Source: Isoetes taiwanensis (taxonomy: Eukaryota > Streptophyta > Lycopodiopsida > Isoetales > Isoetaceae). Taken from it: DNA of 64,000 bases. Under the pieces are notes generated by a model that saw nothing but the letters and a program-made list of their open reading frames with translations, ran no database searches and was not told where the DNA came from. Below, piece by piece: positions 1-64,000 of the stretch (within the stretch, counting starts at the first letter, position 1; each line of letters begins with the position of its first letter). The DNA is taken from assembly GCA_021234155.1 (NCBI GenBank), contig JAJEKV010000215.1:496001-560000 (forward strand), read 5' to 3'. Both the position numbers and the translations under genes were made by a program.

Positions 1-3000
1 TCTATCAGTATCAGGGTATCTAGTGGAGGTTTCCTAGAGAATGGAGATGGAGAATGATCAATAAGTGGGGCTCACTATATTCTGCACATGGTCCTTTGAC
101 AACAGGATGTGGGGTTCACTACATTCTGCACATGATCCACTGACAACAGGGTTTTTGACACTGAGAGATATATTCCTGCAAGAGAATTCAAGAGCTCTAT
201 GCTCTTATGCTAGGAAAATAAGAACTAAGAGTTTGTAATGCACTGGATGTCAAGAAGGAGATAGACATTTTACTCCAAATTAAAGCTACGATAAAATCTC
301 CCTTAAAAGCAATACCAAAGCAAGCGGAGGAAAACAAACAATGCATAAAACAATATGAGAAAAAAAATATGAGAAAACGATGTAGTGATAGAAGTGAAGT
401 TATGCATCTAATGATGTACATTACCTTCATCTTTGCATGTCATTAAATGTGTCACCATGGCAGCTCCTCGAGATGTAAATGTACAAATCTTTGTGAATGG
501 TAACTACTTCTAAAGCAAAAGTAAATTATTATGCTGGAAGTCAACTTAAAAAGCACCTTGAAAGCAGTTTTTGAGTCTTTTTGTCCTCTGCCTGCCATAA
601 TCATTGAGCAATGCTAAAGGTCAATGCTTTTTATATACTTATCTTAATGTAGAATTACAAATGACATGCACCAAATATTGACGATGATTGTCCAGAAATT
701 TCTAAAGTTGCACAAAAAGTAAAGATACTGACATGCTCAGCCGTGATCCAACCTGATGCAGAAGTAATGGTTTAGAACTTGAAAATCAAAGCCATCCATT
801 AATATGAAGGTAAGTTAGGATATGCAGGCATTTGAAACTTACAAACATGTGAAAAGCCTCCTCGAAATATATTATTGTCTGGCTCAAAATAGTGAGGATG
901 CAACTATACAGATACTAATAATGAAGATATGCACCTCTATAACTATTTGTATTCTCGCCTATGAAACTCTTTTTGAGCCTGCAAAGGTCCTATACCTTTT
1001 CTATTCGAAGTTTCTGCTATAACTAAAGCTCATGTTCAAGAAAAAGTACCTTGCAGTGAGTAAGATTGTTTGTTTGAATGTGAACTCTAGGCACATTTTT
1101 AGCATCTTTCTTGGTGGCTGCACACCCCGACAACAACAAAAACTCAGTTTTGATTCTCATTCGTGTATTGTATATGATTACTCTAGTATCCATATATGCA
1201 ACATAAAGCCTTCAAGTATTCCATCTTATCAAACATAGGGAAGAAAGAAGGAAGAAAAGAAATGCCATTAAGCTGGTTAAGAAGTAGAGGTAGAGGTAGG
1301 AAAGAGTTGCAAATCCACACAGATGTATACAACAAAACAAAAGCCTGTCTTTGAATATGGTATACCTGCAATAATAATAGGCAAATCGGACATAGCAAGC
1401 AAGCCAAAACCTCTATAGTTTATCACAGGAGAGAAGCCATAATGTCCAAGCAATCACCTTCGGACATCCGACATTTGATGACGCTCAAAAGGATGCCGAC
1501 ACCATTTTGGATCTACCCATTTCATGAAGAAAGCCAAATTGCCAAATTCATCAAACCCAAAGGAGTAGAAATCTAAATGCATGCCAATCCAACATGCATG
1601 CATCAACAGCTGCAAGCAAGGATAAAGGCATCCGCTAAAGGCTCGGAATGGATCAGGCAATCCAAAACCTAAAATTTGGAAATCATATGAAAAGCCACAA
1701 AACTGATTTTTGGAATACCTATAAATTTTTCCGGTAGCTAAAAGCTCCTAGACCTTAGAAAATTAACCTGGAAATAAATTCCAAAAAGTTTTCGGCATGT
1801 CGGAAGAACCAAATTTAAAAAACAGATATCAAAATAGCCCAAAATCGATTCAAAAAAAAGATCAAACTTTTAATAAACAACAGTTGTTATCGACTGAAAT
1901 TGATTTCAATATACCCAACTCCGTCCTCCAGGCTTTTAGTGTTGCCACAAACTGCTAGCTTTCCCTTTCTTGAAACTTCTTAAGACCTTAGTTTCTATTT
2001 GTATGATGTCCTATTCTGCATGCACACCTTCACCATCAATCTCCGAGAGGATGAAGTCATGGAGTAGATGGAGCCACTACTGGCATTCAAACCTAGACAT
2101 AACCACCAACAAATTTTTAATACATGTTAGAGATGTTATTGAATTCTACCTTAAATGTGCAATCAAGCTCCTCCTTATACTACTTCAGCAGAAGCCCATG
2201 TTTTTGCAAGCCACAGTTTTTGCTCCTAAAAAAAGCTTGCAAGCTTGCGTTAATCGAAATAAAAAATGAGAAATTATATGTCGTCAACCACAAAGAGGCA
2301 TTTGCCCACTTTCTCCATATGCATTGCAATGCAATGCGTGAGACACAAACCAAAATCAATTGAAGTTCACTTCAATAATGCAAATGAGAAAGATGAGTTT
2401 TACCTTTGCTGGTCAGATCCGGACAAATAATAGGATGCCCATTAGATCAGGTAGCAGAGAAGGATGCTCTTTATTTAAACTGTCTTAAAACAACCAAAGA
2501 CAGTTGCAAGCAATAATTTTTAAATTTAATAATTCTCTAATCGAAGAGGGAGGAGAAAAAGAAGCGCAGAATATTGAATCTTGCCTGAGCCACTTCAAAG
2601 CATGCACAATAATAATCCATGCTAGAAAAGCTTAAGAAACAAAATTTTGAAGAAGCAAACTATGCTCAAATCAGCGGGCAGAAAAGATTTTGTAGGTCCC
2701 CATCCCGTTGCGGGTTTGAGCGCCATCACCTGCAATAAAAACAACAGATCAGACACTGTTTAGTCCAAGAAAGAGAATATACCATCTGCAAGGAAGACCT
2801 GGAAAAAACTATGCTATGCAAGAATTCCTTATTTTCATCCAAAGGCCAAAGAAATATCGTCAGTTTGAAATTTGGAGCACGATAAGTACAAAACCTGCTT
2901 CAAGAGGAATCAAAGCGAAAAGTTAGAAACCTCACAGAAGATCTACATAGAGAGTGTTGATTTACCAACTGGCTTTCAAATTCCAACCTGCATTCACAGA

Positions 3001-3720
3001 CAAATCAATGTGGGATTGAAGCAAAACAATATGACCAGATTGAATAATGCAGAGAATAAGAAGCAGGACATAGACCAATATGCTAGAGATGCGTAAACAA
3101 GCTATTTGAAGCAACATAGGTACAATATTATATTTTTATATTCCAAATTCATAAATGTAAAGGAAGCAAATCAAAATAGATAATGCAGTACCTTTGTATT
3201 TCAAATGCTTAGTGTTAGCTCATGGCTATTGCCAATACCTCATACTGAAAGCAATGCAAATTGACCATCAAGCTTGAAAGAACTACCGCCAGATTTTGGA
3301 ATCCTTTGTGTCGATGCCAAGGAAGGAAAAAGAAATGGGTTATCTTGATCATAGATAATACGTGGAAGTGCATACTATGTGTCTTTGCCTTTCTTCCATT
3401 ATCCATCCCTAATCTTGAATACCCTTGCTCAATCCATTGGAATAGAGATGTCAATATCCTGACCATTCAGGGAGTTGAGCTAAACTGAAACTCTCCCTAC
3501 ATAATCTGTATTCCTTTTTGTAAAATAAAAACGGCATTCTCGTGCAAGGCATCACCAAAAAAATAATGCTTGCTTACAGCTCTGTGGTTTCCCGCATCCT
3601 TCTGAATGGGGGTTTCTCCCCTTCCTTTTTGCTAATACAAAAATAGGCAGAGAGCAAAGAGGCAGAGTGAAAAGTGCATTGAATTTCTTAGATTCAAAAT
3701 CTGGCAGCCAAACTGCATTC
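1..3720. other. no supported gene
   Basis: AT-rich sequence with short ORFs only. A few exon-like blocks with plausible splice sites occur on the minus strand, for example near 1450-1660 and 2695-2735. None encodes a domain I recognise and they do not join into a model. This may be intron, UTR or intergenic sequence. Confidence 0.5.
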
Positions 3721-3723
3721 CAC

Positions 3724-3816
3724 AAAAAGGACTCACAAGCGGCAGATGGAACTCCACATGCAGCGTTACATGCAGCATTTCAGGCACGGAAACCAACACA
3801 ATCCCATTTTAAAAGA
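3724..3816 (-). repeat. dispersed CpG-rich hairpin repeat, decayed copy
   Basis: Read on the minus strand, this stretch aligns with the repeats at 29713-29790 and 48335-48414. The shared order is a T-rich lead, GTGTTGG, then two copies of a GGAACGCCGCATG-like word in inverted arrangement. Here most CG dinucleotides have become TG or CA, for example CCACATGCAGCGTT where the other copies have CGCCGCATGCGGCGTT. That is the pattern left by decay of methylated CpG, so this looks like the oldest of the three copies. Confidence 0.6.
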
Positions 3817-4269
3817 TAAAATTACAATTTCTATACGAGTTATACAAGGAATTTATAAAAGTAATGCCTATTCTATTTATTTAGAAACTTAATGGGCTGC
3901 TCGAGCGAATTTTCCCTTTACCATCTCATTTACTAGCTCCAATTTTGTTATTTACTTTGTTTGGTAATGGGCAATAACAAACCACTTAAGAATTACGAGA
4001 GGGATAACATCCTAGAAGGGTGTTATGTCATAGTAGGGCATAACATACTCATTCCAGTGTGTTATCCGCCTTAACACATGCAGCCCGAGAGTTTTATGGT
4101 CAACGATAACGATGGCTCCGGGCAGTCATGCACCGCAAATGGGGATCCGTCGCGGGCAAATGCAGGGATATGACATGGAAACCATATCAGAATGTCTCTA
4201 AGACCCATAGTGATGTGGCAAGCCGCCCGTTTATCAGTTGTAGCGTGAGAAGATGCTATAAAGGCCGCC

Positions 4270-5105
4270 GCATCTATCAAGTGCTGCTCCGTAAGCTCTG
4301 CATGAGTACAACATATCATCCCCAAATAGATGGTCATACGGAACAGACGAATAGGATTCTGGAAGATATATTGAGAAACTATGTATGGAATAAGTAGTCA
4401 AAGTGGAAGGACTATATCTACTTGGTTGAGTTTGCATACAATAGCACCAAGTAAGAATCATCCCAGATGTCCCCCTTTATGATTAATTATGGCTATCAAT
4501 GCCTCACACCCGATACGTGGCACAATCCTGTGATGAAGGCAGAAGTCTCTCAACAATTGTTATCAGATGTGCAGGAGTTAGTGGAGGAAGTCTGAGGGTA
4601 TTTATTAGCTGTAAGAAGACAAGCATAGGATGATGAAGGAAGTTCATATTGGAGATAGTGTGTGGCTCAAGATTAAAGTCAAGCAGGCTAAGCTCTGCTT
4701 CAGCAACTGCTCCAAGATGGGCGGGACCTTTTAAGGTTGTTGAAAGAGTAGGTACCCAATCCTACAAGCCTGATTCCCCCCCACTTAAAAGTCCATAAAG
4801 TCTTCCATGTAAGTTTCTTAAAAAGCATACACACAATCCTAAGGGAATATGGGAAACTCCAACAATATTGGAAATTACGGAGAAACAAGTTGAGATTGTT
4901 CCCAAAAGCCTTCTTGATAAGGCATTTAAGAAGACAAGAAGGTCAGAATTCCTTCAATATTTGGTCAGGTGAAAACACTTATCCCTGGAAGACGCAACAT
5001 GGGTATTGAAGCAAGATCTAGAGAAACAATATCCATCAATTTATAGAGCAATTCGACGGCCAAGTCGCCTCCGATTTAGTCAATGTCAGTCCGTCAGATA
5101 TGTGA
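4270..5105 (+). pseudogene. gypsy integrase C-terminal remnant
   Basis: Translation gives STTYHPQIDGHTEQTNRIL, the region around the catalytic Glu of a Ty3/gypsy integrase core. It continues through EFAYNSTK, then KVHKVFHVSFLK near 4790, and ends with a degenerate chromodomain-like tail near 5000 (matching [10 protein letters not shown] in the intact copy). At least six in-frame stops (after NYVWNK, after NSTK and later) and several frameshifts make it non-functional. The order and spacing match residues 780-1040 of the pol ORF at 54312-57482. Confidence 0.85.
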
Positions 5106-5841
5106 GCTAGCTTAGTATAGTGCATGGGAGCTAAGGCGGCGAGAGTGTTATGCATCTGTGAGCAGTCAAGAGCTAAGCATGCAACCTTTGGCAATGATGG
5201 GATCATCTTAAATGTTCTCTACGTGTAAATCTACATGGGGCCATGATGCAGTGCATATGAGCATGGCCGAAGGCCATGTAGGAGTAGTCATATGATCGTG
5301 AGCGATGATGAGGTCATCTTAAATGGCTGCTATTCAATGATACATTGCATGTGGGCATGACCGAAGGTCACGTAGGGACTAAGCATGTAATCATAGGCGA
5401 TGATGGGACCATTTTAAATGTTCCCTATGCTTAAATCTAAATGGGCCATGATTTAGTGCAGGTAAGTAGAGGTAACCTTACGCAATAGTTTGACTCAAGG
5501 AGGTTATTAGGGTGCTGGTAACCTTAAAAACACAAATTATTAACTAAACTAACGTGATGTGCTACTTATTGCATGCTAATATAGGAGGAGCATAAGGGAG
5601 GGAGAGCATCACGAGAAGAATAGACAAATTTTGTCTTTAATTATGGCTCCTACATGTTACTATTATAGTATGTTATTATATATTGGAGCTACCCAATTTT
5701 CTATATGTAAGTATGGCATTTACATTTATCGTTATAACTAAGTATTACATCCCTTATTGCTTTTCGTTGTTAAGGTTGATGCAGGTTTGTTTCACCTTAT
5801 CGTAATGCTGAGGACATCATTATGCTCAGGCAGGAGAGAAT

Positions 5842-7490
5842 GTGACGTTCCGCTAAAATATACTGCATAAATACATATATTTTAGGCCACATCACTATAC
5901 AAGCCTTCCTTAGTATGTACACATTAGTGTGGGGAGGGGGCATGGCTAAGTCATTATATATAACTTAGCCAACCTTAGGTATGGAACCATTTCCACGTGG
6001 CTCCATCCTATTGGTGACCGGCCACATGGACACATCCTATTGGAGCCACATGGCATGATATGCCAGCCCTAACCTACTAAGGGCCAAACCCTAGACCTAG
6101 GCCATTTTCTAGCTCCAGCAGTTACTTGACCTCAGCTCGCATTCATCACTCCATTTCAAGGATCATTTATTGTAGCACAATCTAATGCAGCAGCCCCAGG
6201 AGCGTGTGCACATCAGGAGGAAAGGAAGCTTCACCAAAACACCTGCAGGGTGATGGAGACGTCAGGAGCTGGCAGAAGTTCCTCCGGAGCAGGTACTTTG
6301 AGTAGTCTCCTTAGTAGATCATCTGGAAGTTAGCATTCCAGATGAATTAATGCCTTATATCTCTAGTAGAGCCATTCTAGAACCCTCAGTTCAGATTTTG
6401 AACCCCAACCAATGAACCCTAACCGTAATTCAGATGCATGTGATTAGGATTAGATATTTCGACATTTATCATGTTATGTGAATATATGATGTTGGTTGAT
6501 CTCATATTTGCTCTTTTTATATTAGGAAGGGGGGTAGTGACCTAGTAGCTATTATTTAGATGATGCTCTTAGTTTGGACCTAGTTCCCATTATATGCGGC
6601 ATGTGCATAGAGCCCACCAAGCTCTGGAGGCTATGTAAGTGTCTGAGCACCATACAACGGAGTTAGTGGCAAAGTAGAGGAAGGTCCCTACGAGCACGGC
6701 TACTGGGGATCCATAGCGGGCTAGGCTTATAGTCGGTCACTTCGAAAGGGCCGCGTATAAGTCCAACACATTCTAGGTCAATGGTATCACCCTAACTCTC
6801 AAGAGTTGCAGGTGTTGGCCTGGCTCTTATTTTGGGAAGTTCAATCAGAGAAGGACGTGTGTCGTCACGATCCTCTAGCTGCCTATGGAGCCACTGCACC
6901 CCGGGAAGGGGAGATGCAACACTTCCTACCTCATGGGACCAGGGAGATGTAACCCTAGAAGGGGAGATGCAACACTTCCTACCTCATTAGACCGAGGAGA
7001 TGCAACTCAGAGTAGTCTCATTGGGTAATATCAAGAGATTGCATCTCCGGCAGGTTACAGTCACGGCAGAGCCTGATTTAGCCTATCTGCATAGTATGCA
7101 TAGGAGGGGCAGATGGAGTGGTCAACCCTAGCCATTGTCTATTAGTCATTGCCATAACTTGGTTTGTTCTATCTTGAGACCCAAGTCGTCAGTCTATCTT
7201 CCCTACGAGTCTGAGCTTGGATAGGAGCTCTATTCATGTACTGATATATCACATGGATCTATAGATGGATTGCGCTACCACTCGTGGTAGTTGATTATTA
7301 TTATTATTGCTAGCGCTGACATGGATATGTTTCTTCCGTTGTTATAGGAGTCCATAGGGGACGGGCACACAAGACACCTCTGTGTCCTCTTCTCATGCCC
7401 TGGCCATCCCAGGAGTGGGGTAGACGGAGGGTTCATATGGCAATTTCTATTGAATGGGGGATTTCCATGGGATAGACAATGGAGCATCGT
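5842..7490 (+). repeat. decayed LTR of the plus-strand gypsy element
   Basis: The block begins TGTGACGTT directly after a purine-rich tract, which is the arrangement of polypurine tract then 3' LTR. Between about 7070 and 7320 it aligns with the LTR of the 51.8-64 kb element, including TATGCATAGGAGGGGCAGAT and the GACATGGATATGTTT stretch. An internal duplication of GGGGAGATGCAACACTTCC lies at about 6911-6985. The 3' end with a CA terminus is not identifiable. Confidence 0.55.
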
Positions 7491-10400
7491 ATGTTACGTG
7501 GAGCTAGCATTGCATTGCTGGATTCTAGTATAATGAGATTCTCAGGTGAGGCATCTAAGTCTAAGAATATTTCTTGTGATTATGCTCGCATTTTCTAAAC
7601 ACCCTAAACCCCCACTGTCTTTATAATTAACCCCGCGTGTTCATGTTGTAAGCAGATAGATATGAGGCTTGAAGGATCGTCGTGTAGTTCAAAGCCTGTG
7701 ATTTCTTTGTGAGCCTTTAGCAAGGCCTTATTATTGTTTTATAAACTTAACAGAGCTTAAAGCATTGTCAATCCATCTAGCATGATATTATATCTTGAGA
7801 GTTGAGCTCCTACATGTTATTGGATATGGTTGGGATTAAAGATTCAATTCTTTACCTTGAGTTTGTCTTAAGAATGCTTTTGCATTGCATTGTTCAATTC
7901 ATGTATATCAACTTGTTAATGTTCGTGCAAGTATTGATGGGACCTTGGGTTACCTGGAGGGCTAACCTGGCAGGCCCGTAGAAAGATCCTAAGGCATATA
8001 TTCAAGCAACTTTAGGACGGACAGATAGATGGACAAACATATAGACGGATAGGGTTTTTAACGTCCACAAAAGCCAAATTGGCCATGAGGTATGGAAACC
8101 TCAAAGAGATGCCAACAAATATTTGATATCAATCTTGAACAATAAGACCATAGCAACTCTGGAATAGAAAATTTGTTGGCGCAGAATGAGGGAAGAAATC
8201 TATTGCACGAAAAGGAAATAATTTAAAATAATCGTGGATTTTGGAGAGACAAATAAAAGAAATTAAGTATTTTGCCTTTTGAAACCTAATTCAAAACTCT
8301 ATTTATAGAAGAGAACGTCTAGGTTGTATGGCTAGATCAGCGTGTTTAGGTATTGCTTAAGCTATGAATCATTCTAATGAACATCCACCTCAAATTTCTT
8401 AACACATGGATAGGTTAGAATGCATACACACCTTTGATTCGGATTGCACTACAAAATGCAAGGAGGGAGGAGAGGAGGTTGCAATTGTAATCCCCATATG
8501 GGCTTGTTATCCCGTGGAATAAATTATAAAAAGAATGGCTTGAGATAATTTTATCCTGAAGAGGAATAAGCATTCATAATGGCTCATTTTCCTTGGACTT
8601 TATATGTTCTTTTGTAATTTAGTAGTGTTCAAAACACTGATCATTTAACAACTTCATATTGCACCCTATCGAGAATCCTGGAATGTTAAGAAATATGAGG
8701 AAATCGGCATTCTAAAGAAATGTCAATGAAATCTTTGTTAATGTTTATGGAATCTAATGGGATCTTACAAAATCTTTGGGTTTATACAATACAATGTGGA
8801 GAACTTTGACGAAAATCGCTCTTCAGAAACATAAAAAGAATTTCGAGGAATGTCAAAAACTATTAAGGGGAGCAAATCTAAACGAATATGCAATATTAGA
8901 AGTGCTAAGAAATCTAATAGATCACAAAATCTATAGTCCGAAAATAAAATACATTGGACTTCATACATTACACCATTTTGAACAAATTATCAAATTGTCA
9001 TACGCATGAAGAGATTCAATTGCCAAATGATATGGCAATGATGGATATCCTTCAGGAAGAACTGTACAACAATGACAATTTGCTAACAGTACTATAATAG
9101 TTGATGAGAGAAGTTATCTAGCAGTATTCTCAACAAACTTTCAAACTACATTGGGACTGAACCAACTTGATTGTCAATTAAGAAATATCATTCACCAAAT
9201 AACTATGCAATTATGGTATCATTTATGCTAACAAACCACATTTCATTCACAATTGGAATAAATGCTCGTGTGCTTTTGGAATTTAGCAGCACTCAAAATA
9301 GTCATCAATGAACCGACTCATTATGATGTCCTCTGAATACAAATCTCAAACACAATCTAGGAGATTAGATATGCCGAGAAGAGTTGAAATAAGTTGTGGA
9401 TTAGATTATGACCATCAGCTTTAATCATGCCATGGGCATTTTATTATGACGTTGCACCATGATTCAATAACTTTCTCGCATCTCCTCAATGCTAATATGG
9501 TGGCGATCGTAGCAACTTCCATTACATACCTCAGGATCCAATGGATCATCAACTTTTTGAGGTGCATTTTCTCATGAATCCTTATAGTCTGCTCTTGTTT
9601 GGACCACAAACTATTGCTTGTCACCGTGACTGGCTTCCTATACCCATCATAGATGGGCTTACTGTGTTCCATTAATGGCACCTAACCTATATCGATCTGT
9701 ATTGTAGTCCCTAGTAAATGACGAAGGTTTGACGTCCCGGAACTATGTAATAGTAATATTGTTTATGCCAACAAAGGAACATGGCTTACTAATAGATGCC
9801 ATCAGCATATCATATGCAGGCATTTAAAGGCATCTCTTGCAAATAATTACAATTATGAGCAAGTCAAATCGATTGACACAACCTTCTAATATCTAACATG
9901 AGCATCTAGATCTCTGGTTCAACCAATCTAAAGCTAGCCTACAAGGATGCCATAGATGTTGTATTGGTGCAAAATTATTGAGGATTGTTTGTCAAACTGC
10001 AATATTCAAACTTCAAGCAATACTCCAATATTGCATCATAAGGTCTCAAGGAGATACTATTCAAAATGCGAGTCAAAGTTGATATAAGCAAATGTAATAA
10101 TATCTCTACGATAAGAATATCGCTTCCAATTTTGTTTTGTTTATTAAGAATCTATGGGAACCACAAAACTATCAATCTAATGGAATTTTGACAGAAGACT
10201 ATAAAAAATCTATAGAATCTTCACAGAATTCTATTTCCAACAATATGAGGACACATGTTAGGTCCAAAACATTTCCGTGTTCACAGGTTATTCCAAAAAA
10301 CCTTACCCATGTTAACTCAAGCATCTACTATCTACACTCCTCAAAATAATTACATTCAACTTCGCACAAGATCTACATAGTTCAAAGACTTGTATATGAA

Positions 10401-11217
10401 TAATTAGGAAAAACAAAAGGTAACTTTCAATCTTAATTAGGAAAAAAAAAAGGAATTTTGAATCTTCCTTATCGATCGTGTTATCCCCAAATTACAATTA
10501 AGAGAATTGTGTTATCCCCAAATTACAATTAAGAGAATTGTCTAAGATAGACACTGATAGTATGGCAAGGCAGGCTCCCAATAAAGGTCCTCAAATGAAA
10601 TGAAAGAGACACTGATAGGATGGCAAGGCAAGCATATCCAGGTACTAGAGCTATATGTAGTGAAGTCGGGATTTATTCAGGCTTTATGGGCACTTTGGAG
10701 CAAAAAACACCAAGTAATACTTCCAAACAGTTTTCTTTTACAGGAATGATCATCTTCTAAGCATAGTCCTCCCTTTAATACAGTGAAACTTACAGTATAA
10801 TGAGCTTACAGTTTGTCGTCTTATAAATTTTGCTACTACATATCCGTATCAACTGCTTTAATAGTATACACTGATGTTCCATAGACTCTTCCAAAAGTAC
10901 GCCCATTACTCATAAATGGTATGCAAACATGCAAGAAACTAGAGTGCATCAAAAGTCCATAGAAAAAATGGAAAAGAACCACAAAATTCAATGCGATTTT
11001 ATTATTTTCCCAACTATTTTCCTCAACATACCACTATACCTGATTAGAGCATAAATAATGCTGGTAGACCATTCCTGATAGACAATCAATATAACTTCAG
11101 CCAGACCTTGTAGCATTTTAACTAAATGATGTACCCTGCAGATGCCCAAATAATTACCTTTTGCTGTATTTCACCCCTTAAGTAAATTTGCAGCAGGTTT
11201 CAACGTCCAACATGCCA
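7491..11217. other. intergenic, no supported gene
   Basis: AT-rich sequence with only short ORFs on either strand and no recognisable domains. The only clear structure is the 31-bp tandem duplication at 10478-10539. Confidence 0.5.
10478..10539 (+). repeat. 31-bp tandem duplication
   Basis: Two identical head-to-tail copies of a 31-base unit starting GTGTTATCCCCAAATTAC. It looks like a recent replication-slippage duplication with no coding content. Confidence 0.9.
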
Positions 11218-14200
11218 TCAAGAAGCAGAGTGTTTCAAAACCCACTCTACTAAAGTCGCAACTGCAAACCCAGTTGCACCCCGTTTCTTCTCACTCCACA
11301 CAGGGCCAGCAATATCTAAATGTGCCCAGGGTATCTTTTCATCCACAAACTACAGGCAGAAACTCCAGAATAAGTTTTATGATCAACCAACCAATGGCAA
11401 AAATATTTTAGCAAAAATATTTTAACAAATCACCTGTCGCAAGAAAAGTGCTGCTGTGATGGACCCTCCAGCACGCCCACCAGTATTCACCATATCTGCA
11501 ATTCCTGATTTCATCATTTCCCAATAAGCGTCCTCTAAAGGCAATCTCCAAAGCTTCTCTCCAACTTTCCTGGAGCATTCTGACAGTTCTTCCGCCAGTT
11601 CATCATTTGGTGTAAACATGCCTGCCCCATTCAAGACCCTATTAATATTAGGCTGGATTTTGTAGAATAGTTCAAGCTAGCATAATCTAGTTTCTTAGTG
11701 GCATCAAAGTTGTAGTATAACATAGCCAAGCAACAACAACGAGACAGGAAAGAAAGCAATTTTACATCATAAGTTTCTTACCTCCTACTTCATTTCCAAG
11801 AGCCACAACACATGCGCCAGTTAGCGTGGCTAAATCAACAATCTGCAAGCATACAAAGACCATTGCAGCACCTCAGAAACTGAACATAAACAACGTCATA
11901 AAGGCAATAGAAAATCAATACATATATCTCAAAGAAAAACATGAAACAAAATACAGCAGACATCATTTTTCAAATGTACACCTTTCAAACTCTTTTGATA
12001 AAAAGGTGAACTGTTTGGAATCAGCCTTTTTATTGCTGAACAAGATGATGCCGAACAGTCACAGCAAACTAAGAATCTGAAGATCCCTTACGTAACTAAA
12101 AAACTTGTTAACCATAGGTAATACTCTTAAAGATGATCTGACCAGGAACACAATTCTTTCACATCATTTGAACTTCTTCTAATATCTGCTGTACTTCACA
12201 TTTGCTGGTCTTCGCCGCATCAGGTATCCTCCATTCAGGCTCTCTCTACCCACCAGCTAAGGAAGTAGTATTACCAAAACATATGAAGAGGATGCCCACA
12301 ACTCAACGCATGATTCAACACATGCAAATGACTATTAACGTTGCTCGAGATAACCCTAATCTAGTAGACATAAATATTTCACCATTTCTATGACCCCAAA
12401 CTTCATAGAACAAATGGATTCACCTTGTCAACTTCAAGCTTACAAGCGTAGACAAGTGCATCAGCCAAGGTCAGCCTGCCTTCAGCGTCTGTGTTATTTA
12501 CCTGCAAAGTGACAATGGTAAAAACGCCAAGCTCGTGAGAATAGTTGACCAAGGGTTCTCAATTGTTAATGCCCATTATCTCATGTAAAAACAACCTCAA
12601 TAGTTTTTCCATTAGAAGCTGTAAGTATATCTCCTGGTCGCATTCCTGTACCACTTATCATGTTTTCACATGCTGCAACAATAAAGTTTACCTGCAAATA
12701 GGATTGCATAAATTATATATGGCAAACCAGTTGGAAGACAGAGCTAATGCTGACCTCGACTCCTGGTGGGCTTATAGCCCCAATTGCCTTAGCTGCTCCT
12801 AGCGCGGCAGCAGCACCACCCATATCAAACTTCATCAACTCAATACTCGATCCTTGACCTGTTTTCAGATTATACCCTCCACTGCAAAATATACTAATGT
12901 TAAATTGTGCAGGCTGTTAAATTACAAAGCCAGCAATTACTCGAGAAACAAAAGGAAAAAAGCAAGGAATGTCCCAAAGAAAAGAGACCCTGGCATTGGT
13001 ATCTTTAAAATGAACTGCAGGGCTTAAAAACAAGCTGCCAATGGCTAAAGGTTTAAAATGACATATGCCAGATGCTCCCGAGCCCCGACAATGGCTTGAA
13101 AACAGAAAGCGATTTACAATAATGGATTGGGAAAGTTGCACATGATTTAAGAAAGAACTTTTTAGGGCAAAAGGCCCAGGAAAAGTATGATATAGCAACA
13201 GTTAGCCTGCAAGATGCCAATTCAGTCACAGCCAGTTATCAGGCGATACAGCAGTCTCTTTCTAATAAGTGCCGCTTTTCAAGGTTTCAGGGGCAAATAA
13301 ATCATTCAACAAAACATTTTGTGTCCTCTACATAAGCCTATGTGTCCAAACCAACCAATATTTACACAATCATGCAGCCAGGGAGACCACTTGCAGAAGA
13401 ATGCAGCAGCAGAAGTCCAAATACAGGATTCACAATTAAGTGAAAATTCAAACACACGTAACCTGTCAAATGTCAACCCCTTCCCAACAATTGCCAATTT
13501 CACTTTCACATCCCCACTTGGCCTATATTGCAAATGTATAAATTTAGGAGGATTAGCAGATGCAGCTGCCACACCAAGATACGACCCCATTTTTAACTCT
13601 CTGCATGCCTCTTCCTCTAAGATCTTTGCCGTTATCACATTACTGTAAGCTGAAGCTATTTCTTCAGCTTCTTCAGCGAGAGCACCTGCATATAAGGATT
13701 GTGATACTCAATAAATACCGTGATCACAAAAAAAGAAGGAATTCATCTCAAAAGTACTTACTAGGAGTAAGTACGTTAGCAGGAGAATTGACAAGCTTTC
13801 TGCAAGCTATTACACCATCCAAAACCTTCAATGTTTTCTTCAACTTGTCCTCAAAGAAATGCTTGGGACCAAGCCCCAAAATATCTATGCTCTTGATGTT
13901 ACTCTTTTTGGCTTCTGATTTGAACCTTGCATCTTCATATGAACCCAATATAACACCTGCCCATATAGCATGAAGTTCAATTTGTCTGCTAAATATTTTA
14001 TAGGAACATAGTGGCAACATGACTAATGCACGTACCTGCAGTTACTGCAGATGCTACGTCCAACTTTTCATTGTCAGAAAGGTCAGCTGCAGCAGTGCAA
14101 ACTATGGCAACAGAGGCAGCTTGGGCTGTCTTTGCGGCAACGGCAACGGCCTCTCCAAGACCTTTCCATACTTTTGTAGATTTGATAGATTCTGGCTTCC

Positions 14201-14865
14201 CCAGCCCAATAAGACCTAATCTTTTAAACCCAAATCCTGTAAGACGAATAAACGTAGATTGGCCTGTCTTGCCGGTAAAATCTTCCTCCTCTGCAACTTC
14301 TCGCAACAAGTCTAATAGAGATGGATCCAAAATTCCAAAAGGTCCATTTCCATCCTTGGAGATAGAACCTTCTAATATTCCAACAGCCAAAACATCCCCT
14401 TTCCACTCCAGGGGTCCAATCTCAACAGCATTAGAAGCACACTAATTTTAAAGAACCAACGTATTAGTATGTTGCATTCTCAAATCTTTGCAAAATATTA
14501 GTATGTTGCATTCTCAAATCTTTGCAAAATATTAGTATGTTGCATTCTCAAATCTTTGCAAGATAATCTCTTACCTCTGGAAGCTCACGCTCCACTGGTT
14601 GGGTAAGACCCAAAAGGGCAACCTTAGCTGCTTTTGTTGAAAATCCACTCTTGAGGCTGGAATCCAACTTGGGTTCGTTAGACATAGTCATGTTCCGAAT
14701 CCAAGAACGTCCAGAGCTGCAGGGCAAGGAATGGAAAGATGGCTCCGGTGACCTCCGAGCGCAAGGGCAATGCCAAGGTAAAAAAGAACCAAGAAAAAAG
14801 AATGGAGCTGCTCCCAAGGCTTGTTTCCTTCCTGGTACAAGGAGGTGAGAGCAAACTGTTGGCAT
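11218..14865 (-). CDS. LAP: leucyl aminopeptidase, M17 family, 10 exons
   Basis: Two-metal aminopeptidase that removes N-terminal residues from peptides; plant M17 enzymes form hexamers and often sit in plastids. Minus-strand exons, with GT..AG borders and consistent phase: 14865-14575, 14441-14036, 13956-13762, 13685-13463, 12881-12755, 12691-12596, 12501-12424, 11842-11782, 11621-11434, 11349-11218. Family landmarks appear in order: [12 protein letters not shown] (exon 2), [12 protein letters not shown] (exon 3), GKGLTFD joining SGGYN across exons 4-5 (active-site Lys region), MKFDMGG, the M17 signature [14 protein letters not shown] (exon 7, metal ligands), and [16 protein letters not shown] (exon 9). 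The ATG at 14865 gives 598 residues with a basic, Ser/Pro-rich, acid-poor leader that suits a plastid transit peptide. The ATG at 14691 would give 540 residues, closer to a cytosolic form. No stop or frameshift interrupts the model, so it is probably functional. Confidence 0.96.
14463..14564 (-). repeat. LAP: 34-bp tandem triplication in LAP intron 1
   Basis: Three head-to-tail copies of a 34-base unit (ATTAGTATGTTGCATTCTCA and on) fill most of the first intron of the aminopeptidase gene and run up to its 5' splice site. The copies are almost identical, so the expansion is recent. Confidence 0.9.
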
Positions 14866-15559
14866 CTCTAGGAACCCAATGGATCAGATAGAATCTTTTT
14901 CTAACTTTAGCCATGCCATATATGGTCATACACATAATTGCCTATGAACCTTGTCTTCCATTCATTTGTTTCCTAAGAATGGTTTCTTTATCTCCAGCAG
15001 TTTACAATGTGCAGAAAGTAATTCCATGTTGTAATTTTTATAGCCCTAGAAACATAGTATTGATTCGTACAAGTTCAACTTGAATAACTTGCAACCCGTA
15101 TGCTTCATCCCAAACCCCATTTGACATATTGATGGAATAGGATCTAAGTCCCATTGGGGAACATGGACTTTATAATTCAAAGTTAGATACAAAGTCATTT
15201 CTCTGAGAAATTGAGCCAACAATCTTCTTATTTGCAAAGGAGGAGTTTGTAGTGGCCTTTACAAAGAGTATGTTCTGTCAATGCAAAACATAACAATTCT
15301 TGATCTACACAATGCAAGACACACAAATCTACGCAGCATAGTCAGATCAGCATTCTCCCTTGATTCCAAGAATACAAGATTCTGTCCATCTTCTCTCTCT
15401 AAAGATTTTTCTATCTACCCTTTCCCTCTATAATATCTATGTGTATATATGTTTTCTTACATATTATTCTTTATATATCTAGTATATGATATGTATATAC
15501 AAGAAATTTAATGCGTCCTACGGTGCATGTCCGAGTTTTAGCATGTTCCTATGCTGCAA
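14866..15559. other. LAP: upstream region of the LAP gene, no gene seen
   Basis: This should hold the promoter and 5' UTR of the minus-strand aminopeptidase gene. I see no unambiguous TATA box at a usable distance and no coding sequence. Around 15420-15500 it is very AT-rich (TATATAT runs). Confidence 0.4.
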
Positions 15560-16275
15560 GTTCTTGTCGTGCCCTACATTCTAAAAGAATCTTTTAAGAA
15601 TACTCTAAATTCATAGATTCTCTAAGATTCTACCAAGGTTCTCTTGGAGGTTTCATGGAGATTCCTCTAAATTTTATAAGATTCCTCTAGATTCCATTAG
15701 ATTTCCGTAGATTCTATGAAGATCCCCTAGATCCCCTTAGATCCCTTTAGACTTTATGAGATTGCCCTAGGTTCCCTTACATTATATGAGATTCAAAGAG
15801 ATTCTATAAAGATTCCCCTAGATACTCTAAGATTTCATCAACATCTTTTTAGATTCCCTTAGATTTTATGAAGATTCCCTTAAATCCCCCAGATTTTAAG
15901 AGATTCTTTTAGGCTTGTAAATATTTTCCTAGATTCTCTTACATTTTATAAGATTTTCTTAGATTCTATTAGATTCTTCTGGATTCCTTTACATTCTAGA
16001 ACTTTTTAGAACATTCTAAGACTTTCTGGAACATTCTAAGACTTTCAATATATTCTAGAACTTTCTTGAAGTATTTCCCTAGATTTCCTTATATTCCCGT
16101 AGATTCCCCTATATTCTAGAACATTCTAAAACTTATTAGAACAATTTGGAACTTTCTGGAAGAATTTTCTTAGATCCCCCCAGATTCTCTTATGTTCTAG
16201 AACTTTCTAGAAGATTCTAGAACTTTCTAGAGCCTTCCAGAACATTCTAGAACTTTCTTGAACTAGCTAGAATGT
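15560..16275 (+). repeat. degenerate short-unit satellite (AGATTCC/TTCTAGAAC)
   Basis: About 700 bases made of loosely repeated words. The left part is dominated by variants of CTTAGATTCCCCTAGATTCTA. The right part changes into ACTTTCTAGAACATTCTAGA variants. There is no coding content. The right-hand end contains the strictly phased block at 16195-16264. Confidence 0.8.
16195..16264 (+). promoter_or_regulatory. 10-bp-phased TTCnnGAA array resembling heat shock elements
   Basis: Seven successive 10-base units each start TTC; six read TTCnnGAA exactly and one has GAG for GAA. Adjacent units therefore build an unbroken nTTCnnGAAn series, the known binding pattern of heat shock factor trimers. 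It lies at the end of a satellite, so it may be an accident of repeat sequence. No gene lies immediately next to it; the LAP start is about 1.3 kb away. Confidence 0.45.
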
Positions 16276-16344
16276 TATAGTCTATCTTATCTTAATGGGA
16301 ACATTACCCTTAAGTATATTTGAAACATAAATTGTTCATAGAAT

Positions 16345-16420
16345 TAATGCTTAGTCTAGTGGTTAGAATGGGGGGCTGGGGGGTTGGGGGGTTAATGGCC
16401 AGGGTTCGAATCCCCCACAC
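16345..16420 (+). repeat. tRNA-like SINE head with pol III A and B boxes
   Basis: TAGTCTAGTGG at 16352 fits the A-box consensus TRGYNNARNGG exactly. GGTTCGAATCC at 16403 fits the B-box consensus exactly, about 50 bases later. The flanking 7-base acceptor arms do not pair, so it is not a tRNA gene. The part where an anticodon arm should be is replaced by G-tracts (three runs of six G between 16370 and 16391). A tRNA-derived SINE or pol III-transcribed repeat is the best reading. No clear tail or target duplication was found. Confidence 0.55.
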
Positions 16421-16479
16421 AACATAAAAGCTTTAAAAGCCTTTTCCTAAGGAATGAGCATTCAACTTGGGCCATAGGA

Positions 16480-16900
16480 TCTTGGACCCGATCAAGGGTC
16501 AAGATCTCACCACGTGACAATAATTAAAGCAACATGAGCTATATAGGATCTATTACATATAATTCCCAAAGTCATGTGCACCGTAAGATATGTGCCAAGC
16601 CACGTGAGCCGTAAGATCTCGGATCGACGATCAGGATCGGATCAACCTAGACCGTAGGATCGATTACACATAATTCCCAAAGCCATCTGCACCGTAGGAT
16701 GTGTCCCAAAGCAACGTGAGCCGTAGGATCTCGGACCGACGATCAGGATGAGATCAACCTGGACCATAGGATCGCTTACATATAATCGGACACAAACTCC
16801 CAAGCCATCTGGGCCGTAGGATACGTCCCAAAGCCCTCTGGGCCGTAGGATACGTCCCAACGTCCCAAGCCATCTGGGCCGTAGGATACGTCCCAACGTC
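16480..16900 (+). repeat. tandem repeat: two 110-bp units then three short units
   Basis: Two diverged 110-base units begin at 16563 and 16673 (TTCCCAAAG...), each holding several CCGTAGGAT words and GACGATCAGGAT. From about 16800 the array collapses to three shorter units of GCCATCTGGGCCGTAGGATA type. A minus-strand ORF across it is only a by-product of the repeats. Confidence 0.8.
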
Positions 16901-16901
16901 C

Positions 16902-17201
16902 CTATGCAACCTCTGCCTCAGGTATTGGGCATGGTGATGATGCTGCCCTTGTGGTGGTACTTGTCTGTTTCGTATTCATGCGGAGATCATACATCTCCCG
17001 CTGGAACTCGGCCATCCTCTTCTCAAGGGCCGAAAGCCTGGGCGGTGCCTCGTGACTTTCCGGCTGTCTCTTTTCTAGGGTGTCCAACCTCTGCACCACG
17101 TCCTCTGACATTTGCCGTTGGAGCTGATCTAGACGTCGGGTTTGTGACGGGCCTGGCCAGTTATCCCCATGATAACTGGATATCCCATCATACTTGACCA
17201 T
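16902..17201 (-). CDS. small coiled-coil ORF, possibly a gag N-terminus
   Basis: Uninterrupted 99-codon ORF from an ATG at 17201. It is rich in Gln, Glu and Arg with heptad-like Leu spacing (RRLDQLQRQMSEDVVQRLDT, then LSALEKRMAEFQREM), predicting a coiled coil. No catalytic or zinc motif is present. Its style resembles the start of some plant retrotransposon gag proteins and the ORF at 22376-22729, but I cannot assign a family. It abuts a tandem repeat on its 3' side. Confidence 0.3.
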   Translation of the reverse strand: MVKYDGISSYHGDNWPGPSQTRRLDQLQRQMSEDVVQRLDTLEKRQPESHEAPPRLSALEKRMAEFQREMYDLRMNTKQTSTTTRAASSPCPIPEAEVA

Positions 17202-19451
17202 TGGTATTCATAACATAATTTTTAATGCATGCTTTGTTGGTCCATAATTGACAATGCAGTCAAGCCCAAAAATATGGTAAAGAATTTAATCTTTATCTTT
17301 TAAAAGGGAAAATAGAAATTTATCATAGGCCCAAAGGCTACACTCGAGTAACATGTACAACATAGGTATATAATATCCAAATCCAAATATATGTATTATC
17401 CATGAAGTCTCAGACTAGGAAATTCTAGATATCAGCATGACTCTATTAATCCCGTCGCTCAACTGCTCGGCTACACTCAGGTTGCTCCCTCAACTCTGCT
17501 TACACCATGAAATAAAAGGGGGTTAGCCACAAGGACTAAGTGGGGGTCGAGGCGCTAGTAATTCTAGGTACCTAGACATACAACATGCAATCTACAGTCC
17601 AAAATATTATTTAATCAAGGCTTACCATCATGCGCCTATCCCTGTAATCACACTTGTTAACACATGTCTACAAATATATTATCATGGCACCTAATCTTCA
17701 AGATATCATGCACATCACCATGTTAAAAATAAGACAAGTAACTAGGACAATCATAAGGTGCAACCAATATTCCTCTGGGTACTGAGGTGGCCAACTCGGC
17801 TGATCAGGCCAGTGGCATAGGGGCGGGGTAAGCCTCGTGTGTACACGCCCTTCCACACTGCGTCCAGCATTGGAGGACCACTTAACCATGAGCTTGACGT
17901 TGCACCCACGTTGGGTATCAACGCCCCATGTTTCATTAATATATGCTAACAACGGTGGCGATAATATTAATAAGCTGTGTATCGGCCGTGAGACTTAGAC
18001 CATGGCATCTAGTCTTCGGCCCCCAGAGGACTATATCAAAGAAGAGCATATTACATGGAATACGAATTCAATCCAAAGAATTTTCATGGCAATGCAAGCA
18101 CATTAGACATCAACAACTTGGCAAATACATATCAAGAAAGCGAAGAATCAACTTAATAATCCTAGTGCAATACAACAATTTAGCAAGGGAAAATAACACG
18201 TAACTAACAAGAGAAACAACACCATTAATATCCTATCTTCAAGAACAAAAGAAGTTACGGGACAAAGTAAGCTTATTCGGGTTTGAACCCCAAACCTGAA
18301 ATAGCACCAGAAGTCTTAACAAATTCCCTTAACAATCTACAATAGAGTTTATGATAATAAAAATGCTGAAACGTTTTATTTAAACGCGAAAATAACCTTT
18401 TATGTTTTATTTTATTTTTAGGGCATAATGCATTGACGCCTGTGGCTTTTCGGCTACTCTCCGGAAGAGAAGTGGCAGCCCACCTGATCCAATCAGAGCC
18501 CATCCCAGCAGGTAAGAACTAAGAAGTGGAGGTATACACAGTCATTGGTTGTAGAAAATAAGAGAAATATGGAGACAAAGACATCCTGGCAAACCTCTAG
18601 ACTGAAAGCCCATGCATGCCAGAGCAGGTCAGATCAAACAAAAATCTATTTTTTTGGGCTGGGAACTCTTCTGGATAGCAGAGACTCATTGTTGGAGCCC
18701 ATGCATAGAAGCAGACGGATCCGGATTGTGACCCACTGAATTCACAGAGCAGGCTTTCTAGTTTTCTAATACTACTTTACTCTTCTTCCTAACAAATCCA
18801 GCTCACAATAAAAGCTGCCATGAATTCGATAATCAGCCAGATCAATTTAAATGTTAGAATGCTGCATTCCAATGAAAACTAGCAATCAATCCAATTCCTT
18901 TCTATGTTTTAAGGAAAAATCACATGAATGCAAGAACCAGCATCCCCTGGTGTAAGGCAAAACCACCCACCTGATTATAAGTTTCCCTTCTTTCTGCCTT
19001 CCGATCTTATGCCTTCTCTGTTTTCTTTGATTTCCCTTCTCTGATTTCCCTTCTCTGATTTCTCCTTCTCCTAAAAATCAGCCAACGAATTGGCCTTCTC
19101 TGTTTTTATGCTAAGCTAGGCCCTATGCCTATGTGACAACATAATAATGGATTCTTGCATGACGTGGCGAACGAGACATATGTATTCGTTTTTTCCATGT
19201 ATTATAGCGTTTGGTTGAACTTTCATTGCAAGCCATCGATGTGGGGAATATTCCTGGCATTGTGCCAGATCCATGACCCACATCATTTACAATTAAAGCG
19301 ACACAAACTTTTCCAATGGTGCACCTTGACCTCAATGGTCTAAAACCACAATATCATTAAAAGAGAGAATTTACATAAGCCTTGGTAGGCGAAACGCATG
19401 CATAACAAGTGAACCACACAAGTGTATGTACAAACAGCCATGGGGAATCTA
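17202..19451. other. no supported gene
   Basis: Mixed AT-rich sequence. From 17460 to 18030 it is more GC-rich and looks like non-coding transposon sequence. Near 18970-19080 there is a pyrimidine-rich stretch with TTCCCTTCTCTGATTTC repeated. No ORF here has a recognisable domain. The 3' flank of the Replitron-like element should lie in the right-hand part, but I could not see its boundary. Confidence 0.4.
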
Positions 19452-19826
19452 CTATCGATCAGCTGCCCTCCTCTTGCTAGGCCCAGCATCCTCGGTGTCA
19501 TGACGGCGCCTTATCACTTCCACCTCACGTAACTCCCTTATGAGCAAGCCCCTAGTGAGGTTCAAATGTGATCGCAGCATCTTCCTCTCAAAACTAGCAT
19601 CGTCTACAGGGCAGCGCTCAACCAACTCAACGGCACTCTCAATCTGCTCGAGTGTGGCCGTGAGCGCCATACGAAGATTCCCCACTGCTGCACAGACACC
19701 CCTAACAGCTTCCTCCGCATCTCTCAACTCCTGTACAAAATCACACACCTCCTCCTTAACACCCAACTCCACAACCGATTGATCGATGGATTCAGCCTCC
19801 TCTGAGCTGTCAGTGATGACAATCAC
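19452..19826 (-). CDS. acidic helical ORF downstream of the Replitron transposase
   Basis: About 124 codons, open from a GTG at 19826 with no ATG start. It starts with an acidic segment (ITDSSEEAESIDQSVVELG), continues as predicted helix with regular Leu/Val, and ends basic (GPSKRRAADR). It lies 111 bases beyond the stop of the HUH ORF on the same strand. The gap holds a good 3' splice site (TTGTTGTTGCAG), so this may be a last exon of the transposase. However, every donor I tried gives an early stop in this copy, so either the join uses sites I missed or the copy is damaged. No known domain. Confidence 0.45.
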   Translation of the reverse strand: MIVITDSSEEAESIDQSVVELGVKEEVCDFVQELRDAEEAVRGVCAAVGNLRMALTATLEQIESAVELVERCPVDDASFERKMLRSHLNLTRGLLIRELREVEVIRRRHDTEDAGPSKRRAADR

Positions 19827-19937
19827 CTCGTGCTCGTGACGAGGCCGCGTCCCATACCATTGTCACCTGCAACAACAAAGACATTAGATAATCAAGCATA
19901 ATAAAATGAAAACAAAGCGTAAAGGCGAGTTGCTACA

Positions 19938-21581
19938 TCAAACAACATCAAACTCATCGTCCCCAATGTCAAGCGGGATGAAATCAGCATAGGGATCAGC
20001 AGGCTCCTGACACGGGGGCTGCACTCCACTGTTAGCGTAGACAAAGTCATCACTACTGCTTCCCCCTCCAGATTTTTCCTCCCCATCCTCGAACACGCCT
20101 GCAGCATCCCAAAAGCGTTTCCTTCTCCTTCCAACACGCTCTATTGGGACCACTCCTGGTTGGCTCCCAAATAATGCCATGCGCACATCCTTATAGCTGC
20201 ATTGCTGCGGTGCCAGCATAATCCGCCAGGCTGCTTGCACTCGTTCCAACGAGGCATATGCAGAGTTATTGGGCAATACCCAAGAACTTGCCAGCCTGAA
20301 CTTGCCAGTCTGCAGCATGCATTTGATGGTGTGAAGAAGGGACGCGGTCCTAAACCTGCCAGCATGATATGAAACATAGTGGAAAGCTTTAGCCATGAGG
20401 TTAAGATTGTCAAGCACTATCAAGTGCTTGACCTCCCCAGCCCCATATAATGCATAAAGCTCCTTCCCATCGTGCATTTGCTCCGCAGATACATTGTGCA
20501 TGTGAGCTTTAAAGTGTAACTTCCCAATATCTTTCAAACAATAGCCCACGAGGCCTTCGAAGCAATGCAATTTGCTTCCCCTCAAGGCTTTGCAGAGGAT
20601 CATAGCTCCTACGGGTTTACAAGTGTTCCATCCTAGGAAATTCTTGATTCTTACATTCAAGCTAGACGGGGTCTTCGCATCAGATCGCATCACAGCTTGG
20701 ATGTGCAAATGGTCAAGGTCTGACCCTCTTTCCAATGCAACCACTCCTGCTTTGCATTTCTCCTTCAGGAATACAATCATCCGATCGTATAATGCTTGCG
20801 AGACATCACATCCCCCAAACACAATGGTGACGGATGCATCTAGCACCCCGGGCAAATCCACGGCTTCTTCTCCAGGCCCCCCACCAATGTCAATCCCGAC
20901 ATGTTCCTCTATAAAGCTCGGAATCCTCCGGCCTCTCCCACGTCCCCGCTTCCTAGCCCCACCCCTGGCAGTCTTAACATTCACACGGGGCTCTGCCTCT
21001 TCTACAGACTCATCCCACATAGGTTCAGCACCGGATTGTGTGACTGAAGGCGCGCATCTCACTTGCCTTCCACCTGGGCGCCCACCACTACCTCGTCTGC
21101 CTCCACCTCTACCACCCCTTCCCCTCCTTGCTCCATCCCTCCTACACAAATCGGGTGCCAATGCGCCTATCCGGTCCTCAAAGACAGCAGGTATTCCTGC
21201 ATCAGCCCGCACTGCACCACCACTTCTCTCACTTCCACATTTCTGCACTGAACTCTCCATCCCCAGGCTCAATTGCTTGATCTTTCCATCCAGGCCTCCG
21301 TCCCCCTCAACCACAACATCCCGAAGGGGTGGCTCCGGCCTGGCAAACGTAATTGGCGCAGGCCTTCTGCTCCAGCTTCCCTTCCTCAGTTCACCCGCCC
21401 TACTGCACTCAGGTGGACACCCAACAACATCAAGGGAATGGAATATAGCCCCGCCACCTCCGTCTCTGCAACACCTGCAGGGACAGTTATCCAGCAAGAG
21501 CCTCTGCTCCACCATCCTGTACACCTTCACTTTCAAGCGTGCATCTCTTCTCATCTGCATCCTCCAGCCTTCTGGCCTCAC
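19938..21581 (-). CDS. Replitron-like HUH (Rep) transposase
   Basis: 547 codons. Rep-class HUH nucleases nick single-stranded DNA with a metal held by two His and one catalytic Tyr. Residues 291-293 are His-Leu-His in LDHLHIQAVM (HUH motif), and residues 347-350 are Tyr-Cys-Leu-Lys in GYCLKD (YxxK motif, a single-Tyr Rep). A hydrophobic strand VTIVFGG at 251-257 sits where motif I belongs. No Walker A follows, so there is no Rep helicase. Residues 380-490 form a second, mostly helical domain and the C-terminus is acidic. The first 220 residues are low-complexity and Arg/Gly-rich. Met108 at 21260 is an alternative start, since the part before it looks poorly conserved. One Tyr, a second domain and no helicase fit Replitrons, unlike two-Tyr Helitrons. 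CRESS-virus-derived Rep is the main alternative. The ORF is GC-rich compared with its surroundings. Confidence 0.8.
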   Translation of the reverse strand: MRPEGWRMQMRRDARLKVKVYRMVEQRLLLDNCPCRCCRDGGGGAIFHSLDVVGCPPECSRAGELRKGSWSRRPAPITFARPEPPLRDVVVEGDGGLDGKIKQLSLGMESSVQKCGSERSGGAVRADAGIPAVFEDRIGALAPDLCRRDGARRGRGGRGGGRRGSGGRPGGRQVRCAPSVTQSGAEPMWDESVEEAEPRVNVKTARGGARKRGRGRGRRIPSFIEEHVGIDIGGGPGEEAVDLPGVLDASVTIVFGGCDVSQALYDRMIVFLKEKCKAGVVALERGSDLDHLHIQAVMRSDAKTPSSLNVRIKNFLGWNTCKPVGAMILCKALRGSKLHCFEGLVGYCLKDIGKLHFKAHMHNVSAEQMHDGKELYALYGAGEVKHLIVLDNLNLMAKAFHYVSYHAGRFRTASLLHTIKCMLQTGKFRLASSWVLPNNSAYASLERVQAAWRIMLAPQQCSYKDVRMALFGSQPGVVPIERVGRRRKRFWDAAGVFEDGEEKSGGGSSSDDFVYANSGVQPPCQEPADPYADFIPLDIGDDEFDVV

Positions 21582-22375
21582 CTACGCCCCCTGGCCCAAC
21601 CTCCACACACACACAGGAATTCAAATCTCCTGCAGCCTTCTCGCCCACCCCTGTCTGGAAGCAATTGTCGCCTACGGCCTCTGACTGAACCTGCACAGAC
21701 ACACACAAGAATTCTGAGAAAGTCAACCACGCTCACCAACAGCCTCCATCGCCCTCCAAGCTCCTGCAATCGACCCAACCAGCCGGAATCCTTCAGCGCT
21801 GCTAACAGGGAAGAAATCATACTGGTTCGTCTCCAACATACCGATGCGTTGGCCTGCCTCTCCCACACGCCGCCCTCTGTACACACACCACAGGGCAGCA
21901 AAGCGAATGGCTCGTGCCTTCCAAATTCGGCTTTCTGGAATTCAGCCTTTGCAAAAGAGATCCATGCAAAAAGGCAGTTCCAAACCACCCAAAATAGCAT
22001 GAAATACTCAAGCTGCTCCCACATGGCAAATTATACCATTTTTTATACAATACTATACAGAAATCATAGTCCAAACCACTGCGTGAAACCCCTCCCCAAA
22101 CCCAAAACGAAAATAGCACACTATATGAGATACTTATCCATTTCATATTTAAATGCTGCCTTGATTATAAATTATTTAGTCTTTCTTTATGATGCAAACC
22201 AACGTATGGCAGCAGCATTTATGCACCTTGCTATTATTCAGCTTAGTATTTTCATCTAACCCTTGCATGCACCCATGTATACGTAAGGTTTGTATTTAAC
22301 TAGCTTTTTGACATATGTGATAATACTAAAAAAAATAACTTCAATGCTTAAAAAAAATATGAAAGGTTAGGCTCG
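21582..22375 (-). other. upstream region of the Replitron-like gene
   Basis: GC-rich close to the ORF, then AT-rich beyond 22000. Donor-like (GTATGTTGG, GTGAGC) and acceptor-like (TCTGTGCAG) sites suggest 5' UTR introns on the minus strand. ORFs on both strands here are compositional shadows. I could not identify the terminal short direct repeats expected of the element. Confidence 0.35.
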
Positions 22376-22840
22376 TTACAGGGTTGCATCGCTCAGGGTG
22401 CGGGACATCGCTATCAATTCACTTCTTAGCTGGGTAACAGTATCACGTGCTTGTCTGCGCTCAAAGTCAGCCAGCCCAAAGCGGTCATCCAGTGGCCTAA
22501 TGCGTTCTTCCAGCGTCGAAATACATTCCTTTTCCTTCGCCAACTGTTTCTTGAGAATAATTGCCGGTTGGGTGTCCCTTTGCATCTCCACACCTGTCAG
22601 CTTGTCCTGTATGGCATTCACCTTTCCCTCCAGGGCATGTATTGCCTCCATCTGTGTGATGTACTCCGAGGGGGAGGAGCCCTCGCCATTATGTGCCCAC
22701 TTCTTTAGCGAATGCAGATTCCCCTCCATCGTTTGTGAGGCCTACAACTTTTTACGGCTTGCCCCCCTTACTTCTTCTCCTGAGGTACGTTCCGCAAGGA
22801 GTTTGACCCAGAATGCGTGACAGACATCATGAGGGCGCAT
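22376..22840 (-). pseudogene. coiled-coil ORF broken by one stop
   Basis: From an ATG at 22840 a 32-codon stretch reads to a TAG at 22742-22744. The same frame then continues from an ATG at 22729 for 117 codons. The long part has heptad-type spacing (IHALEGKVNAIQDKLTGVE, later STLEERIRPLDDR) and predicts a long coiled coil. No catalytic motif is seen. A retrotransposon gag-like or other structural protein remnant is possible. The tRNA fragment at 22868-22921 sits just upstream in the same orientation. Confidence 0.35.
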
Positions 22841-22867
22841 GGTTATCGGTACATCGCCGCCCCCCAC

Positions 22868-22921
22868 TGAAACTATACCGGTTTTCAAGACCGGAGCCAT
22901 AAACCACTCGGCCATCTCTCC
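22868..22921 (-). pseudogene. trnS-UGA: 5' half of a plastid-type trnS-UGA
   Basis: The minus strand reads GGAGAGATGGCCGAGTGG at the 5' end, then the anticodon arm CCGGTCTTGAAAACCGG with anticodon TGA, then TATAGTTTC. This is the acceptor strand, D arm and anticodon arm of plastid tRNA-Ser(UGA). The variable arm breaks off, and the T arm and 3' acceptor strand are absent, so it cannot be a working tRNA. It is best read as nuclear-integrated plastid DNA or a captured tRNA fragment. Confidence 0.8.
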
Positions 22922-23084
22922 TAAAATCCATTCTATGTAACTTCTTTCGGTAGCATCTATAATATCGGTACCATAATTATTAGTAAATATTTATATTGTG
23001 TGAATAATATATAATATCTCTCTTTTGAAAGAGATGCAAAAAAGCATCATCTGGAGATGCGTAAGGGAACTAATGTGACTCTCA

Positions 23085-23641
23085 AAGCAATTTATGTTCA
23101 GATAATGGCTTCTCAGAAAGTGCTTTTGTAAACATATCAGCACGCATTAAATATGAAGGACAATATTCAATCTTAACAGTGCCCTTTTTAACTTATGTAT
23201 AAACAAAATGATTATGTATCTCAATATGCTTAGATTCAACACGATCTTTCGCAAGCGCAAAAATTGCTCTTTGAGATGATGGAAATCCAAAATCTGTAAG
23301 AAGCCATCGCAACCAAACTAACTCCCGACAAGCAAAGGAAGCAGCCACATATTCAGCTTCTATGGTGGAAGTTGCAATACAATTTTGTTTCTTACATGCC
23401 CATGATACTAAAGATGATCCAATGGTAAAACAATTCCCACTTTTAGATCGCATTAGATGATCAAAACTTGCCCAATCTGCATCTATATAACCTGTTAAGG
23501 ACATAATTCCTTGTTCACCATCTTGCTTATAGTATAGAAGTCCATAGTTGGCTGTGCCTTTCAAACATCTCAAAACACGTTTCGCATCAATCCAATGTTC
23601 TTTACCAGGAGAAGACACAAATTGACCCAAAAGGTTAGCTG
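23085..23641 (-). pseudogene. copia RNase H, 3' end of pol
   Basis: Begins with LLGQFVSSPGKEHWIDAKRV, then LTGYIDADWASFDHLMRS (first Asp of RNase H), CIATSTIEAEYVAAS (Glu) and SKHIEIHNHFVYT. A stop follows VYT at 23193, but the frame goes on with the usual tail (IEYCPSYLMRADMFTKAL). It joins the RT part exactly when the insertion at 23655-24903 is ignored. Confidence 0.9.
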
Positions 23642-23654
23642 CAAATGAAATATC

Positions 23655-24903
23655 AAAAAATGACCGTTCTTGGCACCTGCGGCTAGGGCAGCGTGAGAGA
23701 AGGGAAGCCGCTCTCCTCTTCTCTCAAATCGGCACTGCTGCAACACTTCTAGAGATTTCTTTATTTCTACAGATGCTAGCCAGGGTTTCTTGCAAATGTT
23801 TTTGCCGGATCTGTTGCATCTCGAGATTGTCAGATAATCTATTTCTTGAAGCTTCTTCAGGGCGGCTTTCTTATAAGCATACAGGTAACTCACTAATGTG
23901 GTCTTTCTGCTCTAATGCATCAGAGGCATTATGTTTCTTGCAAGAAAGGAAGATCTTGGGAAGAATTTTTGTCTGCCCCAATCTTTGTTATCTCTAATTA
24001 GTGGAATAGGCTACAAGGGCTCTTTCTCAGGAGATGCTAAAGTGGCCGACCTGGCATAAATTCTTCTTTTCTTTCTTTCTTAGTAAGCAAGAACACACTG
24101 GAAAGGCACATAGGTCTATAAGGCGGAGCAGATTTCTGCATAGCTTTGAGAAAAAGGAGCTTCAGGTTCTTTTGATTTCTAGCAATCTATTATCTTAATC
24201 CAGATTCTTTAAACAGTTGTATGATTCCCTTCCTCTTACTCTTTCCTACTAGCGAAAAGATCTAGGGCTGTTTTCTTGGAAGGAAGCGGAGTTCTTTGAT
24301 CAGTATTTGCAAGTTTATTAACAGACTGTGAGATTTCTTGAAAATGCCGAGCTAGAGATCTTATTGTGACTAGGACGATGCTCCCATATCATGAACCATA
24401 CTTTGGAGGAGAGTTTTGGCGGCTGGGCTGTGTGTCTAGCTTATTCAGGTTGGCTGACTGGCACATCCCAATAATGCAGCATCTCTATTTGACTTCACAG
24501 ATGGAAGTCGATTTGTAGATATGATCATAGTTTGAAGTGTAGGTGGCTTCTTTGAGCAGTGCGGGGGATTGCTCAAGTTACTCTTCATTTCTTTCCTCTT
24601 CATCTCTATTTTTGCAAGAGGATTCTTTGAGCATTCAAGATTTGTCTGCAGATCGTGGAAAATGGGCACTTGACTCCTGTAGTACTTTGTTTAACTATGA
24701 AGATGTTGATACTGTAGTACTAGTTGGATGAAGGAAGAGGTTGAGAGAGGCTTATGAGTACAAGAGCTTCAGATAAAATTTTAGATCCATGTGGGATCCG
24801 TTGTACTTAATCTAAATCTGATCCATGAGGGATCTTTATGTTGTAATTCTTCCAATCTGTTGAATACAAAATTTTCTTACCTTCAAAAACAAAAAAACAA
24901 AAA
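23655..24903 (+). mobile_element. 1.25 kb poly(A)-type retroposon inserted in copia
   Basis: Flanked by a perfect 13-base direct repeat, CAAATGAAATATC, at 23642-23654 and 24904-24916. The plus-strand 3' end is A-rich (ACCTTCAAAAACAAAAAAAC). The copia reading frame is continuous if the insert and one repeat copy are removed. Long target duplication plus an A-rich tail are marks of LINE-driven insertion, and the CTTACCTTC-A tail resembles plant L1 ends. No reverse transcriptase is present inside, so it is a non-autonomous or internally deleted copy or a processed transcript. Confidence 0.88.
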
Positions 24904-24916
24904 CAAATGAAATATC

Positions 24917-26082
24917 TGGGTGAGAAGCATGTGCAAAGTATTGAAGAGCTCCAATCAAACTGGTGTAAGGAATATCTTTCATTGCATCCTTCTCTTGATC
25001 TATTTGGGGACAATGCAACTTAGACAAATGCAAATTTTTTGGACTAACAACCATAGGCAATGCTACAACTTTGCACTGGGACAAACCAAACTTGTCCACT
25101 GCCTCTAATATAGCATTTGTGTGGCTTAAATGCATCCATCCTTTTGAACGATCACGTTGAATGTTGAAGCCAAGACAAGAACAGATATTTCTAAGATCAG
25201 TCATCTCAAATATTGATACTAACTGCTTCTTGATGGAGATTGAAGATTCATATCATTACAAGCGAGAATATTATCATCAACATAGAGTGCAATGAAAATG
25301 AATGACTTTCCATGATGCCTATTATAAAGATTAGGACATGCATGAGATGATCGAAAATCAATGGAACAAAGAAAAGCATCCATTTTCTCATACCATTTCC
25401 TTGAAGCTTGTTTTAACCCATAAAGGGAACGATTCAACTTACAAACCATTTGCTCCTTTTTGGGAAGTGCAAAACCTTTGAGTTGTTCCATGTAAATCTT
25501 TTATATGATATCTCCGTTAAGAAAAGTAGTCTTTACATCCATCTGATGAACTTCCAAGTCAAATTGCACTGCAAATGCTAACAATGCATGAACAATGGTC
25601 AAACGCACAACTAGAGAAAATGTTTCTTCATAATCAACACCTTCAATTTGTGAGTATCCTTTGGCTACCAATCGAGTTTTAAACTTATCAAAAGTTCCAT
25701 CAGCTAACATTTTTGTCTTGAAGACCCATTTACACTTGATTGCTCTTCTCCCAAAAGGCAATTCAGTTATAGTCCAAGTACCTTTAGAAGGCAAAGAATC
25801 ATATTCATCCTGCATTGCAATTTTTTACATCTTATGATTTGATGAAGAGATAGCTTGTTCATATGTAACAGGATCATGATAAATAGCCAAGGCATGATAA
25901 TCAAGAATCTTCTGAGTAGGAATGCAAGTTCGAGTTGTGTGCCTTAGACTATTCTCTGGATTAGGCTCAACATTATCTGGAATGACTCCATCAACAAAAT
26001 TGTCAAGAGCATCAACGTCAGCAAAGACATCAACATTGGCATGGAGTGCTTCTACATTCTCACTTCCATTAGCAACATGCAA
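24917..26082 (-). pseudogene. copia reverse transcriptase
   Basis: Contains KCKWVFKTKMLADGTFDKFK, RLVAKGYSQIEGVDYEETFS, DVKTTFLNGDI, SLYGLKQASRKWYEKMD and the catalytic ALYVDDNIL (YVDD box near 25275). Stops at about 25820 and 25500 and a frameshift near 25210 break the frame. The domain runs to PDISF, where the retroposon is inserted. Confidence 0.92.
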
Positions 26083-26167
26083 AACTGGAGTATCAGCTTG
26101 AGGAGAATCAGAAATTGTACCACTAATATCATTATCTGGAACAATGTTAGAATACTATCGGAATGAT

Positions 26168-27283
26168 TTACTGAGTTTGCATCCCCACCCATTGCAGATT
26201 CATCAAAGATAGCGCTATGACTAATCGACACCCTACGTGTCTCGGGATCAAAAAACTGTAAGCCTTTGAATATGCAGAATATCCAATAAAAATAACCTTT
26301 CGACCTCTAGGGTCAAGTTTCTTACGATCTTTATGAGAAACAAGTACATAAGCAATGCATCCAAAGATTCGCAAATGAGAAACTGATGGTTTTATATCTG
26401 TCCAAGCCTCAACATGAGTAATAGATTTTAATGCAGATGTAGTGAGATAAATTTGAATGTAAACAGCAGTAAGAACGGCTTCAGCCCAAAACTGCATTGA
26501 CAAATTTGCATGAATCAACATAGATCTTATTTTTACAATTCTTTCGTTCAGATACACCATTTTGTTGTGGTGTCTCTGGTACAGTAAACTCATGTTGAAT
26601 CCCATGTTCTGCGCAAAATTCCTAAAAAACTTTGGATGTATACTCACCACCATTGTCAGTGCGTAAAATCTTAAGAGGAAGGCCAATTTGAGTTTCAACA
26701 AGTTTGCTAAAAACTTTGAAAATATCAAATACATTTGATTTCTTCTTCAAGAGATAGGCAAAAGTATACCGTGTGTAATCATTAATGAACAACAAAAAAT
26801 AAGAAGAACCCACAAAAGACAAAGGGAAAGGACCATAGACATCAGAATGTATCATATCAACTCAAGAATTTGGGTAGTACGAATAGCGAAGTGTGGAAAG
26901 GATTGGCAGTGTTGCTTACCCAGGGCACATGACTTACAAACTCCCAATTTGGCATGATTCTGTAAGTGCAGACCATATATAGTGGCTAGATGTTCCATTT
27001 TTAGAAGTCTTTGAAAATTTAAATGTGCAAAATAAGAGTGCCACATAGTACTGTCAGGGGCACTAGAAGTTGTAATAGCATATGCAAAATTATTATCTAT
27101 GGAAAGTTCCCATAAATCATTACGTTTGTGCGCTACAGTAAGAAGCTTTCCATTCTGTTTTATCCTGCACTGTTCAAGAATGAATGTGACCTTAAGACCA
27201 AGATCTACAAATCTTGCTACAGAAATAAGATTCTTAGCTAAACATGGTACATACAAAACCCCCTCCCACCCTCCACCCCCCAA
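26168..27283 (-). pseudogene. copia GAG-pre-integrase and integrase
   Basis: The stretch VPCLAKNLISVARFVDLGL and, later, CKSCALGKQH give the GAG-pre-integrase domain with its zinc-binding Cys. The integrase core follows: HSDVYGPFP (first Asp), FINDYTRYTF, LRTDNGGEYTSKVF (second Asp). The C-terminal part includes FWAEAVLTAVYIQIYLTTSA and LRIFGCIAYVLV. Frame changes near 26850, 26620 and 26570 mean it cannot be made as one protein. Confidence 0.9.
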
Positions 27284-28927
27284 ATTATGTATAAATATTT
27301 TGGGCTAATTGTTGACAAAAGCTTTCACTGGAATTAGATAGTAGAACAATGAGTCAGCGGTGGTTTAAAAGACTTGTTGCCTTGGGATGTTTTTCAAACT
27401 AAGTTCGTGCTATCTTGATGGGACATGGCTATTTGACAAAGGTTGGTTGATATTTTGCCAACCACTTCTTCACTCAAATTGTTAATGCATAATGTCTTGT
27501 GCACTCTTTATGTTAGAAGCTGGTTGATGTTGACATTGTCTCCCCTCGAGTTAGTTGGCAGCTTCGCCTTCTCCCTTCTCAGTAGAAGCATATATGATAC
27601 TGGGCCTGGAATAAATTGCTTCATCCCAAAGTTGCTGCCTTGTGGTGGCAGTCCATAGATGTCTGTGAATTAATGTGTTGGTTTGCCTCCCATATTTAAA
27701 AACTTTGCCCATTTTGTAATCGGCAAGTAGAGAATATCAAGCACTGCTTTTTTCTATGCGACTAAGTTCAGCCAGTTTGGTCATACTTACTATCTCTCTT
27801 CCATGTGGTCTTGACTAGCTAGCAGGTGCTTCTTGCTATTTATTCTTCCACTTGGAACAGCTTGCAGCATTATGCTTTCCCTTTAGCTTCAAGTTAGTTG
27901 ATGTGGTCTACTTGAAAAAGGCGGTGGCAGTGTACCTTCAAGGGCTTAACAATTAGTACTGACCAAGTTCTTCACGCGCACAAGATAGATTGATGGAGGC
28001 ATATCTTTATTATCAACTTTCTCTTGAAAAGAGACGCTTAATTTTTGAGGAATACTTGGGTACATTAATCTTATGTATAGGCAAGTTGCTTCTCTTGGTC
28101 TCAAGTACCTCTTCATCTGCCAATATATACTTCAATCTCAATAAGTTCAGCTCGTTTAAAGATCCATGGTTCAGGTTTCCCTCAGAATACAAGAAACACA
28201 GCTCAATGAGTGAGCAACTGCTAACGAAGCCTAGTCTCCGACCCAATGCCTCCTCATTTAGACCCCTTCTTGATCCATTCTGTCCAGTCATGTACTAACC
28301 CTTAGATCCTAACCCCCCCAAGCTGGGGAAGGGGAAGAACTTTGTTTGCTGTCCAACTACAATCACGCCTATAACAACACAGGGGCCCATGTACAAAGAA
28401 TGGATAAAAGATCCAACTTCCATATTTTATAATACCACAGCTGAAACAAGTAGATTATTGAAAAGAAAACTGGGCACCTGGGGCGCCATACCCTCCTCAA
28501 ACAGCCCACAGTGAGTGCAGGTCTTCCCCAACTGCAGGGGGTGCAGGATAAAAGCACGCTGTGGTGTTCCAATTCAGCTGTCCCCCCAAAATGTGGCGTT
28601 GCATCCACCACTTTTGTGGTATGAAAGTATAATTATGGCACCGCTCAGCTGTTGTTATTTAAGAATAGAGTCCCAATTTGTGGGGGAAATTCTAATTTCA
28701 AAAACTAAAATTCAAATTCAAATTCCTATTCTTTGGCCCCTTCCTGTTCTTTGCCTATGTCCTGTTCTTTGGCTCCCTCCCTACTGCAAGCTCCAATCCA
28801 TTGTGGATATGGAAGTCAATGAGGTAATCTGTCCACAAACCGGCATTTCAGACAGGAGAAAACGAAGAAGAACCAAGGAACAAGAAATGTTGAAGAAAAG
28901 ACGCAGAGGAAAAGAAGAAGAGAAGAA
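27284..28927. other. no supported gene
   Basis: Intergenic sequence with short ORFs and no recognisable domain. A C-rich run at 27262-27285 marks the left breakpoint of the copia homology. The last 200 bases may be the promoter or 5' UTR of the transposase-like gene starting at 28928. Confidence 0.4.
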
Positions 28928-29548
28928 ATGGAGCTTGCAGAATTGGCAGAAGGATCCGGTTCATCAAGAAGTGCAAGCAGTAAATGCCGTATTGTCCTTA
29001 ATTTGCTAACGTCTTTCCATAAACAGACCAGAAGAATGGAGGATAGCATGAAGAAAGAAATTTTACTTGAGTTTTTGAGGGATAAAACATTGGAAAAATT
29101 CATAGGTGAAGAATTAAAGGATTTGGAAGCTAAAAGCATCGTTATAAGGAGCCTCTGGGACTCCATGCAGACTGTCAAACTCTCTACCAGCAATGACTGC
29201 CTAGCAGCCAAGAATAGCTACCTTGCAATGTCTGTACCACGCCGTGCAGATTCTGAAACAAGTGACAAAATCAGCCAGCGAGATCTTGGAAAGGTATTAG
29301 GTGTTCACCCAAGAAACCTGCAAACGGCAAAGAAAAAGAGGGAAGAGATCGATTACAATGGTGGGAAATGGGTTTCTTACAAGAGGGCTAAAAGATTCGA
29401 TGCAATTTCAGATGAACATATAGAAAAGATTCAAAATTTTTGGATTGAGAACACCAGAGTGTCTCCTAACACAAAGGATCTTAGAACTAGAAGATTGGAG
29501 AGAAATATAAGAGAAGAACATGCTGCCCACTATTTGGAGGAATCACAG
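28928..29548 (+). CDS. first exon of a transposase-like gene
   Basis: 207 codons from the ATG at 28928 to a splice donor (CACAG/GTTAGT). The N-terminus has a helical stretch with EFLRDKTLEKFIGEELKDL. It then has KISQRDLGKVLGVHPRNLQ, which looks like a helix-turn-helix, followed by FWIENTRVSPNTKDLRTRR and EEHAAHYLEESQ. The last two motifs are typical of a repeated, Cys-rich family in ferns, mosses and algae, where the text continues into the sequence found at 36807. Phase 0 at the donor matches phase 0 at the acceptor. The exon is intact, but the downstream part is broken (see 36807-38659). Function unknown; DNA binding is inferred from the helix-turn-helix. Confidence 0.7.
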
Positions 29549-29712
29549 GTTAGTTTATTTCTGTTATTCATGTTTTCTTAGTTATGGTGCTTAGTGTGGT
29601 GGTGCAGGTGGTGGTTATTGTGTTGTACAGTGATTGTGGTGTACTGTATGCAGCATGTGAATTGTGTGTAGTTGACTCTAGTCTGAAATGCAATATTTAA
29701 TCTTCTTTTTTA

Positions 29713-29790
29713 AAACGGTAGGGTGTTGGGTTCTGCGCCGGAACGCCGCATGTAACGCCGCATGCGGCGTTCCCTCTCCTGCATGCGGGA
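29713..29790 (+). repeat. dispersed CpG-rich hairpin repeat, youngest copy
   Basis: After a T-run comes GTGTTGGGTTCTGCGCCGG, then GGAACGCCGCATG, TAA and a perfect 18-base palindrome AACGCCGCATGCGGCGTT at 29754-29771. All CpG sites are kept. The copies at 48335-48414 (same strand) and 3724-3816 (opposite strand) share the whole arrangement. It may be a transposon end, for example of a MITE or Helitron, or the start of a transcript. Confidence 0.7.
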
Positions 29791-30795
29791 CTATTTTGGT
29801 CGTATGTTTTTTCGCTCCTACCTTTACGTGTTCAAACATGTTTGCTTTGCCGAAGGCATGATGCTTACTGCCGGATTACTGCCGAACTAGGCTATGGCAT
29901 CATCTCATATTTCTCACTCCCGTCTGCGCTTTGCTTTCCCCCGGTGCAGACGATAGCGGTCTGATTTTTCAAGCAATCTGGCCCAGCAAAGGCCCGCTCA
30001 ACCTATTGGATATGGTTTTGGCTATTTCTGGTCTTAGACCCGGCAGCTTGGCTGCTTTAGCGTGGGGTTGGAGCTGGAGCATTCGTGCAAGATTAAGGTA
30101 ACTCTTTTCTCTTCCTTTTTTTTTTCTTTTCTAATGATCTGCAGATGTCTAAGCAAATGAATGTTTCCATTGTATCAGACACGCAAATAATGCTTTCTCA
30201 AGGTGAGTATTCTCTGGTTATAAAGTCTGAGATGCTCATTGCATATTATGTTGTTGATTTTTTTTTTCATTTGTGAAAGGCAACAGGAGCATCTACCGAG
30301 TGTTTTGCAAGTATATGCTTAACTTTGGGTAAGTTGTTCATGCTGTAACATCGTAAGAATCTAACCTCATATGTTCATTGAGTTAATGGAATCCAGTATT
30401 TTGATATTTTTTGGCTGGCATAGATTATGACACCTTCTAAATTTTGTTGCAGGTGATAGTAGGCAACAGATGGTCGATATTGCTCCAAAATTACTTTGCT
30501 CCATGTGAATCGTCTGCACTAGATGCTGTTGTTGAATTTTAATGCTCCAAATTCTTATTTGAGGTTTGTATAAACAACCTTCTCTATTATAGATATAAAA
30601 TGCATTTTTATTGTGCCTGGGGCCAAGTGCAATGTCCAAATGGTAGAAAAAACTTATAATCCCTGGTTTGAGTCATTGCTGGAATGCACTCCATATCCAT
30701 TATATTATCTCGACAGGCTAAAACATGGGTGATCTACATGAAGAGAGAAAAAGAGTAAATTGCAAGCTTACTCTTCAATCTCCAATCCATTGTAA

Positions 30796-30849
30796 CAACT
30801 TCTAGCATTTGAAACATGGTACCAACTTCTAGCATTTGAAACATGGTAC
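30796..30849 (+). repeat. 27-bp tandem duplication
   Basis: Two head-to-tail copies of CAACTTCTAGCATTTGAAAC plus seven more bases, identical to each other. Confidence 0.85.
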
Positions 30850-30999
30850 TGGCGTGTATTTTTTTAGGTTTCTTTGCTTTTGCTGAGTCTTTTACCCAAA
30901 TATGTGTCTGCTATAGCGTCCAAAGACACGAGGATTCCTTTCAAAATCCGTTTTTGCATGCCTTAATATATTTTAAGGTCCACTGTGATTTTTCTTCCT

Positions 31000-31410
31000 T
31001 TGTAAATTTGGTGCAGGAACAGGGAGCGGAGGCACCTTGCTCTGCAACCCATCTTCCCAGCTATATTCGTATGTTCCTCCTGTTATTTGCGTAGTTGAAG
31101 GGCTCATAGGAGCTTTATGCTAATCATTTTTTCCTTTGTAAATTTGATGCAGGAACAGGGAGAGGAGGCATCTTATTTTGCAGCCCATCCCAACCCATCT
31201 TACATTTGCAAGGTGGTTTAATCTTTCAACATGACTGGGGGTGAGGATTTTATCAAACATATGATTGTACCTATGGTCAAAAGCACATGAGCTCTCTGCA
31301 AATGGAATAAATTGGTTCAATCTTTCAACATGACTGGAGGTAAGGATTTTATTAAACATATGATTGTGCTTATGGGCCAAAGCAAATGAGCTCTCTGCAA
31401 ATGGAGATGT
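31000..31410 (+). repeat. nested local duplications
   Basis: A segment with TGCAGGAACAGGGAG occurs near 31012 and 31150 with few changes. A segment of about 100 bases, beginning near AATCTTTCAACATGACTGG, then occurs twice in tandem at about 31219 and 31318. A shorter third relative lies near 31844. Repeated segmental duplication within an intron is the simplest reading. Confidence 0.75.
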
Positions 31411-33364
31411 GAATAAATTCGTGAAGGGAGCATTTCCCTATTAAAATAGGCAGCTATCTAGAATATTTATTCCCTATTAAAACGGGCAGCTATCCAGCCA
31501 TAGGTTTTTGGGTTTTTATTGCTTAAAGCTCAGGACTCAAAGTATAGAAAAGTAGAGCATTTAGCATTATCATCAGTTCTCAGCCGGATCCTACAGATAT
31601 TCTATTGCTCTGCACAGAAAAGTTTGATCGTGAATCTTGAGAGAAGGTACTTTGCAGCTATTATTTGCACCAAGGGCATATAACAGCTTTACCATGCAAA
31701 GGTCTCCACAACATACATTACCAGAAAGTTTTAGAAAGGGCCCTCTTAAAAGGAACTACATCATTCACCTGCAATTTGCTGCCTTAAAAAACCTGCTCCA
31801 GCCTTTTGTGAACACATTGAACTATGCCCAATAACTAGCCTGTTCAATCTTCCAACATGACTGGCATGCAGCAAGTTAGAACAATAGCTTGAAATTTTAT
31901 ATTCAGGCTTCCAAAAAGAATGAGCATTTTGGGCATATGGACACATGCAAGCTAATTAGGTAGGTTATCTCGAACGAATGATGCATGAATCTACAAGTTG
32001 TAAGTATTTAAAATTTTGTAGCGAATCTTCTCAAAGGGAAATTAATTATAAGGCATGACAACATGCTCAAGGGTTTGGAAGCTTACCACTTTTCAAGAAC
32101 ATGAATCTAGACAAGCTGTCCAGTTATGCGAATCCAGCCTAATGCAATTGTTAACAAAAATTTTCAGTTCAGTTTATACTGGCCTCATGTAGCATTTGAA
32201 CATTGCTTCATTTTTTGTTTAGGATTTTCAATTTCTTTGGCCTTTCTGTGAATAACAGCTGCATAGAACTCAGGTTTAGCAGATTAACATTTTTTTCTAC
32301 TGTCTTCCAAAAGAAGATGCATTGATATATTACTTGCCTTTACCTGATTCCTCTAGACTTTTTGTGAACACAAGGGTAGCTGCATAAACGATTGCATATT
32401 TGTTGTAGCTGAGGAGCTCCTAATATTGTAAGTTTTCTTCATTTTTGAGTTGTTGATCAATCCTTATCATTCAGTACAAGATATCATGTTCTATCCTTAG
32501 AAACAAATTTCATGTTCTATTCATTTTAAAAGCAAGCATGTAAGCCAAATGCTTCATTTGACTTTGATTATGCAGCACATGATCAAGTCACATCATCAAT
32601 GCATAGACACAAATTTGCTTGCTAATGAGCTTGGACACAAATTGATAGATAAGCAAGCGGAGATTATTCTTAAACATAGATAAGTGTGCGATGTCTGTTC
32701 TGACATGAACAGAAGAAATAAACATCAGACAAGATGAGCATAAACTCACCTTTGAGAACTTATTTTTCTTTGTTGTTTTTTCAATCGTATTGTTTCCTTG
32801 CTCTGGGTTTATTCATGGTCTAGCACAAGTTTTCACAGTGTCAGGGCAATTAAGCAAGTTATTGTGTCAAAAGGACTATTGACTCATCTGTGATATGTTC
32901 TGTTAGAGCGAAAGCTGCATGCAAAGATATTCTTACTTGCATGTATCGCATTCTGTCATATGTGTAGCAGGGGATGTCCATTATTAACCAACACTAATGT
33001 TACTTTGTTTGATGGAATTGGTTCATTATTTTCTTGCAAAATGTTTATAGGGTCCTCATTATTTGGAGGTCTTTCAGAAGCGAGAATGCAAAGAGATATC
33101 ATTGCAAGAACGAATTCTAGCAAACTTTAACTTACTTAAACATTGAATGGAAAACAAGAAAATTAGCCACATAGCTTTCCTCTTTAACTCTTTAATATGG
33201 GCTGGAAAGTTTAAGGCATTTCAATCTGTTTTGTACATCTTTGCTTTGAAGCAGCTGCAAACTCATTCCTGTGACCCGAGCAGCTTCTTAGGATTTACCA
33301 TGAGGCTGATTACTCCTACTCCATTGCATATCTTTGCTGCAACAAACACAGGAAAAGGAAGGAA

Positions 33365-33454
33365 CTTGAGAGGGAATATGCAGTTAGAAATTCAACATGA
33401 GACAGATAGCTTGAGAGGGAATATGCAGTTAGAAATTCAACATGAAACAGATAG
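33365..33454 (+). repeat. 45-bp tandem duplication
   Basis: Two copies of a 45-base unit starting CTTGAGAGGGAATATGCAGT, with one base difference. The unit length is a multiple of three, so the ORF running through it (33147-33524) stays open, but that ORF shows no recognised domain. Confidence 0.9.
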
Positions 33455-34289
33455 GTTTGCACTTGAGGGTCCTTTGCTCCCCAATTTTGAAGATCTGGCT
33501 TTTACTAGGTGTGCTCAGGGTTGAAGATATTAATATGTAGACCTGTCTGCAAAAAGGTCTCAAAAAGTTAAACTTGTGACCCAGCCTATGCTGAGGCATA
33601 CTAATAATGTTGTCATTTCCTGTAGAGATTGCAAAAGACTCACTGTTGTGATCTAAGTCGTATGTCCATTTAGGTATAAAGGTTAGCATCTAATTTAAGA
33701 TGTTAGTTTTTAATAGTCACTACTATTTATGCAACTTTCATCAACATTTTCTCATTGGATCTAGGAACAACCATTTAGAGTTGCGAAAACAATTTTCAAC
33801 CAAGTTCACAAAGTCCGTCTCCTTATGTTGTTTATATATGATTACAAGAATCGCATATGCAATTAACAGTAATGTGGCGCGGTTTCAATGTATCTTAGAG
33901 TGCTCTTAACCAAAAGCATCATCTCTAATCTACTATTTATGGATAAGAATTGTCCAACGGAGCTATGAAGAAGTAGTATTGTGGTAGCTATGAGAATGAA
34001 AGCTCTCCAACATCTTCGACATATGTTGCTTGGTTGAAAAATATTTGACAAGAAATTAAGTATCCCTACAGGTACATACCCAAGGTTCTCAAGGTTTTTA
34101 CTCATTGAACACCCTCGATGTTTTGTTGTTAGCTTTCATTAGCCAATGACTAGCAAGATTATCTAATACAAAATTCCCGTGAGTAGTTTACAAATTATGA
34201 TCAAACATAAGATTTACACATTTGCTTGCCTTCATGTGTACTGCAAGACTTGGTAGAAAAGTTGGATATCTTTTGATACATGGGTTTTA

Positions 34290-34480
34290 GGTAAAGGGTT
34301 TAAGATTTGGTTTAGGTTCTAGGGTTCAAAGTTGAAGGGTTTAGAGTTTAGGATTTTGGAATTTCGGTTTAAACTTTATGGTTTAAAGGGTTTCTTTAGG
34401 TTTAGGGTTTAGGGCTTATGTAGTTTAGGTTTCACTTGGGGTATAATTTCTCACCCAAATGCCTAAACCCTAAACTATAA
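34290..34480 (+). repeat. degenerate interstitial TTTAGGG-like repeats
   Basis: Many variants of the plant telomere word TTTAGGG occur on the plus strand, with GGTTTAGGGTTTAGGGCTTA the best part. A short stretch at about 34462-34475 has the opposite orientation (CCTAAACCCTAAAC). It may mark a healed break or a promoter-type telo-box cluster. Confidence 0.6.
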
Positions 34481-35273
34481 GTTGCTACAAAATTGACAAT
34501 ATATAAAAAATAAATAATGGGTCACATCAACATGCATAAGTGTTTTCACTGCAGATAACGTTAATGCGAATGACCATTTTCTTTTCCAAAGTCCTTATGA
34601 ATTATTATTACACTTGCCAATGAACCATTTATGTAATGACCTATTTAATACAATGATTTCATGCGAGATAACTTTGATGACAAATACACAGGGGACGAAT
34701 GACTCTCACATGTATCAATGTTTGTCATTTGTTCATAAACTTTGTTGCTTTTAGAGATTGTTTCTTCCGATGGTAAAGCCATACAGAATTAGTTCATAAT
34801 ATGTCTACATTCAAAAGCAAGGTTTGTTCTCAATCATTCATGCGGATGTACATTTCCTATTTCCATTCACCACAACCATTTCATTTGTCTTTTTGCCCAT
34901 TTCATCTATAGAGATGATTCTATCTATAAATCTTACTTTGTCTGCAAAATCTAATACTTTAAACTTATTTCAGAAGCTCTCAAGAAATGCCCGGCATTGC
35001 CGGGCACATGTTTCTAGTGTTTGGAATATTAGAACATGACAGAATTGAGTACTCCTTTACTAGGTGTGTGTACAGTTTAAAAATATTTGAGAATGATAAC
35101 TAACTGATCCTAAGATACAATTTTTTGTTGAATAAAGACAATTTTTTGTCAGGTTCACACAGCTATGTTGGAAAGTATAATATATTAAAAAAAGGATCTT
35201 ACAAAATTTGGCTTTACAAAATTTGGCTTTCCATTGAAAGCTCTGCACCCGAGAACTAAATTACATGCATTTC

Positions 35274-35804
35274 CTAAGCAACAGGAAATGCTGGTATGAC
35301 TGGCTCGAGAATTGGTGCATCCAAAATTATTGTTTTCTGCACTAAAGCATCTAAGCTTTCTGCAGTCATCCCAGAATTTAACAGGATGAGGTTTCCCAGT
35401 GCTTCCTGCATCCCCTGGTGGTAAGAACGCAACCCTGCCAGTAATTCCCGTTGTTGCAGAGTCAGAGCAGACAAGTGACAGAGAACAAATAAACCAGCTG
35501 CCCTTGCAGCAGCATGTAACATAAGCTCATGGACCTTGTCTAAGAGCTCACTTCCTGTCAATCTGACCCCAAGCATAGCCATTGAAGACCCAGCATCCAG
35601 TCTGTTGTATACCTTTAGGTTGGTTTCGAAATCAGCAAAGAAGGTGGATTTACACATTTCCACCTTCAGACATTGGTCACGAGCCCTATTTAACATGTGC
35701 CGAATGCCCTCCTCGCTCACCCTACAATAGCCGTAGTGATCTCTGAACATCCTTCCTACCATGTTGCCGGAATAAACTTGTTCGAATTGAGAATGAAACG
35801 CCAA
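35274..35804 (-). CDS. unrecognised helical ORF inside the intron
   Basis: Open for 176 codons on the strand opposite to the surrounding gene. The first ATG is at 35762, since the upstream end of the ORF begins with TTG. The protein predicts mostly helices, for example ELLDKVHELMLHAAARAAGL and LTLQQRELLAGLRSYHQGMQ. It lacks low-complexity sequence and has a balanced amino acid content, so it looks like a real or recent coding exon. No signal peptide or catalytic motif is visible, and I do not recognise the family. It may be the last exon of a gene whose other exons are lost. Confidence 0.45.
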   Translation of the reverse strand: MAFHSQFEQVYSGNMVGRMFRDHYGYCRVSEEGIRHMLNRARDQCLKVEMCKSTFFADFETNLKVYNRLDAGSSMAMLGVRLTGSELLDKVHELMLHAAARAAGLFVLCHLSALTLQQRELLAGLRSYHQGMQEALGNLILLNSGMTAESLDALVQKTIILDAPILEPVIPAFPVA

Positions 35805-35952
35805 AAATCAGACGGAGGAACAGGATTTAGGACCCAAATCCTTTTCTAATGATTAGAAGAGGAATGTAATTATTATCAGGGTGTACGAATTTCAGAAATG
35901 TTTATGAGAGCAGACTAGGCAGATTTCTTATGTCAGACGAAATAGGATAAAA

Positions 35953-36760
35953 GTGATGTGATGTGATGTGATGTGATGTGATGTGATGTGATGTGATGTG
36001 TCGTGATGGTGTGGTGTGGTGTGGTGTGGTGTGGTGTGGGGTGCATTATGTCCATGGTGTCATGTGGGTGTGTGCATGTTAATGTATGATATGTGTGGAT
36101 TCAATTTTATTTATTCTCCCCCCTCACCCCACCACACCCCATCATCTATCCCACCACCATAGACTACCACCACATCTTTGCGACCACCACATTACCACCA
36201 CATGCACCACATTGTCCATTACCACCACACTCCACCACACTCTACCATATCCCACACCACACCCCTCCACCACACTCCACCATATCCCACACCACACCCC
36301 TCCACCACTCCACCACCACCACCACACTCAACCATGTACCACACCACACCCCTCCACCACCACCACCACACTCCACCACACCACATCACACCACAATCCA
36401 CAACACCACACCACACCACCACCACTACACCCCCCACCACACTCCACCACCACCACTCCACCACACCACATCACACACCACCACCACCACCACACCCCAC
36501 CACCACACTCCACCACACCACATCATACCACCACACATCACTACACACACCACCACCACCACACCCCACCACCCCCCACCACCACACACCACTCCACCAC
36601 CCCCCACCACCACACTCCACCATTTGGTGTATGGTGTATGGTGTGTGGTGAATGGTGTGGTGTGTGGTGGGGTGTGGTGTGGTGTGTGGTAATGTACACA
36701 GCACTAAGGTGCTCGTTCTGGTGAATATGATGAGTGTGGGGCATGGTATGGTGCATGGTT
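35953..36760 (+). repeat. strand-switching CCACCA / GGTGT microsatellite
   Basis: The plus strand runs as (GTGAT)n at 35953-36000, then (GGTGT)n at 36008-36039, then about 500 bases of CCACC/CACA repeats at 36120-36620, and finally GTGTGGTGTG repeats at 36625-36700 and more loosely to 36760. G-rich arms therefore flank a C-rich core, which could fold back on itself. The minus strand of the core is GGTGG-rich and might form quadruplexes. Many ORFs of 60-210 codons here (His/Thr/Pro or Gly/Val/Trp) are by-products. Confidence 0.9.
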
Positions 36761-36806
36761 TGGTGTGGTATACACATCCTAACAGTTTAGTGTTCATTTC
36801 ATGCAG

Positions 36807-38659
36807 ATGCTATTGTTCAAGTGGTTTCTGGACCAACATCCAGAAATTAAGATTCGTCTTCGAGCTTTTGAGAAGCTAAAACCCTGGTTTGATGTGAAAT
36901 TGAAGGACTTCAATAGTTGCTGTTGCATTCAGCACGCGAGGATGCAAATGCTAGTGGATGGACTCAATGGGATGAGAACCAAACATCCAGAAGAATTGCA
37001 CTTGCACTGCGATGTTTGTAGATCACATGAACTTGGTCAATGCAGGGCACACCAACATAAAATTGCAAGTCTGAGGAAGCTTGTGGAGATCTATATTGCA
37101 TCCAAAGAGTGAATTAGATGAGTTTCACAAGAAGGCGTGCATCCTTGGAAATTGTGAGCTGTGTGGAATCAAGAAGTTCGGACTGTCCCATGGAAGGAAG
37201 TGGCGAGAAACAGGAAAGTGAATGGGGAGTACATTGACTATGAAAAGACAACGTCTCGAAGTTCGGTAGGAGACCGACTCATCAAGATACAATGAGACAG
37301 AGAACCCAAGGATACGGATAAACCGAAAGAGCGTCTAAAAATCTTCCCAATTGCATAATTTGTGTACCAATGGCGGGCAAAACAATTTTACGGAGAATCT
37401 CCCAAAGAGATGCATGTCTTTTCGGTAGTGGATTTTTTGAGAGAACTATACATTCAAGGAACAAGAGGAGGTGCGGTCGATCGCGTTTGGGTCAATAACA
37501 GATTACCATTTTGGTTCAAATAACATATGATGACGACTCGGTGGCGGATGAGATTATCAAGGAAACACATTACTATGTATCGGATGATAGGGAACACGAT
37601 ACTTTGTTCGTTGCAACATTTCAGCTTCATGAAGCACCACAAATATCCGGAGCAGAAAGGAAGGGTGCCAAAGAGACATTATGTGTTTTCGGATGGTAAA
37701 CATCTCAATTCAAGGCTTCTAGACCATTTTACTTTGTGGCTAGGTACACAAATGACACGATGTCTATATGATGTGGAATTTTTTGGTTCTAACCACGGAA
37801 AGGTGAACACGATGGCAAAGGCTTTGAGTTGAAGAGATGGTTAAGACAACCTGCAGGTTAAAATACGCAAACATAAAATTGGGTAATGCTCATGAAATGG
37901 TAGAAGTTGCCAAAGAGATGTAGTGGATGAACACATCTGAAACCAGTAAGAGGAAGAATATAAAAAGGTTCTTTTGGGAAGTCAAGGTGGAGGATATAGA
38001 TAGAAAGAAAAGCATGGGGTGCGAGAAAGGATTTTTTGGACACTAGGCAGATCCATTGTGTACATGCATTCAATCCCGAATCTCCATTGCGATTTTGCAC
38101 GAGGGAACTTTCATGCTTCTGCAGCTACTGCTTGGATGGCATGTGTGACAGTTGTGTGAACAAGAACTATGTTGATGATTGGAAACTTCAAGCTATTGTA
38201 CCATCCTCCAGTGTGCATGCTGACATTGAGGACCGTAAATCCAGCAGGTCCTTGTTCTACTCCAATCCTACGATGTTAGCAGAGGCACTTAGAGTTGGTG
38301 ATAATTTTGCTGTCGTTGCTCCGAAAGGGAATGATGAGGGTTCTGAATTTTGGATTCTGATGTGCACAAAACCAAAATGGATAGTGGAGAAAGACTTCCA
38401 ACTCAATGGAACATGATACCTCGCCAGTGATAGTGTCATAGAAGGTATGTATTACAAGAAGGGCGCAAGATCAACCGTCAGCTATGATCTTTGCAGTAAA
38501 GACACCTTAGGCATAGTATTCACAACACAGATCTGTGCAATCAGACTTCACATGCCACCAACTAGACATCAAAACAGGACTGTATATAGGCTGGATCCTT
38601 TAGATGAGGAGAAAATTTTACAGAATTTACCCCAAATGAAATGTAAAACAATTCTGTAG
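36807..38659 (+). pseudogene. broken 3' part of the transposase-like gene
   Basis: Continues the exon at 28928: FKWFLDQHPEIKIRLRAFEK, then a Cys-rich part (SCCCIQHARM, CDVCRSHELGQC). A stop at 37110 and a frameshift are followed by KKACILGNCELCGIKKFG. Later remnants in changing frames are VFSVVDFLRELYIQ, ETHYYVSDDREHDTLFV, HYVFSDGKHLNSRLL and GSNHGKVN. From 38036 comes RFCTRELSCFCSYCLDGMCD, with an in-frame TGA at 38414-38416, then EGMYYKKG onward to 38659. The Asp residues in VVDF and FSDG suggest an RNase H-fold transposase core, but this is inference. At least three frame changes and several stops make the locus non-functional. Confidence 0.7.
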
Positions 38660-40480
38660 TTTTTAGAACTCATGTGAAGTTTTGTGCTTCAGCTGTGAAA
38701 ATGAGTTTGTCTTGATTTCTTTTGAAGATTTGAATTCTTCTGAACACTTGATTCCTTTGTTTGTGAGATGAATTGAATATGAATTTTCATTCAAATGAAT
38801 CGAGGTTACAATAACAATTATGTACATAAGAAAGATATACAGTGATTTAAAGTACGAGGTGACTCATGCACCTACATACTTCCCAATACATATGTTCCTC
38901 TCAGTTCCAGCTTTTGTTGCTTCTAATCTTAAAACTTCAAGCATGAACACTCTAACATCAACTAGATCCTGGTCTGAAATGTCCACAACCTGCAGTTAAC
39001 CACACTTTGTCAATTGGTTTGTCTGCTGCATTTGAGTTGACTTACTAGATCAGGCAATAATATATTCACTCCTTTCAAGTACCCCCTCATAAATTTGTAC
39101 ATAAACGAACATACGGCAGGGCCACATGAATGACCATCGGTTTAAAGAGGCGTTCTGGAAATTTTCACAACATCGAGGTCGTAAAAGCTGAAATTATTGT
39201 GTTCAAGCAATTCCGGGAACTGACTCAAAGTTTGTTGTCATTGTGCCACAACAAGCAAAATGCAATGAGCAAGCACTAACCTCTCAATATATGCCTTACG
39301 CCATGCAAGCCCGAGGAGCTATCAAAGTGATATATCCTGGTTTATATCTACGCGGCGAGACACGCCGTGGCTTTACAATCGCGAGGTCCGATTGATGTCC
39401 ATCACAAGCGAGGCAAAAACATGTACTGGCACTTATCTAGATTCACATGTTTCCTTATTGTTTTGTAACTATTTGTGTCCTTGGACAATGTCGAGTGAAA
39501 AAAGAGGGTCAAAAAAATGAAAGGGATGGCTCATTCCTTGGAGCATCAAGTAGTATTCTTATTTGCAAACATATGCATATGATGGCACAATCCTGATGAT
39601 CACAAATCAGATGAAAGTATCACCTTGAGAAGAGGAGGATCAATTGATCATTGAACCACTACGTATCAGCTTCCAAAATTTTGATGTCGGTGGAGCTAAT
39701 TACGACAGTTTCAGTTCCACTCAGCACCACTTCCAGATGTGTATTTGGTTTTAGATTAATTTCCCCCCCTAAAACAGATACACTAGGAATCTCTTCGTGA
39801 TGGCTTCCAGTTGCAGTAGCATTTATCTCTGTAACATAATTGAAATGAGGAAGACCACAGAAAAATACAAAAAAATAAATCATGTATGTGACATCGGTAC
39901 TTACTTGATACGACTGCATTCAGTTCACTATCCAAATTTCGTTTTGGAGTCTCCACGCCGTCAAATTTGGGATTGACTTAGGAGTATCAAATGGGGTGAA
40001 TTCTAGGTACAACCGGAGGTATCTTGCGAGTCTCATAAGCGATCGAGGCCTGGATAACTGTTGGATATCCTTGGTCTCAAATTTACCGCGCAAACACTAA
40101 GTCGAGAGACACTGTGACAACATCGAAGAAACATTAGTTAAGGCATTTACTTGTGTCTATTGGTTCTTGTGGTACCATTCGAACACCAAAACCCAAAAGC
40201 CATGTCTCGGTCATAATGTGGGCACGGTGGGCAAAAGCAGGTTCTAGAGTGTCTGCAAAACAAATTCAAAATCAATAGAGTCTTTAGACGAGGGTTAGAG
40301 ATGATAATATTTACCTCAAATGGTGTGATAGACATGGAATGTGATACTGGTGACTGCATTCTGCTATCACAACTGGCAACATTTTACCCTTCCATTTCAG
40401 ACAACGTCCACAAAATGGACAACCTTCATCACCCTCTTCTTCTGCCTCAGGAAGCATTGGAAGTGCAGGATCTAAAGGAG
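38660..40480. other. no supported gene
   Basis: Low-complexity-free, AT-rich sequence. The ORF at 39659-39919 (minus) and that at 40301-40768 (plus) have no recognisable domain, and the second runs into an LTR fragment. Nothing else is visible. Confidence 0.4.
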
Positions 40481-40489
40481 TGTCATGAC

Positions 40490-40860
40490 CACTACGCTCA
40501 GAAAAAATCTAACCTCTGGAGAAGGGTGATCCCCTCTTGCCTCATCAGGGCTGGGGAGATGAAACCCAGTAGTAGCCCCCTTGGCTATGCACCCGGCCGG
40601 CTACGGTCCAATCCCAAGACTCTTCAACCTATTCTGCAAAGTATGCACAGGAGGGGTCAATGGAGAGGACTTCCCAACAGACATGTTCCTATGCCAGCCC
40701 AATTCATTGACATGAATTCTGTCTTCAATGACTTCTGGAGACCCAAGTCGTCCGTCCATACCCCTTGAGTCTGAGCCTTGGGCAGGATCTCCTTTGATGA
40801 TGTTGTTGATGTGCTTACACATGTATGCTATGGTGAACCACCCTTTGGGGCCTAAGCCAG
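40490..40860 (+). repeat. LTR fragment of the 51.8-64 kb gypsy family
   Basis: The plus strand here matches the minus strand of the LTR at 51779-53420. Shared blocks in order are CTGGGGAGATG..CCCAG, CCCCCTTGGCTATGCACCC, CTGCAAAGT.TGCACAGGAGG, ATGTTCCTATGCCAGCC, and the GAGACCCAAGTCGTC and GAGCCTTGGGCAGGAT stretches. It is several hundred bases of an LTR of about 1.6 kb, with neither terminus recognisable, so it is a truncated solo fragment. Confidence 0.75.
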
Positions 40861-41930
40861 AGCTTCAACTGAAGAGCATCCAGGGTTTCAAATTTTTTTA
40901 TTTCCTTGTATTTATAATAGGGGTGACACATTTGTAACTGAGGCGAGACATAGGTGCATGTCGTTTTTTGGGTAAACAGAGTGATGTTTTCTTCAGAAAT
41001 TTATTTTTTTGTGTTGGATGCGAAGCATATCTGGTGCTGCTTAGTTTGGCGTGAGGTTCAATTCCCTAGGTGTTGTGTGATGTTTAAAATCATAGCCTGA
41101 CGGCATTTTGCTTTACAATCTGTTCTTTTAATGGAAATTTATCATCTGTGAAATGGATTGAAGCAGGCCTAGGAAGGGTTGTGCATCAAAATGAAACTTT
41201 CTTGTTGTGCTTTTAGCTGCTACTGTATTTGAATAGCGTAGAAAGTATGGTTGTAATGGAGACTTAGTCAGACTTAATTACAATGGTTTTGAGATCCCTA
41301 AATAATAGAGCCAAATCAGCATTTGATCCCGTCAAATGTTGACTTGTAAGGACAGGATCTGGTTTGATGGCATATATAGGATTATATGCCCACATCCAAG
41401 GGTCCAGAGTGAATAATAGAGGGGTTTAATGATAATACAACGATAACGAAGGGATAGAACAAGGGATAGAATGTATGAAGTGCTCCCAAGTTGTGCAATA
41501 ACTCAAAAGTAATCACCGGAAGGTTGAAATTATGGCATTTTTCCTTTAAAATAATATTTCGTAAATAGTGCTCCTGGTTTTCCTGGTTTTGCGGAGCGGC
41601 GCCACCGCCTCCTCTGCTTCCCGTCTGCTTCCCTGTCTGCTTCCCCTGCTTGCTTTGCCACCGCCTCCCCTGCTTCCGATACTGGCGCCTTTATTATGCT
41701 TGATTGCTTATGCTTCCGGTAAGGGCGCCTTATGCTTGCTTGCCTTTCCTTGCTTGGCAAATACATTAAGAGAGATGGAGATGGCGTCCGGCAAGTCAGA
41801 AAACAGAGAGCAGAGTATTCTCCATTTTTTAGTCCACAAGCAGGGCAAAAAAAGTCCAATTTTGAAGCAGAATTTCTAGAAAAAAGATACGTCCAAGGCG
41901 CCCTACGACTATTTTAGAACTGGAAAACAG
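40861..41930. other. no supported gene; CT-rich low-complexity patch
   Basis: Around 41580-41760 there are repeated GCTTCCCCTGCTTGC-like words that keep ORFs open on both strands. I see no domain in either. The remainder is AT-rich. Confidence 0.45.
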
Positions 41931-41934
41931 ATGT

Positions 41935-42225
41935 CGGAGACGATTTCTTATGGGCAGCTCTGGATTTCTTAGATTTCAGCTCGGGAATCTTCAAATCCTT
42001 GGCAACAAAGGCGCACAAATAAAGATCAACAAAAAAAGACGAAGCCATCAAATTGTTGTTGCTTTCCACAAGCAATAGACTCGCCAATGCCGCTGCAGTA
42101 CATTCCTGGCCCTAATTGGGCTTCGATTCCAGCAATTTTATCAAATGCGGCATGCATCCTGCATCGCCCAATTGCTTCCTGATCTCTGAACAGGTTGCAA
42201 CCATAATTTCAACCTTCCGGTGATT
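41935..42225 (-). pseudogene. armadillo-repeat protein fragment
   Basis: The minus strand reads SEIRKQLGDAGCMPHLIKLL, then after an in-frame TAG, QECTAAALASLLLVESNNN. This is the helical pattern of an armadillo repeat as found in plant ARM-repeat proteins. A Lys/Ser-rich tail (LKIPELKSKKSRAAHKKSS) follows to a stop. No start or earlier repeats are present, and a foldback sequence directly precedes it. It is a gene scrap, perhaps carried by a transposon. Confidence 0.5.
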
Positions 42226-42231
42226 ACGTCC

Positions 42232-42321
42232 GGGAAAGTGCACCTCTCGGAATATTCCCTCGGGAATATTCCTTCGGCGGAGGAAATTCCCTCGAGGAAT
42301 TTCCTCGAGGTGCACTTTCCC
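42232..42321. repeat. 90-bp foldback with nested palindromes
   Basis: Outer arms GGGAAAGTGCACCTC (42232-42246) and GAGGTGCACTTTCCC (42307-42321) are perfect inverted repeats. Between them lie two further hairpins: AATATTCCC/GGGAATATT at 42251-42270 and AGGAAATTCC/GGAATTTCCT at 42281-42305. The whole can form a three-way junction. It resembles a tiny MITE or a structured RNA. Arms and hairpins share the theme of GGAA/TTCC with CTCG centres. Confidence 0.85.
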
Positions 42322-42784
42322 TAGTACATAAAGATGGCAAGTTTTGAATGGATGTTCCATGTTAACTGATCATTAGCATTATTTGCATTCAACATTATGG
42401 GGCTTCTCGGTTTTTTGTTCCTACTCAAAAATATATTTCATTCCATTTCATTTCTCTTGCAAACCTTTTAGTCAACTATATAGAGAAATAGGAAACAGAA
42501 AATGACGCCATGGCTAAGTGCAATTGATTTCCTCCAAGCTTAACAGAATATGAAGCAACAAGGGCGGGCTTGTATTGATAAAAAGGAAGCATTGTTAGCG
42601 CTTTGCAATGAGACTATCCACAATAGATCGCAATGTCTTTTATACAGCATCTTCATTCGTTATCGAGATTGAGTAATTGTTTACACAAATCAATAGTTCC
42701 CCAAATCAATTGCATTCATTGATAAAGGTGAAAATCTGCAGTATCTGATTTCCCAATGGCATGCTCGCATGTGCATTGTTCGGC

Positions 42785-45700
42785 TCATAAAGGTGAAATT
42801 GCAGTTAACTTGCAGATGGCGCACTGATTCTTTCTAACAAGCCATTGCTTAATGCAATCTGTATGGTAACTATGTCCACAATCTATTTTGCCTAAATATT
42901 CCCCATCCATGTAATCCTCCTGTGCACATCAAACAACAGAATAACGCTAAGGAGGTACAACTACATTCATTAATTCAGCTGAAAGAGGGGTGTTGACGAA
43001 ACCAAAGATTTGGAAACTGTAGGTTACCTGACAAATGCAGCACTTAGATTCGTTATCACGTGGAAGGAAAGCCCCATCCATCTTGACATATTTCACAATC
43101 TTCAATCCTTGACATATGGTATCTTCATTCAAACCCGTACAGACGGTTCCAATTTGTTCCCCTAGTGCAAGAAGTTCCTGAAAATAGAAATCCAAAAGGT
43201 AAATCTTGGCAGCTAAACAAACAAACAGGAGTTGGTGACACCTCATATGACATATTGTCCACATCTAATCTCCAGGCGCTATGCTGATCATGTAAGCCCA
43301 TTCCTCCGAACAGAAGAGTAGCCTCCAGCATCATAAGTTGCTAGATACACAAAAAAGCTTGAAAAAAGTTAGAATGGAAGTGCATAACATAACTATGTAC
43401 GGCTAGATGAAAACCACTAAATAGATGCAAGCTAGAAGATCTAATCCAATGTTATAGAAAATGGTTAGAAAGTACTTGAGCCAATTTTCATTCCCAGTGA
43501 AAGGTTAAATGCATTTCGAAATTATACCCCAATACTCGGCATGATAGTGTGATTACAATCACTTTGTAAGAAAAAATCATCTGCTGCATGGCATTCTTGA
43601 GATTTTGAGGTATAAAGACTTACGCTGAGCTGCTATGCCCAGTGACGCATACATTTAGGAGCTTTTGGACTAACATTATGTAGAACTCAGGCATGTCACC
43701 AATCCTTAAATGCTACACTAAGCCTGTCCTAAAAGCACCTAAGAACTGACATGTGGACATTAAAGCTAAACGCCTCAAGGACCTCAAGCTTGGACCCCCA
43801 CAGCCATTCGTTTCTCTTCATATAATTTTGTGCAGGTCCCCTGCCTAAACAGTGAATGTAAGCTGGAGAAATTAGCCGTCTAAGATTATCTACAAACTCA
43901 TACACTCAAGGCATCGCAATAAAGGTACTAACAGTAGATGAATCAACTGAAGACAACACTTGTGCATCTCTGTGTTGGAGAATCAAGTTGCATAAATTAC
44001 CTCTTGTGACAAATCCTCATTCCTTTCTACACGTTCTAAAGTCAGAAGTATCTGTTGCAATAATAGATTGTTATTAGTATGATGGGTAAGTTCAACTCAA
44101 TTAAAGCAGGGGCGTATGACAAGTATATGACAACGTAGACAACTATGTCTCAATCACTAATATACTCCCTTTGTTAACACAATGGAACTCTTTCTGGGAC
44201 TATGCAATGCTAAGCTCTAAAATAGGAAAATGGTCATAGTACACTTCTAAAAAAAATCATTAGAGGTAGCTGAAACTGGGCCTAAAAATTAGAATGACTA
44301 AGAGGGCTAAAACCTGGGAACAAATCTAAAACACAACACCAGATTAAGATAAAACTTTTGGCAGATACTACAGCAAGTTGCCTACCACCAGAAACATACA
44401 TGCATTAAGATGCTTTTAGAAGTAAAAACATGGTGTTACATATATCACGTCAGACGTAAATAAATACACTCCCATCTTTTACCACAAAACAAAATTGCTA
44501 CTATGAAATTTCCTACTATGCTACTATGAAATTTCCTACTAAGCAAAACATGCTAGAAATGGATGCAACACAGTCAGAAAACCATTTCCATTTAACTGCT
44601 GAAATGAGACAGACCTCTGCCAGTCCTTCTGCCATAACACGATATCGCCGCCTTTCAAATTCCACAAAACCTTCACGATCCTCAAAAGCATGCATGTGGT
44701 TTCCTATGGGTGACTGAGAGATCCCATAATTACGCCCTCCAGAGGAACTTGAACCCAGTGACCTAGGGCTTGAAGATGATTGCCCAACCACAAGTTCAGA
44801 GAAAAGCACATCTTGTGTTGTTGAAGGAGTATCCTCTAGAGAAAATTCAAAAGAGCCTTCGCTGGATTGTTCAAAGTTACCATTATGATTCAACCATTCT
44901 GACTGTGACACAGGCAACACACAGCTTGCAGGAACAGTTGCGCCTGATGAGTCCGTATTAAGACTAGAATTCATAGACCTGCGACCCCTTCTGCTCTCCT
45001 GGGATGAGCTTCCTGACAGTCTAAAAGAAGTTCTATTACGAACTCCTATTTCCTGCCTGTGAGATGACCTGTCCCCTATAACCAGGTTATTATGACCACC
45101 ATATTCTCGAGCAAAAGGCTTCCTGTTTTTGGTAACTGAAACTGAATGAGTGTTCTCTCGGGATCGAACATTGCGTCCTTCCCGTGCAACTGGAATGTGG
45201 CTCAGAAAATGCTGATATGTGCTAGCATCAGTATTTACATCCGAACTAATATGGGAGGCCAACATCCTCCTAGAACTAAAAGAACCATGTTGTGATGAAA
45301 AACCTGTCCTTTCAAGTGGTCTCGAAAATGGTTGTTCCAGCACTTGATCACCACAGGAATAGGAACTCCTAACTTCTGACATACTTGAAAATGGCTCAGA
45401 AATAGCCCTTTCCCTTTGGAAACACTCTTGTAAAGCATTCTGTGACCTAGCCATATTGGATTGGCCCAATGACCTGGAGGTAGATGGAGCTTCTGAGCTA
45501 TTAAAAACACGAAGATCGGTCTGTTTTTTATGAGAGCTGCTATTAGCATTAAATCTATGATGGTTAACGATAAATGGCGTGCTAGCATGAGATGGCAAGT
45601 TCCCTTGAGAAGAAGCCAGAGAAGGTTTTCTTTTGCAAGATGATGATCTTAAAGCATTCACTGGGCGTGTAACTGGACATTTCCCAACCTCAATTTCACT

Positions 45701-46414
45701 TTGACTAGAGACTTCATATTCTGGAGCCTCTAAAGTATGGCTAGTACTTTTATGGATGCGATTCAAATTTAGATTCAACCATGGGTCTTCATATGTTATC
45801 AAATTCTTACCTCTATTTTCAACACTTTTATGGAAATGGCTGCCCCTTCCTGATAAGTTAGACAAGCTGCTTGCACCTGAAGATGAACCGCATTCATCAG
45901 CCTGACCTGATGAATTTTGCTTACTTCTAACAGACTTGCCATTCCTCAACTTTTGTGACAAAGGCTGGGTGCTTCTTTGACTGCCTATTTTAACAATCCC
46001 AGTGGCCACAAAAGCTGAATTATTATTTGATCTCAAACACTTCGATGGGAATGCAGCCCCTGATTGGTCCTTTGCAATCCCTTGCCTTCTTCGATGGCAT
46101 GCACCAGACTTGTTAGCATTGTCAGTATTATTATCTTCCATATCAGTACACTGCATCTCCGTTAAACCAGAAGGCCTCTTTGGCCTTCGTTCCAGGCCTG
46201 ATAATCTGACGGGTTTTAGCTGGGAATGCTTGGAAGCAATACCCTGAATATGCAGGTGCTCTTTACATGCTTGGTGTCGTGTTCTTGTACCTGGCCAGGA
46301 ATAATTTCCTTCAGAACTTGTAGTCTTCGAATTGTTGCTTATTTCATTAGGATCAGAAGAAGTCTTCTGAGTGTGATTATTCACTCTCCACACTGTAGCA
46401 ATAGAATCATCCAT
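42785..46414 (-). CDS. RING-H2 E3 ubiquitin ligase, MBR1/2-like
   Basis: Transfers ubiquitin from an E2 to substrates. Exons on the minus strand with GT..AG borders, all phase 0: 46414-44615, 44051-44001, 43340-43242, 43177-43028, 42919-42785, giving 744 residues. The long first exon (600 codons) is Ser/Asn-rich and disordered. The conserved C-terminal module follows: VEFERRRYRVMAEGLAEV region, MLEATLLFGGMGLHDQH, MSYEELLALGEQIG, then the RING-H2. RING ligands are C696, C699, C714, H716, H719, C722, C733 and C736. This exon layout and C-terminal block match the plant MED25-binding RING ligases MBR1/MBR2, which are nuclear and promote flowering by degrading MED25 in Arabidopsis. That role is only by analogy. 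All ligands are present and the frame is open, so it is probably functional. Confidence 0.93.
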
Positions 46415-47117
46415 TAAAAAATGGAGTCACAAGAGATCTGCTATACCACACTTTCAATGATTGTCTGTTTGCCGATAGTGTTTGCAACTGAAATTCCTGA
46501 TTACATCGAAGAGGTTTGGAAAAGCTTAGTAGTTGGAATGCCACTAATCAAACAATCTATAAACAAAACGTGCAAAATCGTCATCAGGTCTGTATATGAA
46601 GTCATGATCTAATCGACATAAAAATATATATTTGCACTACACTAAAAGGGGACAAGGCATGACTGCAGAGTATTGTTGTTGAAAGTTTGGGGCCACTAGA
46701 GATAGTCTATAGCCTTAGCATGAAGCCATTAAGTAAATCTATCATGACGATACGTATCATCTTTAACATTGCAATCAGCGTCCGAACTGATAAAAGATCG
46801 GGATAATCCAGAATGGCTCGGGTGAAATCCAAAATAACGTGTTTATATGGCATCAAACTGGGCTTCAAATTTCGCAACAACAAATACCTTAAAGCGTTCC
46901 TCCGGTTACCATCAGCACTTTAACAAGACATAGACGGGGCAAAGTATGTGGAGTGAGTAAAAATGGAAAACAACCCACCTCCAGCTCGAGCAATCTGGCC
47001 ACAACTCGGGCACATTCCGTTAGCAAGAATTAATGGGAAGAAGCTTTGCTCCAAGGTTACGCTTGTGTAAAACGCCCGTGGCAGAGGGAAAAGGAATATG
47101 AAGGAAGGAAAGCTCAC

Positions 47118-47240
47118 CTAACACGGAATGGGGTGGTCAGGGACATGGCACCGGCGCCGGATACGGAGAGCGCGTCCTGCTGCAAGCTTCATTGCTGTTT
47201 TGACCGGACAACACCATAGCCATGCTTCTCCTCTGTAGTC
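47118..47240 (-). other. possible 5' UTR exon of the RING gene
   Basis: GC-rich block upstream of the RING gene on the minus strand, ending in a strong donor (GTTAG/GTGAGC at 47118). A 3' splice site TATAGCAG near 46437 lies just before the start codon at 46414. An upstream ATG lies in this exon. No transcript data support it, so it is inference from splice signals and GC content. Confidence 0.35.
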
Positions 47241-47249
47241 TGTACTCTT

Positions 47250-48334
47250 GCACACGCATGTATAATAATAATAGCATTAAATTCCTTTTCCTTTATTATG
47301 ATACTTAATTAGCTTTCCCAATTTAAACATGTCCCACTTTGAAAAACTGTGCTTTGCATAGATACTCTAGTTCTAGTATTTTGGCTACTTACCATTTAAC
47401 AATTTGTTTGACAACTTCATTCCCTCTCTAACTTTTTGGTAGATTTCAACCATTTTAGGTGCCTTGACATTTCAACGAAATGTCAGTACCAATTATTTCC
47501 ATGGCCCAACTACAACAAAATCGAGGCGGGGATCGAGAAAATTGGGCCACATATACAATTGTATAAGTTGCTCTCAGAATGATGCCTAGTCGTCAAAACG
47601 AGATGTTTATATGGTCACACTGCCCAGTAGCCCATGTTTGAGTATGTAATGATGATGGTGCAAGAGGAGCAATGGTAACATTGTTAAGGTAAATGGAGTT
47701 TCTAGCAGCAAGAAAGGCAGAGGGACGGTAAATAGTGCTATGGTGGACAAAACTTCTAGCAACTATGCTGTAGTTCATACTCATTGTGTGTTTGTCAATG
47801 GTAAATGCTGTTGTAGTGAACGAAATTTCTAACAACCTGGCCACAATCCATACTCATTTGTGGTTAAAAGAATAGATTGGTTGCTTGTGCCAAAAATTGC
47901 AAAGCTTGCAAGACTACAAAACATGTGACATTGTCTAGCCTCCACTCTAAGAGGCCTACGCAAAGATTATTCTTTCCTACCCTGCTTCCCCCACTCTGGC
48001 ATCAAAGGCATCCAATTAAGCTCGCACTGACATCACTTTTTGCTTGCTTGGCCATTACACGTGAATGACACATGGTATCTGAGTACGACATTTTGTTCTT
48101 ATCCTTTGAACAAGATCATAAAAGCAAAATCAACTTGCCAGGAAATTCCTTATGAAAATGATTGAATGTGGGGTCAAGTATTATGACTTAGATAGTCCTT
48201 ATAATGGTATCCATAATAGTTTTTATGTACAGCATTGGATGCTCTCTATAACATTATGTCAACTGCAGTCGTAGTTTAGGCAAGTTTAACATTTGACTTT
48301 TAAAACCATCTTATCTTCTTTTTCATTTTGTGAT
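47250..48334. other. no supported gene
   Basis: AT-rich intergenic sequence upstream of the RING gene. Two related passages near 47660-47760 and 47770-47840 (GGTAA..TG.TG.AGTG.ACAAAAC/GAAAT TTCTA.CAAC) suggest an old local duplication. No coding potential seen. Confidence 0.4.
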
Positions 48335-48414
48335 GGTGTTGGGGTGCGTGCCATGGAACGCCGCATGTAACGCCGCATGTGGCGTTCCCTTCTGCCCTTG
48401 CGGGACGCAAAAGG
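48335..48414 (+). repeat. dispersed CpG-rich hairpin repeat, second copy
   Basis: GTGTTGGGGTGCGTGCCATG, then GGAACGCCGCATG, TAA, CGCCGCATGTGGCGTTCCC. One CpG of the palindrome has become TG. Homologous to 29713-29790 over its full length; the two copies diverge after the GCGGGAC word. Confidence 0.7.
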
Positions 48415-51400
48415 CCAATTTTAAATCTCGCCGCCCCACATCTTTAAATGCTCTTCATTCGTGTGTGAAGAAATTTATATCCTAATTTCTGTCGTAGCAT
48501 ATGAATTTGAATTGGGAACTCCCGAGATTATTATCTTCGGAGTCGGCCTGTTTCCCATCGCAAATGCTTGAAACAGAGCTGCCCATTGAATCCCCTGCAC
48601 AATCCCATAATCTACAATATGAGCCCTCTGCGCTAATTACATTCTTGGCTGATTCGTTCGCTTCAAAATCGAAGCTCAAGGTTTTCACCGGCTTTGATGC
48701 TTCATGATTTTGGCTTCTAGAATTGCTCCCTCGGTGTGCCACAAGTTCTTGGATGGGTCCTGGCCAGATCGGATTCTGCATTTCAGATCTTGCATTTCAT
48801 TTAAGGTGAGCCATTTCTTCTCTTTTATTTCTCTTTGTTTTGCGGATATGACCCTAAACTTTGCAAGACCCATTCATGTAACGGCTTGGGGACGTTGATC
48901 TTCTAATCGCAAACAAGAGCACATCATAGTTGTAAGTTTTTCTTGCCATTTGTATTAAAAAATGCATCAAAATTCTAAGAGTTTTCGTAGTCATGGAATG
49001 CTGGCTTGCCATTCTTTTTAGTTGGCATTGGTGCAAACAAGAGCAAATTCTAGGGTTTTCATTTGTGCCGATGGAAAAAACTTTGATTCAATGTCACTTC
49101 TTGCTACAATTTTCTCACTCGACTGCAAGTCTATTTTTGCTCTCTCATCTTGGCCTCTTTGGGTTGAATGTTATATGGTGAGTAAAGTACTCTATAGACA
49201 TTAAGTTTTCTCTTATGGCATTCAATCTGCAAGAAACAACGTGGATTTTTCATTATGGCATTTCACCCGCAAGCAAAAGTGGCATTTCATCGCAAGCAAC
49301 ATGTCGATTTTCTTATTTGTCTAAGGGATGGATTTTTACGTAAAGCGAAGCCGGTATTGGCGAGAAACAATCCTTTCACGTTTGAATTTGGAGCCATTCT
49401 TAACTTGGCGTTTGGAAGAGAAGGCATTCTTGGAGCTCTTCTTAAGAGTTTTCGGAGCCGTTCTTCTTGCTTTGGAAGAGAAGTAGTTCTTGAAGCCATA
49501 TTACAGAGCCGTTCTTAGCTTCGAGGATTCCGGACAAAGAGCTTCAAACGGCGTCCATGCTCTTTTAGCGGTACATCCTTCTTTTCTAATTTCGTGCATG
49601 CATTTTTTGTTTTTGCATTTTTGTTTAGCGATGATGCTTTGATCAAGGAACACGTGCACGGCTTTTCATGATCTTTATTTTTTTTTCTCACGGAATCCTT
49701 TAACAGTTTTGACAAGACAGTTCTTATGATGTTTGTTTTCTTCCCCGTTTCAATTTGTTATTGCTAAACTTTTCGATCACGGAATGTGTGAGCAAAAACA
49801 ATTGGCATCCGCTCTCACAGTAAAGCTTGGTTTGTGGCTATGGAAGTATACATTGCCTCCAATCCTTCTCCTTTTCATGTTCTATTCTAGCCAGCTTTTG
49901 CCAAATCTGTTGGTGGAGACAAAGATTCGTCGATCCAAGGTAACCTCCGGTCATTCGCAAATTTCTTCTCTACAAAGCATTTGCAAAGGTGACAATCGTT
50001 TGGGAATATGTTTACGGTGTTAATGCTTGCTATGGCATGTTAGGGCTTTGAGGAGCTTTATTTCGTTTGGGTTTAGGGATTTCCCAAGAACGACCTTTTA
50101 CGGGCCCCTTAAAAGTTGAAGGTAAACGTTTATTTCTAGACCATCCCAAAGATCGTCATGTCTAAGAGTCCATCTAATGCATTTGTAGGATATGCGATCA
50201 TAATGATGCAAAGGGTTATTGAAGATCAAATGTGGCAATCTAAGTTTGTTACATTTAATTGCTCAGCACAAGATGCTTAATTTTAGTCATTTAAAGTACA
50301 TATTGTATATTATATATTCAGGCGGATGGATTGCAGGACTGAAGTAATGTGTACTGCGGCCGCAACAAGCCCTCTTGAATGTGCAAGGTGCAAAGCTTAC
50401 AATCCTTCAATGCGGTTATGTAACCCTTGCCCTGTAGTTGATATTGATTTTCTTGAAAATCTTGGGGGTTTTGCTTCTATGACTTTGTAATAGCATGTCC
50501 ATATGGAATTAGAGCATACTAGCATTATCTTCTTTTTGTTGGGTTGCCCCTAGGGGGGCAATCCCTTGTTTATGTGGGTTTTTGGCATATTCATGGTATA
50601 TGCTAGCATATACCTAGAATATGCGCCAAAACCGCTAAAACCCGGTCAGAAGTCGTAAATGTTAGGTCATCCTCATGTTGCCGGGCCGCCAGGCATACCG
50701 GGCTAACCGGAAGTTTGGATGCATGGAGGCCCCGGATACTTGTGTGCACGGCACGAACCGGGGCTTAAACCTCATTGGCCATTCCGATCCTCTATTGATA
50801 ACCGTCGCCATAGCCAAGCTCTGGCTGCAATCCTTCGACCACATAGTGCTGATTTGAAGCTCAAGGGAGGTTTTTCTAATAGGGCCTTTGTTGATGGCAA
50901 GGTTGCAAAACAGGGTTTGAGTCTTCTCATGGTTTGGCGAGTAGCTCTGGATAAACTATGCCAGTTCAGGAGGATCTATCAGAGCCGTGGCATTCATTTT
51001 GTAAGTCTATCGATTGATATTTCTGGAGCAAGTCAACAGTAAGCAGATCTTTGGGCTAGAGTTGTAGAGCTACGTTGTTTGATATTCTTCCTCTAATTCT
51101 TCTCCCAAGGAGGAGAAGCCATTCAGGATAAAGATTGGTCAGTGAATCTCCTCTGTTTTGGACCTCCCTAAGACTTGCTTCTTGACATGTTCAAGCTTGG
51201 AGTTGGTTCATCTGAGCAAGGGATAAATAGGTTAGAGTTCTTCTGCTCTTTATTCAAGGAATCCGCGTCTATTTCTTTATTTGCTCTGCTATTTTTGCAT
51301 GTACTTTATAGTTCTTTGGTATAAGAATGCAAACTCCTTATCTTGCGCTAGCTGTGATAATGCAGATTTAACAGACATACTGGTTTCAAATTGATTCAAT

Positions 51401-51778
51401 ATACTTTTTCAATGGGAAGTCAAAAGGCACATTCGACTGATGAAGGGATCTTGAACGGCATGCAATAATAGCCAGCTCTAGATCTATCGCTACAAAAAGG
51501 CAAATTGGTAATAAGAGCTTTGGCTACAGTATTTTAAGTGTTCCATTTTTCTTTATTCTGGCCTTTTAACACCATTCATTTGTGCATTATGTGCAGCGCT
51601 TTAGGAATTTGCATTCCAACCAGGCAAACAAAAAGGCAACTATTGTGTCGGCTCTATATTATGGAAGGAACTTGAAGGGAGGTATGATGTGATCCAATAG
51701 TCAAAGCAACACTTGATTTAAGATCTTCCTCTCTGAAAGCTTGCCGGAGCACACGATAGCTCCCTAGGAATCTTTAGT
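48415..51778. other. no supported gene
   Basis: Contains several plus-strand ORFs of 60-107 codons with possible splice sites (for example 48501-48707, 49255-49518 and 50719-51042), but no domain I recognise. A short Cys-rich translation near 50350-50440 (ECARCKAYNPSMRLCNPCP) might be a zinc-binding scrap. GC-rich sequence at 50680-50830 resembles transposon DNA. A non-coding or badly decayed gene is possible. Confidence 0.35.
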
Positions 51779-53420
51779 TGTGACGTCCCCTACTCATATA
51801 CGGTGCACCCACCGTATACAAACAGGAGTTCTCCCCCTATACCAGCTCCATGCCGATACAGGGCCCTCCACATGACACTGCAACCGTAACGGGTTCCAGT
51901 GGGAAGAGTGAAGGGGTCATTTTACCCCTGCGGAAGCGTAAACATACATGTCAGTATATAAGAGCAACACATATATCCACCCCTAAGGGTGGTACATCAC
52001 ATCTGCATAGACAATGATCAGCACAATACATAGGGGAATCCTACCCAAGGCTCGGACACGGGGATGGACTGACAAGCTTGGGTCCCCAGAGTTCATTGCA
52101 GACAGAATTCATGGCAATGGATTTGGCTGGCATAAGAACATGGCAATGGGTAGTCCACTCCATCCGCCCCTCCTGTGCACACTTTGCAGAGTAGGTTGAA
52201 AAGTGTTGGGACCTGACTGTAGCCCGCCGGGTGCATAGCCAAGGGGGCTATTTCTGGGTTGCATCTCCCCAGTCCCGATGGGGCAGGTAGGGATCACTCC
52301 CTCCAGAGATCTACATGCTGACTCAAGGTGACTAGAGGGCCACTGCCCTTATTCGACTGAACCCACTGGAAAGTGAACCCCACTCCACGGGTGTCGAGCC
52401 CATGCCTTGCCCACACTCAGTGGCAAGCCATTAGACCTAGTCACAATGATCCCCGGTAGGCCTTACACACCAGAGGGATCGTTCAAGAGTCAGGACACGA
52501 ACCTCCTTCTTAGCCAGTCTGGCCCCTTCACCCACAACCAGGTGTGGTTCTTGTACACAGGCCGAATCTATATGGTGCTAGAGAGGCTAGTCTAGGAGCA
52601 TCTACTACCAAGCTTTAGGTCTCTACCCCCCTTCCCAATACAAGGAGCTCATAGAGATACATCATCCACATATATCATAAGAGAACTAAAGAACAAGATC
52701 TAATCTATATCATAGAGTTAGGTTCTTTAGTTAGAATCTGGTATCTAGAGATCTAGAAGGCTGCTATGAGCAATTTAATAGGCTAAACCTACTGATTCTA
52801 TGTCTAAAAGAGGGTTTAAGCTATTAAATTGCTTAAATACCTGATCCTTGAGGGACTCCTCCTGACCTGAGTTCGACCATCCTGCTGAAACGCTCGAATC
52901 AAGGAAAACTAATGGTGCAATTCACTCAGGCAGAGTCTGGGAGGCGGTTTTGGCTCTTGAGGCAGCCAAAACAGAGCTCTAAAACCCTAGAAACGAAAAA
53001 TGGGCAAGTTAGGGTTTCCCCTCCTAAATAGACATGGGGGGTGGTTAGGGTTTCCAATTATCCCCTTTTGGCATGTGGGATAATTGGGAATGGGCCCACT
53101 TGCCATTAATGGCTAGGTGGCAAAATGTGCCCACATGGAAAGGTGTGCCCATATTAATGTGCATATTGGGGAATGTGCACATTAATTGCACACTTTGGGT
53201 ATGGCCCACTTGGCATAGAGTGGCCACATGGGAAAATGTGCACCTAAGTGAATGTGCACATGGTTTAATGTGCACATTAATAAATGCACACTCCTTGCAC
53301 GTTGCCCCCTAGGGCTACTAGCCTGGCTATACGTCGGCGTACACGTCAGTCGGGATGGCGTGTACGCGTGATGAAGCAGTACAGTATACGCCCTGGGACC
53401 GTATACTGTGCTACGTCACA
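51779..53420 (-). repeat. 3' LTR, 1642 bp
   Basis: Bounded by TGTGACGT and ACGTCACA, a perfect 8-base terminal inverted repeat with TG..CA ends. The first 640 bases or so are repeated in the same orientation at 63367-64000. A polypurine tract abuts the inner end at 53421. The stretch TATATAAGAGCAACA appears in the plus orientation at 51956-51970. Fragments of the same LTR family occur at 40490-40860 and, more diverged, at 5842-7490. Confidence 0.93.
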
Positions 53421-53473
53421 TTCTCCCCACCTTGAAATGATGCTGTCTGCAGCATCGTGGGTCTCCCCACCTT
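53421..53473 (-). promoter_or_regulatory. duplicated polypurine tract
   Basis: On the minus strand AAGGTGGGGAGAA lies directly before the LTR start TGTGACG, the place where plus-strand priming occurs. A second copy, AAGGTGGGGAGAC, lies about 40 bases upstream. Between them GATGCTG and CAGCATC (53439-53456) form a 7-bp hairpin with a 4-base loop. Confidence 0.75.
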
Positions 53474-54311
53474 GGGATCTTCCTAACCTGCAATCAACCT
53501 GATACATACGATTTGTACTATTATAATACTTACATATTTATTAAGATTACCTTAAGGTAATATTTTTAGAACATTATTACGCCATTATATTATGGAATAC
53601 TTATCAATTCGTAACATCATTAAAACAGGTTACTCAGTAGCTTACTTATCACGTCAATTAAGTTTATCAAAATTTATCATTTCATATCTACAATTATTGT
53701 TCGAGGTACTCATCCTTCCTTGCAACACATTCCAACAAAATTTGTGTTGCAAGTCTTCGTAGCTCGACCTCCTTACCCTCCGGAGCGCTCTATTGGCCTG
53801 CAGGTCGACACTACGTTAGTATCATTTAATTATTAATAAAATTTTGGTTATATGGTGACCACCCCACCTATCTACATGGATGCATGGCTAATCTCCCGGC
53901 GTAGGAAGAGGATGAATCTTCCATAATGGCCGAGGAGACAGCGCCTAAATGCCTATATGCCTCTCATGCCTACACCCTAGTTGCCCAGCGTGGAGGATAG
54001 GTCCTTCCCGTATGGGGGCGTGAAGGCCAGATTCCTCCTATCAAAGCATATATGGGGCTAGCGGTGCTTTTCCTATCAATGCATTCTTCCATGACCTCCT
54101 TTCCCTCGAGGTCGTCTACTTCCGCGAGACAGAAGTAGACTCTCTAATCTACCTTCCACTCTTCCAAGCGGAAACGCGGTCATGCCTACATCGACATTAC
54201 ACCACGCCCTAGAGATCACCGTAGCGGTCTCATCATCGGTTACGACGCATGCAATCCATACGTAGCATATGTTGCATGCGTAGATTAATCTTAACTACAC
54301 ATAGAATTAAT
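53474..54311 (-). other. non-coding tail between pol and the 3' LTR
   Basis: About 840 bases with no ORF of note. The pol-proximal half has GC-rich patches, and the part next to the polypurine tract is AT-rich (53500-53700). Such 3' spacers are normal in long chromoviruses. Confidence 0.6.
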
Positions 54312-57300
54312 CTACACAATCGACATGCCTGAGCCGATTTCTTCGGAGATGACCTTGCCGTCCCATTGCTCCATGAACTGTGGGTACTGCTTTAGTAGAT
54401 CTTTCTTAAGTACCCATGTCGCGTCTTCCACTGGCAAGTGTTTCCACTTGACCAAGTATTGGAGGAACTCTGACCTCCTTGTTTTCTTGAAGGCTTTATC
54501 AAGAATCAATTCTGGAACTATTTCCAGCTCCTCCTCCGTTATTTCCAACAACGTTGGAGTGTCCAAGACTTCGTCTGGATTTGGAGTATGCTTCTTCAAC
54601 AAGCTCACATGGAAGACCTTATGAATCTTTAGGTGTGCTGGTAGATCCAATCTGTAGGATTGATTACCTACTCTCTTGATTATCTTGAAAGGTCCAGCCC
54701 ACCTTGGAGCAAGTTTCTTGCAATTCCCGATCCTGAGCTTCGCCTGCTTCACCTTGATCTTGAGCCACACATTGTCGCCAACTTTGAACTCCCTGACTGT
54801 TCGATGCTTGTCGGCGATGCTCTTCTGCCGGCTCCTCGCTGCTAGAAGATACCCCCGAACTTCTTCCACTAGCTGCTGCATATCGGCCAACATGTGCTGC
54901 GAAACTTCTACTTTTGACACGGGATTGTGCCAAGTGTCTGGAGTTAGGCATTGATAGCCGTAATTGATCATGAACGGCGACATTTGGGATGATTCCTGCT
55001 TGGTGCTATTGTATGCAAACTCCACCAAGTGAATAAATTCTTCCCACATACCTTGCTTATTCCAGACATAGTTTCGTAGCATGTCCTCCAAAATCCTGTT
55101 GGTCCGCTCCGTTTGGCCATCCGTCTGAGGATGATATGCCGTGCTCATGGATAATTTCGTCTGAATGGTTGCAAAGAGGTCTTGCCAAAAGACGCTCATG
55201 AACTTCGGATCCCTGTCGGAGATGATCTCCCTTGGCATGCCATGAAGCCTAAAGATCTCTTTGGTGAAGAGCTTTGCTGTATCCATAGCTGTCTGTTGTC
55301 CTGCAAGGCACGAAATGTGCCATCTTTGACAACTTGTCGACTCTTTCCCTCTTACTGTCCTTGGAAGCCCTGTGATAAAATCCATGCTGATCACTTCCCA
55401 CTTAGCGTTTGGCACCGCTAATGGCTCTAATGCTCCTGGAATTCGAAGTTGCTCTGCCTTCGTCTGCTGACACAGCTGACATTCCTTGATGTAGCGAGCG
55501 ACTTGCTTCTTCATTCCTGGCCAATAATAGCTGCTGCGCACTTTGAAATATGTTTTCATGAATCCCGCATGGCCAGCTATTGGACTGTTGTGTGTGTCAT
55601 GGAGGATCAACTTCCTTACTCCTGAAGATTCTGGCACACACAACTTGTTCTTATGGTATAATAGGTTACCTTCCTTCTTAAAATGTTTGAAGGCTTCCCG
55701 CTCCTTATCTGTTCTTGCTTCCCTACATAAGCTTGCCCATACTTCCTTGAAGTCGACATCTGTTGGCAGGGACTCTTCGATCTTCTTCCCGAAGTCGCTG
55801 GAAAGCGTCGAAATTGCATTGCAATGCACTCTAGTTGTCAGGGGATGCCTTGAAAGCGCATCCGCTACCACATTGAGCTTCCCTGGTTTGTAGACTATAT
55901 CGAAGTCATACTCTTCAAGGAACTCCATCCACCTTCTCTGCCTCAGGTTGAGATGTGGTTGCGTGAATACATACTGGAGCTCTTGGTGATCTGTATCCAA
56001 TTGGAACTTCCTTCCCAAAAGGTAATGCCTCCAAATTCTTAATGCCCTGACAACCGCAAGCAATTCCTGATCATGCGTGGGGTAGCGCGTCTCGGCATCG
56101 TTCATCTTCCTGGAATCATACGCTACTACACGCTCTTCCTGCATGAACACTGCACCTGTAGCTATCTTACTCGCATCTGTGGCTACAAGCTTATCTTTCT
56201 CAGGATCTGGCAGGGTCAAGACGGGGGCGGTCGTTAAAGCTTCCTTCAACAATTCAAACCCCTTTTGGGCTTTCTTATGCCAATGATCTACCCAATCTTT
56301 CACTTTTTCTGCCCTTGTCAAGTCTGTTAGCGGGGCCGCTATCTTAGCAAAGTTCCTCACGAACTTCCTGTAGTACCCTGCTAGGCCTAGAAAACTTCTG
56401 ACCTCATGCACATTCTTCAGTGCTGGCCACTGAATGACGGCTTCGATCTTGGAAGGGTCCGTCGAAATTCCTTCTGCAGAGATCACATGGCCAAGATACT
56501 CCACCTTCTCCGTTGCGAAGTGGCACTTCGACAACTTAGCGTACAACTGGTGCCTCTTCAACTTTTCCAGCACCCTCCTTAAGTGTTGTACGTGCTCTTC
56601 AAGGGATCTGCTATACACCAAAATGTCATCAAAGAATACAATCACAAAGGTGTCTAAGAACTCCCTGAAGATGTCGTTCATGAGCCTCATGAACGTCGCG
56701 GGGGCATTCGATAAGCCGAAAGGCATTACCGTGAACTCATAATGCCCATACCGTGTTCTGAAGGCGGTCTTATGGATATCTTCTTCCTTTATCCTGATCT
56801 GGTGATACCCTGACCTTAAGTCGATTTTGGAGAAGACCTTTGCACCTTGGAGTTGATCCATCAAGTCATCTGATCTGGGAAGCGCGTACTTGTTTTTGAT
56901 GGTGTGCTTGTTCAACTGCTTATAGTCTATGCACATCCTCAAACTGCCATCCTTCTTCTTAACAAAAAGAATGGGCGCTTCAAATGGTGAGACGCTAGGT
57001 CTAATGAAGCCTAGGTCGAGCAACTCCTGCAATTGCTTCTTTAACTCCGTCAATTCCTGCGTCGTCATTCTGTACGGAGCCTTACTTGTCGGCTTCGTTC
57101 CCGGTTCGAGTGTTATCTCACACTCGACTCCCCTGTAAGGAGGGAGGTGCTCGATCTCATCAGGAAAGAGATCATGGAATTCCGTGATCAAGTTAGCTAT
57201 TTGCCCGCAACTTCTTTGAGCACCTTGTCTTCTTTGCTTTCTTGGACTCGGCTCTTCAATCTCAAGCTTAAAGATGTAAGCTACTTGCTCGCTCTTGATG

Positions 57301-57482
57301 CACTTGAACAGCCGTTTAGAAGACATACACTGCATGATGGGAACAACTTCCTTACCTGTGATCTCAATGATCTTGCCGTCGGCCATCGGGAAGGTCACTT
57401 TCCGCTTTCCACAATCAATGATGGCCCCTGCCGGTCCAAGATACTCCATTCCTATGATCAAATCATACTTGCCAATGCCCAT
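54312..57482 (-). CDS. pol: chromovirus pol: RT, RNase H, integrase, chromodomain
   Basis: 1056 codons open from the ATG at 57482, which lies inside the protease; the protein starts with the end of that domain (DLIIGMEYL). RT spans about residues 110-340, with [34 protein letters not shown] and the active site FFDDILVYS (283-291). RNase H follows, with TDAS (D436) and TDHQELQY. Integrase has an H..H..C..C zinc finger (H631, H638, C668, C671) and the D701, D756, E792 triad with D35E spacing. A GPF/Y-type region and a chromodomain ([20 protein letters not shown], about 1003-1040) end it. Residues 712-730 are out of frame: the next frame encodes the expected [12 protein letters not shown], so two compensating indels have occurred (55349-55293). 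The missing segment makes activity doubtful. Confidence 0.96.
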
Positions 57483-58321
57483 TACTTACGCTCCCATCCG
57501 AATGTTTATTCACGGCAATTCGATGTCGGTTGATCCTCTTGCTTGCATGCGCCTTCTTTGCTCCACTTGCTAAAACAACGGGTCTCGGCCGACTTCAGCC
57601 CGGTTTCAACTTCCAACATTTGCACCATTCTTGGGGATGCAAAATTATGGCTACTTCCTGAATCTATCAGGACTATGAAAGACTTGGCCTTGGCCTTCCC
57701 AACTGTGGAAATTACCTTATACTGACTCTCTGCTTGCTCTGTATCTATTGCGGCAAAGATATGACACTCACCCCACGAATGTAGTCGCGGGCTTCCTCGC
57801 CGTCGTCGTCCAGACGGGGATGTCCCAATCTCCCAACTCCGCTAGTCTTTGCACTCATGGCGTAGGGGCAGTTCATTTGTTCTATGGTTTGGCTGGAAGC
57901 ACTGGAAGCAAAGCTGTTTCTCCATGCACTCTTGCCTCTTCTCCTTGGGCATAGCACGCAAAAGGATCGCCTTTGCTTTGGGGTAGTTTGACCCCTCCGC
58001 TTGTCCTTGAAGGACACCGCTTCTTCTCTCGCTTTGCTTCCCCAGTTTGCCACCATATGGGGCCCCGGCTGGACTGGATCGGGTGGCTGCCCTAGGACTA
58101 TAGCTTCTGTTGCCTTGCCTTTCTCCCCGAAATATCTTTGCCTCGCCGCTATCTATTACGAGGTCCCGTCCCTTGCAAGCTTATGGCCTTGGACTCTGCT
58201 TCCGATACTGTCTTAGGGTTTATTGCCCTCACCAGTTTGCGAATCTCATCATTCAGCCCCTCAATATAGCTTTCCTCTAATGCATGCTTTTCTCCTAACT
58301 TTGCTTTATCTGACCTTAGCC
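57483..58321 (-). pseudogene. gag zinc knuckle and aspartic protease, frame-broken
   Basis: Translating the minus strand in changing frames shows a knuckle-like CFQCFQPNHRTNELP near 57870-57915, with Leu-Pro where the last Cys is expected. It then shows KSFIVLIDSGSSHNFASPRM with the protease active site DSGS at 57653-57664. The catalytic Asp is intact, but stops before the knuckle and between it and the protease prevent a continuous product. Confidence 0.8.
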
Positions 58322-59126
58322 TCATGAATTCCTCTCATATACGACTGATTTGTTTCCCTGCTGCAACCTATAGAATTGCTGCATCATGCTGGACTTATGC
58401 TCCCTTGGGACGTAGTGGCGCTTGAAAGCCTTAGCAAACTTCTTGAACCTGCAAGCATCCCTGCTTAAGCCGTGTGCCTTGGCATAATCCTTCCACCAAA
58501 TACGTGCTGCTCCTTTCAGGTTGGCTGTTGCCACCCTGCCTTTATCCTTATCCTTCATGCCATAAGCGTTGCCGTATTCGCTCATCTCATCGAGCCAAGC
58601 CTCGGCCTCCATTCCTGACCTGTTCTCGCCCGAGAATTGCTCTAGTTTTCTGGCTTTCCAAACATTTCCCAAAGCAGAGTCTACCTTCTTCTGGTAGTCA
58701 GAGACTCTTGTGTCCTTTTTGTCGTCCATCGGGGTGTTCCTCGCCTTCCCTCTTGGTGTTCCTTTGCCTTCCATCCGTTAGGTCCTGGGCTGCTCTTCTT
58801 CTTCCTGGTCGGTCTGAATCGAGCTTGAGTCGGAGGAATCGGGCTGGGGATCTCCTTCTCTTGCTCCTCTCCTTGTCCCTTCCTGTTTTCCGAGCTGATG
58901 CTTGTGGCAATTGAGCATTGCCCACCGAACCCGCTCCTGCTTGTGCGGCTAGCAGAGCCTTTATCTGCTCAAGGTCCGTCCTCATCTGGGATATCTCCTC
59001 CTCTGGGGTCATGGGTTCCATTTCTTCAAATAGATTCCTTGCCGGAGGTGGTCTGGGCGGGGTCTGTTCTTCCATGATGTCTCGGCGTTGTTGTTCTCCT
59101 GAGCCTAGGCTTCTAGCTGCATACAC
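58322..59126 (-). pseudogene. gag: gag capsid region, split in two frames
   Basis: The first ORF (59126-58698) has a Pro-rich start, a short coiled stretch (EEEISQMRTDLEQIKALLAA) and a basic end. The second (58774-58322) carries the retrotransposon gag core: LEQFSGENRSGMEAEAWLDE, then RIWWKDYAKAHG and FKRHYVPREHK. They overlap out of frame by about 75 bases, so either a frameshift mutation or programmed frameshifting links them. Mutation is more likely because other parts of gag-protease are broken. Confidence 0.8.
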
Positions 59127-59294
59127 AAGTAATTCATGGCTATATGGTTAGATTTACTTGTTCTCTTGCATTGTTTATGTTTGTTGGTATAGTTGTGGGG
59201 CAAGCATATCAACAAAACATTTAAAGTGCAAAAGAAATTATATTTATATTATATAATATTTCAGTACAAAAGGTCTCCGGGATCAAGAGTCTAA

Positions 59295-60265
59295 CTAGTC
59301 TTGAAATCGCCGGTAAGACGGGTTGTCTTCAAGGAACTTCTTAACTTGGGCCGTTCCTACCGAATGGCCCAAGTTCCCGATGACGCTTTTGGCGACGAGC
59401 CGCCTCTGCAAACTCTCGCCCAGTTCTTCCACTCTGGCGATTGGGATGTAAGAGCGGCGGTCATCGCCAATCTCGGCGTGGCGTCGATGCGGTATAGCTA
59501 AGTCGAAGAGATCAAGTGCCATTGCTCTCTTTGACCAAGACAAAGATAGTCGACATTTGGCGCTTATGCGAGCATGCCCGCCCAAGCACGAGAGTGCAAT
59601 CAAGATGAACACTCCTTCTTCTCCTCGGGGCTGAACTTGCGGTGTATCACCGCTACTCTCCCATCTAGCGGCGGTAGTACCTCGAGGGGATCAATGCGTT
59701 GTGCGTCGCCGGATGATTCTCCACTTGTTTGGCCTCGCTGCGTGCCGCCCGTGGCAGATTCGTCGACCTCTATCTCGGTGAGCTCCCGGTAGTCTTCAAT
59801 AGTGGAGTCGACTCGCCTGAGGTCGATTCCTGCTCCTCTTGATAGAGGTGGTTTCGAAGGCCTTGGCATTAGAATGCTCGTGGTCTTCCCACGGATCCCC
59901 ATCTGTTCTTGGAGGGCGAGGAACTCCTCCTCCGTTGGCAGCTCTTGCTCCTCCATCATTTGCCTCGACATCTGCTTTGTAGGCCCAGATGCAAGTCGAC
60001 TCTCACCGTAGGTGTCGGCTTCCCTCACTTGGAGCGGAAAGTCCGAGGCTCCCCGGACGATGAAGTCGTCCAAGTCTGACTGCCATAGCTGGTGGAGTAA
60101 TTCATCCAATTTGAGCTCCCTCTCCCTGCACTCGGGAAGGTTCTGGATGTCGCTGAGGAGCAAATACTCCTCTCCGTTGATGATGATTGGGGCTAGGCTT
60201 GTGATGCCTAGCCCGAGTGGGGGAGCAACTCTGATGTTCTGCCGGCTCTGCTCGAAGTTCATCAT
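59295..60265 (-). CDS. extra ORFs upstream of gag, unknown function
   Basis: ORF 60265-59600 has 221 codons with IIINGEEYLLLSDIQNLPE, ELKLDELLHQLWQSDLDDF and a long acidic, Gln/Glu-rich middle. A second ORF (59612-59295, 105 codons) begins in another frame just before it ends, containing VEELGESLQRRLVAK and VKKFLEDNPSYRRFQD. They may be one protein split by a frameshift. No known domain is visible. The predicted helices and acidic stretches could be a structural or chromatin-binding partner. They lie on the same strand as gag, inside the LTRs. Confidence 0.55.
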
Positions 60266-60479
60266 CTCTGATTGCGCTTGTTGTTGTCGTTCCTCCTCGA
60301 GTCGAGCTCGCGGTACTTATCGCCGCCGGACTCCTCTTCTTCTTCGTCTTCTCCTTCGCTCTTGCGATCTTTGCAAAAGCATCCGCTCTTCTTCTGCCTT
60401 TGCTATGGGGTCCACCTCCATCCCGGAGGGATAGAGGTTGCCCCCATTGGGTTTTCGAGACGGTGGGATAAGAAAATGG

Positions 60480-60900
60480 CTAAAGGCAGCGTGTAGGAGA
60501 AGTACTTGGTCCTATTAGTGTCGGGACCATGTAGTCGGGTAGCTCTGGCGCTTTGTTGGTTAAGTACTTGGCGATGTTGGGGACATCACCCAAGGCCATT
60601 TGAAAGGATTGGCGGGAACAAAGTATCCTATCTGTGGGGAAACGGACAAGGGAGGGTTCTACCCTAGCTTGGAACTCGCTAATACTTGCCTATATGCCGG
60701 GTTGCATTCGCCAGTAAGCTTGGATATCAATTTCCTTCCCGAAGACGCGGAAGATGTCATCGACATCTGCCTCAGCAGCATGGGCACTGGCGCTGTACCA
60801 TCGCCTGAAGTCAGCAGTGGCCATTGATCTAGCAAGGAAGGGAGTATCAAACGAATGCAGAAGCGCCTCAGGGAGCTGGAAGATTGCCTAGACAGTGGAG
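60480..60900 (-). pseudogene. broken coding remnant upstream of the extra ORFs
   Basis: One minus-strand frame reads ADFRRWYSASAHAAEADVDD, IFRVFGKEIDIQAYWRMQPG, a stop, then RVEPSLVRFPTDRI and LGDVPNIAKYLTNKAPELPD. The amino acid content is protein-like across the stops. It probably continues into the ORF at 60265 through frame changes near 60300-60470 (an Arg-rich and Glu-rich linker). No family recognised. Confidence 0.45.
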
Positions 60901-61126
60901 AGCAAACTTGCAGGGTGCTAAATGAAAAATGATGGGCCTATTTATAGAAAAGGGGAAAACCCTAATTTTTGGATGACCTAGAATTTGCTGGAGTTGGGCG
61001 ATTCTGACCTATTAGGAGGTGCAATTGAGGGTTTGAAGGCTGATTTTTGGTTTAAAGCATGCTAAGAACAACTAATGAACCTATTGCAGCAAACTGGAGG
61101 TCATTTGGTGAAGAAAATGGTGCGAG

Positions 61127-61193
61127 GTCTCACACGTTGCGCCCAGACCGATTTTGAGAAGTTCATTATCTACCCTGGCGCGACGTGTGAGAC
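61127..61193. repeat. hairpin 1 (GTCTCACACG arms)
   Basis: Arms GTCTCACACGTTGCGCCCAG and CTGGCGCGACGTGTGAGAC pair almost perfectly across a 28-base loop. Located on the 3' side (element orientation) of the histone-domain ORF, about 275 bases past its stop. Confidence 0.85.
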
Positions 61194-61467
61194 ATGGGTC
61201 CTAAATGGGCTAAACTTAATCAATTTGGGTAATTTAAGGCTGTAATTCCACTAAACTCGTCGAGTTAGGCAGAATTGACCCCTTATTTGGTCGATTTGGA
61301 GCAGTTTTGGGCACTTTTGGGCATGGTCTCAATTTTGCTCAAAAACTCCAATTTTATCAAAACAAAAGCTAGAATTCTATAACTTAACTTAATTAAGCTA
61401 GATTAGACACATTATTTATCCACAAAATTCTTTATATTAACAAAAATTTCTGTTATTTACAAAAATC

Positions 61468-62121
61468 TCAAGGGCGTTCTCCCTTGATGTGCCTGGCAAG
61501 ATACATATCCTGCCTCATGAGGGTAACCCTCTTCGCGTGTACTGTGCAGGCCGTCGAATCTTCAAAATGCTGCACTATTTTCGCCTCCGCTGCCTCCTGT
61601 AAGCACAGCAGCATCTCGTCGGTTACTCGCATGTCCGTGTTGTACTCCTGCATGACTTCACGGACCAAGCGTTGGAACGGTGCCCGAGGGATCAAGAGTC
61701 CGTAACTCTTCTGGAAGTGCCGGATCTCCTTGAGAGCTCTGTCCTCCGACTTCTTCTTCTTGCTTCGCTTCTTCCCTGGTGCTCGGGGAGGCTTGGGCCT
61801 GGGTGGTGGCGGCTTCAAGGTTTGGCTTCTTGTCGGATGTCCGCCTTCGATTGTTCTCACCCTGTGCTCCTGGTAATAGGCATTGTATGCCTCCCACTTC
61901 GCCATGTAAGCGTTGTGCTCCTTGATCCTCTTCTGATAGACCTTTACGGGGTCTATCACATATGCTTCCCGTTGCGGCCGCGGGGCTTTGACTCTGTCCC
62001 ACGTCGGGAATGGTGGGGGCCTGGCGGCTGTCGAGCAGCCCATCGGGCTCTCCACTGTTGGGTACCTCCTTCTCTGCGACCGGGGTTCTCGAAGAGCTTG
62101 CCCCCTCTGTGTTGGGGACAT
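61468..62121 (-). CDS. histone H3-fold protein encoded inside the retrotransposon
   Basis: 217 codons from the ATG at 62121. Residues 129-217 form a complete H3 histone fold that ends exactly where H3 ends: [16 protein letters not shown] (alpha-N), [13 protein letters not shown] (alpha-1), TDMRV (loop 1), [15 protein letters not shown] (alpha-2), HAKRVT (loop 2), [15 protein letters not shown] (alpha-3). H3 positions kept include Lys56 (K138), Cys110 (C192), His113 (H195), Asp123 (D205) and Leu126 (L208); Lys79 is Asn161. [10 protein letters not shown] and RVTLMR recall CENH3, but loop 1 has ordinary H3 length. The H3 tail is replaced by a new 128-residue region: a helix ([20 protein letters not shown]), a Pro-rich part, and a basic patch GKKRSKKKK. 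An overlapping frame from 62164 begins [16 protein letters not shown] and looks more protein-like before 61990, so the true N-terminus may involve a frameshift. Confidence 0.85.
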
Positions 62122-62174
62122 AATCGTCGTCCGAGTCGTCGGTCGGCCGGCGGGGTCTCTTCACGGCGGCTCAT

Positions 62175-62815
62175 TGATGGCGGGGGCCCTCAGCCAGCTT
62201 ACCAACCTTGGCGACTCTTCGCGCTTTGCCTTAATGCCCTTGGCCTTCCTCTTCTTGACGGCTATGGTTGGACCGTCTTCCCGGTTCTTAGTCCCTACGC
62301 TTGGCACTTCTTGTCTTCATATTTCTTGATGAAGGCTGCGAGGTCTACTTCTTCGGCGGGGGGTAAGCTTTGGCTGACTCTTTGCTCTGTCTCTCCTCCT
62401 CCTCTTAACGAGGGCGGGCCCAAGCTTATTTGTTGTTGACAATCGGCTGTCCCCTCTGCTCCCGTTCCTCCCACTTCTCCTTTCCTCCCTCGGCCGATCT
62501 CTTGATTTGCTGCATGATGTCGGAGGCTCCTCCTCTATGATCTCCGTCTGATCGCTCCGGTCCGAGTCTGTCCCCTCGCTTGATGAAGATTCCCCCTGAT
62601 TGAGAAGGCGTTCGCGAAGTGCCCTTTGAATCAGACTGGGGTCACTGGCGCTGGAGGATGTGTGCTTGCTGAGCTTTCTAGCGGTTTGTTTTCGTCAGGG
62701 CCATGTTCGACGGTTCATTCGCCGTCGGACTCTGGCGCCAAAAGATCGCCTTGGCAAAGAGAGCTGAATTTTCTAAGCAGGGTACGCGAAATGGGGGTCG
62801 AGGTCTATTTATAGG
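62175..62815 (-). other. GC-rich leader upstream of the histone-domain ORF
   Basis: No uninterrupted ORF, but a minus-strand frame is protein-like with several stops (Arg/Glu/Ser-rich). It may be decayed coding sequence of an N-terminal extension. Composition changes to AT-rich beyond 62815. Confidence 0.4.
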
Positions 62816-62893
62816 GGCAATTTTTTTTTGGTCAAACTTGAAACTACCTTTTTGGGTTATCTAGAGCACGTAAAACACCTTAATCTAAGCAAG

Positions 62894-62960
62894 GTCTCAC
62901 ACGTTGCGCCCAGCCCGAAAATGAAAAGCCCATTTCCTGTCCTGGCGCGACGTGTGAGAC
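62894..62960. repeat. hairpin 2 (GTCTCACACG arms)
   Basis: Same arms as hairpin 1 (GTCTCACACGTTGCGCCCAG and CTGGCGCGACGTGTGAGAC), with loop CCCGAAAATGAAAAGCCCAT and eight more bases. It lies on the 5' side of the histone-domain ORF. Confidence 0.88.
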
Positions 62961-63094
62961 ATGGTGGGGTCCACTATCAAATTTGCTACTTTTTAATCAT
63001 GTAACTTGCTAATTCTAATGTTTCTTAGCTCTAATTTAGAATTATCAAGCTATTTTATTGTAATTCATGACTTTTTAATGTGTTCAAGCTGAAT

Positions 63095-63160
63095 GTCTCA
63101 CACGTTGCGCCCAGCCCGAAAATGAAAATCTCATTTCCTCGTCTGGCGACGCGGTGAGAC
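63095..63160. repeat. hairpin 3 (GTCTCACACG arms)
   Basis: Left arm identical to hairpins 1 and 2. The right arm (CTGGCGACGCGGTGAGAC) has decayed by small changes. The loop is nearly identical to that of hairpin 2, so the two arose by duplication. It lies between hairpin 2 and the primer-binding site. Confidence 0.8.
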
Positions 63161-63346
63161 CATTCCTACTTTTGAAGGTTAGCTCATCACTTCTTAATCT
63201 TTTTATGTTTTCATATATTTTAACTGTTACTAGCTTAGCAATACTACAAAAATGAGAAAAATTTTTCCCATTTTTCGAGGTTTAAGGATCCTACTAAGTT
63301 AGTACTACTGGGAACATGGTCAGTGCTTTGCTCTTGGTCACCAAGA

Positions 63347-63364
63347 ACATTGCTCACGATACCA
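63347..63364 (-). promoter_or_regulatory. primer-binding site, initiator-tRNA-Met type
   Basis: Just inside the 5' LTR, the minus strand reads TGGTATCGTGAGCAAT. TGGTATC is the start of the common plant retrotransposon primer site TGGTATCAGAGC; the rest has diverged. Position next to the LTR end supports the call. Confidence 0.6.
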
Positions 63365-63366
63365 CC

Positions 63367-64000
63367 GTGGACGCCCCCCTACTCATATACGATTGCACCC
63401 ACCGTATACAAACAGAGTTCTCCCCTATACCAGCTCCATGCCGTCTGGGGGCCCTCCACATGACATCGCAACCGTAGCGGGTTCCGGTGGGAAGAGTGAA
63501 GGGGTCATTTTACCCAAATCTCCCTCGGGGCCTACCTAGGCGTGGAAGCGTAAACATACATGTCAGTATATAAGAGCAACACATATATCCACCCCTAAGG
63601 GTGGTACATCACATCTGCATAGACAATGATCAGCCACAATACATGGGGAATCCTACCCAAGGCTCGAGACACGGGGATGGGTGACAAGCTTGGGTCCCCG
63701 AGTTCATTGCGCATGCGAAATTCATGGCAATGGATTTGGCTGGCATAAGAACATGGCAATGGGTAGTCCACTCCATCCGCCCCTCCCTGTGCACACTTTG
63801 CGAGTAGGTTGAAAAGTGTTGGGACTTTGTGAGCCACGGGTGCATAGCCAAGGGGGCTATTTACGGGTTGCATCTCCCGGTCCGATGGGGCGGTAGGGAT
63901 CACTCCCTCCAGAGATCTACATCTTTGACTCAAGGTGACTAGAGGGCCCGCTGCCCTTATTCGTGAACCCTTTGGAAAGTGAACCCCACTCCACGGGTGT
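63367..64000 (-). repeat. 5' LTR, cut by the window end
   Basis: Aligns to the first 640 bases or so of the LTR at 51779-53420 in the same orientation, including the GTATACAAACAG, ATGTCAGTATATAAGAGCAA and GGGTGGTACATCACATCTGC stretches. It carries many 1-10 base indels relative to the other copy, plus a 28-base segment (63517-63544 region, CAAATCTCCCTCGGGGCCTA) that the other copy lacks. Confidence 0.92.

What the first reader, a model, noticed from the sequence alone, without database searches (positions are those of the whole stretch)
61468..62164. Histone H3-fold ORF carried inside a Ty3/gypsy retrotransposon, upstream of gag
A complete, open H3 fold with the canonical C-terminal end lies between the 5' LTR and gag on the element's coding strand. 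The H3 tail is replaced by a 128-residue unrelated region. H3 dimer-interface positions (Cys110, His113, Asp123, Leu126 equivalents) are kept and the Lys79 equivalent is lost. I know of no plant chromovirus with such an ORF. If made, it could join nucleosomes and help the element target, or protect itself in, chromatin; a chromodomain at the end of pol points the same way. Some words recall CENH3, raising the idea of centromere targeting.
Basis: partly seen in the sequence, partly recalled or inferred. Interest (0 to 1): 0.92.

Follow-up and report, generated by a model that had tools for sequence, protein, structure and literature searches.

The report
Histone H3 gene inside a retrotransposon
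A plant jumping element carries, ahead of its own genes, what looks like a real gene for an unusual version of the DNA-packaging protein histone H3, so the element might change how its own DNA or its host's DNA is packaged.

Summary
A plant Ty3/gypsy chromovirus (minus strand; 5' LTR 63376->64000, cut by the window end; 3' LTR 51787-52394+) carries a sense-strand H3 fold between LTR and gag (61746-61471; Pfam Histone 1.9e-28). Main correction: the H3 tail is not replaced. An ATG at 62704, 109 nt after a TATA box, opens with the H3 tail start (9 of 10 residues), split over two frames in this copy; a linker of about 310 codons and the fold follow. Codon usage trained on the element's pol marks linker helix and fold as coding. 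A second unidentified ORF (60824-59295) has a related leader and the same hairpin. A database search gave 48 proteins (363 members); 9 are long H3s of the same plan (tail start, linker of 294-610 residues, fold), 22 more look like shorter forms of these; hosts unnamed. In the papers I saw, element-borne H3 occurs only in fungal hAT transposons. Limits: one broken copy; other copies, selection and transcripts untested, as the genome search did not complete. CENH3 kinship is unresolved; its loop-1 insertion is absent. Function is inferred: an element-encoded nucleosomal H3.

The parts
63376..64000 (-). 5' LTR of the element (continues beyond the window)
   Evidence: 88% identical to 51787-52394 over 641 columns
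63352..63364 (-). PBS-like stretch TGGTATCGTGAGC just inside the 5' LTR, resembling the tRNA-iMet PBS
   Evidence: read; TGGTATC exact, then a gapped match by eye to the recalled plant iMet PBS; the ungapped scan (4 mismatches or fewer) did not report it, so weak
63090..63165 (-). hairpin repeat between LTR and ORF1
   Evidence: RNA fold z -4.43
62889..62964 (-). hairpin repeat upstream of the ORF1 TATA box
   Evidence: RNA fold z -6.24; arm motif 5 matches in window, 0.03 expected
62806..62813 (-). TATAAATA, 109 nt before the ORF1 ATG
61468..62704 (-). ORF1: H3 gene (tail start, long linker, H3 fold, stop); broken by frame changes and stops in this copy
62675..62704 (-). H3 tail start, MALTK, then KQTARK in the next frame
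61849..61950 (-). linker helix before the fold (ORF residues 58-91)
   Evidence: AF2 helix, block pLDDT 85-87 in its middle, 66-69 at its ends; highest coding score of ORF1
61471..61746 (-). H3 fold (H3 residues 44-135)
61122..61197 (-). hairpin repeat upstream of ORF2
   Evidence: RNA fold z -6.13
60939..60946 (-). TATAAATA, 122 nt before the ORF2 ATG
59295..60824 (-). ORF2: second additional ORF, no known domain found, in several frame pieces in this copy
59241..59248 (-). TATAAATA upstream of gag, in an AT-rich stretch
   Evidence: weakest of the three
57590..59075 (-). gag, frame-broken (Retrotrans_gag PF03732 in 58774-58322)
54312..57482 (-). pol, open 1056 codons: RT, RNase H, integrase, chromodomain
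   Evidence: 81% identical to P0049
51787..52394 (-). 3' LTR (its upstream end not determined)

Best explanation
What it is (largely shown): an additional gene of a plant chromovirus, with a TATA box and leader of its own, that encodes an H3 variant made of the first nine or ten H3 tail residues, a long linker and a complete H3 fold. How it works (inferred): an internal transcript makes a replacement H3 that pairs with host H4 and enters nucleosomes, on the element's new DNA or more widely. Its tail keeps K4 and K9 but has no recognisable K14-K36 part, so these nucleosomes could not take K27 or K36 marks, which would blunt silencing. My probabilities: coding H3 gene of the element 0.85; nucleosomal replacement H3 that helps the element escape silencing 0.35.
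For: H3 fold without indels, 51 of 92 residues as in Arabidopsis H3.3 (recalled); Pfam and PDB; AF2 helices in the H3 order, pLDDT block means 83-94 over residues 141-180; the 50 Foldseek rows shown of 1464 are nucleosome or octamer entries. Residues R69, R72, T80, D81, R83, E97, E105, C110, H113, K115, R116, V117, T118, D123, L126 kept (their contact roles recalled). Tail start. Codon usage like pol in linker helix and fold. TATAAATA upstream of 3 of 3 ORFs; 0 of 5000 simulations had two or more. Leaders of ORF1 and ORF2 related, 0 of 500 shuffles as good. Other long H3s: exact MARTKQTARK start in 7 of 48 hits, at least 8 of 10 in 9 of 48.
Against: One copy only, and it is broken. Openness alone is weak: 205 of 2000 neutral simulations of the same divergence had no stop; conservation at superfamily-invariant sites is only moderately raised (22 of 29 against 29 of 61, Fisher p 0.013). 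The codon scan is weak over most of the tail-to-linker part (62710-62320) and reaches +6.7 between pol and the 3' LTR too. AF2 confidence is low for alpha-N (54-56) and the C-terminal part (67-76), pTM 0.32. R63, F84, Q85 and K122 are changed. No transcript, protein or functional data. The first 150 residues of the ORF match no database protein of 119-380 residues (50 candidates, none at E 0.001). K9 is kept, so H3K9 methylation is not evaded. The TATA motif was chosen after it was seen.
Confidence: 0.4

Rival explanations
1. Decoy: the protein stays largely outside nucleosomes and its exposed H3 tail start (K4, K9) on a long flexible arm titrates the readers and writers that silence the element.
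For: Only about the first ten tail residues are kept, exactly in 7 of 48 database hits; a long arm suits a bait.
Against: The whole H3 fold is also kept, which a bait would not need.
Confidence: 0.2
2. Packaging or tether: the H3 fold pairs with host H4 or H3-H4 chaperones to bring the element's DNA or integration complex to chromatin or to compact it.
For: H4-pairing residues kept (roles recalled); chromodomain in the same element.
Against: ORF1 is separate from gag-pol, with a TATA box of its own, so it is not obviously part of the particle; chromodomain keeps one of three cage residues by eye against recalled HP1.
Confidence: 0.15
3. Captured or nested host H3/CENH3 sequence of this copy or subfamily, carried passively and decaying; possibly bounded by the hairpin repeats as ends of a small DNA transposon.
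For: ORF1 is broken; hairpin copies lie on both sides (61122-61197, 62889-62964); captured H3 copies in Mycosphaerellaceae hAT elements carry stops except one presumed original per genome (PMC6710886, section 9), and Culex Helentrons carry broken histone gene pieces (PMC4067079, passages).
Against: Each of these two hairpins is followed by a related TATA/leader and an ORF, so they look like promoter parts; codon usage of linker helix and fold is like pol's; 41 of 92 fold residues differ from Arabidopsis H3.3 with no indel; breaks may partly be assembly errors, since the LTR pair shows 21 gap openings against 27 mismatches.
Confidence: 0.2
4. Centromeric H3 (CENH3) captured by the element to reach centromeres.
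For: CENH3-like words [20 protein letters not shown] (references recalled); tree puts it near plant CENH3s without strong support; a clade with plant CENH3s is not rejected (AU p 0.519).
Against: No loop-1 insertion; tail reads KQTARK, whereas plant CENH3 tails (recalled) diverge after MARTK; the tree without long rows joins it to the long H3s (90/93).
Confidence: 0.1

Closest known systems
H3L genes in hAT DNA transposons of Pyrenophora tritici-repentis (PMC3538342, passages and section 20 part 1 of 2 read) and H3-like sequences in hAT elements of Mycosphaerellaceae (PMC6710886, abstract and sections 6, 9 read)
   Same: A mobile element carrying an H3-like gene; in P. [quoted passage not shown]
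   Different: DNA transposons in fungi; here an LTR retrotransposon of a plant, with TATA/hairpin modules and gag-pol.
[quoted passage not shown]
   Same: An extra gene kept in a plant LTR element; a promoter of its own is known for Grande gene23 (antisense).
   Different: Here the domain is a histone. 'histone' has 0 occurrences in PMC7264820; section 12 of PMC9289625 (121 angiosperm genomes, 15 domains) names no histone domain in its text; its figure was not seen.
Histone gene fragments in Culex Helentron-Cq-32A (PMC4067079, passages)
   Same: Histone sequence inside a mobile element.
   Different: Fragments of an H4-superfamily and an H15 gene, broken, in a rolling-circle element.
Plant CENH3 (recalled)
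   Same: Short words in the alpha-N, alpha-1 and C-terminal parts; divergent tail.
   Different: No loop-1 insertion; element-borne; KQTARK tail start.
Unnamed long H3s P0010, P0021-P0025, P0028, P0032, P0034
   Same: Tail start, linker of 294-610 residues, H3 fold.
   Different: Linkers not alignable with the window's; hosts and neighbours unknown, so being element-borne is unproven.

Membership tests
Ty3/gypsy chromovirus | RT-RNase H-integrase order with C-terminal chromodomain | tested here: met
Ty3/gypsy chromovirus | LTR pair, gag before pol | tested here: met
Ty3/gypsy chromovirus | tRNA primer binding site after the 5' LTR | tested here: inconclusive
   TGGTATC-start stretch at 63364, not reported by the ungapped scan
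Ty3/gypsy chromovirus | target-site duplication | not testable with these tools
   outer end of the 5' LTR lies outside the window
Histone H3 | H3 fold above the Pfam cut-off with H3 as best solved relative | tested here: met
   99.6 bits against 26.4; the 60 PDB sequences shown of 175 are named H3
Histone H3 | N-terminal ARTKQTARK tail | tested here: met
   MALTK/KQTARK, split over two frames in this copy; one residue differs
Histone H3 | tail residues 10-43 with K14, K18, K23, K27, K36 | tested here: not met
   long unrelated linker in their place, read from the frames
CENH3 | insertion in loop 1 | tested here: not met
   H3 spacing without indel (CENH3 references recalled)
CENH3 | clade with CENH3s | tested here: inconclusive
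   disagree; AU p 0.519
Fungal hAT-H3L elements | hAT transposase with terminal inverted repeats | tested here: not met
   element has RT/integrase and LTRs
Plant LTR element with additional ORF | same ORF conserved across copies | not tested
   The genome search did not complete (ten attempts)

The most novel reading that the evidence does not exclude
Mobile elements in several eukaryotes have each evolved long H3s that keep the nine-residue tail start and the nucleosome fold and replace everything between with a disordered arm: a recurrent class of element-encoded chromatin proteins that rewrite the histone code on or around the element.
Probability: 0.3. Interest if true: 0.92.

Novelty: new variant of a known kind. 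Interest (0 to 1): 0.74.

Why it matters
If the gene is made, an LTR retrotransposon supplies its own histone H3. That would give a direct test of whether transposons fight silencing at the level of the nucleosome, and would show which part of the H3 tail is enough. It also points to a set of long H3s in public sequence that came with no source name in the search.

Tried and rejected
Chance H3 match: rejected. H3 tail replaced: rejected by the tail start at 62704. Known domain for ORF2: none above a cut-off (three pieces, best weak match SPMIP5 E 0.098, one piece, none); its single-sequence structure model is useless (mean pLDDT 37.9). Hairpins as a known RNA family: no Rfam match up to E 1 in 58000-64000; arm word not in viral contigs. 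Relatives of P0022 or the window H3 in viral contigs: none confirmed. Linking the long H3s to pol by equal contig lengths: none shared between the 48 rows and the lengths printed in the 120 rows shown of 7915. Remote match of the long-H3 linker to the window: none, only the fold. Chromodomain recruitment by K9: by eye against recalled HP1 only the W of the Y/W/Y cage is seen, so not argued. Paper searches; of the rows listed I opened PMC6710886, PMC3538342, PMC2864245, PMC9289625, PMC12786077, PMC10741241 and PMC4067079, and PMC7264820 from a reference list; the other rows were seen as listings only.

Full report
The element. On the minus strand the window holds a Ty3/gypsy element: 5' LTR 63376->64000 (cut by the window end), 3' LTR 51787-52394 or longer (88% identical over 641 columns, 27 mismatches, 21 gap openings), gag (PF03732) and an open pol of 1056 codons with RT, RNase H, integrase and chromodomain. 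Its closest database relative is P0049, an unbroken 1602-residue gag-pol on a 4999-base contig, 81% identical; the other 119 rows shown are 40-56% identical, among them Closterium, flowering-plant and PITA-named proteins (PITA taken to be Pinus taeda, recalled) (the 7915 candidates sharing most words were scored, 120 rows shown). So an unbroken close relative of this gag-pol exists. A second piece of the same pol family lies at 4272-5035 (+), and an LTR-like stretch at 40514-40788.

The window also holds a replitron HUH protein (PF21859, E 7.4e-19); [quoted passage not shown] I infer a non-seed plant, perhaps a fern or lycophyte.

The H3 fold. The 217-residue ORF 62121-61468 ends in an H3 fold without indels: 51 of 92 residues equal Arabidopsis H3.3 (reference recalled). 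Pfam Histone E 1.9e-28; 175 PDB sequences at E 0.001 or better, the 60 shown being named H3. AF2 (17-sequence alignment) gives helices 125-139, 146-159, 168-196, 203-212; whole model mean pLDDT 67.5, pTM 0.32; block means 83-94 over residues 141-180, but 54-56 over alpha-N and 67-76 after residue 180. The 50 Foldseek rows shown (of 1464 at E 10 or better) are nucleosome or octamer entries. R69, R72, T80, D81, R83, E97, E105, C110, H113, K115, R116, V117, T118, D123 and L126 are kept; R63P, K79N, F84V, Q85T, K122Q and R129H are among the 41 changes.

The tail. Three-frame translation shows an ATG at 62704 that reads MALTK and, in the next frame, KQTARKLSKH: together the H3 tail start (MARTKQTARK) with one residue of ten changed. 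KQTARK occurs once in the six frames of the window and never in 60 simulated windows. After residue 9 or 10 the similarity ends; about 310 codons of linker follow. This copy has frame changes and stops between tail and fold. Small indels are frequent between the LTRs, so some breaks may be assembly errors; this is inference.

Is it coding? Codon scores trained on this element's pol (40-codon windows; pol itself, which trained it, +5 to +17) are +4 to +16 for 62080-61480 in the fold's frame and +5 to +11 for 62320-62110; between (62200-61990) two frames score alike, and 62710-62320 is weak with shifting frames. The gaps around ORF1 stay at +2.8 or less, but the stretch between pol and the 3' LTR reaches +6.7, so low positive scores say little. 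ORF2 (60824-59295) reaches +14.5. Against: 205 of 2000 neutral simulations reach the same divergence without a stop, and the excess of conservation at superfamily-invariant sites is modest (22 of 29 against 29 of 61, p 0.013).

Promoter-like modules. TATAAATA occurs 6 times on the minus strand of the window; 3 of the 6 lie upstream of ORF1 (109 nt to the ATG), ORF2 (122 nt) and gag (173 nt to Met 59075; AT-rich, weakest). In 5000 simulations of the 5.4-kb stretch none had more than one such placement; chance per site with local composition is 0.002, 0.003 and 0.016 (motif chosen after being seen; the test's ORF1 and gag starts were off by 1 and 9 nt). The leaders of ORF1 and ORF2 are related (score 52; best of 500 shuffles 46; against the gag leader 20 and 22). 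A 76-nt hairpin (RNA fold z -6.2, -6.1, -4.4) lies twice between LTR and ORF1 and once between ORF1 and ORF2; its arm matches 5 times in the window with 0.03 expected. So ORF1 and ORF2 look like two genes driven by copies of one promoter module. No known domain was found in ORF2.

Relatives. A search with ORF1 read through in one frame (residues 200-408 scored, candidates of about 224-714 residues) gave 48 proteins at E 0.001 or better of 380 candidates, standing for 363 sequences. 7 of 48 start with exact MARTKQTARK and 9 of 48 with at least 8 of 10; in these nine the linker is 294-610 residues. Of the other 39, 22 share at least half of their six-letter words with one of the nine and look like shorter forms that start at an inner Met. 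P0030, P0045 and P0046 are other histone-fold proteins. Only the fold matches the window. The nine aligned share a middle domain not found in the window. Clusters of up to 121 members suggest high copy number. Hosts and neighbours are not given, so I cannot show that they are element-borne. A search with residues 1-150 of the 217-residue ORF found none at E 0.001 (50 candidates), so no second copy of this ORF was found.

Trees (92 columns, references recalled) do not settle the origin: with 25 rows the window joins P0030 (94/89) and then plant CENH3s (81/73), not strongly supported; with 20 rows (five dropped: P0016, P0024, P0030, P0045, P0046; P0039 was skipped in both) it joins the long H3s (90/93), and a clade with plant CENH3s is not rejected (AU p 0.519). 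The CENH3 loop-1 insertion is absent.

In print. H3 genes in hAT DNA transposons of fungi are described, in one case with tail insertions (PMC3538342; PMC6710886); Culex Helentrons carry broken pieces of other histone genes (PMC4067079, passages). Plant LTR elements with extra ORFs are well known, including an RNA demethylase (PMC7264820, PMC9289625). In the rows listed by my ten searches (one of them on replitrons; one search listed 5 of 3,804) I saw no H3 gene in an LTR retrotransposon; the library holds only open-licence PMC papers, and most rows were seen as listings.

Verdict. Very likely a real H3 gene of a plant chromovirus, new to me as a combination, of unproven function. The most likely role is a replacement H3 in nucleosomes; a decoy tail and a chromatin tether are the next. 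What is missing is other copies: the genome search did not complete in ten attempts.

Noticed in passing
window 19941-21581 (-): Replitron HUH endonuclease ORF (PF21859, E 7.4e-19), 547 codons stop to stop; points to a non-seed plant host.
   Followed up: partly
window 59295-60824 (-): Second additional ORF of the element, strong coding score, no known domain found.
   Followed up: partly
window 61122-61197, 62889-62964, 63090-63165: Three copies of a stable 76-nt hairpin near the two extra ORFs; no Rfam match.
   Followed up: partly
window 4272-5035 (+): Fragment of pol of the same element family, 60-77% identical in pieces to P0049.
   Followed up: no
window 40514-40788: LTR-like stretch of the same family in opposite orientation, possibly a solo LTR remnant.
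   Followed up: no
window 51787-52394 and 63376-64000: LTR pair with nearly as many small gaps (21 openings) as mismatches (27), clustered by eye, as if from long-read assembly errors.
   Followed up: partly
P0010, P0003, P0022, about residues 30-200: The long H3s share a middle domain (KV..EYS, LTLP, HG...R.A) of unknown kind; no Pfam match outside the histone fold in these three.
   Followed up: partly
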